Source: a virus. Taken from it: a DNA stretch of 38,606 bases. The notes under the pieces are model-generated. The model worked only from the letters and a program-made list of their open reading frames with translations, made no database searches and was not told the origin of the DNA. This document shows, one piece after another, positions 1 through 38,606 of the stretch (position 1 is the stretch's first letter; the number at the start of each line of letters is the position of its first letter). The position numbers and the translations under genes are program-made. The stretch lies in the IMG/VR virus record IMGVR_UViG_3300015360_002902, positions 1 through 38,606 of that record; one strand, 5' to 3'.

Positions 1-8
1 AAAGGTTA

Positions 9-38
9 TTGACATCGCTATTTGCGACGTGGTATACA
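9..38 (+). promoter_or_regulatory. Candidate sigma70-type promoter
   Basis: A perfect -35 hexamer TTGACA (9-14) is followed after 18 bases by TATACA (33-38), which matches four of six -10 positions. Transcription would start near base 45, inside the palindrome that follows. A second TTGACATC occurs at 289-296 without a good -10. The assignment rests on motif and spacing alone. Confidence 0.4.
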
Positions 39-46
39 CATTGCGT

Positions 47-64
47 GCAGTGCACTTGCACTGC
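47..64. promoter_or_regulatory. Operator-like palindrome over a predicted start site
   Basis: GCAGTGCA (47-54) and TGCACTGC (57-64) are perfect inverted repeats separated by CT. The palindrome begins 9 bases after the candidate -10 box, so a bound repressor would block initiation. It could also fold as an RNA hairpin at the very 5' end of the transcript. No regulator gene for it can be named. Confidence 0.35.
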
Positions 65-367
65 CGGATGGTAGCCTCTGCTTTCTTGCTACGGTTACCG
101 CCTGATGCACATAACCGAACAGGGAGCACACGGTCTCCCTCGAGCGCGGGCGGCGTGGGGCCGGTCGGGCTCTCCGTACCGATTGTTGGCTAGCCGGTGC
201 AATATCCGCAGTAGCCATTGGCGTAGAGGGAGAGGTGACAACGAACATCCCTCGTGGCAGCGTCTTTTATCACTGCCTAGTCAGGTCGTTGACATCTGCG
301 ACTTAAAAAAAAATGACCGTTGCAAAGCTATACGCTCGTCCCAAGTTTGGAGCGACATTTAAACTTT

Positions 368-393
368 CAGCAATCCCCAGCAGGGGGTTGCTG
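368..393 (+). other. Strong hairpin in the portal leader
   Basis: CAGCAATCCCC (368-378) pairs with GGGGGTTGCTG (383-393) over 11 bp with one G-T pair and a 4-base loop AGCA. There is no T-tract after it, so it is not a standard terminator. It lies about 170 bases before the portal start and could be an mRNA-stabilising or processing structure. Confidence 0.4.
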
Positions 394-563
394 CGCTGCC
401 GCTGAACCCAGTTTGGGAGTTCCGGTGGTACGAGGTCTCTGGAAGCCCCGGCGATAGAGTGCTCAGCAAATACGCTAGCGCGACCTGCGACGATGCTTGG
501 GCAACGTTGAAAGTAGCGCGAAAACACTCAACGATCAAGGCGACCCTAACAGGAGACTGATCG

Positions 564-2843
564 ATGGAAGCCGGTGTTAATCCAGAAGTTTTGCGCCTCG
601 ACGAATTAGTACGCAGTGGAAACGTGGATCCGCTGGTGTTCGCGCTGGTTAATCAGCAGCTTGGGAGATGGGCTAGCGATCACAGTCGCGAGTCCGAACT
701 GCTGCGAGGCTGGAATCATATTGGCATTATGCCGATCTGCAAAATGGCGGCGTCGGCGTCGTTTTCAATTCGCATCGCGGATCCTTATGACAACACATCA
801 GATGAAAACGACCGAGGAAAGCCGCTTTTGCAAAAGCATCCTCTTACAAAGCTGGTGCGGAAGGCCAATCCTTGGATGATGAGCAATATCTACCGATGGG
901 AAATAGCTCAACAGATGCACCTTCACGGATCGGCACTGGTATGGAGAGTACGCGACAAGCAAAACTACACCCGCTACCGGATTCCAATTCCTATGGCTCT
1001 GACTGCGCCATTTCCGGCTGGGCGGTATATCGACTGTCTCGCTGGAGGGATCGAGGTAAAACCGATCGAGTCGATCGACCTTGGAAGATTCAGCCTCGAG
1101 GCCAGCTATTCAGGTTTGCGATTTGCATCCGGCAGGCGGATCGGCATCGACGACCTGATTATCTACCGTTACCCGCATGCGTACGACCTTTCGGATGGTC
1201 ACAGCCCTACGAGTGCCGGCGGTCCATGGATCGAGCTGATGGAGAGCATCGACGAGCAGCGCCAGAAAGACGCGAAGCGGGGATCGAGTCCCAAAGTTTT
1301 AATCACCCCGCCAAGCGACGTCTCGGCGTCATCCGACGACTTAGATTCATTCCAAAAACGAATGGACACGCGGTTGGCAAACAACAAAGGAACCGTTGTT
1401 GCGATCCCTCACGGATCCGCAACCGTCGCTTCATTCACGCCAGAAGAAATGGCTTACTCGGCTGCGTTTGACCAAATTGGGCCAGCGATTCTAGCTCTCC
1501 ACGGAACCAGCAAAGCGGCCGCTGGCCTCCAGGACCAAATGACATACGGCTCGCTCTCCGCTTCATTCGAAGCGACTGCCGTTATGGCTGTGCAGCCATT
1601 ACTTGACATCTTGTCGGACGAAGACACCTCGACCATAGCTGCCGAGTACGACGAGAACATAACGATCGCGTACAAAGCTCCAGCCATTAAGAATCCGGAG
1701 CACGACGAGTTAAAGCTCGTAAACGACTTGGCTAGCGGCACGCTGACAGTTGGTGAGTACCGCGAGGCTCGTGGAAAGAATCGATTTGGCGACGCGCGTG
1801 ACGATTTGATCGCTGGCTCGATCGCGGCGAAGGAATGGGTGCCACCAGCCAAGTCACAGCAGAAGTCGTTCGCCATAGGCGCTGATTTCGTTGGCCCTGC
1901 GGCACAACCGGCTGCTACCCAGACTAAAGCCAAGATCGCTGGCGGCAGAAAACGACCCTATGTCATCGCGGTAGACCTCGACGGAACGCTCGCGTCTTAC
2001 GATGGCGACTACGATGCGAAGTCTATCGGAATGCCGAGAGATGGCGCCGTGGAGTCGATGCGAATGCTGTCAGAAGCTGGCGCGAAGATTGCTATCTTCA
2101 CTGTGCGGGACGATGAAGAACTGATTCGAGAGTGGCTCGATACTCATGGGATCCCCTTTGACTTCATCAACGAGAATCCGCTAGCACCAGCGACAACCGG
2201 AAAGATCATGGCGGATCTTTACTGGGATGATCGCGCGGTGTCGGCTGAGGGTCCAATTGTAGATAGCCTAGTCGAACTTTGCCGACGCATTAACGATAAG
2301 GACGTGCGTGAATCCTTGAGAGCGAAGCTGGCCGATCCGCAGCGACCAATTGAAAATGGGTACCTGTATATTCCTATCGAAGGAAAGGTGGCAGCCGCTT
2401 TCAAATCGCTGGCGAGATCTCGAACCGGGACATTACTGGTGAAGGCAGAGACTCACCCGCACATTACGCTATTACCGCTCATCTTCGGAGTGACAGCCGA
2501 AGAGGCGGTGCGAATGCTGAGGCCAGCCGCCCGGTTCCACATTCGATTCTCCGAGTTGAATTACTTTCCCGCGAACGAGGATCGCCCTACGGACTGCCTT
2601 TACCATGCGGTCGAGTCGAGTGAGCTCGACGAATTGCACAACCTCGTTTCCGACAACATGCCGCATGTCGCGACCTACGGTCAGTGGACGCCGCACGCGA
2701 CGATCGCGTTTGTCGCCCCTGGATCCGCCGGAGGAATGCTCGGCCGCGCCGAGATGACGGGCACTGCGTACCCGGTAGATAAGTTGATCTATGAGGCTCC
2801 TGGCGGCGCTAAGGTTGTAATACCACTGCGGAAACTTGGTTAA
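564..2843 (+). CDS. HK97-type portal protein fused to HAD phosphatase-like and 2H phosphoesterase-like domains
   Basis: The first ~430 of 759 residues read as an HK97-family portal protein: HPL..LVRKANPWM near 92, a GSALVWRVRD strand, the DGHSPTSAGGP segment near 212-222 and a KGTVVAIPHG strand. The portal forms the ring through which DNA enters the capsid. From ~465 a HAD fold follows: D471 and D473 in VDLDGT, a motif II Thr in IFTVRDD, and a motif III/IV region with GK and YWDD. From ~610 a third domain carries two HxT signatures, H633-I-T635 and H711-A-T713, the catalytic pattern of 2H phosphoesterases. Portals of this family are usually 380-500 residues, so the extra ~300 are additions. 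An AGGAG Shine-Dalgarno precedes the ATG by about nine bases. The portal call is firm; the enzymatic roles are inferred from conserved motifs. Confidence 0.85.
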   Translation: MEAGVNPEVLRLDELVRSGNVDPLVFALVNQQLGRWASDHSRESELLRGWNHIGIMPICKMAASASFSIRIADPYDNTSDENDRGKPLLQKHPLTKLVRKANPWMMSNIYRWEIAQQMHLHGSALVWRVRDKQNYTRYRIPIPMALTAPFPAGRYIDCLAGGIEVKPIESIDLGRFSLEASYSGLRFASGRRIGIDDLIIYRYPHAYDLSDGHSPTSAGGPWIELMESIDEQRQKDAKRGSSPKVLITPPSDVSASSDDLDSFQKRMDTRLANNKGTVVAIPHGSATVASFTPEEMAYSAAFDQIGPAILALHGTSKAAAGLQDQMTYGSLSASFEATAVMAVQPLLDILSDEDTSTIAAEYDENITIAYKAPAIKNPEHDELKLVNDLASGTLTVGEYREARGKNRFGDARDDLIAGSIAAKEWVPPAKSQQKSFAIGADFVGPAAQPAATQTKAKIAGGRKRPYVIAVDLDGTLASYDGDYDAKSIGMPRDGAVESMRMLSEAGAKIAIFTVRDDEELIREWLDTHGIPFDFINENPLAPATTGKIMADLYWDDRAVSAEGPIVDSLVELCRRINDKDVRESLRAKLADPQRPIENGYLYIPIEGKVAAAFKSLARSRTGTLLVKAETHPHITLLPLIFGVTAEEAVRMLRPAARFHIRFSELNYFPANEDRPTDCLYHAVESSELDELHNLVSDNMPHVATYGQWTPHATIAFVAPGSAGGMLGRAEMTGTAYPVDKLIYEAPGGAKVVIPLRKLG

Positions 2844-2879
2844 ATTCGCATTGAATCGTTTTTATTTAACCTAATGGCA

Positions 2880-2907
2880 TTGCAAAATCGGGCCTTTGTG
2901 ATATAAT
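2880..2907 (+). promoter_or_regulatory. Strong extended -10 promoter for the csrA block
   Basis: TTGCAA (2880-2885), a 16-base spacer and a perfect TATAAT (2902-2907) preceded by TG-A (2899-2901) form an extended -10 sigma70-type promoter. It sits in the only sizeable gap between the portal gene and csrA and is AT-rich compared with its surroundings. It would let csrA and the following genes be expressed independently of the late head genes. Confidence 0.7.
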
Positions 2908-2956
2908 TAGAATGTAATCAAAGAGTGAGTTAATTATCATAGCAAGGAGAAAAGCG

Positions 2957-3196
2957 GTGCTAGTACTTTCACGGAAAGAGGGCGAAGCGATACGAATCGC
3001 GGACGACATTATCATCACAGTAATTCGCAACAGTGGTAATCGTGTAACTCTTGGAATAGAGGCGCCAGGAAATGTCGGAATAGTGCGAGGTGAACTTTCG
3101 CCTCGCGACGAAAATGGAATTATGGAGAATGACTCGCGGAGTCATCTCGAAGATCCGAATGTTGAAGCAAGTGGGGAAACCAATGAAGATCGTTGA
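2957..3196 (+). CDS. csrA: CsrA-family RNA-binding translational regulator
   Basis: The protein starts MLVLSRKEGEAIRI and continues through the standard CsrA core to NVGIVRGEL. CsrA dimers bind GGA motifs in mRNA leaders and block or alter translation. Leu4 and Arg44, the key RNA-contacting positions of the family, are both in place; the usual His43 is Val. At 79 residues it has a ~20-residue C-terminal extension relative to the common ~61. The start is GTG with AAGGAG seven bases upstream. The last 14 bases overlap the start of the next gene, which suggests translational coupling. Its RNA target, phage or host, cannot be told from the sequence. Confidence 0.93.
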   Translation: MLVLSRKEGEAIRIADDIIITVIRNSGNRVTLGIEAPGNVGIVRGELSPRDENGIMENDSRSHLEDPNVEASGETNEDR

Positions 3197-4565
3197 ACTT
3201 CTGACGTCTAACGTCAAGCGACTGAAAGCCGTAGAAATTCGACCGACACGCAACGTAGTCGTTGTCGGTGGCAAGAACGGCCAAGGTAAAAGCAGTTGCC
3301 TTGATTCGGTGTTGTTCTGCCTTGCAGGCGGAAAGAGCATTCCCGATGGCGTGGTGCGCGAAGGCCAGGAAAAGGCCGAGATTGTCCTTCGCACTGACGA
3401 AGGTTTGTTGATTAAGAGGATAATCACGGCGGACGGTAAAGCGACGCTGGAAATCAAGCAAATCTCAGCGACTGGTATCGAGAGTAAGGTATCAAGCCCG
3501 CAAGCAATGCTGGATAAGTTGGTTGGGCGAATATCATTCGACCCACTCGCGTTTACGCGAATGAAGCCTGCTGACCAGATCGATACGTTGCGGGCGGCGG
3601 TGGGAGTGGACACGGCAAGGGTCGATCGAGAAATATCTAACTACTTCGACTCGCGGGCCGACGTCTCTCGTCAGTTGCGTGACGCAGAGGGAACACTGCG
3701 AGGACTGCCTCGGTACTCTGACGCACCAGAGACCGAAAGGTCGGCGACCGAGTTGATCGACGAACTGACGAAGATATCGCAAAAGAACCAAGCGAACGAA
3801 GAAGTTCGAAAGGAAGCTAAGCGAGCAAAACAGGCTGCTGAAGAGGCGGAAACCTGTTTTCAGCGCGAGCGGTTCAAATACGACGCCCTCATTGACGAGG
3901 GAAAGGCCGAGGTCCAAAGAATCGATGATCTGCTTGCGGAAACAAAGTCGCGCTACCGGGCTAAAGCGATATCGCAAAAAGATCAAACCAAGCTAGCAGA
4001 AGCAACAGCAGCGGACACGAAACGTATCGCGGCCGGACTCGAAGCGAGGGGAGAAGTCGATGAGCTCGACGATTCCGAGGTCCGAGATGCGATCAAGAAG
4101 GTCGACTCTGTCAACGAAAAGGTCCGAGCGAACGCCGCGTTTAAGAAGCAGGAGGAAAAAACAGACCTCTTAGCAAGCAAGGTGGAGGAGTTGACCGGAC
4201 TTCTCGAAGCAAAAAGACGGGAGAAGTCGCACGTCATGGAAACGGCCAAGTGGCCGGTTGAAGGACTCTCGTTTACCGAGAGCGGAGTCGTGTTCAAGGA
4301 TCGTCCATTCACGCTGCTGTCCTCGGCTGAGCAACTAAGGATCAGCGCGGCTGTTGGGCTAGCCCAAAACCCAGGATTGCCGGTCATGCTGATTCGTGAC
4401 GGCAGCCTACTCGACGAAGACTCGCTGGCTAGTATTGAGGAAATCGCCAATCAGTATGGCGGGCAAATATGGATTGAACGCGTCAGCACAGGCGAAGAGT
4501 GTACTGTCATCATCGAAGACGGCGGAGTGCGAGCCGCAAAAGAGGCGGAACTTGTTAGTAGCTGA
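3183..4565 (+). CDS. Rad50/SMC/SbcC-like P-loop ATPase
   Basis: The N-terminus MKIVELLTSNVKRLKAVEI is followed by a Walker A motif GGKNGQGKSS (residues 29-38, Lys36), the arrangement of AAA_23-type Rad50/SbcC ATPases. The middle (~140-350) is charged and heptad-like, consistent with a coiled coil. The C-terminal head has a signature-like LLSSAEQLRIS (~378-388) and a Walker-B-like LPVMLIRDGSLLDED (~399-413). At 460 residues it is far shorter than Rad50/SbcC (~1000) and matches the short phage versions. A longer frame runs upstream to 3090, but that part overlaps csrA; ATG 3183 begins the conserved sequence and overlaps csrA by 14 bases. A role in DNA-end or recombination metabolism is inferred from the family. 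Confidence 0.85.
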   Translation: MKIVELLTSNVKRLKAVEIRPTRNVVVVGGKNGQGKSSCLDSVLFCLAGGKSIPDGVVREGQEKAEIVLRTDEGLLIKRIITADGKATLEIKQISATGIESKVSSPQAMLDKLVGRISFDPLAFTRMKPADQIDTLRAAVGVDTARVDREISNYFDSRADVSRQLRDAEGTLRGLPRYSDAPETERSATELIDELTKISQKNQANEEVRKEAKRAKQAAEEAETCFQRERFKYDALIDEGKAEVQRIDDLLAETKSRYRAKAISQKDQTKLAEATAADTKRIAAGLEARGEVDELDDSEVRDAIKKVDSVNEKVRANAAFKKQEEKTDLLASKVEELTGLLEAKRREKSHVMETAKWPVEGLSFTESGVVFKDRPFTLLSSAEQLRISAAVGLAQNPGLPVMLIRDGSLLDEDSLASIEEIANQYGGQIWIERVSTGEECTVIIEDGGVRAAKEAELVSS

Positions 4566-4887
4566 AACAAAGCTCGAACTACGCGTCGGCGAACTCCTTG
4601 ACCTATTCGGAGGTCAGGGGGTCATCGAAATAGACGTTCGCCGTTCAGCGTTCTGCGCGGTCCGAGATAAATATAGTGTCATTTCCTTCGATCCGGCAAT
4701 TAAGCAGAACTTCCGCTACGGAAAACCGATTGGAATCAGAGTTAGAGCGGTGCAGCAAGCTGCGGAAATACTGGCACGTAGCGGCAAGCAAGGCTGTGTT
4801 CAATTGGTGTGTCAGCACGGCGTCGTATCGATGGAGGTGTGCATTGAGGGTGAGAGTCCGATCACTCTGGCGTGCCATGTCCTATGA
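4552..4887 (+). CDS. Hypothetical protein, 111 residues
   Basis: I do not recognise this protein. It begins LLVAETKLELRVGELLDLFGG and continues with an alternating hydrophobic pattern compatible with a small alpha/beta fold, with three cysteines in its second half. The frame is open far upstream, but the plausible start is TTG 4552, with AGAGG six bases before it; this overlaps the ATPase gene by 14 bases, exactly as the ATPase overlaps csrA. The same overlap style places it in the csrA operon. Its function is unknown. Confidence 0.6.
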   Translation: MLVAETKLELRVGELLDLFGGQGVIEIDVRRSAFCAVRDKYSVISFDPAIKQNFRYGKPIGIRVRAVQQAAEILARSGKQGCVQLVCQHGVVSMEVCIEGESPITLACHVL

Positions 4888-4914
4888 CCTAGATGATAAA
4901 AAAGGAAGCGGAAG

Positions 4915-5211
4915 GTGATCTACATAGTGAGTAATCACAACGACACGCTCTCGGCAACGCACGACAAATACGCAGCGGAGGCGGAAGTGAACCGACTGCA
5001 AGCTGAGTCGCCTGCACAGAATCATCACTATTGCTACCGGGAAATCCCGGAATTAAAAGAAGTTTCGTATGTGATTGTTCACCGCGCAGACGATTCCGAA
5101 GCCGACAGCGACGGTAAGATCTATGCTGCCAACGAACTGCGTGCGATGCATGACGGCTCGAGCTACTTTTGGTTCGATGACCTGCAATGCCTGATGCGTA
5201 GAGACGAATGA
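4915..5211 (+). CDS. Small acidic hypothetical protein
   Basis: A 98-residue protein with a GTG start behind a purine-rich AAGGAAGCGGAAG sequence. It is acidic (DDSEADSDGK) and begins MIYIVSNHNDTLSATHDKYAAEAEV, a small beta-hairpin/helix type of opening seen in many phage accessory proteins. No motif identifies a function. It belongs to the csrA-promoter block by orientation and by the 27-base spacing from the previous gene. Confidence 0.65.
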   Translation: MIYIVSNHNDTLSATHDKYAAEAEVNRLQAESPAQNHHYCYREIPELKEVSYVIVHRADDSEADSDGKIYAANELRAMHDGSSYFWFDDLQCLMRRDE

Positions 5212-5281
5212 CAAAGCCATGGAAAGCGTACGACGCCGTGCAGGAGCGATCGAAAACAACTATTGGGATCGAGGATTTTTG

Positions 5282-5797
5282 ATGAGGATGAGAAACGACC
5301 AACCATGCTTGTTCGGCCTGAAGGACGCGGGCATGTCGGCGAGTTTTTCGCCGTGCCGCAATTACAGATATGAGCTGTGGCGGCGATGGGGCGCCGAGCC
5401 AGCTTCCGACTATGTAGCGTTTATTGGATTGAACCCTTCGACGGCCGACGAAGCGAACGACGACCGGACTGTCAGCCGCTGCATTAACTTCGCCAAGGCC
5501 TGGGGCTTTCAAGCAATGGTCATGCTTAACCTGTACGCTTATCGTGCGACGGATCCGGAAGAAATGAAAGTGCAGAGCGACCCTATGGGGCCGCTGAACC
5601 TCGATACCGTCGTGAGGGTAAGCCGCCAAGCCAAACTTCGAATTGCCGCATGGGGCACCAACGCCAAAGAGCTGCACGCGGAATCGCTATGTGACGCTAT
5701 CGGTTTGCCTATCCATTGTCTGCGGAAGACGAAGCGCGGATTTCCAGGGCACCCGCTTTACATTCCCGCGTCTACCACACCGATTCGATTTTATTAG
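5282..5797 (+). CDS. DUF1643 family protein
   Basis: The sequence FSPCRNYRYELWRRWG, then FIGLNPSTADEANDDRTVSRC and a C-terminal AAWGTNAKELHAESLC with GFPGHPLYI are the hallmarks of the DUF1643 family, found in bacteria and phages with unknown biochemical function. The frame opens at ATG 5219, but ATG 5282 has GAGGA six bases upstream and begins just before the conserved part, giving 171 residues. It is transcribed in line with the csrA block. Confidence 0.85.
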   Translation: MRMRNDQPCLFGLKDAGMSASFSPCRNYRYELWRRWGAEPASDYVAFIGLNPSTADEANDDRTVSRCINFAKAWGFQAMVMLNLYAYRATDPEEMKVQSDPMGPLNLDTVVRVSRQAKLRIAAWGTNAKELHAESLCDAIGLPIHCLRKTKRGFPGHPLYIPASTTPIRFY

Positions 5798-5803
5798 GGG
5801 GCG

Positions 5804-6124
5804 TTGAATTTGTCGCACCACCGTATCTCCGGTAAGGGTCTAGCCGTGCAGTGTGGGTTCTTGGCGGCGAGCAACGCAGCCACGGCGATGATTGCCTCGA
5901 GCAATGTGCTGTCGGTCGAGGCTGGATTGGCTGGGTGTCTGATGCTCAGTGTATTCGGGTTCGTGCTGTTGGCTATTCGGAAAGAACGGCAGGCAGACAT
6001 CTGGAAGGAAGGTGTACTAAGAAAAGCTGAGGAGCGAATCGAGCAGCAGAAAACTGCTCTCGCCAAAGCCAACGAGACGCCAGCTCGAGACTTTTTCTCG
6101 CGGTTCTTTCCTCGCAACAACTGA
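5804..6124 (+). CDS. Small membrane protein, possible holin-like
   Basis: A 106-residue protein with a hydrophobic stretch at about residues 12-58, enough for one or two membrane passes (NAATAMIASSNVLSV and AGLAGCLMLSVFGFVLLAI), followed by a charged helical tail (RKERQADIWKEGVLRKAEERIEQQ). The start is TTG, either 5804 or 5810, behind AGGGGG at 5795-5800. Size and topology fit a class II holin, which would make pores for lysis, but no endolysin lies beside it and many phage membrane proteins look alike. The hydrophobicity is seen; the lysis role is only a possibility. Confidence 0.5.
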   Translation: MNLSHHRISGKGLAVQCGFLAASNAATAMIASSNVLSVEAGLAGCLMLSVFGFVLLAIRKERQADIWKEGVLRKAEERIEQQKTALAKANETPARDFFSRFFPRNN

Positions 6125-6214
6125 CTCAACGTGTCCGTAAGTTGCGTCTTCGCCTAAGCCCACCATGCTGTCTTCGTTGACGACGAGCCAGATACTCGGA
6201 GGCTATGGTGGAAA

Positions 6215-6442
6215 ATGGGACCCGCAGAAACAGCAGCAAGGGAACTCGTAAATCGAGCAAAAAACGTAGTATCGGCGGAGCATCTATTCGCTGTAGCCGA
6301 GGCGCACCTACTAGCGGAACTCGATCCGCATCTGGCGCCGCTGGAAATAGTCAGCGAAGACGCGGCGATCCATATCGACGCGCAAGGTATACAGAAAGTC
6401 GTCCTGGCAGATGGGACCAAGGTGAGTCGGCGAAATGGCTGA
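6215..6442 (+). CDS. Small hypothetical protein upstream of the MuF gene
   Basis: Seventy-five residues, beginning MGPAETAARELVNRAKNVVSAEHLF and rich in Ala, Leu and acidic residues; it looks helical in the first half. A GGTGG sequence lies three bases before the ATG. Its stop overlaps the start of the head-morphogenesis gene by eight bases, which suggests co-translation. A longer competing frame (6205-6651) is very rich in Arg and Lys and overlaps the MuF-like gene, so I prefer this one. The function is not recognised. Confidence 0.5.
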   Translation: MGPAETAARELVNRAKNVVSAEHLFAVAEAHLLAELDPHLAPLEIVSEDAAIHIDAQGIQKVVLADGTKVSRRNG

Positions 6443-7058
6443 GTCGCCAAAAGAGGAAAGATCGCAGGACGAAGAAGAATTGGCCGCCCTGTTGCTGCTT
6501 GTATGGGCCACTTTTTCAGCCGGTACGTGGACAACCTCCACCTTCACAGCAAGAGACTTCAGAGCCTTGCTCGCAAATAACGGTGCGGAAAGGCTTATCG
6601 ATCGCATTGTGGCTGCTGCTCGCACTCGGTTTGAAACTGAGACCGGAGTAGTTCCGCAGCAAGCAAGTTCAGTACAGCAGACTGCGATTCGAGAGCGGTA
6701 CCTCGATCGACTAGCTGGGCGGCTTGCAGAAAAGCAGGCCAACCTGCCGCCAATTGTTAACAAGACGGCGTTACCAGACTCACCCGTAGTTCCGGGCTTG
6801 CCGATCGCGGATCACGAGTCGACAACCGAGGCCGTCACCAGCGTCACGGAGATTGTCTCGCTCGCCGAGCTTGAGATGGCCAATCGAGCCTTGCAGCCGG
6901 TCGAAGCGTTTTGGATTACCGAGCCAGTCGCATGCCCGATCTGCTATCCGTTGCACGGGACAAGTCGATCGACATGGTCGATAAAGTTTGCCGATGGTCC
7001 ACCAGCTCATCCTAACTGCCGCTGCCACCTGGAATGGCTCATTGTCTCCATGCCGTAG
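6435..7058 (+). CDS. MuF-like head morphogenesis protein
   Basis: The C-terminal part carries the signature of the Mu gpF / SPP1 gp7 minor head protein family: FWITEPVACPICYPLHGTS, then DGPPAHPNCRCHLEW near the end of the 207-residue protein. These proteins bind the portal during procapsid assembly, and some are packaged into the head. The N-terminal ~130 residues are helical with a hydrophobic patch (ELAALLLLVWATF). It is separated from the portal gene by the 3.3-kb csrA block, whereas the two are usually adjacent. It starts at ATG 6435, overlapping the small gene before it. Confidence 0.8.
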   Translation: MAESPKEERSQDEEELAALLLLVWATFSAGTWTTSTFTARDFRALLANNGAERLIDRIVAAARTRFETETGVVPQQASSVQQTAIRERYLDRLAGRLAEKQANLPPIVNKTALPDSPVVPGLPIADHESTTEAVTSVTEIVSLAELEMANRALQPVEAFWITEPVACPICYPLHGTSRSTWSIKFADGPPAHPNCRCHLEWLIVSMP

Positions 7059-7136
7059 TGGACCGCTGTTGAGAGTGGACCGTGAAGGCGTGAATCTTAA
7101 CGTCAGGGGACAACTAGATTGAGCAGGAGTAGCACA

Positions 7137-7310
7137 GTGACAGGTCAGCCAAGCTATCGACCGAAAGGCGAGCAAACAAGGAAGAGAGTCGAGGAACTAA
7201 TTCGGCTCGGCACATCTACCGCGCAGATCCTGGCCCGGCTCACGGTCAGTAAGTCGTACGTGACGCGAGTACGGCAGGAAATGCAGGGCAAAACTGGCAG
7301 CGAGAGTTGA
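7137..7310 (+). CDS. Small helix-turn-helix protein
   Basis: The 57-residue product has a helix-turn-helix pattern resembling resolvase-type HTH: TRKRVEELIRLGTSTAQILARLTVSKSYVTRVRQEM. The frame is open from TTG 7119, but GTG 7137 has a good AGGAG eight bases upstream. It sits between two head genes. It could be a small DNA-binding regulator, or a terminase-small-subunit-like DNA-binding fragment; neither can be proven. Confidence 0.6.
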   Translation: MTGQPSYRPKGEQTRKRVEELIRLGTSTAQILARLTVSKSYVTRVRQEMQGKTGSES

Positions 7311-7355
7311 TCCTGGATCAGCCGTTGAATCTTGTAAAGTGAACTGGAGATATGC

Positions 7356-8867
7356 GTGATTACTAAGACATTGATTCGAACCGAAGAGTTCCTTGAGCGG
7401 CGTGAGTTGGGCCCGCTGTCGCTGCGACGAGGCGCCTCTCGGAAAAGCCTCCTGGATCTCACTCTCGTTCGCCCAACCACCGACATTGCGAAGATGTCAG
7501 CGGCGGCAATGATCTGTGATTCTACGATTGACAGAGCGAAAGAGTCGATCATTCCCAGCGGAGTCACCACAAAGAATTATCAGGAAAACCCGGTAGTGTT
7601 GTTTGAGCATGGGATGAGCGGAATTGTCTTGCCCATTGCAACAAGTGCCGATCGAGACACCCGAGAGTGTTCGCTGTCGCTAGTTTCTACCGGCGACATC
7701 GGAACCGAATACCTCGAGGCTACGAGTTGGTTTGTCGACTTGGTGCCAGAGGCCTACCAGATCTTTGGGCTGATCGCTGAGGATGTCATTCGAGCGACGT
7801 CGATTCAGGTAGTTCCGGGGCACAACGCGGTCATGAAGTATCGCTTTGAGGATGGCCGCGAAGTCGACGTCACCGAGCACGGTGACATGGTCGAGTGGTC
7901 GTGGGCGACGATCGGAGTTAATCCTAATGCGCTCAGGAAGTCTTGGTTCGCCAGCGAGGACTCACGTGACCAATGGTTGATCGCGGTCCACGGCCAGATC
8001 GAATCAGCAGAGAGATTGCTGCGAACTGGCACGGTTGGTAACTCCCGTCTGTCGCTAGTGCTTCGTAAATCGTTGTTGTCGCTGGTTCCAAAACGTGAGC
8101 CCCGAACTGTTGGGCTCGACCCTAAGGCAGGAAAGAACATGAAACGTAAAATCGGTTTGTCGCAACTGGCGAAGCTGAGCACGGCACAGCTCAAAGCCAT
8201 TAACGCTAACGGCGAAGAGTATGACGAAGAGACGATTGGGTTTGCTGAGCAATTGCTAGCACCACCTTCAGAAGAGGACCGGCTGTTGGTCGACGAGGCG
8301 TTAATGAAGGCAGAAGTTGCGGAGCCCGAGGAAGAAGCCAAGGCCGTCCTTGAAGAAATCCCGCTCGGCGCAAGGGTCATTCGCGACTTCCATGAAATGC
8401 TGCAGGCCGTAATTGACGGTGCGTTGTCGTCGGTGAAGCCAGTCGAGAACGAAATCGTTCGCGGTGCCATCGAGGCCGAGATCGCGGCGATCATGGAATG
8501 CCAAGCAACACTGGCCGGCGCGTATGCGGAAGCGTATCCAGAACTGCCCACGATGCCGGTTGCTCCGGCGACGGAATCCGAAGAGTCGGAAGTCGTTTCA
8601 CAGCTTAAGGCCATGATCGGCGGCGATCGACGACGTGGGTTTCAGTTCGCTGGCCTGCGATCGCGCATTTCTCAAATCGCTGGCGGAAAAAACCTCAGTG
8701 ATGCGCAGAAAAAGAGTCTGTCGGCCACGGTCGATGACATGGATCGTTTGTTCGACGCAGCGCGTACTTTCCGGCAACCGGCGAATGAGTTGAAGGCGGT
8801 ACAGGATCAAGTGACAGTTCTTGAGGGCAAGCTGAGCAAGCTGCTTGCAAACTACGAGCCTAAGTAG
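7356..8867 (+). CDS. Prohead maturation protease with C-terminal scaffold-like region
   Basis: Residues ~40-205 match the HK97-type prohead protease layout: a strand leading to DSTIDRAKESIIPSGV, then NPVVLFEHG with the probable catalytic His85, LVPEAYQIFGLIAEDVIRATSIQ with the probable nucleophile Ser149, and WSWATIGVNPNAL as the usual closing strand. The protease cleaves scaffold and capsid delta domains during head maturation. Residues ~260-503 are acidic and helical and end in a coiled-coil-like segment, as expected of a fused scaffold. The 503 residues exceed the ~200 of protease alone, which supports the fusion. The start is GTG with GGAG upstream. It sits directly before the capsid gene, as in many siphoviruses. 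Confidence 0.82.
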   Translation: MITKTLIRTEEFLERRELGPLSLRRGASRKSLLDLTLVRPTTDIAKMSAAAMICDSTIDRAKESIIPSGVTTKNYQENPVVLFEHGMSGIVLPIATSADRDTRECSLSLVSTGDIGTEYLEATSWFVDLVPEAYQIFGLIAEDVIRATSIQVVPGHNAVMKYRFEDGREVDVTEHGDMVEWSWATIGVNPNALRKSWFASEDSRDQWLIAVHGQIESAERLLRTGTVGNSRLSLVLRKSLLSLVPKREPRTVGLDPKAGKNMKRKIGLSQLAKLSTAQLKAINANGEEYDEETIGFAEQLLAPPSEEDRLLVDEALMKAEVAEPEEEAKAVLEEIPLGARVIRDFHEMLQAVIDGALSSVKPVENEIVRGAIEAEIAAIMECQATLAGAYAEAYPELPTMPVAPATESEESEVVSQLKAMIGGDRRRGFQFAGLRSRISQIAGGKNLSDAQKKSLSATVDDMDRLFDAARTFRQPANELKAVQDQVTVLEGKLSKLLANYEPK

Positions 8868-8899
8868 AACTCGGGTCGGGTTGTTCTTGGTGTACATCT

Positions 8900-8916
8900 C
8901 CCACGGATGCCGTGGG
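8900..8916 (+). other. Short perfect hairpin between protease and capsid genes
   Basis: CCCACGG (8900-8906) and CCGTGGG (8910-8916) form a 7-bp perfect stem with a 3-base loop, 34 bases before the capsid start codon. It lacks a T-tract. It may be an mRNA processing or stabilising element for the highly expressed capsid message. Confidence 0.35.
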
Positions 8917-8950
8917 CTTCCACGGTAATCACATTTTAAGGCAGAAGGCA

Positions 8951-10246
8951 ATGAGCACGAACTTATCCGAGCGCATCGGAGACTTGGACAAGAAGATCGA
9001 ACGGCTTGGGAACATGCTGGCAGACCAGAATGTGGAGATGGCGGGTGTGCATCGCAACGAGCGATACTCTGCGATTTCCTTCTTTGAGAACGGCGAAGGT
9101 GGAAGCCACGGCATCTCCGGCGCTCAGGTGAAGTCTTTGACTGAAGGCCATCGCTTGCCGATGTCTTTCGGACGAAACTGGGCTCCTCCTAAAGGATACA
9201 AGTCATCGTTCAAGTCGTTCACCGACTATCTTCGCCTCGGTATGCGGGACGAAAATGCCTTTCAGGCAAAATACATCGCGTCAACGAGTTCGCTAGCGAA
9301 AGCTTATGGGCTCAACACCTATGAAGGTGAGGCTGGCGGGATGCTTATCCTGCCAGAGTTGGCTCCATCGATTCTTGAGCGGGCGATGGATAACGACCTG
9401 TGGCAGCGCACCGACGCTTACACAGTCGGCGGCAACACGATGACGTTCCCGCGTACGGCGGAAAACAGTCGCGCGCACGGAACGCGTCACGGTGGAGCTC
9501 GTGCCTACTGGGAAGGTGAGGAGCACCTGATTCAGGCAGGCAAGATGAAGCTTGACGAGACCTCGCTCAAGCTTTCGAAGTTGGCTGTGGCAGTGTTCGT
9601 AACTGAAGAACTGCTGAGCGACGATTCGTTTGTCTTGCAGCAATGGGTAAGCCGCACGGTTCGCCGCGAGTTCGCTTTCATGAAGGGATTGGCGGTAACT
9701 GCAGGCACTGGAGTCAAGCAACCGCTAGGCTACCAGCAAGCCCCTGGGACCGTCATTGTGTCGAAGGTTAGCGGACAAGCCGCCGCGACAATTGTCGGCA
9801 AAAATATCCTCGATATGTGGGCTCGCCGCGATTCCAGTATCCCGGTAACCGACTTCGTTTGGACGTGCAACCAGGACTGTGAGCCTCAGCTTAATGGATT
9901 GACCCTGGCAGGAACTGCCGGAAACCAGTTGGTCTACACTCCGCCTGGTGGATTGAGTTCGACTCCGTATGCAACACTGATGGGGCGTCCAGTTATTCCG
10001 ACGGAGTTCAATGAAACCCTTGGTACCAAGGGAGATATCGGACTGTGCGCGTTCCCGCAGATGCTATCAATCAGTAAAGGTGGACTCAACGAGCAGACAT
10101 CGACGCACGTGGAATTCTTACGTGACTTGATTTGCTACAAGTTTACTGAGCGACTCGATGCTCGTCCGCTAAGCAGCGCTCCGTTGACCCCGTTCAAGGG
10201 CACCGCAACTCAGGCGCCATTCGTTGTGCTCGAGACGCGAGCTTAA
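8951..10246 (+). CDS. Major capsid protein, HK97 fold
   Basis: The N-terminus (NLSERIGDLDKKIERLGNMLADQN) is a coiled-coil delta-like domain. It is followed by the phage_capsid family pattern: EGEAGGMLILPELAPSIL, RTDAYTVGGNTMTFPRT, KLSKLAVAVFVTEELLSDD, and a loop ending in MGRPVIPTEFNETLGTKGD. This is the main shell subunit. An upstream frame begins at 8912, but ATG 8951 has AAGG-type Shine-Dalgarno sequence just ahead and starts the delta-like domain, giving 431 residues. The preceding protease would remove the delta-like domain. Position and sequence agree. Confidence 0.93.
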   Translation: MSTNLSERIGDLDKKIERLGNMLADQNVEMAGVHRNERYSAISFFENGEGGSHGISGAQVKSLTEGHRLPMSFGRNWAPPKGYKSSFKSFTDYLRLGMRDENAFQAKYIASTSSLAKAYGLNTYEGEAGGMLILPELAPSILERAMDNDLWQRTDAYTVGGNTMTFPRTAENSRAHGTRHGGARAYWEGEEHLIQAGKMKLDETSLKLSKLAVAVFVTEELLSDDSFVLQQWVSRTVRREFAFMKGLAVTAGTGVKQPLGYQQAPGTVIVSKVSGQAAATIVGKNILDMWARRDSSIPVTDFVWTCNQDCEPQLNGLTLAGTAGNQLVYTPPGGLSSTPYATLMGRPVIPTEFNETLGTKGDIGLCAFPQMLSISKGGLNEQTSTHVEFLRDLICYKFTERLDARPLSSAPLTPFKGTATQAPFVVLETRA

Positions 10247-10265
10247 TTCGACATTGTTGACCGCG

Positions 10266-10319
10266 CCATAGGGGGTACGACTTAGGTTATCCCCACAACT
10301 TTAGTTGTGCCCCCTATGG
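10266..10319. other. Nested inverted repeats after the capsid gene
   Basis: CCATAGGGGG (10266-10275) and CCCCCTATGG (10310-10319) form a perfect 10-bp outer stem. Inside, directly against the 3' arm, CACAACT (10294-10300) and AGTTGTG (10303-10309) form a second perfect stem with a TT loop. The 5' part of the loop holds TTATCCCCA, one base from a DnaA box, and its CCCC can pair alternatively with the GGGG of the outer arm. No T-tract follows, so it is not a classical terminator. Confidence 0.5.
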
Positions 10320-10371
10320 TTATTTCGCGATTTCCCGATTCATTACCCAAACTCGCTCATAAGGGTGCGTG

Positions 10372-10905
10372 ATGCACAACCGAAATTCGATTCTGAACTT
10401 TGCCAAGGTCGTTGGTGCTGTGGTACCAGTGAATCTTGCGACCGCCGCAGTCAATGGCCCTTATGCTTCGATGCGTAATTGCGAAGTGCTGCATGTTATC
10501 ATCATCAAGGGAGCTGGGACCGCTGGTGAAGATCCGGTCATCACGTTGACTCAGGCTACTACTGCAGCCGGCGGAAGCGCGAAAACGCTCAATATTACCG
10601 CTGTGCAGCACCAGATTGCTGCAAACGTGACCCTTGCCACTGCGTTTGTTGCGGGCGTCAACGTGAGCAGTGTGGAAATCAGCCGCGAGACTTCGGTTGC
10701 GTCCTACGCTACGGACTTAATCGACGCTGCTGAAAACCAAGCGATGTTTGTACTCACGATTCATAAAGATGATCTCGACGACGACTTCGCGTTTGTACGT
10801 TGCAACATCGCTGACGTTGGGGCTAGTTCCCAGTTGGCTGCGATGATCTACATCGCCGGAGGACTCAAGCACGCAGGACGTAATACTCCAGCATTTAACG
10901 CTTAG
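10372..10905 (+). CDS. Probable head decoration or minor capsid protein
   Basis: The 177-residue protein follows the capsid gene and is followed by a strong terminator, so it is probably made in large amounts with the capsid. It is rich in Ala, Thr and Val with long alternating beta-type stretches (VLHVIIIKGAGTAGEDPVITLTQATTAAGG) and no transmembrane segment. Position and composition fit a decoration protein that stabilises the head, but I do not recognise the family. GTG 10369 is also possible; ATG 10372 has AAGGG six bases upstream. Confidence 0.6.
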   Translation: MHNRNSILNFAKVVGAVVPVNLATAAVNGPYASMRNCEVLHVIIIKGAGTAGEDPVITLTQATTAAGGSAKTLNITAVQHQIAANVTLATAFVAGVNVSSVEISRETSVASYATDLIDAAENQAMFVLTIHKDDLDDDFAFVRCNIADVGASSQLAAMIYIAGGLKHAGRNTPAFNA

Positions 10906-10943
10906 GCTACGGCCAGCGCGCTCAACTTGCATTTATGAGCTTA

Positions 10944-10975
10944 GGCGGCAATCTCTATGGATTGCCGCCTTTTTT
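10944..10975 (+). terminator. Intrinsic terminator after the capsid/decoration genes
   Basis: GGCGGCAATC (10944-10953) and GATTGCCGCC (10960-10969) form a perfect 10-bp stem with a 6-base loop, followed by six T residues. This is a textbook rho-independent terminator inside the late region. Genes downstream need partial read-through, antitermination or another promoter. Confidence 0.9.
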
Positions 10976-11002
10976 GTAACCCAACAGAAAGTAGTGATTC
11001 CA

Positions 11003-11674
11003 ATGTCTCAGAAATTGAAGCTTCAGGCCATTGTCGTAGAGCTATTGCTCTCCCCTGGCGTCAGCGATGCCGTTGCCAGCGGGCGAGTCACCAATGACTG
11101 GATTGTCTCGCGATTGATCGAGACAGCGAACGCGGTCGTAGAGACTGCGACAGTAGTCGATAATGAGTTTTTGGTGGCGTTGCTGAAGGGGTACTGCGGA
11201 GCCATCGTAGCCCCTGGATCCGCAGTTGATCTGCAGTACCTGATTGCGTCGCTTCAGGAGACATCCCAACTGTTGGTAGCCGCTCTGCTTGAGCAAGTCG
11301 ATCCACAATCGACTGTGGCTATCGCTGAGCAGGTTGATCCGCTAGGCGTCCCTATTGCCACTGTGACCAACGACCTGGCGTCGGGGCCGATGGTACCCGT
11401 AGGAAAGCCGAGCGAGTCAAATGAGCTGCCGCCAGTCGAAAAGTCAAAGGCAAACACTGTTCGGTCAATGACGATCAACCAGCTCCCGATCGATGGACGT
11501 GCGCGGAATGCGTACGTCAAAGAAGGACTTGCATCAATCGGTGACATCCTCGATTACGCAAAGGCGAAGCCTCTGGACGCTATTCGAAATATCGGGGAAG
11601 AGTTTGCTGCCGACACAATTGCCGCTATAGAGAAGATTGCCTCCGAGCACGGTATCTCTCCCAAGGATCTGTAA
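11003..11674 (+). CDS. Structural-region protein with an RNAP alpha-CTD-like helix-hairpin-helix domain
   Basis: A 223-residue protein. The first ~110 residues are helical; ~110-150 is a Pro/Ser/Glu-rich linker. The C-terminus (~156-215) reads INQLPIDGRARNAYVKEG, then LASIGDILDYAKAKPLDAIRN, then IGEEFAADTIAAIEKI. This matches the spacing of the bacterial RNA polymerase alpha C-terminal domain (cf. LELTVRS.NCL....I..IGDL....E..L...RNLG.KS...I). That fold binds DNA and activators, though the same helix-hairpin-helix is used elsewhere. It lies between the capsid and connector genes. GTG 10994 is an alternative start. The domain similarity is by eye; the role is unknown. Confidence 0.6.
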   Translation: MSQKLKLQAIVVELLLSPGVSDAVASGRVTNDWIVSRLIETANAVVETATVVDNEFLVALLKGYCGAIVAPGSAVDLQYLIASLQETSQLLVAALLEQVDPQSTVAIAEQVDPLGVPIATVTNDLASGPMVPVGKPSESNELPPVEKSKANTVRSMTINQLPIDGRARNAYVKEGLASIGDILDYAKAKPLDAIRNIGEEFAADTIAAIEKIASEHGISPKDL

Positions 11675-11679
11675 TAGCC

Positions 11680-12513
11680 ATGTCGATCGCGACCATCGCA
11701 GAACTGCAATCACGCCTGAGCGACAGTGAGTTGGTTCTCACTGAAGCGTCAGCAGGGCTGCTGCTTGCAGCCGCGACCGGTGCGATCGAAAGCTATTGCA
11801 ATAGTTACTTTGGACGGAGGCCAAGCCGAGTGTCTCCCGGCGGATCGTCGACGGTTTTCACCGTTCCTGGTCATGGTCTTGTGACCGGGGATTACGTCAT
11901 GCTGAGCGGTATGGACGACTCAACGATTGATGGGCTCCACCAAGTGACGGTGCTGACCAACGAGGTTGGCGCGTTCAGTATTGCTGATTTGTCCACATCG
12001 GCAGAGGCGACAGGCTTGATTCGCAAGCGACGGACAAAGGTGTGCGATACACGAGGTGGCGACACGATATATCTCAATCCATGCCCGGTGAGTGAAGTGA
12101 CTCGAGTTCGACTTGCGGATTCGCCAAATGTGTTTTCTTCCTCAGGCGAGATGGACTCGGCAGACTACATGTTGGAACTGAATTCCGATGGAGTATGTAT
12201 CACTGGCGGGCTGGTGCGACTGGACGCGCCATGGCCCTACTCCGTCACGCCGAGAAGGTTTACTCGCACTCTCGAACTGGCGAGAGGCGCTGTCGAGGTG
12301 CAGTACGTCAGCGGTGCACTTGTGGTGCCAGGAGATATTGTCGATGCGGCGATTCAACTGGCAGCAGCGATTGCAGTCCGTGGCGGTGATGTCCCCGTCG
12401 CCAGTGAAAGCCTCGAGTACTACTCGTTCTCGATGTTGACAGGAGAGGCTCTTAAATCTCTGCCAGACTCCGCATTGGCGGCGATGAGCCGCCATAAGAG
12501 GCATGCAATATGA
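11680..12513 (+). CDS. Head-tail connector protein (gp6-like adaptor)
   Basis: The N-terminus MSIATIAELQSRLSD....LLLAAATGAIESYCNSYFGR is the helical start typical of gp6-like adaptor proteins, which bind under the portal. The C-terminal VQYVSGALVVPGDIVDAAIQLAAAIA helix is also family-like. Between them is an insert of ~60 residues (FTVPGHGLVTGDYVMLSGMDDSTIDGLHQVTV) resembling a small beta domain that recurs in phage virion proteins. It has 277 residues, against ~100-200 for the plain adaptor. It is followed by an ATGA overlap with the next connector gene. Confidence 0.75.
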   Translation: MSIATIAELQSRLSDSELVLTEASAGLLLAAATGAIESYCNSYFGRRPSRVSPGGSSTVFTVPGHGLVTGDYVMLSGMDDSTIDGLHQVTVLTNEVGAFSIADLSTSAEATGLIRKRRTKVCDTRGGDTIYLNPCPVSEVTRVRLADSPNVFSSSGEMDSADYMLELNSDGVCITGGLVRLDAPWPYSVTPRRFTRTLELARGAVEVQYVSGALVVPGDIVDAAIQLAAAIAVRGGDVPVASESLEYYSFSMLTGEALKSLPDSALAAMSRHKRHAI

Positions 12514-12863
12514 CCAGTCGTATAGAACGCCGGGCTAAAGCGATGCGTCGCAAGATGCCGGGAACCAAAACTATTGTTCTTACTCCGGTTGGCAAGAGCT
12601 CAGTTGCGGGAACGGCGGTTTCGGTGAAGTATGCCGAAAAGCGGCCGATGACCAAGGACTACCAGAAGGCATTGGAGATCGAGATCGATGTCGAGAGCTG
12701 TGTTTGGGCCTTGTGGACAGATGAGCTCCACGGCCTGACGCCGCTACGGAGTTGGCTTATCACGGATCCCAGCGGGGTCTCGTGGCAGATTAAGAAAGTT
12801 GATGCAACGCTGCTCGAGAACCGGTTGCTGCTGCCCTGTATTCGACTTATCGGGCGACAATGA
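12510..12863 (+). CDS. Probable head closure (stopper) protein
   Basis: One hundred and seventeen residues with a basic N-terminus (RIERRAKAMRRKM) followed by beta-rich sequence ending in SGVSWQIKKVDATLLENRLLLPCIRLIG. Size, beta content and position between the adaptor and a tail-completion protein fit the stopper that closes the head after packaging. It overlaps both neighbours by ATGA. The assignment is mainly positional. Confidence 0.6.
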   Translation: MTSRIERRAKAMRRKMPGTKTIVLTPVGKSSVAGTAVSVKYAEKRPMTKDYQKALEIEIDVESCVWALWTDELHGLTPLRSWLITDPSGVSWQIKKVDATLLENRLLLPCIRLIGRQ

Positions 12864-13306
12864 AACCCCAGGAATTCATAGATTCATTGCGAGGCATGGA
12901 GCGAGCGCAGGCAGAAGACATGCTTGAGGATGAGATTGCGGAGATAGGCGCACTGTTCCGTGCTGAGCAAGCGGCGAACTTTGCCAAGGCCGAAAGTGAG
13001 TCCGGGATTCCCTGGCCTCCTCGGGTCGGCAACCCTCCGCATCCACCCTTGATTAAGTCGGGCAGGATGTACCGAGCGGCAACGACGTTGGGCGCGATAG
13101 GCAACGTGCACGAGCAGCGTGGGAGAGTGTTGATTTTAGGTATTCGTGGAAGCGGAGTTCCTTACGCGAATGACCATCAGAAAGGGCGGCCAGGCAAGCG
13201 GCTGCCGAGGCGGCAATTCATTTATTTCCGCGAGGACCGTAGGCGAAGTATCCCAGGGATTCTTGGGCGAGGTCTTCGGCGAATCATTAAAAAAACAATC
13301 GGGTAA
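12860..13306 (+). CDS. Virion morphogenesis / tail completion protein (gpG/gp10-like)
   Basis: The 148-residue protein has the pattern of the phage virion morphogenesis family: helical N-terminus, IPWPPRVGNPPHPPLIKSGRMYRAATT, then GSGVPYANDHQKG and RLPRRQFIYF. In this family the ...LI.SG.MYRA..., YA..HQ.G and RQF elements recur. Such proteins complete the neck between head and tail. It starts with an ATGA overlap. Confidence 0.75.
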   Translation: MKPQEFIDSLRGMERAQAEDMLEDEIAEIGALFRAEQAANFAKAESESGIPWPPRVGNPPHPPLIKSGRMYRAATTLGAIGNVHEQRGRVLILGIRGSGVPYANDHQKGRPGKRLPRRQFIYFREDRRRSIPGILGRGLRRIIKKTIG

Positions 13307-13309
13307 GCA

Positions 13310-14041
13310 ATGGCAGCCATCCAATCGATCGTGGACAGAAGCGACGGAACTGGGGCAGACGTTCATTTAGTATCGGGATTTGATGCAGACGACATTGTCC
13401 TGCATGTTGCCAGATACACCGGTCCGTGGAACTCACTAGCCTTTGCGGTCCTCGGCACAAAGGTGAGCGAGTCGCAGATAGCGCTGCCGATCACCGACCT
13501 CGGCGCGTACGTCGTTGCCGTCATGCACGAAGGAGAGCCCGACGAAGTGAGGGGGTTCCGCATTACCGATGAAGTGCTTGCGCTGCATCTCGGCTGTATG
13601 CAAGAACTGCGGACGCATGTGCTGGCTCTAGCGTTGCCGGGAGTGCACGAGGATCCGAATCGACATGTTATTCATTATCAGCCGCGTTACTCGCTGCGTG
13701 ACCTAGGCGGCGACTTGAACGACTACGAAGGAGTTCACTACTGGCCGCTCTCTGAAAGGAGAGCGGCTGCTGATAACGTGCGAGACGAAGTAGTTTATCC
13801 GGTTCAGGTCGCAATCGTGAGAGGTACAGGTGGCGAGGTAGCGGTTCAGCAGGATTGGTTCCTTTCCAGGCAGATACTGAGCAGTTCGTTTCTTGGTTGT
13901 CCGCTTCCATCGCTTGCTGACATTTTTGACGTTCGGGTCGTTCCGGCAGCGATTCATGATTCGAGCGCCGCCAGCTTGAATGTGGACCTCCAGTCGCTGA
14001 TTTTTGATTGCTACACGCATCAGGCTCGCGTAATCACATAA
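13310..14041 (+). CDS. Hypothetical neck/tail protein
   Basis: Two hundred and forty-three residues, soluble, with mixed alpha/beta composition and no motif I recognise. It begins three bases after the tail-completion gene and ends ten bases before the tail-tube candidate. In comparable phages the tail terminator is encoded exactly here, so that is a reasonable guess. A terminator is normally ~130-200 residues, so this one would be large. Confidence 0.55.
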   Translation: MAAIQSIVDRSDGTGADVHLVSGFDADDIVLHVARYTGPWNSLAFAVLGTKVSESQIALPITDLGAYVVAVMHEGEPDEVRGFRITDEVLALHLGCMQELRTHVLALALPGVHEDPNRHVIHYQPRYSLRDLGGDLNDYEGVHYWPLSERRAAADNVRDEVVYPVQVAIVRGTGGEVAVQQDWFLSRQILSSSFLGCPLPSLADIFDVRVVPAAIHDSSAASLNVDLQSLIFDCYTHQARVIT

Positions 14042-14051
14042 AGGTACGGAC

Positions 14052-14966
14052 ATGACTTGCACGACAAACAGAAGCCATCGCCACAAAATCGGCATTAAGA
14101 ATGGTGCGTCATTCCCTGTGGATAAGCGGTTTGCGCCTGTTTCCGTTGACCATATTTGGACGCCCACCCTTGCTAAGGACGAGGGGCAGCGAAGCGACGG
14201 CTTCGAGGCGAGCGAGGGCGTAGTTTCCAATAACGGAAAAGGATCTGGGGCCATCGTCATCGAACCTCGTCCCGATGACTTTACAGCAATCCTACCGCTG
14301 CTCTTAATGGGAACATTTGCTGGGGCCGTAATCGAACCAGCGGGCGTCTGCACCTTTTTCCAGTTTGAGCATGACCTGTGGATCCAGCGACACCGATTCG
14401 GTGACTGCATTACCTCGACTTGGAGCCTCGATAGTTCCAGTCGGGCGCCAGTGCTAAAGCTAAGCTGGGCGTTTGAGTCGAAGACGTTCACACAGACAGC
14501 TACTGCTTTCCCATCGCCACTGTATTTGTCGGTCCTGCAGCCGCTGGTCCATACGCAGGCGGTGGTGACGATCGACGGCGATACATTCTTGGTCGACGAC
14601 GTCTCAATCGCCGGAAACAACAACCTGGATGCTGAACTGTTTTATAACAGTCCAACCAGAACCGATATTCCCTTGGGGATGCAGACATTCACTTTTGCCC
14701 ACTCTTCGCCCTTCGATGGAGCGAATGACATCGCCCTGCTCAACCTCGCGGGAGCGGCCGTGTCGGCCAGCATTGTTTATACCAGCGGCCCGTACTCGCT
14801 GACTGTGGATTTCCCAGCGTTACAGTCGCCAGTCAAGTCGCCCAATATGCCGGGCGGCGGGAGTCAAACAGTACGGCATAACGGTATTCAGTGGGACGCA
14901 AGAAGTCTTACTGTGGCCAACGTAGTTTCGAAACCCATCAAGTTCACATTGGATGCAGCAGCATAA
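14052..14966 (+). CDS. Probable major tail tube protein
   Basis: A 304-residue beta-rich protein located between the neck genes and the chaperone pair, the fixed position of the tail tube gene in siphoviruses. Segments such as GVCTFFQFEHDLWIQRHRFGDCITSTWSLDSSSRAPVLKLSWAF and AVVTIDGDTFLVDDVSIAG resemble the alternating strands of tube proteins, including a phrase of the type HRFGDC..T.W.L...S..PV......F. The next gene starts in a TAATG overlap. Position carries much of the weight. Confidence 0.7.
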   Translation: MTCTTNRSHRHKIGIKNGASFPVDKRFAPVSVDHIWTPTLAKDEGQRSDGFEASEGVVSNNGKGSGAIVIEPRPDDFTAILPLLLMGTFAGAVIEPAGVCTFFQFEHDLWIQRHRFGDCITSTWSLDSSSRAPVLKLSWAFESKTFTQTATAFPSPLYLSVLQPLVHTQAVVTIDGDTFLVDDVSIAGNNNLDAELFYNSPTRTDIPLGMQTFTFAHSSPFDGANDIALLNLAGAAVSASIVYTSGPYSLTVDFPALQSPVKSPNMPGGGSQTVRHNGIQWDARSLTVANVVSKPIKFTLDAAA

Positions 14967-15268
14967 TGCTCACAGAATTTCAATCCGAAAAGGGCGTAAG
15001 CGATGCTGCTCGCGCCGATGCAATTGCTTACCTCCTCGCGCTAATTAAGCGATTGCGAGTTGATCGACCGGAGTTCGTATTGTCCGTGGACAAGTCGTCT
15101 GAACCGGTATCGATACTTCTTGTGCTGGGCGTTCAGCACAGCAAAGCGGAAGACTTGGAATCAATGAAAGCAACCAGCGTAGCTGCCGACGAAGCTGAGG
15201 TCGCTAAGGAATCCGCCGACGTTAAATTGCCAGAGACAAAAGCGGCGCCCAAGACCGCCAAAAAGTAG
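14966..15268 (+). CDS. Small hypothetical tail-region protein
   Basis: A 100-residue protein starting in the TAATG overlap with the tail-tube gene. The first ~55 residues could form a helical and beta domain (AIAYLLALIKRLRVDRPEFVLSVDKSSEPVSILLVLG), and the last ~35 are a charged Ala/Lys/Glu tail (EVAKESADVKLPETKAAPKTAKK). It is followed at once by a terminator, so it is probably co-expressed with the tail tube. The function is unknown. Confidence 0.65.
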   Translation: MLTEFQSEKGVSDAARADAIAYLLALIKRLRVDRPEFVLSVDKSSEPVSILLVLGVQHSKAEDLESMKATSVAADEAEVAKESADVKLPETKAAPKTAKK

Positions 15269-15329
15269 CGGCCTGCTGTTGACTCTTGTCTTACCACAGG
15301 CCGCGTGTAAAACGCGGCCTGTTTTGTTT
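15268..15329 (+). terminator. Intrinsic terminator with a competing upstream arm
   Basis: CAGGCCGCGT (15297-15306) pairs with ACGCGGCCTG (15312-15321) over 10 bp with a 5-base loop, followed by TTTTGTTT: a strong intrinsic terminator. GCGGCCTG also occurs upstream at 15268-15275, starting at the last base of the stop codon of the previous gene. It could pair with CAGGCCGC (15297-15304) instead, which would disrupt the terminator stem. Confidence 0.8.
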
Positions 15330-15354
15330 CGCCGCTTTCACCTGTGGGATCAAT

Positions 15355-15792
15355 ATGAATTCCGATTTACTGTGCTTTATTCCTGACGACGATGGCTATA
15401 GCGAAGAAGTCTACTTTGCTGCAGTCGCGAGAATCCATCCAGAGGTGCGATTCACCTACCGACCTACGCGAGTGATGGAGCGAGTTGATACGCAGGAACA
15501 AATCCGCACAAAGACAGTGAAGCAGGCTGAATTTATTCAGGCTCATGCTGTCGCCTGTAAGATCCTGAAGTGGTCAATCAAGGGTCGCAACGGCGAGGTG
15601 GCGTCTATCAGTGCTGACTTCATCTTGTCTTTAAAGTCGCCTCTTTACCGGCGAATCTGTAGCGTCGTCTTCTATGGAACAGAAGCTGGCGACATTGACC
15701 CCGGCAAGCCAAGCGATGAGGAGCTACTCAAAAGCGAGCGAGATGCCGTGCTGCTGGGCCTCGAGAAGGCGGTGTTCGACCGGGGAAACTAA
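15355..15792 (+). CDS. Tail assembly chaperone, short form (gpG analogue)
   Basis: A 145-residue protein between tail tube and tape measure genes, the site of tail assembly chaperones that coat the tape measure before tube polymerisation. It begins MNSDLLCFIPDDDGYSEEVYF and ends EKAVFDRGN. An earlier in-frame start at 15286 would lie within the terminator region, so ATG 15355 is used. The last two codons GGA AAC form, with the preceding G, the slippery heptamer GGGAAAC immediately before TAA. A fraction of ribosomes should therefore shift to the -1 frame and make the long form. The family is not recognised by sequence; the role follows from position and the frameshift element. Confidence 0.8.
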   Translation: MNSDLLCFIPDDDGYSEEVYFAAVARIHPEVRFTYRPTRVMERVDTQEQIRTKTVKQAEFIQAHAVACKILKWSIKGRNGEVASISADFILSLKSPLYRRICSVVFYGTEAGDIDPGKPSDEELLKSERDAVLLGLEKAVFDRGN

Positions 15793-16202
15793 TACAGTCG
15801 CTGTGGCTTCAGTTTCGCCATCCGCATCTTGCAATGCTGAGGTGCAGCGACTGTACAACCTACGTTTACGACATGGACACCGGAGAGCGGAAGACATACG
15901 AGGATGGCGAAGGCTCCGAGTTGCCGATCCTGAGAGCGACTCCGCCTCCCTGTGATACATGTCCAAAGAGGTCGCCGAGAGAAGAACCTTTGTTTCGGCT
16001 GACCAGAAAGAACGCGAGGTTAGTCGATCTCTATCGTCGCAGTCGTGCTACGCCGGGGTTCGATCTGCCAAAGCACCTGCAGAACGACCAAATGCTGCAG
16101 GATTGCTTTGCCGTTATCAGTGAGCTTGAGCGTGAATCGGACAGGTGGAAGACTGAGCACGGCCTGAGGTCACTGGTGATCGCGTTGGTATCAAGGAGAT
16201 AG
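15355..16202 (+). CDS. Tail assembly chaperone, -1 frameshift long form (gpGT analogue)
   Basis: After slippage at 15783-15789 translation continues in the -1 frame through 15789-16202, giving about 282 residues. The -1 frame has no stop between the slip site and the first ATG of the downstream open frame (15834), and that ATG has no Shine-Dalgarno sequence. The added segment reads LIQSLWLQFRHPHLAMLRCSDC and then contains CDTC, so it holds a CxxC...CxxC zinc-ribbon pattern separated by ~35 residues. In lambda the equivalent GT fusion links the tape measure to the tube protein. Adjacent to the tape measure gene. Confidence 0.78.
15783..15855 (+). promoter_or_regulatory. Programmed -1 ribosomal frameshift signal
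   Basis: The heptamer G GGA AAC (15783-15789) has the X XXY YYZ form and the correct codon phase. TAA follows directly at 15790. A perfect 11-bp stem, TACAGTCGCTG (15793-15803) with CAGCGACTGTA (15845-15855), begins three bases after the slip site. Its 41-base loop can form smaller helices (TGGC/GCCA, GCAT/ATGC). Lambda uses the closely related GGGAAAG for its G/GT frameshift. Confidence 0.85.
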
Positions 16203-16208
16203 GTTATC

Positions 16209-18134
16209 GTGGCTGATGAACAAGACGTACTGTATCGAATCGGAGTAGAAGATCACCCTGATTCCTTTGCTGCTCTTGATCGACTGGCTGATCACGTAGA
16301 GGACGTCTCGGAAAGAATCGCCGATTACGTGGAAGACATTGGGGCCGCAGCAAGAGCTGCGGTTACCAGTGCCAATATCCCAAACGCCAGCAGTGCGGCA
16401 GCAAGTGCCCCAAACGCCGCAGGTGCTGCTGCTGCTGCAGGCGGCGGCGGTCGTGGAGGGTTTGTGCCAGGAACCTCACCGGCAGTTACCGCACCTAGGC
16501 CGAGTTCACCGGCGTCACCTCCCGGCTCAATGCCGCCACTTGGATCCGGCCCTGACACGGGAAGTACTCCCGGTGCTATGCCGACGCCTCGAAGCGTCAG
16601 GGTTGATGTAGGACCAGCACAGCAAGCGGCCCTTAACGAATTACAGGCCGCTTCCGAGAAGATGGAAGAGAGTTGGATAGGGGCAGCTCGCTCAATCAGC
16701 GGCGCGGTGCGCGGCGTGGCGATGATTGCCGCGTCCCAGAGCGAGGACATGGCCAAGGCCGTCAATACTCTGTTAGTCGTGCAAGGGACTGTGGACGCAG
16801 TGTTAGGGTCGGTCGAAGGAGTCCAAAAGGTTGGCAAGGCGGTCAAGGACTATGGGAGCTTTCGTAGACAGGCGGTGTCGGTCGCTGCGGCCGCTGCGGC
16901 AGCAATACCCTCCGCTGGGTCCGTTGCTGGCGGCGCTGGCGCAAGCGCTTCGGGAATTGGCGGCATGGCGGTCGGTGGTGGTGCTGCGACTCTGTTTGGC
17001 GCCGCATTAGCGGCGGCTGCGGGCGCGACGGTGGGATTCGTATCTGTACTGAAGACGTCTACTGCAATAGCCGAGAACGGACTTGGCGGCGGCGCAGTGG
17101 TAGGCGGCTGGGTCGATTCTATCGCTACCGCCGAGGTGAAAGTCTGGGATTGGATTGGCGACATGACCGGCGCATGGTCAGTCGTCAATAATGAAATCCT
17201 CGAAGAGGCGGAAGTGCGGCGCAAAGGGACGCAGATGGAACTGCAGCTCCAGCGAGACCGAGAGCGAATGGCTAGAGAGATGGATATTCAGAGGCGGAGC
17301 GAGGAATCGGCGATTGATGCCGGAGCCAACGCTTTCAATGACGTCTCTATGTCTCCCGGCGAGAAGCTAAAGCAGATGCAGATGCAGGACGAAAAGAATT
17401 CCAATCGTGCGTCGTCGCTGCGTGATCGGCTCGGTAGCGATCCAGAATTGGGAATGAACAACGGGCTTTTGGATATTCACGAATCGCTACAGAGTATCGA
17501 AGCGGAAAGGATGTCTTCGCAAAAGGAAATGCTGACCCTAGCCAAGCAGATAGCAGATGAGCAGATTCGCGGAGCAAATGAATCCATTAAGGCTTCTCAA
17601 GAGCAACTGGAAATCAAGCGCAAGGAGGCGCAGGCAATTGAGGAAAGTCTGTTAAGTGCCAAGGAGCGATTTGCTCAGATGAGCGAACTTGACCAGAAAA
17701 AGGCGTTCGCTGCGCAAGAGAAAGTAAACGCGTCGGGTGCCGAAAGCTTAAGTGACGCCGAGCGCGCGATACTTCGCAGAGTTGGCACTGAAGATGCAAA
17801 CAAGGCCGCTCGTCGCGCTGACGTAGCAGAAGCAGACAGCAAGGGATTCAACCAACTATTCGGTGGGGCAGAGCAACGGAAGTTTGCCGGCAACCAACTT
17901 GAGCAAGTGAAAATTCAAGCAGAGATTGCTGACAAGCGTGAGTTTATTGCCCGGATCGAGCAGGATACAGACGCCATCGCGGAGAAGCTTGCGTCGGAAG
18001 TTCGTAAAATTTACGCAGAGCAGAATCAGTTGCTAGAGGAAAGGTTTTTGCAAAAACTGCGAAACGACAACCTTAGTCAGGCAGCCGCAGCCGATGCTGC
18101 AGCGGCTGCGAGGCGTACCATGGCCGACTCATAG
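16209..18134 (+). CDS. Tail tape measure protein
   Basis: A 641-residue protein directly after the chaperone pair. It begins with a short acidic domain (DQLYRIGVEDH-like) and continues with an Ala/Gly/Pro-rich low-complexity region (~50-135). Hydrophobic Gly/Ala-rich membrane-type stretches lie at ~225-285, and there is a long heptad coiled coil from ~330 to the end. That order is typical of tape measure proteins, which set tail length. At about 1.5 angstrom per residue it predicts a tail near 95 nm. The start is GTG with AAGGAG ten bases upstream. The low-complexity zone contains runs of GCT and GCG codons. Confidence 0.85.
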   Translation: MADEQDVLYRIGVEDHPDSFAALDRLADHVEDVSERIADYVEDIGAAARAAVTSANIPNASSAAASAPNAAGAAAAAGGGGRGGFVPGTSPAVTAPRPSSPASPPGSMPPLGSGPDTGSTPGAMPTPRSVRVDVGPAQQAALNELQAASEKMEESWIGAARSISGAVRGVAMIAASQSEDMAKAVNTLLVVQGTVDAVLGSVEGVQKVGKAVKDYGSFRRQAVSVAAAAAAAIPSAGSVAGGAGASASGIGGMAVGGGAATLFGAALAAAAGATVGFVSVLKTSTAIAENGLGGGAVVGGWVDSIATAEVKVWDWIGDMTGAWSVVNNEILEEAEVRRKGTQMELQLQRDRERMAREMDIQRRSEESAIDAGANAFNDVSMSPGEKLKQMQMQDEKNSNRASSLRDRLGSDPELGMNNGLLDIHESLQSIEAERMSSQKEMLTLAKQIADEQIRGANESIKASQEQLEIKRKEAQAIEESLLSAKERFAQMSELDQKKAFAAQEKVNASGAESLSDAERAILRRVGTEDANKAARRADVAEADSKGFNQLFGGAEQRKFAGNQLEQVKIQAEIADKREFIARIEQDTDAIAEKLASEVRKIYAEQNQLLEERFLQKLRNDNLSQAAAADAAAAARRTMADS

Positions 18135-18138
18135 TCTT

Positions 18139-18483
18139 CTACCTAGGGATTTCCACGGTTTTGAGCATCTGGCGAAGGCGGTGGACCCGGTTCTCTGAAG
18201 TAACAACGAATTCTAGAAGGCCGTCTGCATATTTCTTTTTGATCTGAGGATCGACGCCCGAGCCTTCTACGAATTTTATTTCAGATTCTGTGGCCTTGGC
18301 ATTCGTTAATTCACATTGCATGGCTGTCAGATAATCGACGTAGTTTTCGGGCAATGGTGGCAGCGAGTTGACTTGTGACTGTTGCGATTCCAAAACAGTA
18401 CCGGGGGCGAGCGTAACGTACATCACCGAGGCGCATGCCGCTGTGCTTAGTACTAGGCCAAAGGCGGATCCAAACCGTTTCAT
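18139..18483 (-). CDS. Minus-strand small exported or membrane-anchored protein
   Basis: The only convincing minus-strand gene. It encodes 114 residues beginning MKRFGSAFGLVLSTAACASVMYVTLAPG, a basic start followed by a hydrophobic segment, like a signal peptide or N-terminal anchor, and then a charged helical domain. ATG 18483 has GGAGAG four bases upstream on the minus strand; an in-frame TTG at 18495 is less likely. It fits exactly between two plus-strand tail genes, ending 4 bp from the tape measure stop and starting 22 bp from the next start. The two divergent ribosome-binding sites (18487-18498) abut. The function is unknown; spanin, lysis inhibitor, superinfection exclusion or another lysogenic-type cargo protein are possibilities. 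Confidence 0.7.
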   Translation of the reverse strand: MKRFGSAFGLVLSTAACASVMYVTLAPGTVLESQQSQVNSLPPLPENYVDYLTAMQCELTNAKATESEIKFVEGSGVDPQIKKKYADGLLEFVVTSENRVHRLRQMLKTVEIPR

Positions 18484-18505
18484 CGTTCTCTCCAAGGGTG
18501 TTTAA

Positions 18506-19234
18506 GTGATACTAAAAGCAAACAGTTTCTCGCATCGTGTCAACGAATGCGGCGTGGTGATTCGCCGCGCCGCAGAGCTCGATGGTTCTGGAGCAGCTTG
18601 GGCGTGGCGCGAAACATGGGACATCAGTGCAAGAATCCTCAATCTCTCTGGCAATCCAAAAGATATCGATTCAGTCGTGCTGGGGGTCGAGGAGACGTAT
18701 AAGTCGCAGCTCAATTCCATCAGCCTAGCACACGACGATGGAACTGCATCTGCTCATACTATACTTGCTGCGAATACCATTGGTGGTATCCGCGTGACAG
18801 CCCCACCATCTTTTACGAATAACAAGAACGGCGAGGGGGTCACCTACCGAACGTATCAAGTGTCGATCGAAGCATTGATTCCCAAACGAACAGGTGAACT
18901 CCTGGTTTACGACCTGCGAGAAAAGGTCGACTATCGGCTCGGTGGAGTGCGGTACGGGTTTCTCGAACCGAACGAAGGCCTGCCGACAAAGCAGATGCTT
19001 GTGGAGTCGGCTCCCTGGTACGCCACGCAATCGGGCGTAATTACTGGGATAAATGAGTTTCTTCCTTTGCCTGATCCAATCTGGCCGGGGGATCTGCTTT
19101 CGCCTGGCACTGAGTCCAGGGAGAACCCGAGGAAGGTCGGAATAAGTCCGACCGGCTACTGGTTGTACCCTGTCACCTACCGTTTCGACTTTGGATCTGT
19201 TGCGGCTTTGATTGGAAACCCTACGGTTTGGTAA
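18506..19234 (+). CDS. Probable distal tail protein
   Basis: A 242-residue protein right after the tape measure gene (apart from the minus-strand gene), where distal tail (Dit-like) proteins are encoded. It is beta-rich; the N-terminal half contains ETWDISARILNLSGNPKDIDSVVLGVEETYKSQ. A C-terminal segment holds SPTGYWLYPVTYRFDFG. The GTG start follows AAGGGTG. I do not recognise the family from sequence, so the assignment is positional. Confidence 0.6.
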   Translation: MILKANSFSHRVNECGVVIRRAAELDGSGAAWAWRETWDISARILNLSGNPKDIDSVVLGVEETYKSQLNSISLAHDDGTASAHTILAANTIGGIRVTAPPSFTNNKNGEGVTYRTYQVSIEALIPKRTGELLVYDLREKVDYRLGGVRYGFLEPNEGLPTKQMLVESAPWYATQSGVITGINEFLPLPDPIWPGDLLSPGTESRENPRKVGISPTGYWLYPVTYRFDFGSVAALIGNPTVW

Positions 19235-19241
19235 TGAAGGT

Positions 19242-20903
19242 ATGATCCTTGATCCTCTTGCCCTCCAGGGTCGATTCCGCTTTCCGGGAATCGTAGGCGT
19301 CCTTTCGGCGAGCTACGCTTATCGCCGAGGGATATCTCCATCGCTTGCGCAAGTCGAGATTGCTCCGAATCCGATGCTGCAAAAGTACGGGACAATGCAG
19401 TGGATTTATGGAACTACGGACATCACATTTCCGAACAGTGTCGTGGAAAACGTCAAGGTGACTCGGCCTGGTGGAAACACCGTATGGCTGGTGACGATCG
19501 CCGACCGTCGTGCGTATTGGCGGTACGGCTACATCTCTGGCGTGTACAACGCAAAGATCAAGGGCCAGACATTGCCATCCAGGGAGAAGACCCCGCAGGA
19601 ACTTGCGACGCTGCTTCTTGAGGCGATGGGCGAAGTGGGGTTTGTTGTTGCTGACTTACCGGACGACGCTAGGCCTCCAGTGGAATGGGACATGGCCAAT
19701 CCAGCCAAGGAACTGGCCGACCTGTGCGAGTCGCTCGGGTGTGTTGTCGTGCTGGGATTGGACGACCTGGTGCGGCTACAGAGGTTTGGAGAAGGCTTGC
19801 CATTGCCACCAGATTACATGAGTTTGGAGACCGAGTTTGATCCAGCGGTGACGCCGAGTCAGATCACTTTCGTGGCGGCGCCAACGAGATGGCAGGTGGA
19901 TCTAAAGCTGGAACCGGTCGGAATCGAGGAAAGCGGACAGATTGTTCCAATTGACGAGCTGACCTATATGCCGATCGCAGGGTGGGCAACCGAAGACCCA
20001 GTGGACTTCCTGGGCGTTGTCAACGAAGAGAGAAGAAAGTTGGCGAAGAAGTGGATATGGAGATCATATCGCGTGGTGCTCAGCCCGCCGCTGACGCTCT
20101 ACGACCCCGAGACGCCTGTCGAAGACATCGCTGATCTCCAGCGAATCCTACCGCTTGTCCCGGAACAGGTGGAAACCGAAGGAATCGATGAAGACGAAAA
20201 AAGTAAAGAAGCAATTGTCTGGGGGCGATTCTACGATGCTCACGGTGGTGGGCAAACTAATGTCGAAGAGATCCTCGACGAGCTGCCTCGCACGAAGCTG
20301 AAGCTGATTTACGAGGGAAGCATCCAAATTGATGCCGAGTTAGGAATCGTAAAGTTTAGCGAACCAATTTTCCTGCTCGATACAGACATTGTGGCCCGCG
20401 TTGGATACGAGCCTGCCGAAATCTTCCTGCGATGCTCAGTAAATGGGAGGGAGCCGGATACGCTCGCCCTGTATCGGCGAACGCTTTCTATCAATGGCGA
20501 CGTATTGAGTCCATCGGAACCTGAGTACGTGGTCAGGGAAGACATTGAGAGATTGATCTACAAAGACGACGTAACGCTTCTGCAGGTCGACAACGTCACA
20601 GAAGTTGATGAGGCTGGGGAGTACTATATTCAAGAGACGATCCGGCGTTACATTCCGCAGCAGTCAGCTTCGGCGCTGTATGCCGGATTTATACCAATTC
20701 AATTGGACGGCTCGATCGCCTCGGTAACGTGGAAGATCCAACGCGACAAGCACGCGATCACCGAGGCTGCATTAAGCGTTGAGCGCGGAATGGACGCACC
20801 GTCTTACGGAGAGCGGCGAGACCAAGAAAAGCTGAAGGCTGCGTTAAAAGATAGGGACACGGCCAAGCAAAAAAAGAACCGACGTGGACGGAGATCCAAG
20901 TGA
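19242..20903 (+). CDS. Probable tail hub/baseplate-like protein
   Basis: A 553-residue protein in the place of the tail-associated hub (Tal/gp27-like). Its N-terminal ~200 residues contain a beta pattern with QVEIAPNPMLQKYGTMQWIYGTTDITFPNSVVENVKV and TPQELATLLLEAMGEVGF, reminiscent of hub proteins that form the tail tip ring. The C-terminal end is very basic (AKQKKNRRGRRSK). A longer frame starts at TTG 19212 inside the previous gene; ATG 19242, eight bases after the previous stop, is preferred, although its GAAGG lies very close. The C-terminus overlaps the next start by ATGA or GTGATG. Confidence 0.6.
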   Translation: MILDPLALQGRFRFPGIVGVLSASYAYRRGISPSLAQVEIAPNPMLQKYGTMQWIYGTTDITFPNSVVENVKVTRPGGNTVWLVTIADRRAYWRYGYISGVYNAKIKGQTLPSREKTPQELATLLLEAMGEVGFVVADLPDDARPPVEWDMANPAKELADLCESLGCVVVLGLDDLVRLQRFGEGLPLPPDYMSLETEFDPAVTPSQITFVAAPTRWQVDLKLEPVGIEESGQIVPIDELTYMPIAGWATEDPVDFLGVVNEERRKLAKKWIWRSYRVVLSPPLTLYDPETPVEDIADLQRILPLVPEQVETEGIDEDEKSKEAIVWGRFYDAHGGGQTNVEEILDELPRTKLKLIYEGSIQIDAELGIVKFSEPIFLLDTDIVARVGYEPAEIFLRCSVNGREPDTLALYRRTLSINGDVLSPSEPEYVVREDIERLIYKDDVTLLQVDNVTEVDEAGEYYIQETIRRYIPQQSASALYAGFIPIQLDGSIASVTWKIQRDKHAITEAALSVERGMDAPSYGERRDQEKLKAALKDRDTAKQKKNRRGRRSK

Positions 20904-21583
20904 TGTTTTTGCCCGAGTTTTTCCGATCGAGCGTAATGACGCTGCCGTGCATCAATCGCACGGATGAAGTCATTCCTCCTTACGCCGTCATGGCGCTCCG
21001 CCCAAACTCCGAGGGTGCGCCTCCGATAAACAAAGGCGAAGGGGATGCCGCAGTTATCGCTTCCGGTCCTATGGAGGTCAGCGTTGCAAAGCCCAACCAG
21101 GATGACTTCAACAGGGGAGTGGGGGCGACGTTCTGTTTCAATACTGACGTGCCCATCCCGAAAAGCAGTGAGATCGGACGTGGACGGTGTGTGTTGACGC
21201 TGCCGACATTTGCCAGGATTGAGTTTGAGACGTGCCGAGAGCTCGGTTGCTCGCTGTCACCGAGACCTGATAGCTGGGAACTGCATCGCGGAGCTGGGAT
21301 GTTTTTGATGCGGACTTGGTGGGAGTATGAGACTTTGGACTTGGCTCTCATTGATTCAGGCCAAGCAACGCAGATTTGGATATTTCGACTCACTGAAGAC
21401 TGGTCGTCGGGCGCCGCGATGGCGAAGGTTCGGCCTATCGATGAGGAGTACGATGCGGAAAATCCAGAGATGGAAGTGCACGATCCAAAGGAAATTGTTA
21501 TGGATTTAGTAACTGGAAATGAAGGGTACTGTCAGGCAGTTGGCGGTCGACATATTGTTATCAACGCGCCTTGCGAAGGATAG
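20900..21583 (+). CDS. Virion-region hypothetical protein, 227 residues
   Basis: A soluble protein starting at GTG 20900 (or ATG 20903), overlapping the tail hub gene. It has an INRTDEVIPPYAVMALRP opening, a phrase seen in beta-sandwich virion proteins, and no catalytic motif. Its position after the hub suggests a tail-tip or fibre-attachment component. I cannot name the family. Confidence 0.6.
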   Translation: MMFLPEFFRSSVMTLPCINRTDEVIPPYAVMALRPNSEGAPPINKGEGDAAVIASGPMEVSVAKPNQDDFNRGVGATFCFNTDVPIPKSSEIGRGRCVLTLPTFARIEFETCRELGCSLSPRPDSWELHRGAGMFLMRTWWEYETLDLALIDSGQATQIWIFRLTEDWSSGAAMAKVRPIDEEYDAENPEMEVHDPKEIVMDLVTGNEGYCQAVGGRHIVINAPCEG

Positions 21584-21589
21584 TCAGCC

Positions 21590-22981
21590 ATGGGAGGAAC
21601 TAGGTGCTGCTGTTGTTTCTGCAACGTGATATACCGAGACTGGGACGGCGACGGCGCAACGCCCGTCGTCGATCCCGATCTTGAGATTGATAACGGGCTC
21701 TACAATGCGACCCGTCGCCGAATGGTGCTGAGCAGTGAAGGGTATATACGGAGCCTCAAAGAGCTGCCGTGCGCAGAGCATGGGTTTGTTAGCATTATAA
21801 TTAAGCTCGATGAATGGGGATCGCTCGACGACCCCTACTCCCTGTACGACCTGCCGTCGATGCACGTTCGCTTGTTCTTCGAGTCCGATGCGGATGAGCA
21901 GAACATGATTTACTGCGATATTACGAGAGTTCCAAATCCAGCTTCCCCAGCTTCCCCAGGATTTGGCTCGCTGTACCTGTTTACGCTGAATCAGATGTCG
22001 AGCGGCGACCCGAAGTTGTTGCACTGGACCGCGATGTACCGCAACGAGTTGGGATTAGACGACGCTGCGGGCGAGAATACCGAATACTGGGTTACCTTAA
22101 GTCGATCGTCGTGCTTTTCTTTGTCGCACACTAGAGGCTGCTTTGACGGATACGCAGTACACGTTCGAGGCACAACGTTCGATTTGTTTGGATATTCTCC
22201 TGCTCGGCGATCACCACGCCCAGCGATCATGGGCGTTATGGACACGGAAGTGGATCCAACGTTGGCCAATGTTGGAATCGGCGCTAACCGGGCGAAAGCT
22301 CTTGCGGATCCGCCTGGCAGATTCTTTGGAGTGAGACGGATGGACGCCGCGTCCACCGAGGTCGATATTGCGCTGATCGCAGGCGGCCACCTAAAGTCAT
22401 TTGCGCCGCCTCCAAGCGTACGAACGAAAAGATGCTTTTTTAGCGATGCTTCCTTCCATGCTCCAATAATCGAAGCCGAGCCCAAGTTGCCACGAGTGGT
22501 AATCAACGGCGCTTATTCGATTGCCGAACCCGACTCGCAGAAGGCGTACTTCACCGGAAGTTTTGGCACAGCGATCAATGCGGAGGACAACGGACCTCGT
22601 GTTCCTTCAGCTCCTCCGTTTAGCTGGCGTCGCCGATTTTGGTCTGGGTACATTTCGTGCTGGCTCGAGTCTTCCGTTTCCGGTCGCGAAGGTTTTGTTT
22701 CGCAGGGAGAATCGACGCCAATTTTGCACGTCACCTGCGCGCTGATTGAGATGGGCGAAGGGCTCGACGACGACGGTAACGGTACCGATGCGTTTGGGTC
22801 TGAGTATCATCTCGACTGGGACTTTGAGACGCCGTTGGCATCGCATGCACTTGCTGACGGGTTCGATATAGTGCTGGACGTCGCAGACGCGACCGTTACT
22901 GACGTATGGGTTCCGAATCCCATCTTCACCCAACTCCCACTTAAGTTTGCAGAACTTGTCCTCACGCCAATTGCCGTCTAA
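21590..22981 (+). CDS. Large cysteine-headed virion-region protein
   Basis: A 463-residue protein beginning MGGTRCCCCFCNVIYRD, with five cysteines in the first eleven residues, then a GDGDGATPVVDPDLE-like acidic stretch and a mainly beta composition. The Cys cluster might bind metal. The downstream region has no motif I know. An AAGGA sequence precedes the ATG. Its position after the hub points to a tail-tip or receptor-related structural protein. DNA at 21932-21966 inside the gene contains two tandem AGCTTCCCC units flanked by the inverted pair CCAAATCC/GGATTTGG, encoding NPASPASPG. Confidence 0.6.
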   Translation: MGGTRCCCCFCNVIYRDWDGDGATPVVDPDLEIDNGLYNATRRRMVLSSEGYIRSLKELPCAEHGFVSIIIKLDEWGSLDDPYSLYDLPSMHVRLFFESDADEQNMIYCDITRVPNPASPASPGFGSLYLFTLNQMSSGDPKLLHWTAMYRNELGLDDAAGENTEYWVTLSRSSCFSLSHTRGCFDGYAVHVRGTTFDLFGYSPARRSPRPAIMGVMDTEVDPTLANVGIGANRAKALADPPGRFFGVRRMDAASTEVDIALIAGGHLKSFAPPPSVRTKRCFFSDASFHAPIIEAEPKLPRVVINGAYSIAEPDSQKAYFTGSFGTAINAEDNGPRVPSAPPFSWRRRFWSGYISCWLESSVSGREGFVSQGESTPILHVTCALIEMGEGLDDDGNGTDAFGSEYHLDWDFETPLASHALADGFDIVLDVADATVTDVWVPNPIFTQLPLKFAELVLTPIAV

Positions 22982-24323
22982 CTACTTTCATTGCATCACA
23001 TGCCGCCGTGAAGCGGTCGCAACTTCGAGCGTAAAACTTCGGATATGTAAATGCGGTGTGCAGATGTCGGCCGGTGCACTTCCAAGCTTTGATCGGCTCG
23101 ATCGAGAGATGGTGCTTAATCGCCGCGATGTCTGCATCAGCAATGCTTGCGGCCACTGGGGGACGCATCAGCGCGGCAAGCACGAAATGGACGGCTGTGG
23201 GTTACTTAAGAAGCCGTGCAGGATCGACCAAAAGAGAATGCAGCGGTGGTACACAGGACCAGAAGGCCGCCAGTGCTGGACCGCGACTGAGCAGCGAGTG
23301 GCAAGCGTCGGATTCCTTGCTGCGTGCTTCCAGCCGGTCGGTGGCACGGAGACATGGCACCGCACTCTATTGCCGTCGATCGAGGGTGCTGGATTTGTTT
23401 GCTTCAGTCCGGCTCTATGCAGGGGAGACCGAAAGGCCCTTAGCTGTTGGTCTGGAGTGGGCATCACAGCAGCTAAGCAACTGGCTGATCACGTAGATGT
23501 TCTCGTGGCATGGGGGCTTGGAAGCGACCTAGGCAAGGTGCTTCCCAAGCATAACAAGCCGCGTGTTATCAGCGTGTCGCATGGCGATGGTACGTCAGAC
23601 TGGTCTGGACGAATGATGAAAGGACAGGAGCCATGGACGGATCGAGCGGTCTACATTTGCCCTAGTGCAATTCAAACGGTTCCAGCGTCGCTTCGGGAAA
23701 GTTCTCTGTTGATTCCCAACGGCGTGGATCCGGGCCGATGCCAGTCGGCATTGAGCAGAGACGAGGCGAGGGGGCGGCTCGGAATACACTCGGATCAAAA
23801 GGTAATCGTATCGATCGCGAGACTGAGTCCGGAGAAACGCATAGGCTTGATGGCCCGCGCGCTCGAGTATTTGCCAAACAACTTCATATTGCTGGTGGCT
23901 GGGTCTTCATCGGGATGGAGCCAGGCTCATGGTGGCGAACTGCAGTCGTTCGCGTCGGATCGCTTTCGCTTGCTGCCGCCAGTGGACTCACCAGGAGATT
24001 TGCTAGCCGCTGCGGACCTTTACCTGTCATGCAGTGAATATGAAGGGTTCGGATTGAGCGTGGCAGAGGCCGCCGTTGCACAGGTTCCAATCGTTGCTAC
24101 ACCAGTGGGTATTGTAGAAATGGAACCGTCCATTGTTCGCGCTATCGCCATTTCGTCGTCGCCGGCAGAGGTTGCTTCTGCTATTGCGGACGACTTTCGA
24201 GATCTAGCGGCGCAGCGTCGACGGGCTGTCCACTCAGCGCAAGTTGTCGGTACACGATTCTCCAAGGAATCGTTCGTCAGGAACTGGGCGGAATTGATTA
24301 ACTCACTGAGAACCAAGCCATGA
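22947..24323 (+). CDS. GT4-type glycosyltransferase with cysteine-rich N-terminus
   Basis: The C-terminal two thirds follow the glycosyltransferase family 4 (GT-B) layout: LLIPNGVDPGRC, VIVSIARLSPEKRI, LVAGSSSG, a loop with AADLYLSCSEYEGFGLSVAEAAVAQVPIVATPVG containing the conserved E.FG...EA donor-binding motif. These enzymes transfer sugars from nucleotide sugars. The first ~90 residues have CITC, CKCG, CISNACGH and GCGLLKKPC, suggesting a metal-binding module ahead of the catalytic domain. The start is uncertain (TTG 22947, 22956 or 22971), all inside the end of the preceding gene. The target (virion protein, DNA or host glycan) is unknown. Confidence 0.82.
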   Translation: MQNLSSRQLPSNYFHCITCRREAVATSSVKLRICKCGVQMSAGALPSFDRLDREMVLNRRDVCISNACGHWGTHQRGKHEMDGCGLLKKPCRIDQKRMQRWYTGPEGRQCWTATEQRVASVGFLAACFQPVGGTETWHRTLLPSIEGAGFVCFSPALCRGDRKALSCWSGVGITAAKQLADHVDVLVAWGLGSDLGKVLPKHNKPRVISVSHGDGTSDWSGRMMKGQEPWTDRAVYICPSAIQTVPASLRESSLLIPNGVDPGRCQSALSRDEARGRLGIHSDQKVIVSIARLSPEKRIGLMARALEYLPNNFILLVAGSSSGWSQAHGGELQSFASDRFRLLPPVDSPGDLLAAADLYLSCSEYEGFGLSVAEAAVAQVPIVATPVGIVEMEPSIVRAIAISSSPAEVASAIADDFRDLAAQRRRAVHSAQVVGTRFSKESFVRNWAELINSLRTKP

Positions 24324-24961
24324 GCCATGTGATCGCAAACGTAATTCGGCAGTGGGATGAGTGTGCCAAGGCGGAAAATGCTAAGCAAATGGTGCATCCC
24401 CACGATTCAGAAGACGAATTTTGGAGCTCGGGCTTTCGTGCAGCGCAGCAAGTCAGGAAATTACTACGCCACCCTCGCTGTAGGGTGCTCGACTTTGGAT
24501 GCGGAGTCGGCCGTGTTTCCCGCCATTTAGTCGACGACTGCGAACTCAAAGCTTATGACTCATCAGCATCCATGCTTGAGAAGTTAGGATTGCAGCAGGG
24601 GGACTGGATTCGCAAGATTCAACTATGTCGTTCGCTTGATGAGGTTGGACCAGTGGACATCGTGTTCGCGTATTCGGTGCTGATCCATTATCCCTACAAA
24701 GCTGGATGCGAAGTGCTCCGGAGCATGGCGGATCTTCTCCCCGTCGACGGCACATTGGCAGTGCAGATCCCGATTTACGAGTTCCGAAGAGAGCCTATCG
24801 ATTGGATCGACGTCTGCGTCTGGACAAAGTGTGACTTGATGTGCGCCGCGTCGGCTAATGGTCTTGTGATTCAACAATGCTGGAGGCATTCAGGCAGCTT
24901 CGGGTTTGATCAAGTGGGGATGCACCATGACAGATTGCAAGTGCTGCGGAAAATCAAATGA
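24320..24961 (+). CDS. SAM-dependent methyltransferase (small-molecule/sugar type)
   Basis: A 213-residue class I methyltransferase: motif I VLDFGCGVGRVSRHL, an acidic motif II AYDSSASML, and motif IV VDIVFAYSVLIHY. The motif IV lacks the DPPY/NPPY of DNA adenine methylases and the PC of cytosine methylases, so a small-molecule, sugar or protein substrate is more likely than DNA. It overlaps the glycosyltransferase by ATGA, so the two may decorate the same substrate. Confidence 0.82.
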   Translation: MSHVIANVIRQWDECAKAENAKQMVHPHDSEDEFWSSGFRAAQQVRKLLRHPRCRVLDFGCGVGRVSRHLVDDCELKAYDSSASMLEKLGLQQGDWIRKIQLCRSLDEVGPVDIVFAYSVLIHYPYKAGCEVLRSMADLLPVDGTLAVQIPIYEFRREPIDWIDVCVWTKCDLMCAASANGLVIQQCWRHSGSFGFDQVGMHHDRLQVLRKIK

Positions 24962-25323
24962 ACAACCCAAAGCTTGCTGACTTGGTGTCGAGGCTTAAGA
25001 GTTTTCGATTCGCAGCGACCTCCGAAGGAGCGTTACAAGACTCGATTCAGACCGCGCTTGCAGAGTTCCCGCGTGTAGAACGAGAGTGCAACTTGAGCAA
25101 GCGTGACCGGATTGATTTCCAATGCGGCGAAGTAGGGATAGAAGTCAAGGTGGATGGATCAAAGATCTCAGTGGCTGCGCAGCTACTGAGGTACTGCTCG
25201 CACGATCGACTAAAGTCGCTGATCCTTGTAACCACGGTTCCGGGGCACATGTCACTGCAAAACATGCCGAACCGATTTGGCGTCAACATAACAGTCATCT
25301 TTGTAGGATTCCAGGCAATATGA
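24958..25323 (+). CDS. Small PD-(D/E)XK nuclease-like protein
   Basis: A 121-residue protein with the minimal restriction-endonuclease-type core: Glu24 in the first helix (TSEGALQDSIQ), Asp53 in RIDF, and Glu62-x-Lys64 in VGIEVKV, followed by a helix (ISVAAQLLRY) and a beta strand (SLILVTT). All four catalytic-type residues are present. It overlaps both neighbours by ATGA. Small nucleases of this sort often act with a helicase, and the next gene encodes one. Confidence 0.75.
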   Translation: MNNPKLADLVSRLKSFRFAATSEGALQDSIQTALAEFPRVERECNLSKRDRIDFQCGEVGIEVKVDGSKISVAAQLLRYCSHDRLKSLILVTTVPGHMSLQNMPNRFGVNITVIFVGFQAI

Positions 25324-27095
25324 ATTGGGAAGGAACAGTCGCCAAGGTTGGGCGCGAGTGGATCATCAGAGGAGGAGCAGACGTCCTCTTCCGTGCGCAC
25401 CGCTCGATAATGAACGCTGGCCGCAAAGAAGGCGTGGTCGTCGTTCCTGATACAGACGAGGCTGCAACAGATATTCTTTGGTTCGCGCAGCGTTTTAAGG
25501 TCGACATTCTGGAACCGGCAGAGATCCGCGCTGGTGCGGCTCGGTTCGCTCGGTCTCAGGCCAGTGCGAGCCAAGTGCTGGCACCAAACTATTCACCAAG
25601 TCCTATTACGTTCCGAGACGGCAAGGTTCCTCGGCATTACCAGCTAGTTGCAAAAGACCTATTCTTGCGGTCACGGTCACTGCTATTAGCCGATGAAGTG
25701 GGACTCGGAAAGACTATCTCTACTGCCGCTGCGTTGCTGTGCCGCGATGTGCGGCCAATGGCGATCGTGCTTCCCGTCCACCTGTCGTCGCAATGGGCGG
25801 AGACTTTGCAGGAATTCGTTGGGCAGCTTCGTGTGCATGAAGTTCGGACAGGCAAGATTTACGACCGACCGGAATTTCGTCAGTGTCGCCAGTGCGGCGA
25901 ATGGTCGGAGCAGCGCGTCATCAGGAACCGCTTGGTTAGTGAATCCAATTGCCAACGATGCGGGCGACGCGTGGTCGGACCGACGAGCGGTCCCGATGTC
26001 TACATCCTTAGCTACCACAAGCTCCAGAACTGGGGGCGACGTTTGGCAGACGAATGTAACTCAGTCGTCTACGACGAAGTCCAAGAGCTGAGGCGGAGTA
26101 AGTCGGCAAAATGGGAGGCGGCATGCACATTAAGTTCGCGGGTGAAATATCGGCTGGGACTGTCTGCGACGCCGGTATTTAATCTAGGCGGAGAGATCTT
26201 TAACGTCATGCAGTGTATTGCGCCTGGGCGACTGGGAACTAAAGAGACCTTCCGAGAAACGTGGTGTTCGGGATTTGTTTCTGAGGGCAAAGAACCGAAA
26301 TTGCGGGATCCCGAAGAAATGGGTACCTACCTCCGGTCGCAACATTTAATGCTGCGGCGTACGCGGAGTCAGGTGGGCAGGGAACTACCGTCGCACAGTC
26401 GCGTAGTCCACGCAATAGAAGCGGATCTAGCTGCGCTAGACAGCATCCGAGGGCACGCAGCGGATCTAGCAAGGATTATCTTACAGGGCAGTAGCGAGCG
26501 AGGCGCACAACTTAACGCGTCCGGCCAGTTAGAGGCCATCGTTCGGCAGCAGACAGGACTCGCCAAGGCGCCATTTGTCGCAGGGTTTGTTGAGATGCTG
26601 CTCGAGCAGAACACGCCACTCGTGCTGTTTGGGTGGCACAGGGCTGTCTATGAAGTCTGGTTGGAATTGCTCGCCAAGCATAACCCAGTGCTCTACACGG
26701 GCTCGGAGTCACCAGCCGCCAAGGCAGCGGCTAAGAATGCCTTTGTGAGCGGAAAAACCGATTTGCTTATCTGCAGTCTTCGCAGCGGCTCGGGGCTCGA
26801 TGGCTTGCAGTACCGCTGTTCTACAGCGGTATTTGGCGAACTTGACTGGGCTCCTGCGGTCCATCACCAGTGCTCGGGGCGAGTTTACCGAGACGGACAA
26901 AAAAACCCATCCATGTCGTACTTCTTGGTCTGCGAGTACCTAACAGATCCGCTCATAGCGCGAGCGCTGGGGCTAAAGAAGGCGCAATCGGACGGGCTTT
27001 TGGGAAACCAGGTCGAGTCCGACGCGCCGTTGGATACTTCGCACCACATCAAGGAAATCGCGAGGCAGTACATTGCCAGAAAGGCAGCGAGTTAA
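25320..27095 (+). CDS. SNF2-family helicase/translocase with inserted zinc ribbon
   Basis: A 591-residue superfamily 2 ATPase. Motif I is ADEVGLGKT (Lys131), motif II is VYDEVQ (Asp252-Glu253), motif III LGLSATP, and motif VI QCSGRVYRDGQ (517-527) with the SNF2-type Gln-Arg finger. Two CxxC pairs, at 189/192 and 211/214, lie between motifs I and II and look like a zinc ribbon. Such proteins translocate on double-stranded DNA. The reading frame is open from 25122, but ATG 25320 overlaps the nuclease stop as ATGA and starts the natural N-terminus. It ends the glycosyltransferase-to-helicase chain; the next gene is separated by ~330 bases. Confidence 0.9.
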   Translation: MNWEGTVAKVGREWIIRGGADVLFRAHRSIMNAGRKEGVVVVPDTDEAATDILWFAQRFKVDILEPAEIRAGAARFARSQASASQVLAPNYSPSPITFRDGKVPRHYQLVAKDLFLRSRSLLLADEVGLGKTISTAAALLCRDVRPMAIVLPVHLSSQWAETLQEFVGQLRVHEVRTGKIYDRPEFRQCRQCGEWSEQRVIRNRLVSESNCQRCGRRVVGPTSGPDVYILSYHKLQNWGRRLADECNSVVYDEVQELRRSKSAKWEAACTLSSRVKYRLGLSATPVFNLGGEIFNVMQCIAPGRLGTKETFRETWCSGFVSEGKEPKLRDPEEMGTYLRSQHLMLRRTRSQVGRELPSHSRVVHAIEADLAALDSIRGHAADLARIILQGSSERGAQLNASGQLEAIVRQQTGLAKAPFVAGFVEMLLEQNTPLVLFGWHRAVYEVWLELLAKHNPVLYTGSESPAAKAAAKNAFVSGKTDLLICSLRSGSGLDGLQYRCSTAVFGELDWAPAVHHQCSGRVYRDGQKNPSMSYFLVCEYLTDPLIARALGLKKAQSDGLLGNQVESDAPLDTSHHIKEIARQYIARKAAS

Positions 27096-27426
27096 GCCCC
27101 TCAGCTTTGGCATTTGTGTCAACTAAAACCAATGACGCGTGACAACACTACCAATCGCGAGAACTTGCGCAGTCCGGTCGACTAGGCACCATCGCCTGAT
27201 CCATATTCGACCAACCCTAAGTATTTGTTATGAGCATGTCAACGCCATCTTTTGCCGTGCCCCGCGATTGGTTGAGGGCCTAGTGGGAGCGATCCCGTGG
27301 CGGTTCAGGTCCTCTTGGCCGCCCTGTTTTGGCTTGGAAGTTGCAGTGCAAATTGAAATGTCAAGCGAAGTTCCGGCTAGATTGCTAAATATCGCTAACT
27401 ACACTATTGATTGTGGGTTATGCGCA
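27096..27426. other. Intergenic region with a spaced inverted repeat
   Basis: The frame of the following HTH gene is open back to 27139, but that part is low in coding quality and has no good ribosome-binding site. The region holds ACCAATCGCG (27150-27159) and CGCGATTGGT (27263-27272), a perfect 10-bp inverted repeat about 100 bases apart, which could be paired regulator sites. No clear promoter was found, though transcription of the replication genes may begin here. Confidence 0.4.
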
Positions 27427-27696
27427 ATGCAAACAAAAACAAGCAAAACTGAGTCAGCATCAATGCCTTCCGTCGACGAATTGCTCAAGCTAAAGTCTGT
27501 GACAGAGGTCGCGAACAAGTTTGGAAAGACTCGGCCAACGGTGTGTCGCTGGATACAGAAGGGCCAATTGCCTGCAATTCGCTCACCGTTTGATGGTCGG
27601 TGGCTGATCGACGAGGCGGATTTAGTCGATTTTGCTCCTCCACCCCCTGGCAATCCAAAATGGGTAACGTTAACGATCACCGGGCGGGCCGGATGA
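27427..27696 (+). CDS. Excisionase/MerR-type winged helix DNA-binding protein
   Basis: An 89-residue product (ATG 27427) with a MerR/excisionase-like helix-turn-helix: LKSVTEVANKFGKTRPTVCRWIQKGQLPAIRSPFDGRWLIDEADLVDF. This fold is used by phage Xis proteins and small regulators. The C-terminal tail WVTLTITGRAG and the stop codon are encoded by the first copy of the 35-bp repeat, so the natural end of the protein may have been replaced by the repeat. ATG 27358 is another possible start. It is probably a regulator; no integrase is visible in the window to pair it with. Confidence 0.75.
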   Translation: MQTKTSKTESASMPSVDELLKLKSVTEVANKFGKTRPTVCRWIQKGQLPAIRSPFDGRWLIDEADLVDFAPPPPGNPKWVTLTITGRAG

Positions 27697-27699
27697 TCT
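27665..27699 (+). repeat. 35-bp direct repeat, copy 1
   Basis: This 35-bp sequence is identical to 28122-28156. It starts TAACGTTAACG and contains GATCACCGG-GCGGG-CCGG-A-TGATC, which folds as a 9-bp stem with one bulged A. Copy 1 encodes the C-terminus of the HTH protein and ends 11 bases before the nucleotidyltransferase start. From memory similar motifs are repeated in Rhodopirellula-type genomes; that was not searched. Confidence 0.9.
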
Positions 27700-27710
27700 G
27701 GAGAAAAGAC

Positions 27711-28115
27711 ATGGATCAAAAAGAAACAGCGGACTCGCAACTTGAGTTCAATGCGTTGTTATGCCTCTGTTCCGAATGGCATGAGGTCGGAAGTCGCGTT
27801 ACTTGCGATCCTCCGATCATGGACACAGACAGAGATATACTGTGTGTGGTTGACGACTGGCGAGCGTTTATCAGTGATGCGGTTCAAGCAGGTTTTACGG
27901 TAGCTGGATCAGTCCCGGCGAATGAGCTTGAGCAGCGTAAAGAGCAATCGCTTTTTACGTCGCTCAAGCGATACGATGACAACTTGATCGTTACCGACGA
28001 TGAGGGTTTTGCAAAGCGGTTTTTGGTCGCCACAAGGCTGGCCAAAAGGTTTAATTTACGACTGAAGGATGATCGTATCGCACTGTTTCAAGCGGTGCTT
28101 TACGGCAACGGCTAG
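27711..28115 (+). CDS. Small nucleotidyltransferase-fold protein
   Basis: A 134-residue protein. The core GSRVTCDPPIMDTDRDILCVVDD has the GS...DxD arrangement of the minimal nucleotidyltransferase fold. The C-terminus, KRYDDNLIVTDDEGFAKRFLVATRLAKRF and LKDDRIALFQAVLYG, matches a phage and prophage family of NTase-like proteins. These enzymes transfer NMPs to proteins, RNA or small molecules; some are toxin-like. ATG 27711 follows GGAG by seven bases. The frame upstream to 27600 runs in the HTH gene's wrong phase. The gene is framed by the two repeat copies and could have moved as a cassette. The substrate is unknown. Confidence 0.75.
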   Translation: MDQKETADSQLEFNALLCLCSEWHEVGSRVTCDPPIMDTDRDILCVVDDWRAFISDAVQAGFTVAGSVPANELEQRKEQSLFTSLKRYDDNLIVTDDEGFAKRFLVATRLAKRFNLRLKDDRIALFQAVLYGNG

Positions 28116-28121
28116 TAGGCA

Positions 28122-28156
28122 TAACGTTAACGATCACCGGGCGGGCCGGATGATCT
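28122..28156 (+). repeat. 35-bp direct repeat, copy 2
   Basis: A perfect second copy of 27665-27699, starting six bases after the stop of the nucleotidyltransferase gene, 457 bp from copy 1. The palindromic core with its bulged A is identical. The flanks differ, so the two copies end sharply at the repeat borders. Confidence 0.9.
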
Positions 28157-28220
28157 TCAATTTCAAGTAAGACGCGGCGGCCCGCTCCGTGTGCATCGTA
28201 TGGTTCTGTTTCTTTAAGGC

Positions 28221-28502
28221 ATGAATATAATGTTGGATTTAGCGAAGATTGAGAGAACGTTTTCCGTGTGCAAGCCAGCGGGCGGCTCGGTAATTCCTGG
28301 GCGGTACGTTCGCGGGATTTCGATCGCGGAGGCGAGTTCAAAGGCAACAGATGCGGGCGGCGAGCTTGGCGGTCATGTATTTGCCGAGACGGACGAATCT
28401 GGTGAAATCGTACGCGTATTTCATCCGATTGCAGTTTTGCCGACAAACGAAGCTGCTGTGCAGCTTGAAGCGATGTTTGATCGCGATCGCGTAGCGCATT
28501 AG
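28221..28502 (+). CDS. Small hypothetical protein
   Basis: A 93-residue protein without a recognised motif: IERTFSVCKPAGGSVIPGRYVRGISIAEASSKATDAGGELGGHVFAETDESGEI. It is soluble and mildly acidic. AAGG precedes the ATG very closely; ATG 28230 at codon 4 has better spacing. It lies between the repeat copy and the structured element. Confidence 0.55.
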   Translation: MNIMLDLAKIERTFSVCKPAGGSVIPGRYVRGISIAEASSKATDAGGELGGHVFAETDESGEIVRVFHPIAVLPTNEAAVQLEAMFDRDRVAH

Positions 28503-28514
28503 CAACTAAGCGCT

Positions 28515-28595
28515 AGGGGTATTGCACAAAGGCGTTGCCGTGGGTAAATTTAGCCCACGTGTTGCCTAATCCCCTGCTTTCTTCAGCAGAAAGCA
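28515..28595 (+). other. Nested stem-loop element upstream of the replication genes
   Basis: Three helices are stacked within one another. The outer stem is AGGGG-(T)-ATT (28515-28523) with AATCCCCT (28568-28575). The middle stem is AGGC (28530-28533) with GCCT (28564-28567). The inner stem is CGTGGG (28539-28544) with CCCACG (28554-28559), and its tip TAAATTTA gives two more pairs. Directly after it, TGCTTTC (28575-28581) and GAAAGCA (28589-28595) form another 7-bp hairpin. Total about 20 bp plus 7 bp of pairing in 81 bases. It may be a structured mRNA leader or a DNA replication element. Confidence 0.6.
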
Positions 28596-28641
28596 TACAA
28601 ACGGATTCTCTGGGCGGCATGACCGTCATCGGAGGAATGCC

Positions 28642-28686
28642 GTGGAACTGGATATCGCTAGGCCGGTCGGGGGTTCGCAATGTTGA
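28642..28686 (+). CDS. Possible 14-codon leader peptide
   Basis: A perfect GGAGG at 28631-28635 lies six bases before GTG 28642. The frame reads VELDIARPVGGSQC and stops at 28684-28686, overlapping the start codon of the next gene at 28680 by seven bases. It could couple translation of the replication gene to ribosomes terminating here. The gene at 28680 has only a weak GGGGG site of its own, and the coding of such a short peptide cannot be proven. Confidence 0.35.
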   Translation: MELDIARPVGGSQC

Positions 28687-29396
28687 CCCTCAGGGATCTT
28701 GAGAGCCCCGCTACGAAGATGTTGGCGGCGTTGCTTTTGTCGGGTCGCGATGCGGTGGCGACTGTCGCCGTACTGCGAGTTGCCGGCGCTGAGTATTGGC
28801 CAGACGGTGTCATTCAAAAACCGGCACTGCTTGCTGGGCTGCTCCAGTGGTATGAGCGACCGGATCTTCTTCTGAATGCCCTCGTTGAGTCAGGCATTGT
28901 TGTCAAAAGCGAGAAGTACGGGTATCTAATCGCTGACTGGCCGAACCTGTGCCCACCGAGCGTAAAAGCCAAACTCAGACGCAGCGGGCGGGATTTTTGC
29001 GAAGAGTACTTGCTCGAGATCGAGCACGAGCAGGCGAAGCCCGTGCAAACGCTTTCAAGCGAAAGCGCTGCCGAGCCAGAGGTTCCCGCAATAAGGGTTG
29101 TCAGGTGCGTAGACGGCGATTACCCCGTCTTGCAATCGCAGGTGGACCGCTGGCAGGAGGTCTATCAGGCGATCGATGTATTGCACGTGATCGACCGCAG
29201 CATGCTTTGGCTAGAGAACAATACAGGGCGAGGTGCTACCAAGAAGCACATGGCAAATTGGATTATTCGCTGGCTCAACAAAGAGCAGAGCGATGGTCGC
29301 AGGAGCGCTTCGTACCGCGATCATGGTACCGGTAGGCCAGACGCTGTCGCGAGTAAGCGAGCCAAGCCCCTGTTTTCAAAGGCGGACTCACAATGA
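28680..29396 (+). CDS. Replication initiator / helicase-loader-like protein
   Basis: A 238-residue protein overlapping dnaB by ATGA. The N-terminal ~110 residues resemble a winged-helix domain with a WYERPDLLLNALVESGIVVKSEKYGYLIADWPN helix-turn. The C-terminal part YPVLQSQVDRWQEVYQAIDVLHVIDRSMLWLENNTGRGATKKHMANWIIRWLNK has the pattern of phage replication proteins that load or recruit DnaB (W...YP.VDV...L....WL..N...R.T...M..F...WL). It ends in a basic disordered tail. Start ATG 28680 follows the leader peptide and structured element. Confidence 0.72.
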   Translation: MLTLRDLESPATKMLAALLLSGRDAVATVAVLRVAGAEYWPDGVIQKPALLAGLLQWYERPDLLLNALVESGIVVKSEKYGYLIADWPNLCPPSVKAKLRRSGRDFCEEYLLEIEHEQAKPVQTLSSESAAEPEVPAIRVVRCVDGDYPVLQSQVDRWQEVYQAIDVLHVIDRSMLWLENNTGRGATKKHMANWIIRWLNKEQSDGRRSASYRDHGTGRPDAVASKRAKPLFSKADSQ

Positions 29397-30730
29397 ATTC
29401 CATCGCCGCAAGAAACCCGCAACGAGACAATAGCCAAGAGCAGAAGCACATCGCCAAAGCACTGGATGCGTCAGAGCACGAGGAAGCGCTGATAGCGGCT
29501 GCTTTTATAGACATTGCTGCGGTCGACGTAGCTGCAGCGCTGGTGGACGTCCGCGATTTCTTTGATCGCGTACTGGGGCAGATTTGGCTTGTGATGCTTG
29601 GATTGCGGGAATCGCAAAAGGGGCAACCAGACTTTGCGGTGATCCGGCGCATGTTGGTGTCGGCCGAGATATACGACCTATTTGGTGGCGATCTGCGGTT
29701 GGCCAAATTGATCCAATCCACTCCAAACGCCGCGTTCATCAATTTCCACGCGAAGCAGGTTAGGTCGGCTTCGCACCGCCGGCGGCTGGCAGACTTCGCT
29801 AGGCAGTTGTACTCGCGTGCCGTAGACCCTGCGCATGAAACGACGAGTATTGCATCATGGGCGTCTGCATCTATGGACGTCTTTTCCGCTGATCCAACTG
29901 AGAGAGTCCAGACGATAGCGGATGCCTGCGACGTAGCGATCGAGAGAGTCGAGCGATCGATGGCCTCGAATACAAGCATGGGGAAGCGATGCGGACTGCG
30001 CGGAGTCGACGAAGTCACCGGAGGGCTATTTGCTGGCGAGCTGACCGTGATCGCGGCTCGGACCAGCGTCGGTAAAACCGCCTTTGCGACTACAGTTGCC
30101 TACAACGTGGCGTGCGATAACGTGCCAACGTTGATGGTCAGCCTCGAAATGGAGCAATGGGAAGTCGCCATTCGGGTCTTGGCCTCTGAAACGCAGTTGT
30201 CGGTCGGGCAGTTCAAGTCAGCAGCGCTGTCCAGCGACGAAATGCTTCTTGCGAAGCAGCAAATCGATGCAATGCGAGGCATCCCGTTCGATATATGGCG
30301 GCCTTATCGAGTCACAACTCGGCAGATTCGGGCGAGGGCCAAGATGGCGAAAGCGACCACCGGGCTCGGATTGCTTGTTATCGACTACGTGTCGTTGGTC
30401 AGCCCGGACGACCGTCGACTACCTCGCCACGAGCAACTTTCGCAAATCACTAAAGACCTTAAGTCAATCGCTGGCGAGCTTGATGTTCCGGTATTGATGC
30501 TATGCCAGATCAATCGCGACGGCGAAGGTAAAGAGCCTGTGCTCAGTAATTTGCGCGAGAGCGGTGCCATCGAGGAAGACGCCAATAACGTGTGGCTGCT
30601 GCACCGCGCAACCAGGGATAGCGAAGTCGCAAAATTGATCATTGCAAAAGCAAGAAACGGAGGGACTGGGTATGTTCCACTGAAATATGTGCCGCGATTG
30701 GCCACCTTCTACGATGAGGATATTCAATAA
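29393..30730 (+). CDS. dnaB: Replicative DNA helicase (DnaB family)
   Basis: A 445-residue DnaB-family helicase. The C-terminal RecA fold has LRGVDEVTGGLFAGELTVIAARTSVGKTAFA with Lys228 as the P-loop lysine, LMVSLEMEQWEVAIRVLA, LLVIDYVSLVSP (Walker B), and DVPVLMLCQINRDGEG. The latter is the Gln-containing H3/H4 segment, followed by LRESGAIEEDANNVWLLHR. The N-terminal domain (~25-190) is helical as in DnaB. This is the ring helicase that unwinds DNA at the fork. The initiator-like gene upstream is translationally overlapped. Confidence 0.93.
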   Translation: MNSIAARNPQRDNSQEQKHIAKALDASEHEEALIAAAFIDIAAVDVAAALVDVRDFFDRVLGQIWLVMLGLRESQKGQPDFAVIRRMLVSAEIYDLFGGDLRLAKLIQSTPNAAFINFHAKQVRSASHRRRLADFARQLYSRAVDPAHETTSIASWASASMDVFSADPTERVQTIADACDVAIERVERSMASNTSMGKRCGLRGVDEVTGGLFAGELTVIAARTSVGKTAFATTVAYNVACDNVPTLMVSLEMEQWEVAIRVLASETQLSVGQFKSAALSSDEMLLAKQQIDAMRGIPFDIWRPYRVTTRQIRARAKMAKATTGLGLLVIDYVSLVSPDDRRLPRHEQLSQITKDLKSIAGELDVPVLMLCQINRDGEGKEPVLSNLRESGAIEEDANNVWLLHRATRDSEVAKLIIAKARNGGTGYVPLKYVPRLATFYDEDIQ

Positions 30731-30738
30731 TTTTTGTA

Positions 30739-30767
30739 TTTACTTTTCGGCTCTTGGGTGATACAAT
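30739..30767 (+). promoter_or_regulatory. Extended -10 promoter for the recombination operon
   Basis: TTTACT (30739-30744), a 17-base spacer and TACAAT (30762-30767), preceded by TG-A (30759-30761). This is the same extended -10 form as the csrA promoter (TGATATAAT versus TGATACAAT). It lies in the 79-base gap between dnaB and the YqaJ exonuclease, whose ATG follows AAAGGAAA. Confidence 0.6.
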
Positions 30768-30809
30768 AACGATACAACTAAGGCGAGTTAGGTTTTCAAA
30801 GGAAATACT

Positions 30810-31727
30810 ATGGTAGCGTTCGAGTTAGTTAGGCTCAGCGACGAAAATGAATGGCTTGCAGAAAAGAAATTCGTTATTGGATCCAGTGAGTCGGCTGGAT
30901 TGTTCGGGCTTGGCTACTCGTGTCAGTCGGTCTATGCAATGTGGCTCGAGAAGTCGAAGGACGTAAGAGTACCGTTTGGCGACGACATTCAGCGAGTATT
31001 GCAGTACGGTAAGTTAGCCGAACCATTTCTGCGGGAATCGTTCATGTATGAGACCGGTCGTCCATTGCGTTGGGACGACGGATATTGTCTCCGGCGAAGT
31101 ATAGATTATCCATTTCTTTCGGCGACACTTGATGCGTGGATAGAGCAAGGAAATGAAAGCGAAGCAGTAGAGCTAAAATTCCTCGGGGTTCACCAAAGGT
31201 ATGAGATTTCGCAGGGAGTTCCGAACAAATTCATGATCCAGATTCAGCATCAGCTTGCGTGCACTGGATGGGAGAAAGGGTGGCTGTTTGGAATGTGTGC
31301 AAACGAGCCGTTTATCTATGAGATCCCGAGGCACGACAAGATGATCAAAGCCATCGTTTCGCGCGCCAGTTGGTTCATGGAACTTGTTGATGCAGGGACA
31401 CCACCTGATATCGATGAGTCGGATGCGACATCTAAAGCGATCTTATCGCAGTTTCCATCGCCAACGCCTAAAACGGTGGCGGTATTACCGGAGCGATACG
31501 ATCGCTTCGGCGCGATGCTCGAAAGGGTAAAGGGACGGAGGAAGCGGGTTGAAGATATTGAGCGGAAGTTGGCCAGCACAATCAAGGCGGGGATCGGCAA
31601 TGCTGAATATGGCGTAACGCCAAATGGTTTGGCGTGGAAGTGGGGAGCGAGGGGGAAAACGCGAGCGCTGACAGCCGTGTCAGCACTTCATCCAGAAATA
31701 CTTAAAGGGGAGTTAGTAGAGCCATGA
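30810..31727 (+). CDS. YqaJ-family viral recombinase exonuclease
   Basis: A 305-residue protein with the YqaJ (PF09588-type) fold. The GSSESAG start of the nuclease domain is near 24-30, YGKLAEPFLRESF holds Glu71, LSATLDAW holds Asp108, and AVELKFLG gives Glu121-x-Lys123. This is the PD-(D/E)XK catalytic set. It resects double-stranded ends 5'-3' for single-strand annealing recombination, working with the RecT protein encoded next. The two genes overlap by ATGA. The C-terminal ~100 residues are a charged helical tail. Confidence 0.9.
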   Translation: MVAFELVRLSDENEWLAEKKFVIGSSESAGLFGLGYSCQSVYAMWLEKSKDVRVPFGDDIQRVLQYGKLAEPFLRESFMYETGRPLRWDDGYCLRRSIDYPFLSATLDAWIEQGNESEAVELKFLGVHQRYEISQGVPNKFMIQIQHQLACTGWEKGWLFGMCANEPFIYEIPRHDKMIKAIVSRASWFMELVDAGTPPDIDESDATSKAILSQFPSPTPKTVAVLPERYDRFGAMLERVKGRRKRVEDIERKLASTIKAGIGNAEYGVTPNGLAWKWGARGKTRALTAVSALHPEILKGELVEP

Positions 31728-32731
31728 GTGACAAAAGAACAAACAAACAACCTGTTGAGCTTGTAGCCACCTCGATGCAGGCAGAAGTGATCGTTGACAG
31801 CAACACGCAAAAGTTGCGTGAAATGCTCCCAGCTCACATCGACTGGGCACGGTTCCGGCGGATGGCCGTCGAGTGTGTGCGAAAGACGCCTAAGCTGAGG
31901 CAATGCACTGCAGTGAGTTTCATTAAAAGCGTGAGCGACGCCGCAAAGCATGGGCTTGAGATCGATGGTCTATTGGGTTCTGGATACATCGTCCCATATG
32001 GCGACGAAGCGCATTTTCTGCCGGGGTACAAGGGCTACCTTCAGCTCTGTCGTCGATCGCAGGAAGTCCTGCGGGTGAGTCATGGTGTCGTCCATGAAGT
32101 CGACGAATTTCGATACGCGCTTGGTGACGAACTATTTTGTCATCACACGCCTCGCGCTGAGACCGACGAAGATATCGCGGACCGTGCGATCAGATACATC
32201 TATGTGATTTTCAAGCTGGAGAACGGCGAAAAGCATATCAATGTCTGGCCGGTAGCTAAGATTCGGCGGCACATGGAAAAGTTCTCGCAGTCGTGGAGGT
32301 GGGCTGAAAGTGGCGACAAAAACAAAGGTGGCGGACGCCGGGACAGCACTTGGCACAACCACTTTGCAAAGATGGGCGTAAAGACGGTAATGATTGATTC
32401 GCTCTGTTCGGGGGAAGTGCCTATTTCACTCGAAGTCCAAAAGTACGCCGTCATTGACCGCAATCTCGACATGGGAATCGGCATCGATCCTCCCGCAGGT
32501 TCGGAGTTGCCTCGCTTTGCAGCGGATGCTGACGACCTGGCGGATCTCATGGAGGATCGTATTGCGATCGATTCGAAGCCTGTTGGGTCGACAATTCGTC
32601 CTCTAGCGGCAGGTTCAGTTCGGCAGGCTGATACTGTAGATGCGGCGCATGTGCGAACGGTCCCCAGCGCCAACGCTCGAGTTCAAGCTCGCTCGGATGA
32701 ATCCATGTACGGCGAAGAGGTGCCATTTTGA
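31724..32731 (+). CDS. recT: RecT-family single-strand annealing protein
   Basis: A 335-residue RecT/Bet-type protein. Diagnostic stretches are FIKSVSDAAKHGLEIDGLLGSGYIVPYGDEAHFLPGYKGYLQLCRRS and YIYVIFKLENGEKHINVWPVAKI. It coats single strands made by the exonuclease and anneals homologous ends. The C-terminal ~70 residues are Pro/Ser/Arg-rich and probably flexible. Starts in an ATGA overlap with the YqaJ gene and ends in a TTGA overlap with the clamp gene. Confidence 0.92.
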   Translation: MSDKRTNKQPVELVATSMQAEVIVDSNTQKLREMLPAHIDWARFRRMAVECVRKTPKLRQCTAVSFIKSVSDAAKHGLEIDGLLGSGYIVPYGDEAHFLPGYKGYLQLCRRSQEVLRVSHGVVHEVDEFRYALGDELFCHHTPRAETDEDIADRAIRYIYVIFKLENGEKHINVWPVAKIRRHMEKFSQSWRWAESGDKNKGGGRRDSTWHNHFAKMGVKTVMIDSLCSGEVPISLEVQKYAVIDRNLDMGIGIDPPAGSELPRFAADADDLADLMEDRIAIDSKPVGSTIRPLAAGSVRQADTVDAAHVRTVPSANARVQARSDESMYGEEVPF

Positions 32732-33846
32732 GCTGCCTGCAAATTCAAGTTGGAACCCTCGCAACGGCGATGGGATACCTAGCCCACTTTTCGGCTCGGG
32801 CTCGAGAGCGAGACATTGTTGAAATACGGAGTGACGGAAAGGGCTCTGTGGTCTTTGAAGTTCGGGACGGATTGCTATGCGGACGCTACAGCATTAGCGT
32901 GGATCTACCAGTGTTTCGTATTGTGATGTCGCTGAGCATTTTGTCAGGTGTGGCCAAGACGGCGGCCGACGATGCTGACGTATTCTTCGACTTTAGTGGC
33001 GGCAACCTAATTAAGGTCACCGCTGGAGAAGCGGCCTACCGTCTCAACCAACGCGTCCCAGGCAAAGAGGTCGAGGACGAATGGAAGATCCAGTCGATCG
33101 TCGACATCAGCGGACCGCTACTGCTTCATTCGGCCAAGATGGTTGCGCATGCAGTCGCGAAACGTGATGGTAGAGTGCCTGCGATGAGAGGTCTCTGCAT
33201 AGATGTTTCGGTGGAGCGTTTCTGCGTGGTTGCCACCGATGGCAGTCGGCTTGCCGTAGTAGAAAAGCGACGACCAGCGAGAAAGCCAGGAGAACCTGAA
33301 CTCGGTACAGGAAAGGCAATCATTCACCAAGATTTCTTAGCGTCATTTTTTGCCACGATTGAATCAGAGCAACCGGTGACCCTGCGTTTTTTCTCAAAGA
33401 CAGTCCAGGTGATCTGCAATCGGCGTTTTGCTCAATTCCCAACCATTGATGCGAGCTTTCCGCCGTGGAGGACCGTCGTCACGGATCAACTGGGCAGCGA
33501 GTCGCCTAAGGAAATAGCTACTACGGCTGGGAGTTTGGTAGCAGCCTTGCGGCAGGTCGTTCCGTTTACCGCAACCGAATCAAAAGCAGCAGTGTTGTCG
33601 TTTGAAGACGGAAAAGCGCATTTGGAAGTAAATAGCGACCAGTGCGGCGCGGCAAAGACAGAGATCATCACAAGCCGACTGGACGAATTCAGCACGGTTT
33701 GCATCGACGGAAAGTATTTAAGCGAAGCCCTTGGTGGGCTCAAACCAGACGAGGAAGTCATATGTCAGATTCGAGCAAATGCGAAGCCAGTAATGCTACT
33801 ATCCGGAAGATTCCGGGCAGTAATTATGCCAATGCAAGTCACTTAA
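32728..33846 (+). CDS. dnaN: DNA polymerase sliding clamp (beta subunit)
   Basis: A 372-residue beta clamp, the family's normal size (~366-390). The three-domain pattern is recognisable: MRGLCIDVSVERFCVVATDGSRLAVVE (the RGV..........A.TD..RLA landmark), FAQFPTIDASFPPW, and the C-terminal LLSGRFRAVIMPMQVT, which matches the usual MPMRL-type end. It encircles DNA and holds the polymerase. Phage clamps of the bacterial type are uncommon. It starts at TTG overlapping recT by TTGA. Confidence 0.9.
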   Translation: MSCLQIQVGTLATAMGYLAHFSARARERDIVEIRSDGKGSVVFEVRDGLLCGRYSISVDLPVFRIVMSLSILSGVAKTAADDADVFFDFSGGNLIKVTAGEAAYRLNQRVPGKEVEDEWKIQSIVDISGPLLLHSAKMVAHAVAKRDGRVPAMRGLCIDVSVERFCVVATDGSRLAVVEKRRPARKPGEPELGTGKAIIHQDFLASFFATIESEQPVTLRFFSKTVQVICNRRFAQFPTIDASFPPWRTVVTDQLGSESPKEIATTAGSLVAALRQVVPFTATESKAAVLSFEDGKAHLEVNSDQCGAAKTEIITSRLDEFSTVCIDGKYLSEALGGLKPDEEVICQIRANAKPVMLLSGRFRAVIMPMQVT

Positions 33847-34139
33847 ATCGTCCACAGAGACCTTTTCGGGTGATAGTGACGCGTATGTACAGACAGTGCC
33901 ATTTCCGATTCGCTAGTCCCACAAGCGTATGTGAGTACGTAAAGTTTACGGGCAGTGATGACGGTTATAAAACGATCGGACCGGCTGAGCCAACCTCCGC
34001 AGTCCCCGGTAGCAAGCTAAAGCTAGCCGTCCTAGCGAAGCGATTAGGTGAAGGCCGTGAACTCTGGCACGACAACGACGTCGTGTTGGAAGATCATTTA
34101 CGCAAACTACTGGAAGCAATCGAATGCACCCGCGAATGA
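33762..34139 (+). CDS. Hypothetical protein overlapping the clamp gene
   Basis: A 125-residue basic protein with start ATG 33762, GAGGAAG about five bases upstream, and 85 bases of overlap with the clamp gene. No motif is recognised; it contains CHFRFASPTSVCEYVKF and a C-terminal helix LEDHLRKLLEAIECT. ATG 33885 is an alternative that avoids the overlap but has a poor ribosome-binding site. It lies in the recombination operon and overlaps the RuvC-like gene by 16 bases. Confidence 0.55.
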   Translation: MSDSSKCEASNATIRKIPGSNYANASHLNRPQRPFRVIVTRMYRQCHFRFASPTSVCEYVKFTGSDDGYKTIGPAEPTSAVPGSKLKLAVLAKRLGEGRELWHDNDVVLEDHLRKLLEAIECTRE

Positions 34140-34615
34140 GAGTTCTTGGCATGGACTTGGCCACAAACACAGGGGTTGCGCATAGCGACGGAATGCTAGA
34201 AAAGTGGCGGCTGGACGTGCTTTGCACTAGCAATCATCCTGGCGCAAGGTTCTTGGCTCTCGGCCGCAAATTGCATGAGACATACCGAGTCAAGCCCTTC
34301 GACTATGTAGCTTATGAGATGGCAGCGATGGGCGCGAATAATCTCGCTACCAGGGCGTTTCACAGCCAGTTGCTCGGTGTGCTGTTCGCGTTTTGTGCCG
34401 ACATGAAGATCGTCATCTTGCCCGCGCTGAATATCAAAACGATCAAGAAGTTCGCGACGGGAAACGGCAACGCGGACAAGTCGATGATGCTAGCGGCGGC
34501 CGCGCGTGAAGGGCTCCAGCTCAACGGTGATAACGACTTGGCCGACGCCTTTTTTGTGTTACGACTGGCAGAGCAGAAGCTGCGTTTATCACGTTTAGAA
34601 TCGCCATCGAGGTAA
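34124..34615 (+). CDS. RuvC-like Holliday junction resolvase
   Basis: A 163-residue protein with a RuvC/RNase H fold: MRVLGMDLATNTGVAH places Asp11 in the first strand, YVAYE gives Glu65, and GDNDLADAFFVLRLAE holds Asp138 and Asp141. These four acidic residues form the catalytic site of RuvC-type resolvases. It would cut branched DNA before packaging or in recombination. ATG 34136 (ATGA overlap) is another possible start; ATG 34124 has GGAAG about seven bases ahead. Confidence 0.85.
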   Translation: MHPRMRVLGMDLATNTGVAHSDGMLEKWRLDVLCTSNHPGARFLALGRKLHETYRVKPFDYVAYEMAAMGANNLATRAFHSQLLGVLFAFCADMKIVILPALNIKTIKKFATGNGNADKSMMLAAAAREGLQLNGDNDLADAFFVLRLAEQKLRLSRLESPSR

Positions 34616-34617
34616 CC

Positions 34618-35484
34618 ATGTCGGATCCAATTGTAGAAGTGGGGCAGGACGAACTTTTGAAGCTGCGTGCGCTAGCTCAGCATCATCAGGAGATCGTCGA
34701 TCAGCAAAAGACGGTATCGCGATTGCATGATCGATGGCTGGCAGCGAAAGACGCATCCCTCGCGGCAAAAAAGACCTACGACGAAGCCGTAAATGAACTG
34801 AGGGATTGCATCGCCGAAGGGCCAGACTGCCAGTTAAAGTTGTTTGATACGCGTCCTATTCCAGACCAGGACTGGTCAAAGTTCCCGGTCGATCGGCTGG
34901 ATCTGACTGCGACGCTAAAGAAAAAGATTGCAGATGCCGAGATCAATACTGTAGGCCGACTGAAGGACGTCCTTGCTAGCCGTGATCCAGGGTTTCCTGA
35001 CGGGCTTGAAAAGGTCAAGGGGTTCACAGCCATCGTGATCGCGAAGCTTGACGCCGCTGTATCGAAGTTTGTGCTGGACGATGCAACGGCGGCTGCGAAG
35101 TCCATTGGAGTCGAAGAAGAATTTGACGGGTTGAGCAAAGGTGATCCGGGAAACAGCGGCCATTCGATCCAAGAGGGCCTCGACGAGGCCGAAGAGACAG
35201 ATCCGTTCTCCGACCAAGAAGCATTGGACGGACCCTGGGCGGACCAAATTCCCGCCAACCAAGTAGAGGCACTGGAGGATAGTAGCAGTGCGTCGTCACC
35301 CCAGGGGCGGGTGAAGCTAACGGTCGACGTGGCGAGAATGGAAAGCCTGGGGTTTGTTAAAGGTGCAGAATTCAGTGCTGATATGGTGGGTGACTCCGCC
35401 GTGATCACGCTGGAAAGCGGACAAGAGGTCTGTCTAACCGTCAATGAATTCATCGCACTGACTGCACAGGAAGCGACCGCCTAG
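34618..35484 (+). CDS. Recombination-operon protein with an RNAP alpha-CTD-like helix-hairpin-helix domain
   Basis: A 288-residue protein. Residues ~5-75 are a likely coiled coil. At ~90-152 it reads PVDRLDLTATLKKKIADAEI, then NTVGRLKDVLASRDPG, then LEKVKGFTAIVIAKLDAAV, which aligns closely with the bacterial alpha C-terminal domain ([20 protein letters not shown]..IGDL.......LLKTPNLGKKSL.EIK). Residues ~170-230 are acidic and disordered. The end (RVKLTVDVARMESLGFVKGAEFSADMVGDSAVITLESGQ) is a small beta domain. It is the last gene of the operon, followed by a terminator. It could interact with host RNA polymerase regulators or simply bind DNA. Confidence 0.6.
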   Translation: MSDPIVEVGQDELLKLRALAQHHQEIVDQQKTVSRLHDRWLAAKDASLAAKKTYDEAVNELRDCIAEGPDCQLKLFDTRPIPDQDWSKFPVDRLDLTATLKKKIADAEINTVGRLKDVLASRDPGFPDGLEKVKGFTAIVIAKLDAAVSKFVLDDATAAAKSIGVEEEFDGLSKGDPGNSGHSIQEGLDEAEETDPFSDQEALDGPWADQIPANQVEALEDSSSASSPQGRVKLTVDVARMESLGFVKGAEFSADMVGDSAVITLESGQEVCLTVNEFIALTAQEATA

Positions 35485-35515
35485 GCGAAATCGCTAATGC
35501 CGATGCTTCTATTCG

Positions 35516-35548
35516 ACACCCAGCGCAGGACGCTGGGTGTTCTCGTTT
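35516..35548 (+). terminator. Intrinsic terminator ending the recombination operon
   Basis: ACACCCAGCG (35516-35525) and CGCTGGGTGT (35531-35540) form a perfect 10-bp stem with a 5-base loop CAGGA, followed by TCTCGTTT. The T-tract is imperfect, but stem strength and position 32 bases after the last gene of the operon make a terminator likely. Confidence 0.75.
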
Positions 35549-35621
35549 GGGCGATGCACTGGAAAGCGAATCGGCAGAGTCGTGATATTGGCGTATCCAA
35601 ATCACACAACCAGGTGCAGCA

Positions 35622-35927
35622 ATGGTCGAGTTCCAGCATACGTTTTCCGCGAATGGATCAGTCGACTTTGAGTTGCCTGGCGGCGTCTTCGCACTGCAAG
35701 GAGTGTGCGGTACGTGGAACGGCTCGAGCCTTTCGCTGGATTCGTCCCTCAGTGGTGCGGAAGGAGAATTTGGGGCCGTGACGCAACCACCCGCTCATAC
35801 CGCCCCAGTTGCAATCACCGCAAATGCTGAGCCTCTGATATTGCCGGGAGGAAATACGATCAGGGTGACGTTGGCGAGTTATGGCGGCACGCCAGTGAAA
35901 GTCCTTGTCTCTCGGTGCGAATTCTAA
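35622..35927 (+). CDS. Small beta-type protein, probable tail-fibre region
   Basis: A 101-residue protein beginning MVEFQHTFSANGSVDFELPGGVFALQGVCGTWNGSSLSLDSSL, with beta-strand and turn-rich composition typical of short virion proteins. AGGTG precedes the start. A longer frame in another phase (35497-35781) looks like a shadow. It is the first gene after the terminator and is followed by the esterase-like fibre gene. Confidence 0.6.
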   Translation: MVEFQHTFSANGSVDFELPGGVFALQGVCGTWNGSSLSLDSSLSGAEGEFGAVTQPPAHTAPVAITANAEPLILPGGNTIRVTLASYGGTPVKVLVSRCEF

Positions 35928-35946
35928 GGAGGGTCAGTGGACCAAA

Positions 35947-37212
35947 ATGCCAATAACAGAAAACTTTGCCAGGTGTTTCGCGAGCGGGTTTGCGCGGTGG
36001 CTGTCGGGGTCTACCAATCCGGGCATCCCGAATTATTTTACGATCGTGTCGTTTGGAGAGAGTAATTCAGGCGGCGAAGTAGCTAATGCTAGTGCTACTG
36101 CCTGGGAACTTCTACCAAGACCAGAATTGCAGATACTTAATCTCAGCACGAGTTTGTATGCGCCACTGGATATCGGCACCAATAACAACCTTGGCCACTT
36201 TGGATTAGATTCGACAAAACATGCTTGGGAAAACGGACTGGCAAATCGCTGTCGGACTGGTTTTTTTGGCTCCAGCAGAATGGCCCTAGTGCAGACCGGA
36301 CAGGGTGGATCGAGACTCAATCAATGGGGCGCAGTGGGCGCGTACTGGTTAGCTTTTGTCGCTAGAACTAATGCCGCTTTGGCGTCGTCCGAAGATGATG
36401 GAAAGATAGCGGTATGGGTGACTTTCGGAATTAACGATATCCTCGCCGGAACAACAGACGCGGCATTCGAGGTTGGATTCACAGAGTTGTTGGGCAGAAT
36501 CAAAGCACAATTGCCCGGATGCAGAATCTATGTCTCCAAGTTGATGACAAACTCGGACCAGAAAATTGCATATAATCTAAAGATAGATGCAGTTGCAGCG
36601 GCAGATGTCGATGTCGTTGCGATTGACATTACTGGATTGACTACACAGGACACGCATCATTGGGATTACGCCAGTCAGAAGAATCTAGCAAACCGAATCT
36701 GTCGAGCCATGTCGTCCGATTTCTCCGGCCTTGGCCAGATTACATGGTCCAACTTTGTTGGCAGTAATGGTGAGTTTTCGACCACCGCCACTGCGAATGT
36801 TGCAGTATCCACTACTCCGATTGATAGCAGCGAACCATTCGCAGTTGTGGCCGGAGTCCCTAGCGTGAATGGTATTGTTGTCACACTGTCGTCAGATAGC
36901 GTGGCGAGACCCTGGGGAACTAATATCAATCGCGTGGCGGCGTGGTATTTATTTATAACTACAGGCATCTTGTACGGAGCTGTCGGGGCTGCTACAGCCG
37001 TGGTGCACGCCACGGGATTGCCAGCCACTGCGATTGTACGGGCGCAAAAATCAGGCAACGATATAGTGCTGCAAACGTCGATTGATGGCGGTGGTACTTG
37101 GGTGACAGCAACAACGTTAACAGGCGTTCTTTCCGGTGTTCCCAATGTATGGGTTAAAGTGCAATCATCGTCAATAGCAGTGGCGTCTATGGACGTTACG
37201 CTCGGATACTAA
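35947..37212 (+). CDS. SGNH-family esterase-like tail protein
   Basis: A 421-residue protein with an SGNH hydrolase domain (~30-260): FGESNSGG places the probable nucleophile Ser39, GQGGSRL supplies a block II Gly, FGIND gives Asn163, and TQDTHHWDYASQ gives Asp235 and His238. These enzymes remove acyl groups from polysaccharides or sialic acids. The C-terminal ~150 residues are a beta-rich segment with repeated IDSSEPFAVVAG..SVNGIVVTLSSD-type strands, plausible for surface binding. ATG 35947 follows AAGGAGG by ~13 bases; a closer GTG is in a different frame. It probably modifies the host's surface glycan during adsorption. Confidence 0.75.
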   Translation: MPITENFARCFASGFARWLSGSTNPGIPNYFTIVSFGESNSGGEVANASATAWELLPRPELQILNLSTSLYAPLDIGTNNNLGHFGLDSTKHAWENGLANRCRTGFFGSSRMALVQTGQGGSRLNQWGAVGAYWLAFVARTNAALASSEDDGKIAVWVTFGINDILAGTTDAAFEVGFTELLGRIKAQLPGCRIYVSKLMTNSDQKIAYNLKIDAVAAADVDVVAIDITGLTTQDTHHWDYASQKNLANRICRAMSSDFSGLGQITWSNFVGSNGEFSTTATANVAVSTTPIDSSEPFAVVAGVPSVNGIVVTLSSDSVARPWGTNINRVAAWYLFITTGILYGAVGAATAVVHATGLPATAIVRAQKSGNDIVLQTSIDGGGTWVTATTLTGVLSGVPNVWVKVQSSSIAVASMDVTLGY

Positions 37213-37244
37213 ACGAACTGACACAAAAGGCTAAGCTGACAAAG

Positions 37245-37757
37245 ATGAACTACGCACACCTTTTACCCTTACTTAACGAAAGCAAAACCGACGCAGAGAT
37301 TGCGGCGTACCTTGCCGAGTCGGTCAGTGTACCGAGTAGTCGAGGTCGACTTACTCATACTTGGGTCGCAGAAAATATATCATTAGCTGTGGCTGACGGT
37401 ATTTACAACGCGATCAACGCAGTCAGCACACCTTCTGCTTTGCGATATGTAACCGGTAATGGTATCGACACATCAGCGGTTTTGTGGAAACAACAGGCCG
37501 AAGCTGTAGCGGCAAGCAATGCATCCTTGGCGCCACTCTTGCCTGCACTGCGCGATTTTGAGTTGGCGATAATGCCACGTTGGCAAGTAGTTGGGATGAG
37601 CGAAGCACCGACAGCGGAAAGCGTTCACGAAGTGATCGAAACAGAAAAATTGCGAGTGATTAAATCGCAACTAGAAGACGATGCTACGGATCGGATGCAA
37701 ACGTACAGGGAAGCATTATCATCGTGGGATGGGAGCGGCAATGAGCCGGTGCTGTAA
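37245..37757 (+). CDS. Hypothetical fibre-region protein
   Basis: A 170-residue, mainly helical protein starting MNYAHLLPLLNESKTDAEIAAYLAESVSV, with a C-terminal coiled-coil-like end (ETEKLRVIKSQLEDDATDRMQTYREAL). No catalytic motif. It is translated between the esterase gene and the beta-solenoid gene and overlaps the latter by TAATG. A chaperone or base domain for the fibre is conceivable but unsupported. Confidence 0.6.
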   Translation: MNYAHLLPLLNESKTDAEIAAYLAESVSVPSSRGRLTHTWVAENISLAVADGIYNAINAVSTPSALRYVTGNGIDTSAVLWKQQAEAVAASNASLAPLLPALRDFELAIMPRWQVVGMSEAPTAESVHEVIETEKLRVIKSQLEDDATDRMQTYREALSSWDGSGNEPVL

Positions 37758-38606
37758 TGCCAACCGTATACCCAACAGTAGCCGGGCCCTACTCAACGCG
37801 ATCCTGGAATAATGACGCTACCGGAGCGGCTTATGGTGGGCCTCCGCTAGCAGGCGATATTGTGCTGTTCAACAATCTTGCAATCACGCAGGACCAAGAT
37901 ATCACAGTGGTCGAGATTTCCAATAGGGCAGGGACTACGGCGGTAGTGGGTGGGACTCTCGCAAACAGTAGCACGTGGGCCATTAACGCGAATATCACAG
38001 GTGGGTCAAGTACTTTTGCCACTTTAAGTGGTGCGGTGACCAGAGCAATAAACGGAAATGTAGTGGGCGGATCGGGTAGCAGCACACAAGTACTGATTGT
38101 CAGTGCCGGAACGCTTAATCTAACCGGCAACGTCACCGGTGGATCGGCTGCCGCAGCTCGGGGAGTCATGACTAGTGGATCGGCAAATTGCACGATTGTC
38201 GGTGAGATTTTTGCTGGAATCAGCGATGCGATAGCTCACCAAAGCACCGGCACTTTCACAATAAATCCGCCAAGCGGGTTGCTGCAAAGGTCAGGAACGT
38301 CTTTTATTCGAATGGCTGCCATTTCTGGACTGCTGGTAGTCAACGCAAACGTAACAGGGTCAGCCGCAACGTCGGGATCAACGATTCAGTTTATCAGCGG
38401 CAGGGTTTTCATAACCGGCAATGTCACGGGAGGCGGCGTTTCCGGTTCCGATGCGATTATTGGCACCGGCGTGGGAAACTCGATGACGATTGTTGGCAAT
38501 GTACTCGGCGGCACAATCGCCAATGCAAGAGCAATTGATTGGTCAACCGGAAGCTCAATCTACATCGCGGGAAACGTCACAGCCGGAGCAGACGCCATCG
38601 CGATAA
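37757..38606 (+). CDS. Beta-solenoid tail fibre-like protein, 3' end beyond the window
   Basis: Translation from ATG 37757 (TAATG overlap with the previous stop) stays open for at least 283 codons to the window edge. The sequence begins MPTVYPTVAGPYSTRSWNND and contains repeated blocks of the type GNVTGG (INGNVVGGSG, LTGNVTGGSA, ITGNVTGGGV, IVGNVLGGTI, IAGNVTAG), with Asn/Gly at turns and Ile/Val strands. This is the layout of a parallel beta-solenoid, common in receptor-binding tail proteins. It is partial at the 3' side, so the total size is unknown. Confidence 0.75.
   Translation, partial: MPTVYPTVAGPYSTRSWNNDATGAAYGGPPLAGDIVLFNNLAITQDQDITVVEISNRAGTTAVVGGTLANSSTWAINANITGGSSTFATLSGAVTRAINGNVVGGSGSSTQVLIVSAGTLNLTGNVTGGSAAAARGVMTSGSANCTIVGEIFAGISDAIAHQSTGTFTINPPSGLLQRSGTSFIRMAAISGLLVVNANVTGSAATSGSTIQFISGRVFITGNVTGGGVSGSDAIIGTGVGNSMTIVGNVLGGTIANARAIDWSTGSSIYIAGNVTAGADAIAI

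Follow-up and report, generated by a model that had tools for sequence, protein, structure and literature searches.

Why should a phage portal protein carry a phosphatase and a phosphoesterase domain at its C-terminus? Portals are the ring proteins through which phage DNA enters and leaves the head. Their genes are expressed late, the subunits are soluble until assembly, and in the known portal structures the C-termini point into the head interior. The question is raised by one gene in a 38,606-base virus record from IMG/VR, the whole of which we call the window. A preliminary description of this gene had suggested that its enzyme domains are carried in the virion and either heal RNA ends or destroy signalling nucleotides. 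We find this interpretation partly supported. Our best guess, which we hold at slightly less than an even chance, is that the protein serves as a virion-borne processor acting on cyclic or terminal phosphates of nucleotides.

Portal, HAD and 2H domains in one reading frame

The gene is translated without a stop through 759 residues, which comprise a portal, a HAD phosphatase and a 2H phosphoesterase domain (Table 1). Pfam, PHROGs and profile searches agree with the three domains read in the preliminary description, with E-values well outside what chance would give, and the residues named there (D471/D473, the threonine, GK/DD and the HxT motifs at 633-635 and 711-713) lie at those positions. 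For the portal domain the Phage_portal family scores 49.9 bits against a cut-off of 39.1, and the PHROGs portal family phrog_2662 matches residues 83-450.

Table 1. Features of the fusion gene and of the head genes in the window, with the evidence for each.
Feature	Coordinates	Strand	Evidence
Portal-HAD-2H fusion gene	564..2843	+	759 aa; ATG start; AGGAG at 551-555
HK97-type portal domain (residues 83-401)	810..1766	+	PF04860 E 3.5e-13; phrog_2662 E 2.9e-15
Ala/Pro/Lys/Gln-rich linker, portal to HAD (residues 441-462)	1884..1949	+	translation; GC3; no well-placed internal start
HAD phosphatase domain, BT0820-like (residues 463-586)	1950..2321	+	phrog_1238 E 6.8e-24; profile to PDB 2obb E 2.8e-36
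HAD motif I, D471-L-D473	1974..1982	+	both Asp invariant, 42 sequences
HAD motif II, T513-V-R515	2100..2108	+	Thr and Arg invariant, 42 sequences
HAD motifs III and IV, K547 and D555-D556	2202..2231	+	K547 and D555 invariant; D556 in 41/42
2H phosphoesterase domain (residues 596-757)	2349..2834	+	PF13563 E 6.4e-9; profile envelope; AF2 pLDDT 91; Foldseek to 2H enzymes
First HxT motif, H633-I-T635	2460..2468	+	invariant, 21 sequences
Second HxT motif, H711-A-T713	2694..2702	+	His invariant, Thr 20/21
Separate MuF-like minor head gene (tentative)	6435..7058	+	PF04233 E 7.5e-4, below cut-off; phrog_2662 positions 521-706 E 0.0066; CPIC...NCRC C-terminus
HK97-fold major capsid protein	8912..10246	+	PF05065 E 2.5e-27

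An error in sequencing or assembly could unite separate genes in this way, but we consider this barely credible. The frame is open from an ATG placed 8 bases after the AGGAG, and its GC3 is alike along the whole length and like that of the other genes, being lower only in the 25-codon linker. Inspection of the frame gave no well-placed internal start ahead of the HAD domain; the sole candidate, a GTG in codon 426, has its AGGA at an unsuitable distance. An artefact is very unlikely also because the order of portal and 2H domain recurs in three other, unrelated contigs (L014, L027 and L028). What can be said for it is that no close relative combining the three domains turned up: exact-peptide scans of viral and genome contigs returned none for the whole protein or its pieces, and neither did the capsid query and the queries with two portal profiles. 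The fusion thus exists, confirming the earlier observation, and the portal-HAD part of it remains a single case.

The HAD domain

The middle domain matches the HAD-type family phrog_1238 over residues 463-579, and the envelope of the HAD profile covers residues 466-586. The HAD signature of DxD, T/S, K and DD is complete. We rejected the name of phrog_1238, phosphoheptose isomerase, as an annotation error, the domain having HAD motifs. The solved structure nearest to the HAD profile is BT0820 (PDB: 2obb), and we know of no established function or substrate for BT0820 or for this HAD subfamily. A model of the HAD-2H part from the single sequence had low confidence (pLDDT 36); the identification as HAD rests on sequence profiles.

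None of the 80 HAD relatives kept from one scan of viral contigs is fused to a portal or a 2H domain. They are open frames of 108-363 codons. Around HAD relatives the prevailing genes are Mu-like early ones (Gam, DUF3164) and DUF4494.

One use of the two enzymes would be the healing of RNA ends, in which the 2H domain opens the 2',3'-cyclic phosphates made by host toxin RNases and the HAD domain removes the phosphate, leaving a tRNA that can be resealed. We consider this unlikely, though a serious candidate. In its favour, the fusion protein matches two polynucleotide kinase families of PHROGs, phrog_415 (E 9e-10) and phrog_505 (E 2.9e-4), and in the Listeria phage LP-048 a related HAD lies close to an RNA ligase and RtcB. 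The likeness to the T4 Pnkp phosphatase that phrog_415 suggests is, however, remote. We discounted a stronger profile match to T4 Pnkp as partly circular, since a Pnkp row stood inside that profile, and the HAD profile A8, which was built without Pnkp, does not reach T4 Pnkp at E 0.001. Pfam HAD_PNKP matches the fusion protein at E 0.051, which is under the cut-off. Among the 124 neighbours of the HAD relatives, just two are RNA ligases. A Listeria 'phosphoesterase' near a HAD gene was considered as a 2H protein and rejected; its sequence is devoid of HxT motifs and looks like that of a calcineurin-type enzyme.

The 2H domain

The C-terminal domain matches 2_5_RNA_ligase2 (Pfam: PF13563) over residues 630-718, above the cut-off. 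The AlphaFold model (AF2), built from 21 sequences, reaches a pTM of 0.85 besides its high pLDDT and has the 2H fold that the preliminary description had named. In Foldseek the top matches of this model are all 2H enzymes, with a probability of 1.00. Both HxT motifs, as expected of a duplicated lobe, and the predicted fold place the domain in the 2H superfamily.

Which substrate the domain prefers is a different matter. The best solved matches to the model have similar scores and comprise 2'-5' RNA-ligase-like proteins, LigT/ThpR, CPDases, Usb1 and Acb1, and because Usb1, LigT, CPDase and Acb1 match it almost equally well the fold cannot choose between substrates. The preliminary description had compared the domain with Acb1. 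This comparison holds at the level of the superfamily: the 2H profile A9, which was built without Acb1 sequences, matches PH0099 (E 6e-8), Acb1 (PDB: 9q2g, E 9e-8) and a plant CPDase (E 1e-4). It does not extend to the family, and LigT, CPDase and Usb1 match better. The Pfam Acb1 family (Pfam: PF23474) has no match in the fusion protein at E up to 1, so by Pfam the domain falls outside the Acb1 family, although several of its relatives do match PF23474.

Usb1 being among the best structural matches, the domain might be a Usb1-like RNase effector that acts against host RNA with the HAD domain as its trimming partner. RNase action has been proposed for portal-2H and MuF-2H fusions (PMC5512222), but the near equality of the four enzyme matches does not single out Usb1, and we judge this reading improbable.

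Genomic context

The fusion gene sits in the head-gene region, and enzyme domains fused to a portal and encoded among head genes are the arrangement expected of a polyvalent or virion-borne effector. A possible minor head gene of MuF type is separate from the portal. We call it only tentatively MuF because the gene was missed by a MuF profile that combined L027, L028 and L003. The stretch from the portal gene to the end of this gene (2957-7058) is an unusual interruption of the head-gene order, holding csrA, an SMC/RecF-like AAA ATPase (phrog_1499), DUF1643 and small unknown genes. A search with csrA returned only one Campylobacterota gene.

The window yielded no terminase gene, and about 0.5 kb at its start (1-563) holds no recognisable gene; the genome is therefore probably incomplete. 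This also bears on RNA-end healing, for which the context is weak: searches of the window found neither a tRNA gene nor one for an RNA ligase or RNA kinase, on a contig that is probably incomplete.

Elsewhere in the window, a sliding-clamp (DnaN-like) protein is encoded after a RecT gene (32728-33846), a glycosyltransferase and a methyltransferase gene form a pair with overlapping ends (22947-24961), and a Gly/Val-rich repetitive protein with GNVTGGS-like repeats, perhaps a tail fibre, is open at the contig end (37757-38605).

2H fusions in other viral contigs

Portals that end like the one in the window were found as far as the 2H domain is concerned, and none of them has a HAD domain. In L014 (673 aa), L027 (965 aa) and L028 (1057 aa) a phrog_2662-type portal and the same 2H subfamily form one polypeptide. 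L027 and L028 have the order portal, 2H, MuF, and in both of them and in L003 the portal polypeptide ends in MuF.

Further proteins carry a 2H domain of this subfamily. In L038 (2164-6656) a portal gene is directly followed by the gene of an ART-PolyVal-2H protein of 931 aa, a DarB-like antirestriction protein of 2435 residues has its 2H domain at residues 614-777 (L029:3156-10460), and an LPD/ART polyvalent protein carries one in L015/L030. Taken together, these sequences suggest a pattern of early-acting virion cargo, with 2H domains fused across portals and other predicted virion or early-acting proteins. 2H fusions of the predicted virion type are thus recurrent in these contigs as well as in print (PMC5512222, PMC9503650).

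Two contigs have the 2H subfamily on CCA-adding tRNA nucleotidyltransferases (L040:3636-5411 and L043:3666-6776), which points to RNA and speaks for the healing of RNA ends. L040 additionally encodes an AdoMet lyase domain and a 2H domain in one frame of 902 residues with an open 5' end (L040:3-2708), which adds to the predicted early-acting or virion proteins with 2H cargo. The link of the CCA enzymes to RNA repair contrasts with the survey of Iyer et al. 2017, in which the polyvalent type of 2H was never seen with RNA ligases (PMC5512222); the latter counts against RNA-end healing.

In the 2H tree, the domains of L014, L027, L028, L029 and L015 group together with support. The window domain sits on a long branch whose placement is uncertain, not firmly with this virion-type group, so that it may have joined its portal independently. 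The second HxT motif of L014 is degenerate (HAA), which shows that degenerate portal-borne 2H domains exist. By analogy, the C-terminal domains of the window protein could decorate the portal as structural elements that have no catalytic role at present. All signature catalytic residues are nevertheless kept in the window protein despite the long 2H branch, and we think a purely structural role distinctly improbable.

Possible function of the fusion protein

The analysis shows the fusion, the intact active sites, the 2H fold and the repeated occurrence of 2H domains on portals and other predicted virion proteins. From these observations we infer the location in the virion, the release or delivery, the substrate and the order of the steps of the processor that we favour. 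The C-terminal tail of the portal subunit, which bears the HAD and 2H domains, would be expected within the head. With twelve subunits in a portal, twelve copies of the C-terminus are expected per virion. The phosphodiesters opened by the 2H domain would be cyclic or 2'-OH-activated ones, belonging either to a cyclic oligonucleotide immune signal or to a 2',3'-cyclic phosphate of RNA or a nucleotide, and the HAD domain would then strip the leftover monoester phosphate. Riding in the virion, the pair would do its work during entry or shortly thereafter, in line with the proposals for other portal-2H and MuF-2H fusions.

We prefer this virion-borne processor because the catalytic residues of both domains are intact and strongly conserved, because the C-terminal domain has a predicted 2H fold and its profile matches Acb1, CPDase and ThpR/LigT, because the same 2H subfamily is found on the proteins of L014, L027, L028, L038, L029 and L015, and because the gene lies among head genes and the same has been proposed before (PMC5512222, PMC9503650). 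Against it we count that neither a protease site nor a means of release was identified, that the 2H domain lacks Pfam Acb1 membership and lies on a long branch, and that the HAD subfamily comes without a known substrate, with relatives mostly in Mu-like early regions. A narrower version, in which the 2H domain linearises a cyclic oligonucleotide, the HAD domain strips the terminal phosphate and this two-step destruction of the signal is delivered at entry before any expression, seems unlikely to us, if worth keeping in mind.

Delivery is the weak step of the virion-borne processor. Portal rings usually remain in the emptied head and their subunits are not normally injected; either cleavage with injection or action in the producing cell might apply. 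The enzymes might act late in the producing cell, before assembly, with the tether to the portal serving only stoichiometry or localisation; the late expression of portals and the solubility of their subunits would fit this. The presence of 2H domains on predicted virion or entry proteins of L027, L028, L029, L038 and L015, however, suggests delivery rather than chance tethering, and we regard late action as rather unlikely.

If the enzymes do ride in the head, nucleotide-based immunity or RNA damage could be blunted from the first seconds of infection, which is earlier than possible for a newly made protein such as Acb1. The pairing of 2H and HAD in a single polypeptide also restricts the likely reactions to the opening of a cyclic phosphate followed by removal of the monoester. 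Furthermore, the proposal for portal-2H proteins becomes directly testable with one soluble two-domain protein.

Comparison with known systems

The main idea of the preliminary description, a virion-borne portal-2H protein directed against nucleotide signals, is already in print. Iyer et al. 2017 reported 2H domains joined to a MuF or portal domain, for which they proposed the destruction of defence nucleotides besides RNase action (PMC5512222). Iyer et al. 2022 returned to these fusions and proposed packaging and injection (PMC9503650). The words 'phosphatase' and 'haloacid' are both absent from the main text of PMC5512222, and none of the HAD passages found in PMC9503650 ties HAD to a portal. 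The HAD domain on a portal-2H chain is thus the novel element, as far as our searches reach.

The window protein shares with the fusions of Iyer et al. the placement of a 2H domain on a portal or MuF head protein, with predicted packaging and early action. It differs in the HAD domain between portal and 2H, which the texts as available do not mention for those fusions, and in the separate MuF-like gene. The proteins of L014, L027 and L028 are like it in portal type and 2H subfamily but lack the HAD domain; two of them run on into MuF and one has the degenerate second HxT motif, neither of which applies to the window protein.

Acb1, the anti-CBASS nuclease (T4 gp57B), makes an adenine-specific contact through E141 and cleaves 3'3'-cGAMP. 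The 2H fold and the HxT/HxT tetrad are common to Acb1 and the window domain, in line with the profile match above. Acb1 is a standalone protein, of 144-165 aa in PDB entries, whereas the window 2H domain is fused and without a PF23474 match, and its model resembles LigT, CPDase or Usb1 at least as closely as Acb1.

For the HAD domain, BT0820 and the phrog_1238 proteins have the same subfamily and motifs but are standalone. The T4 Pnkp 3'-phosphatase shares with it the DxD, the arginine after motif II and the DD motif. In T4 Pnkp, however, the phosphatase is fused to a kinase and serves RNA repair, and its tie to the HAD domain of the window protein is remote.
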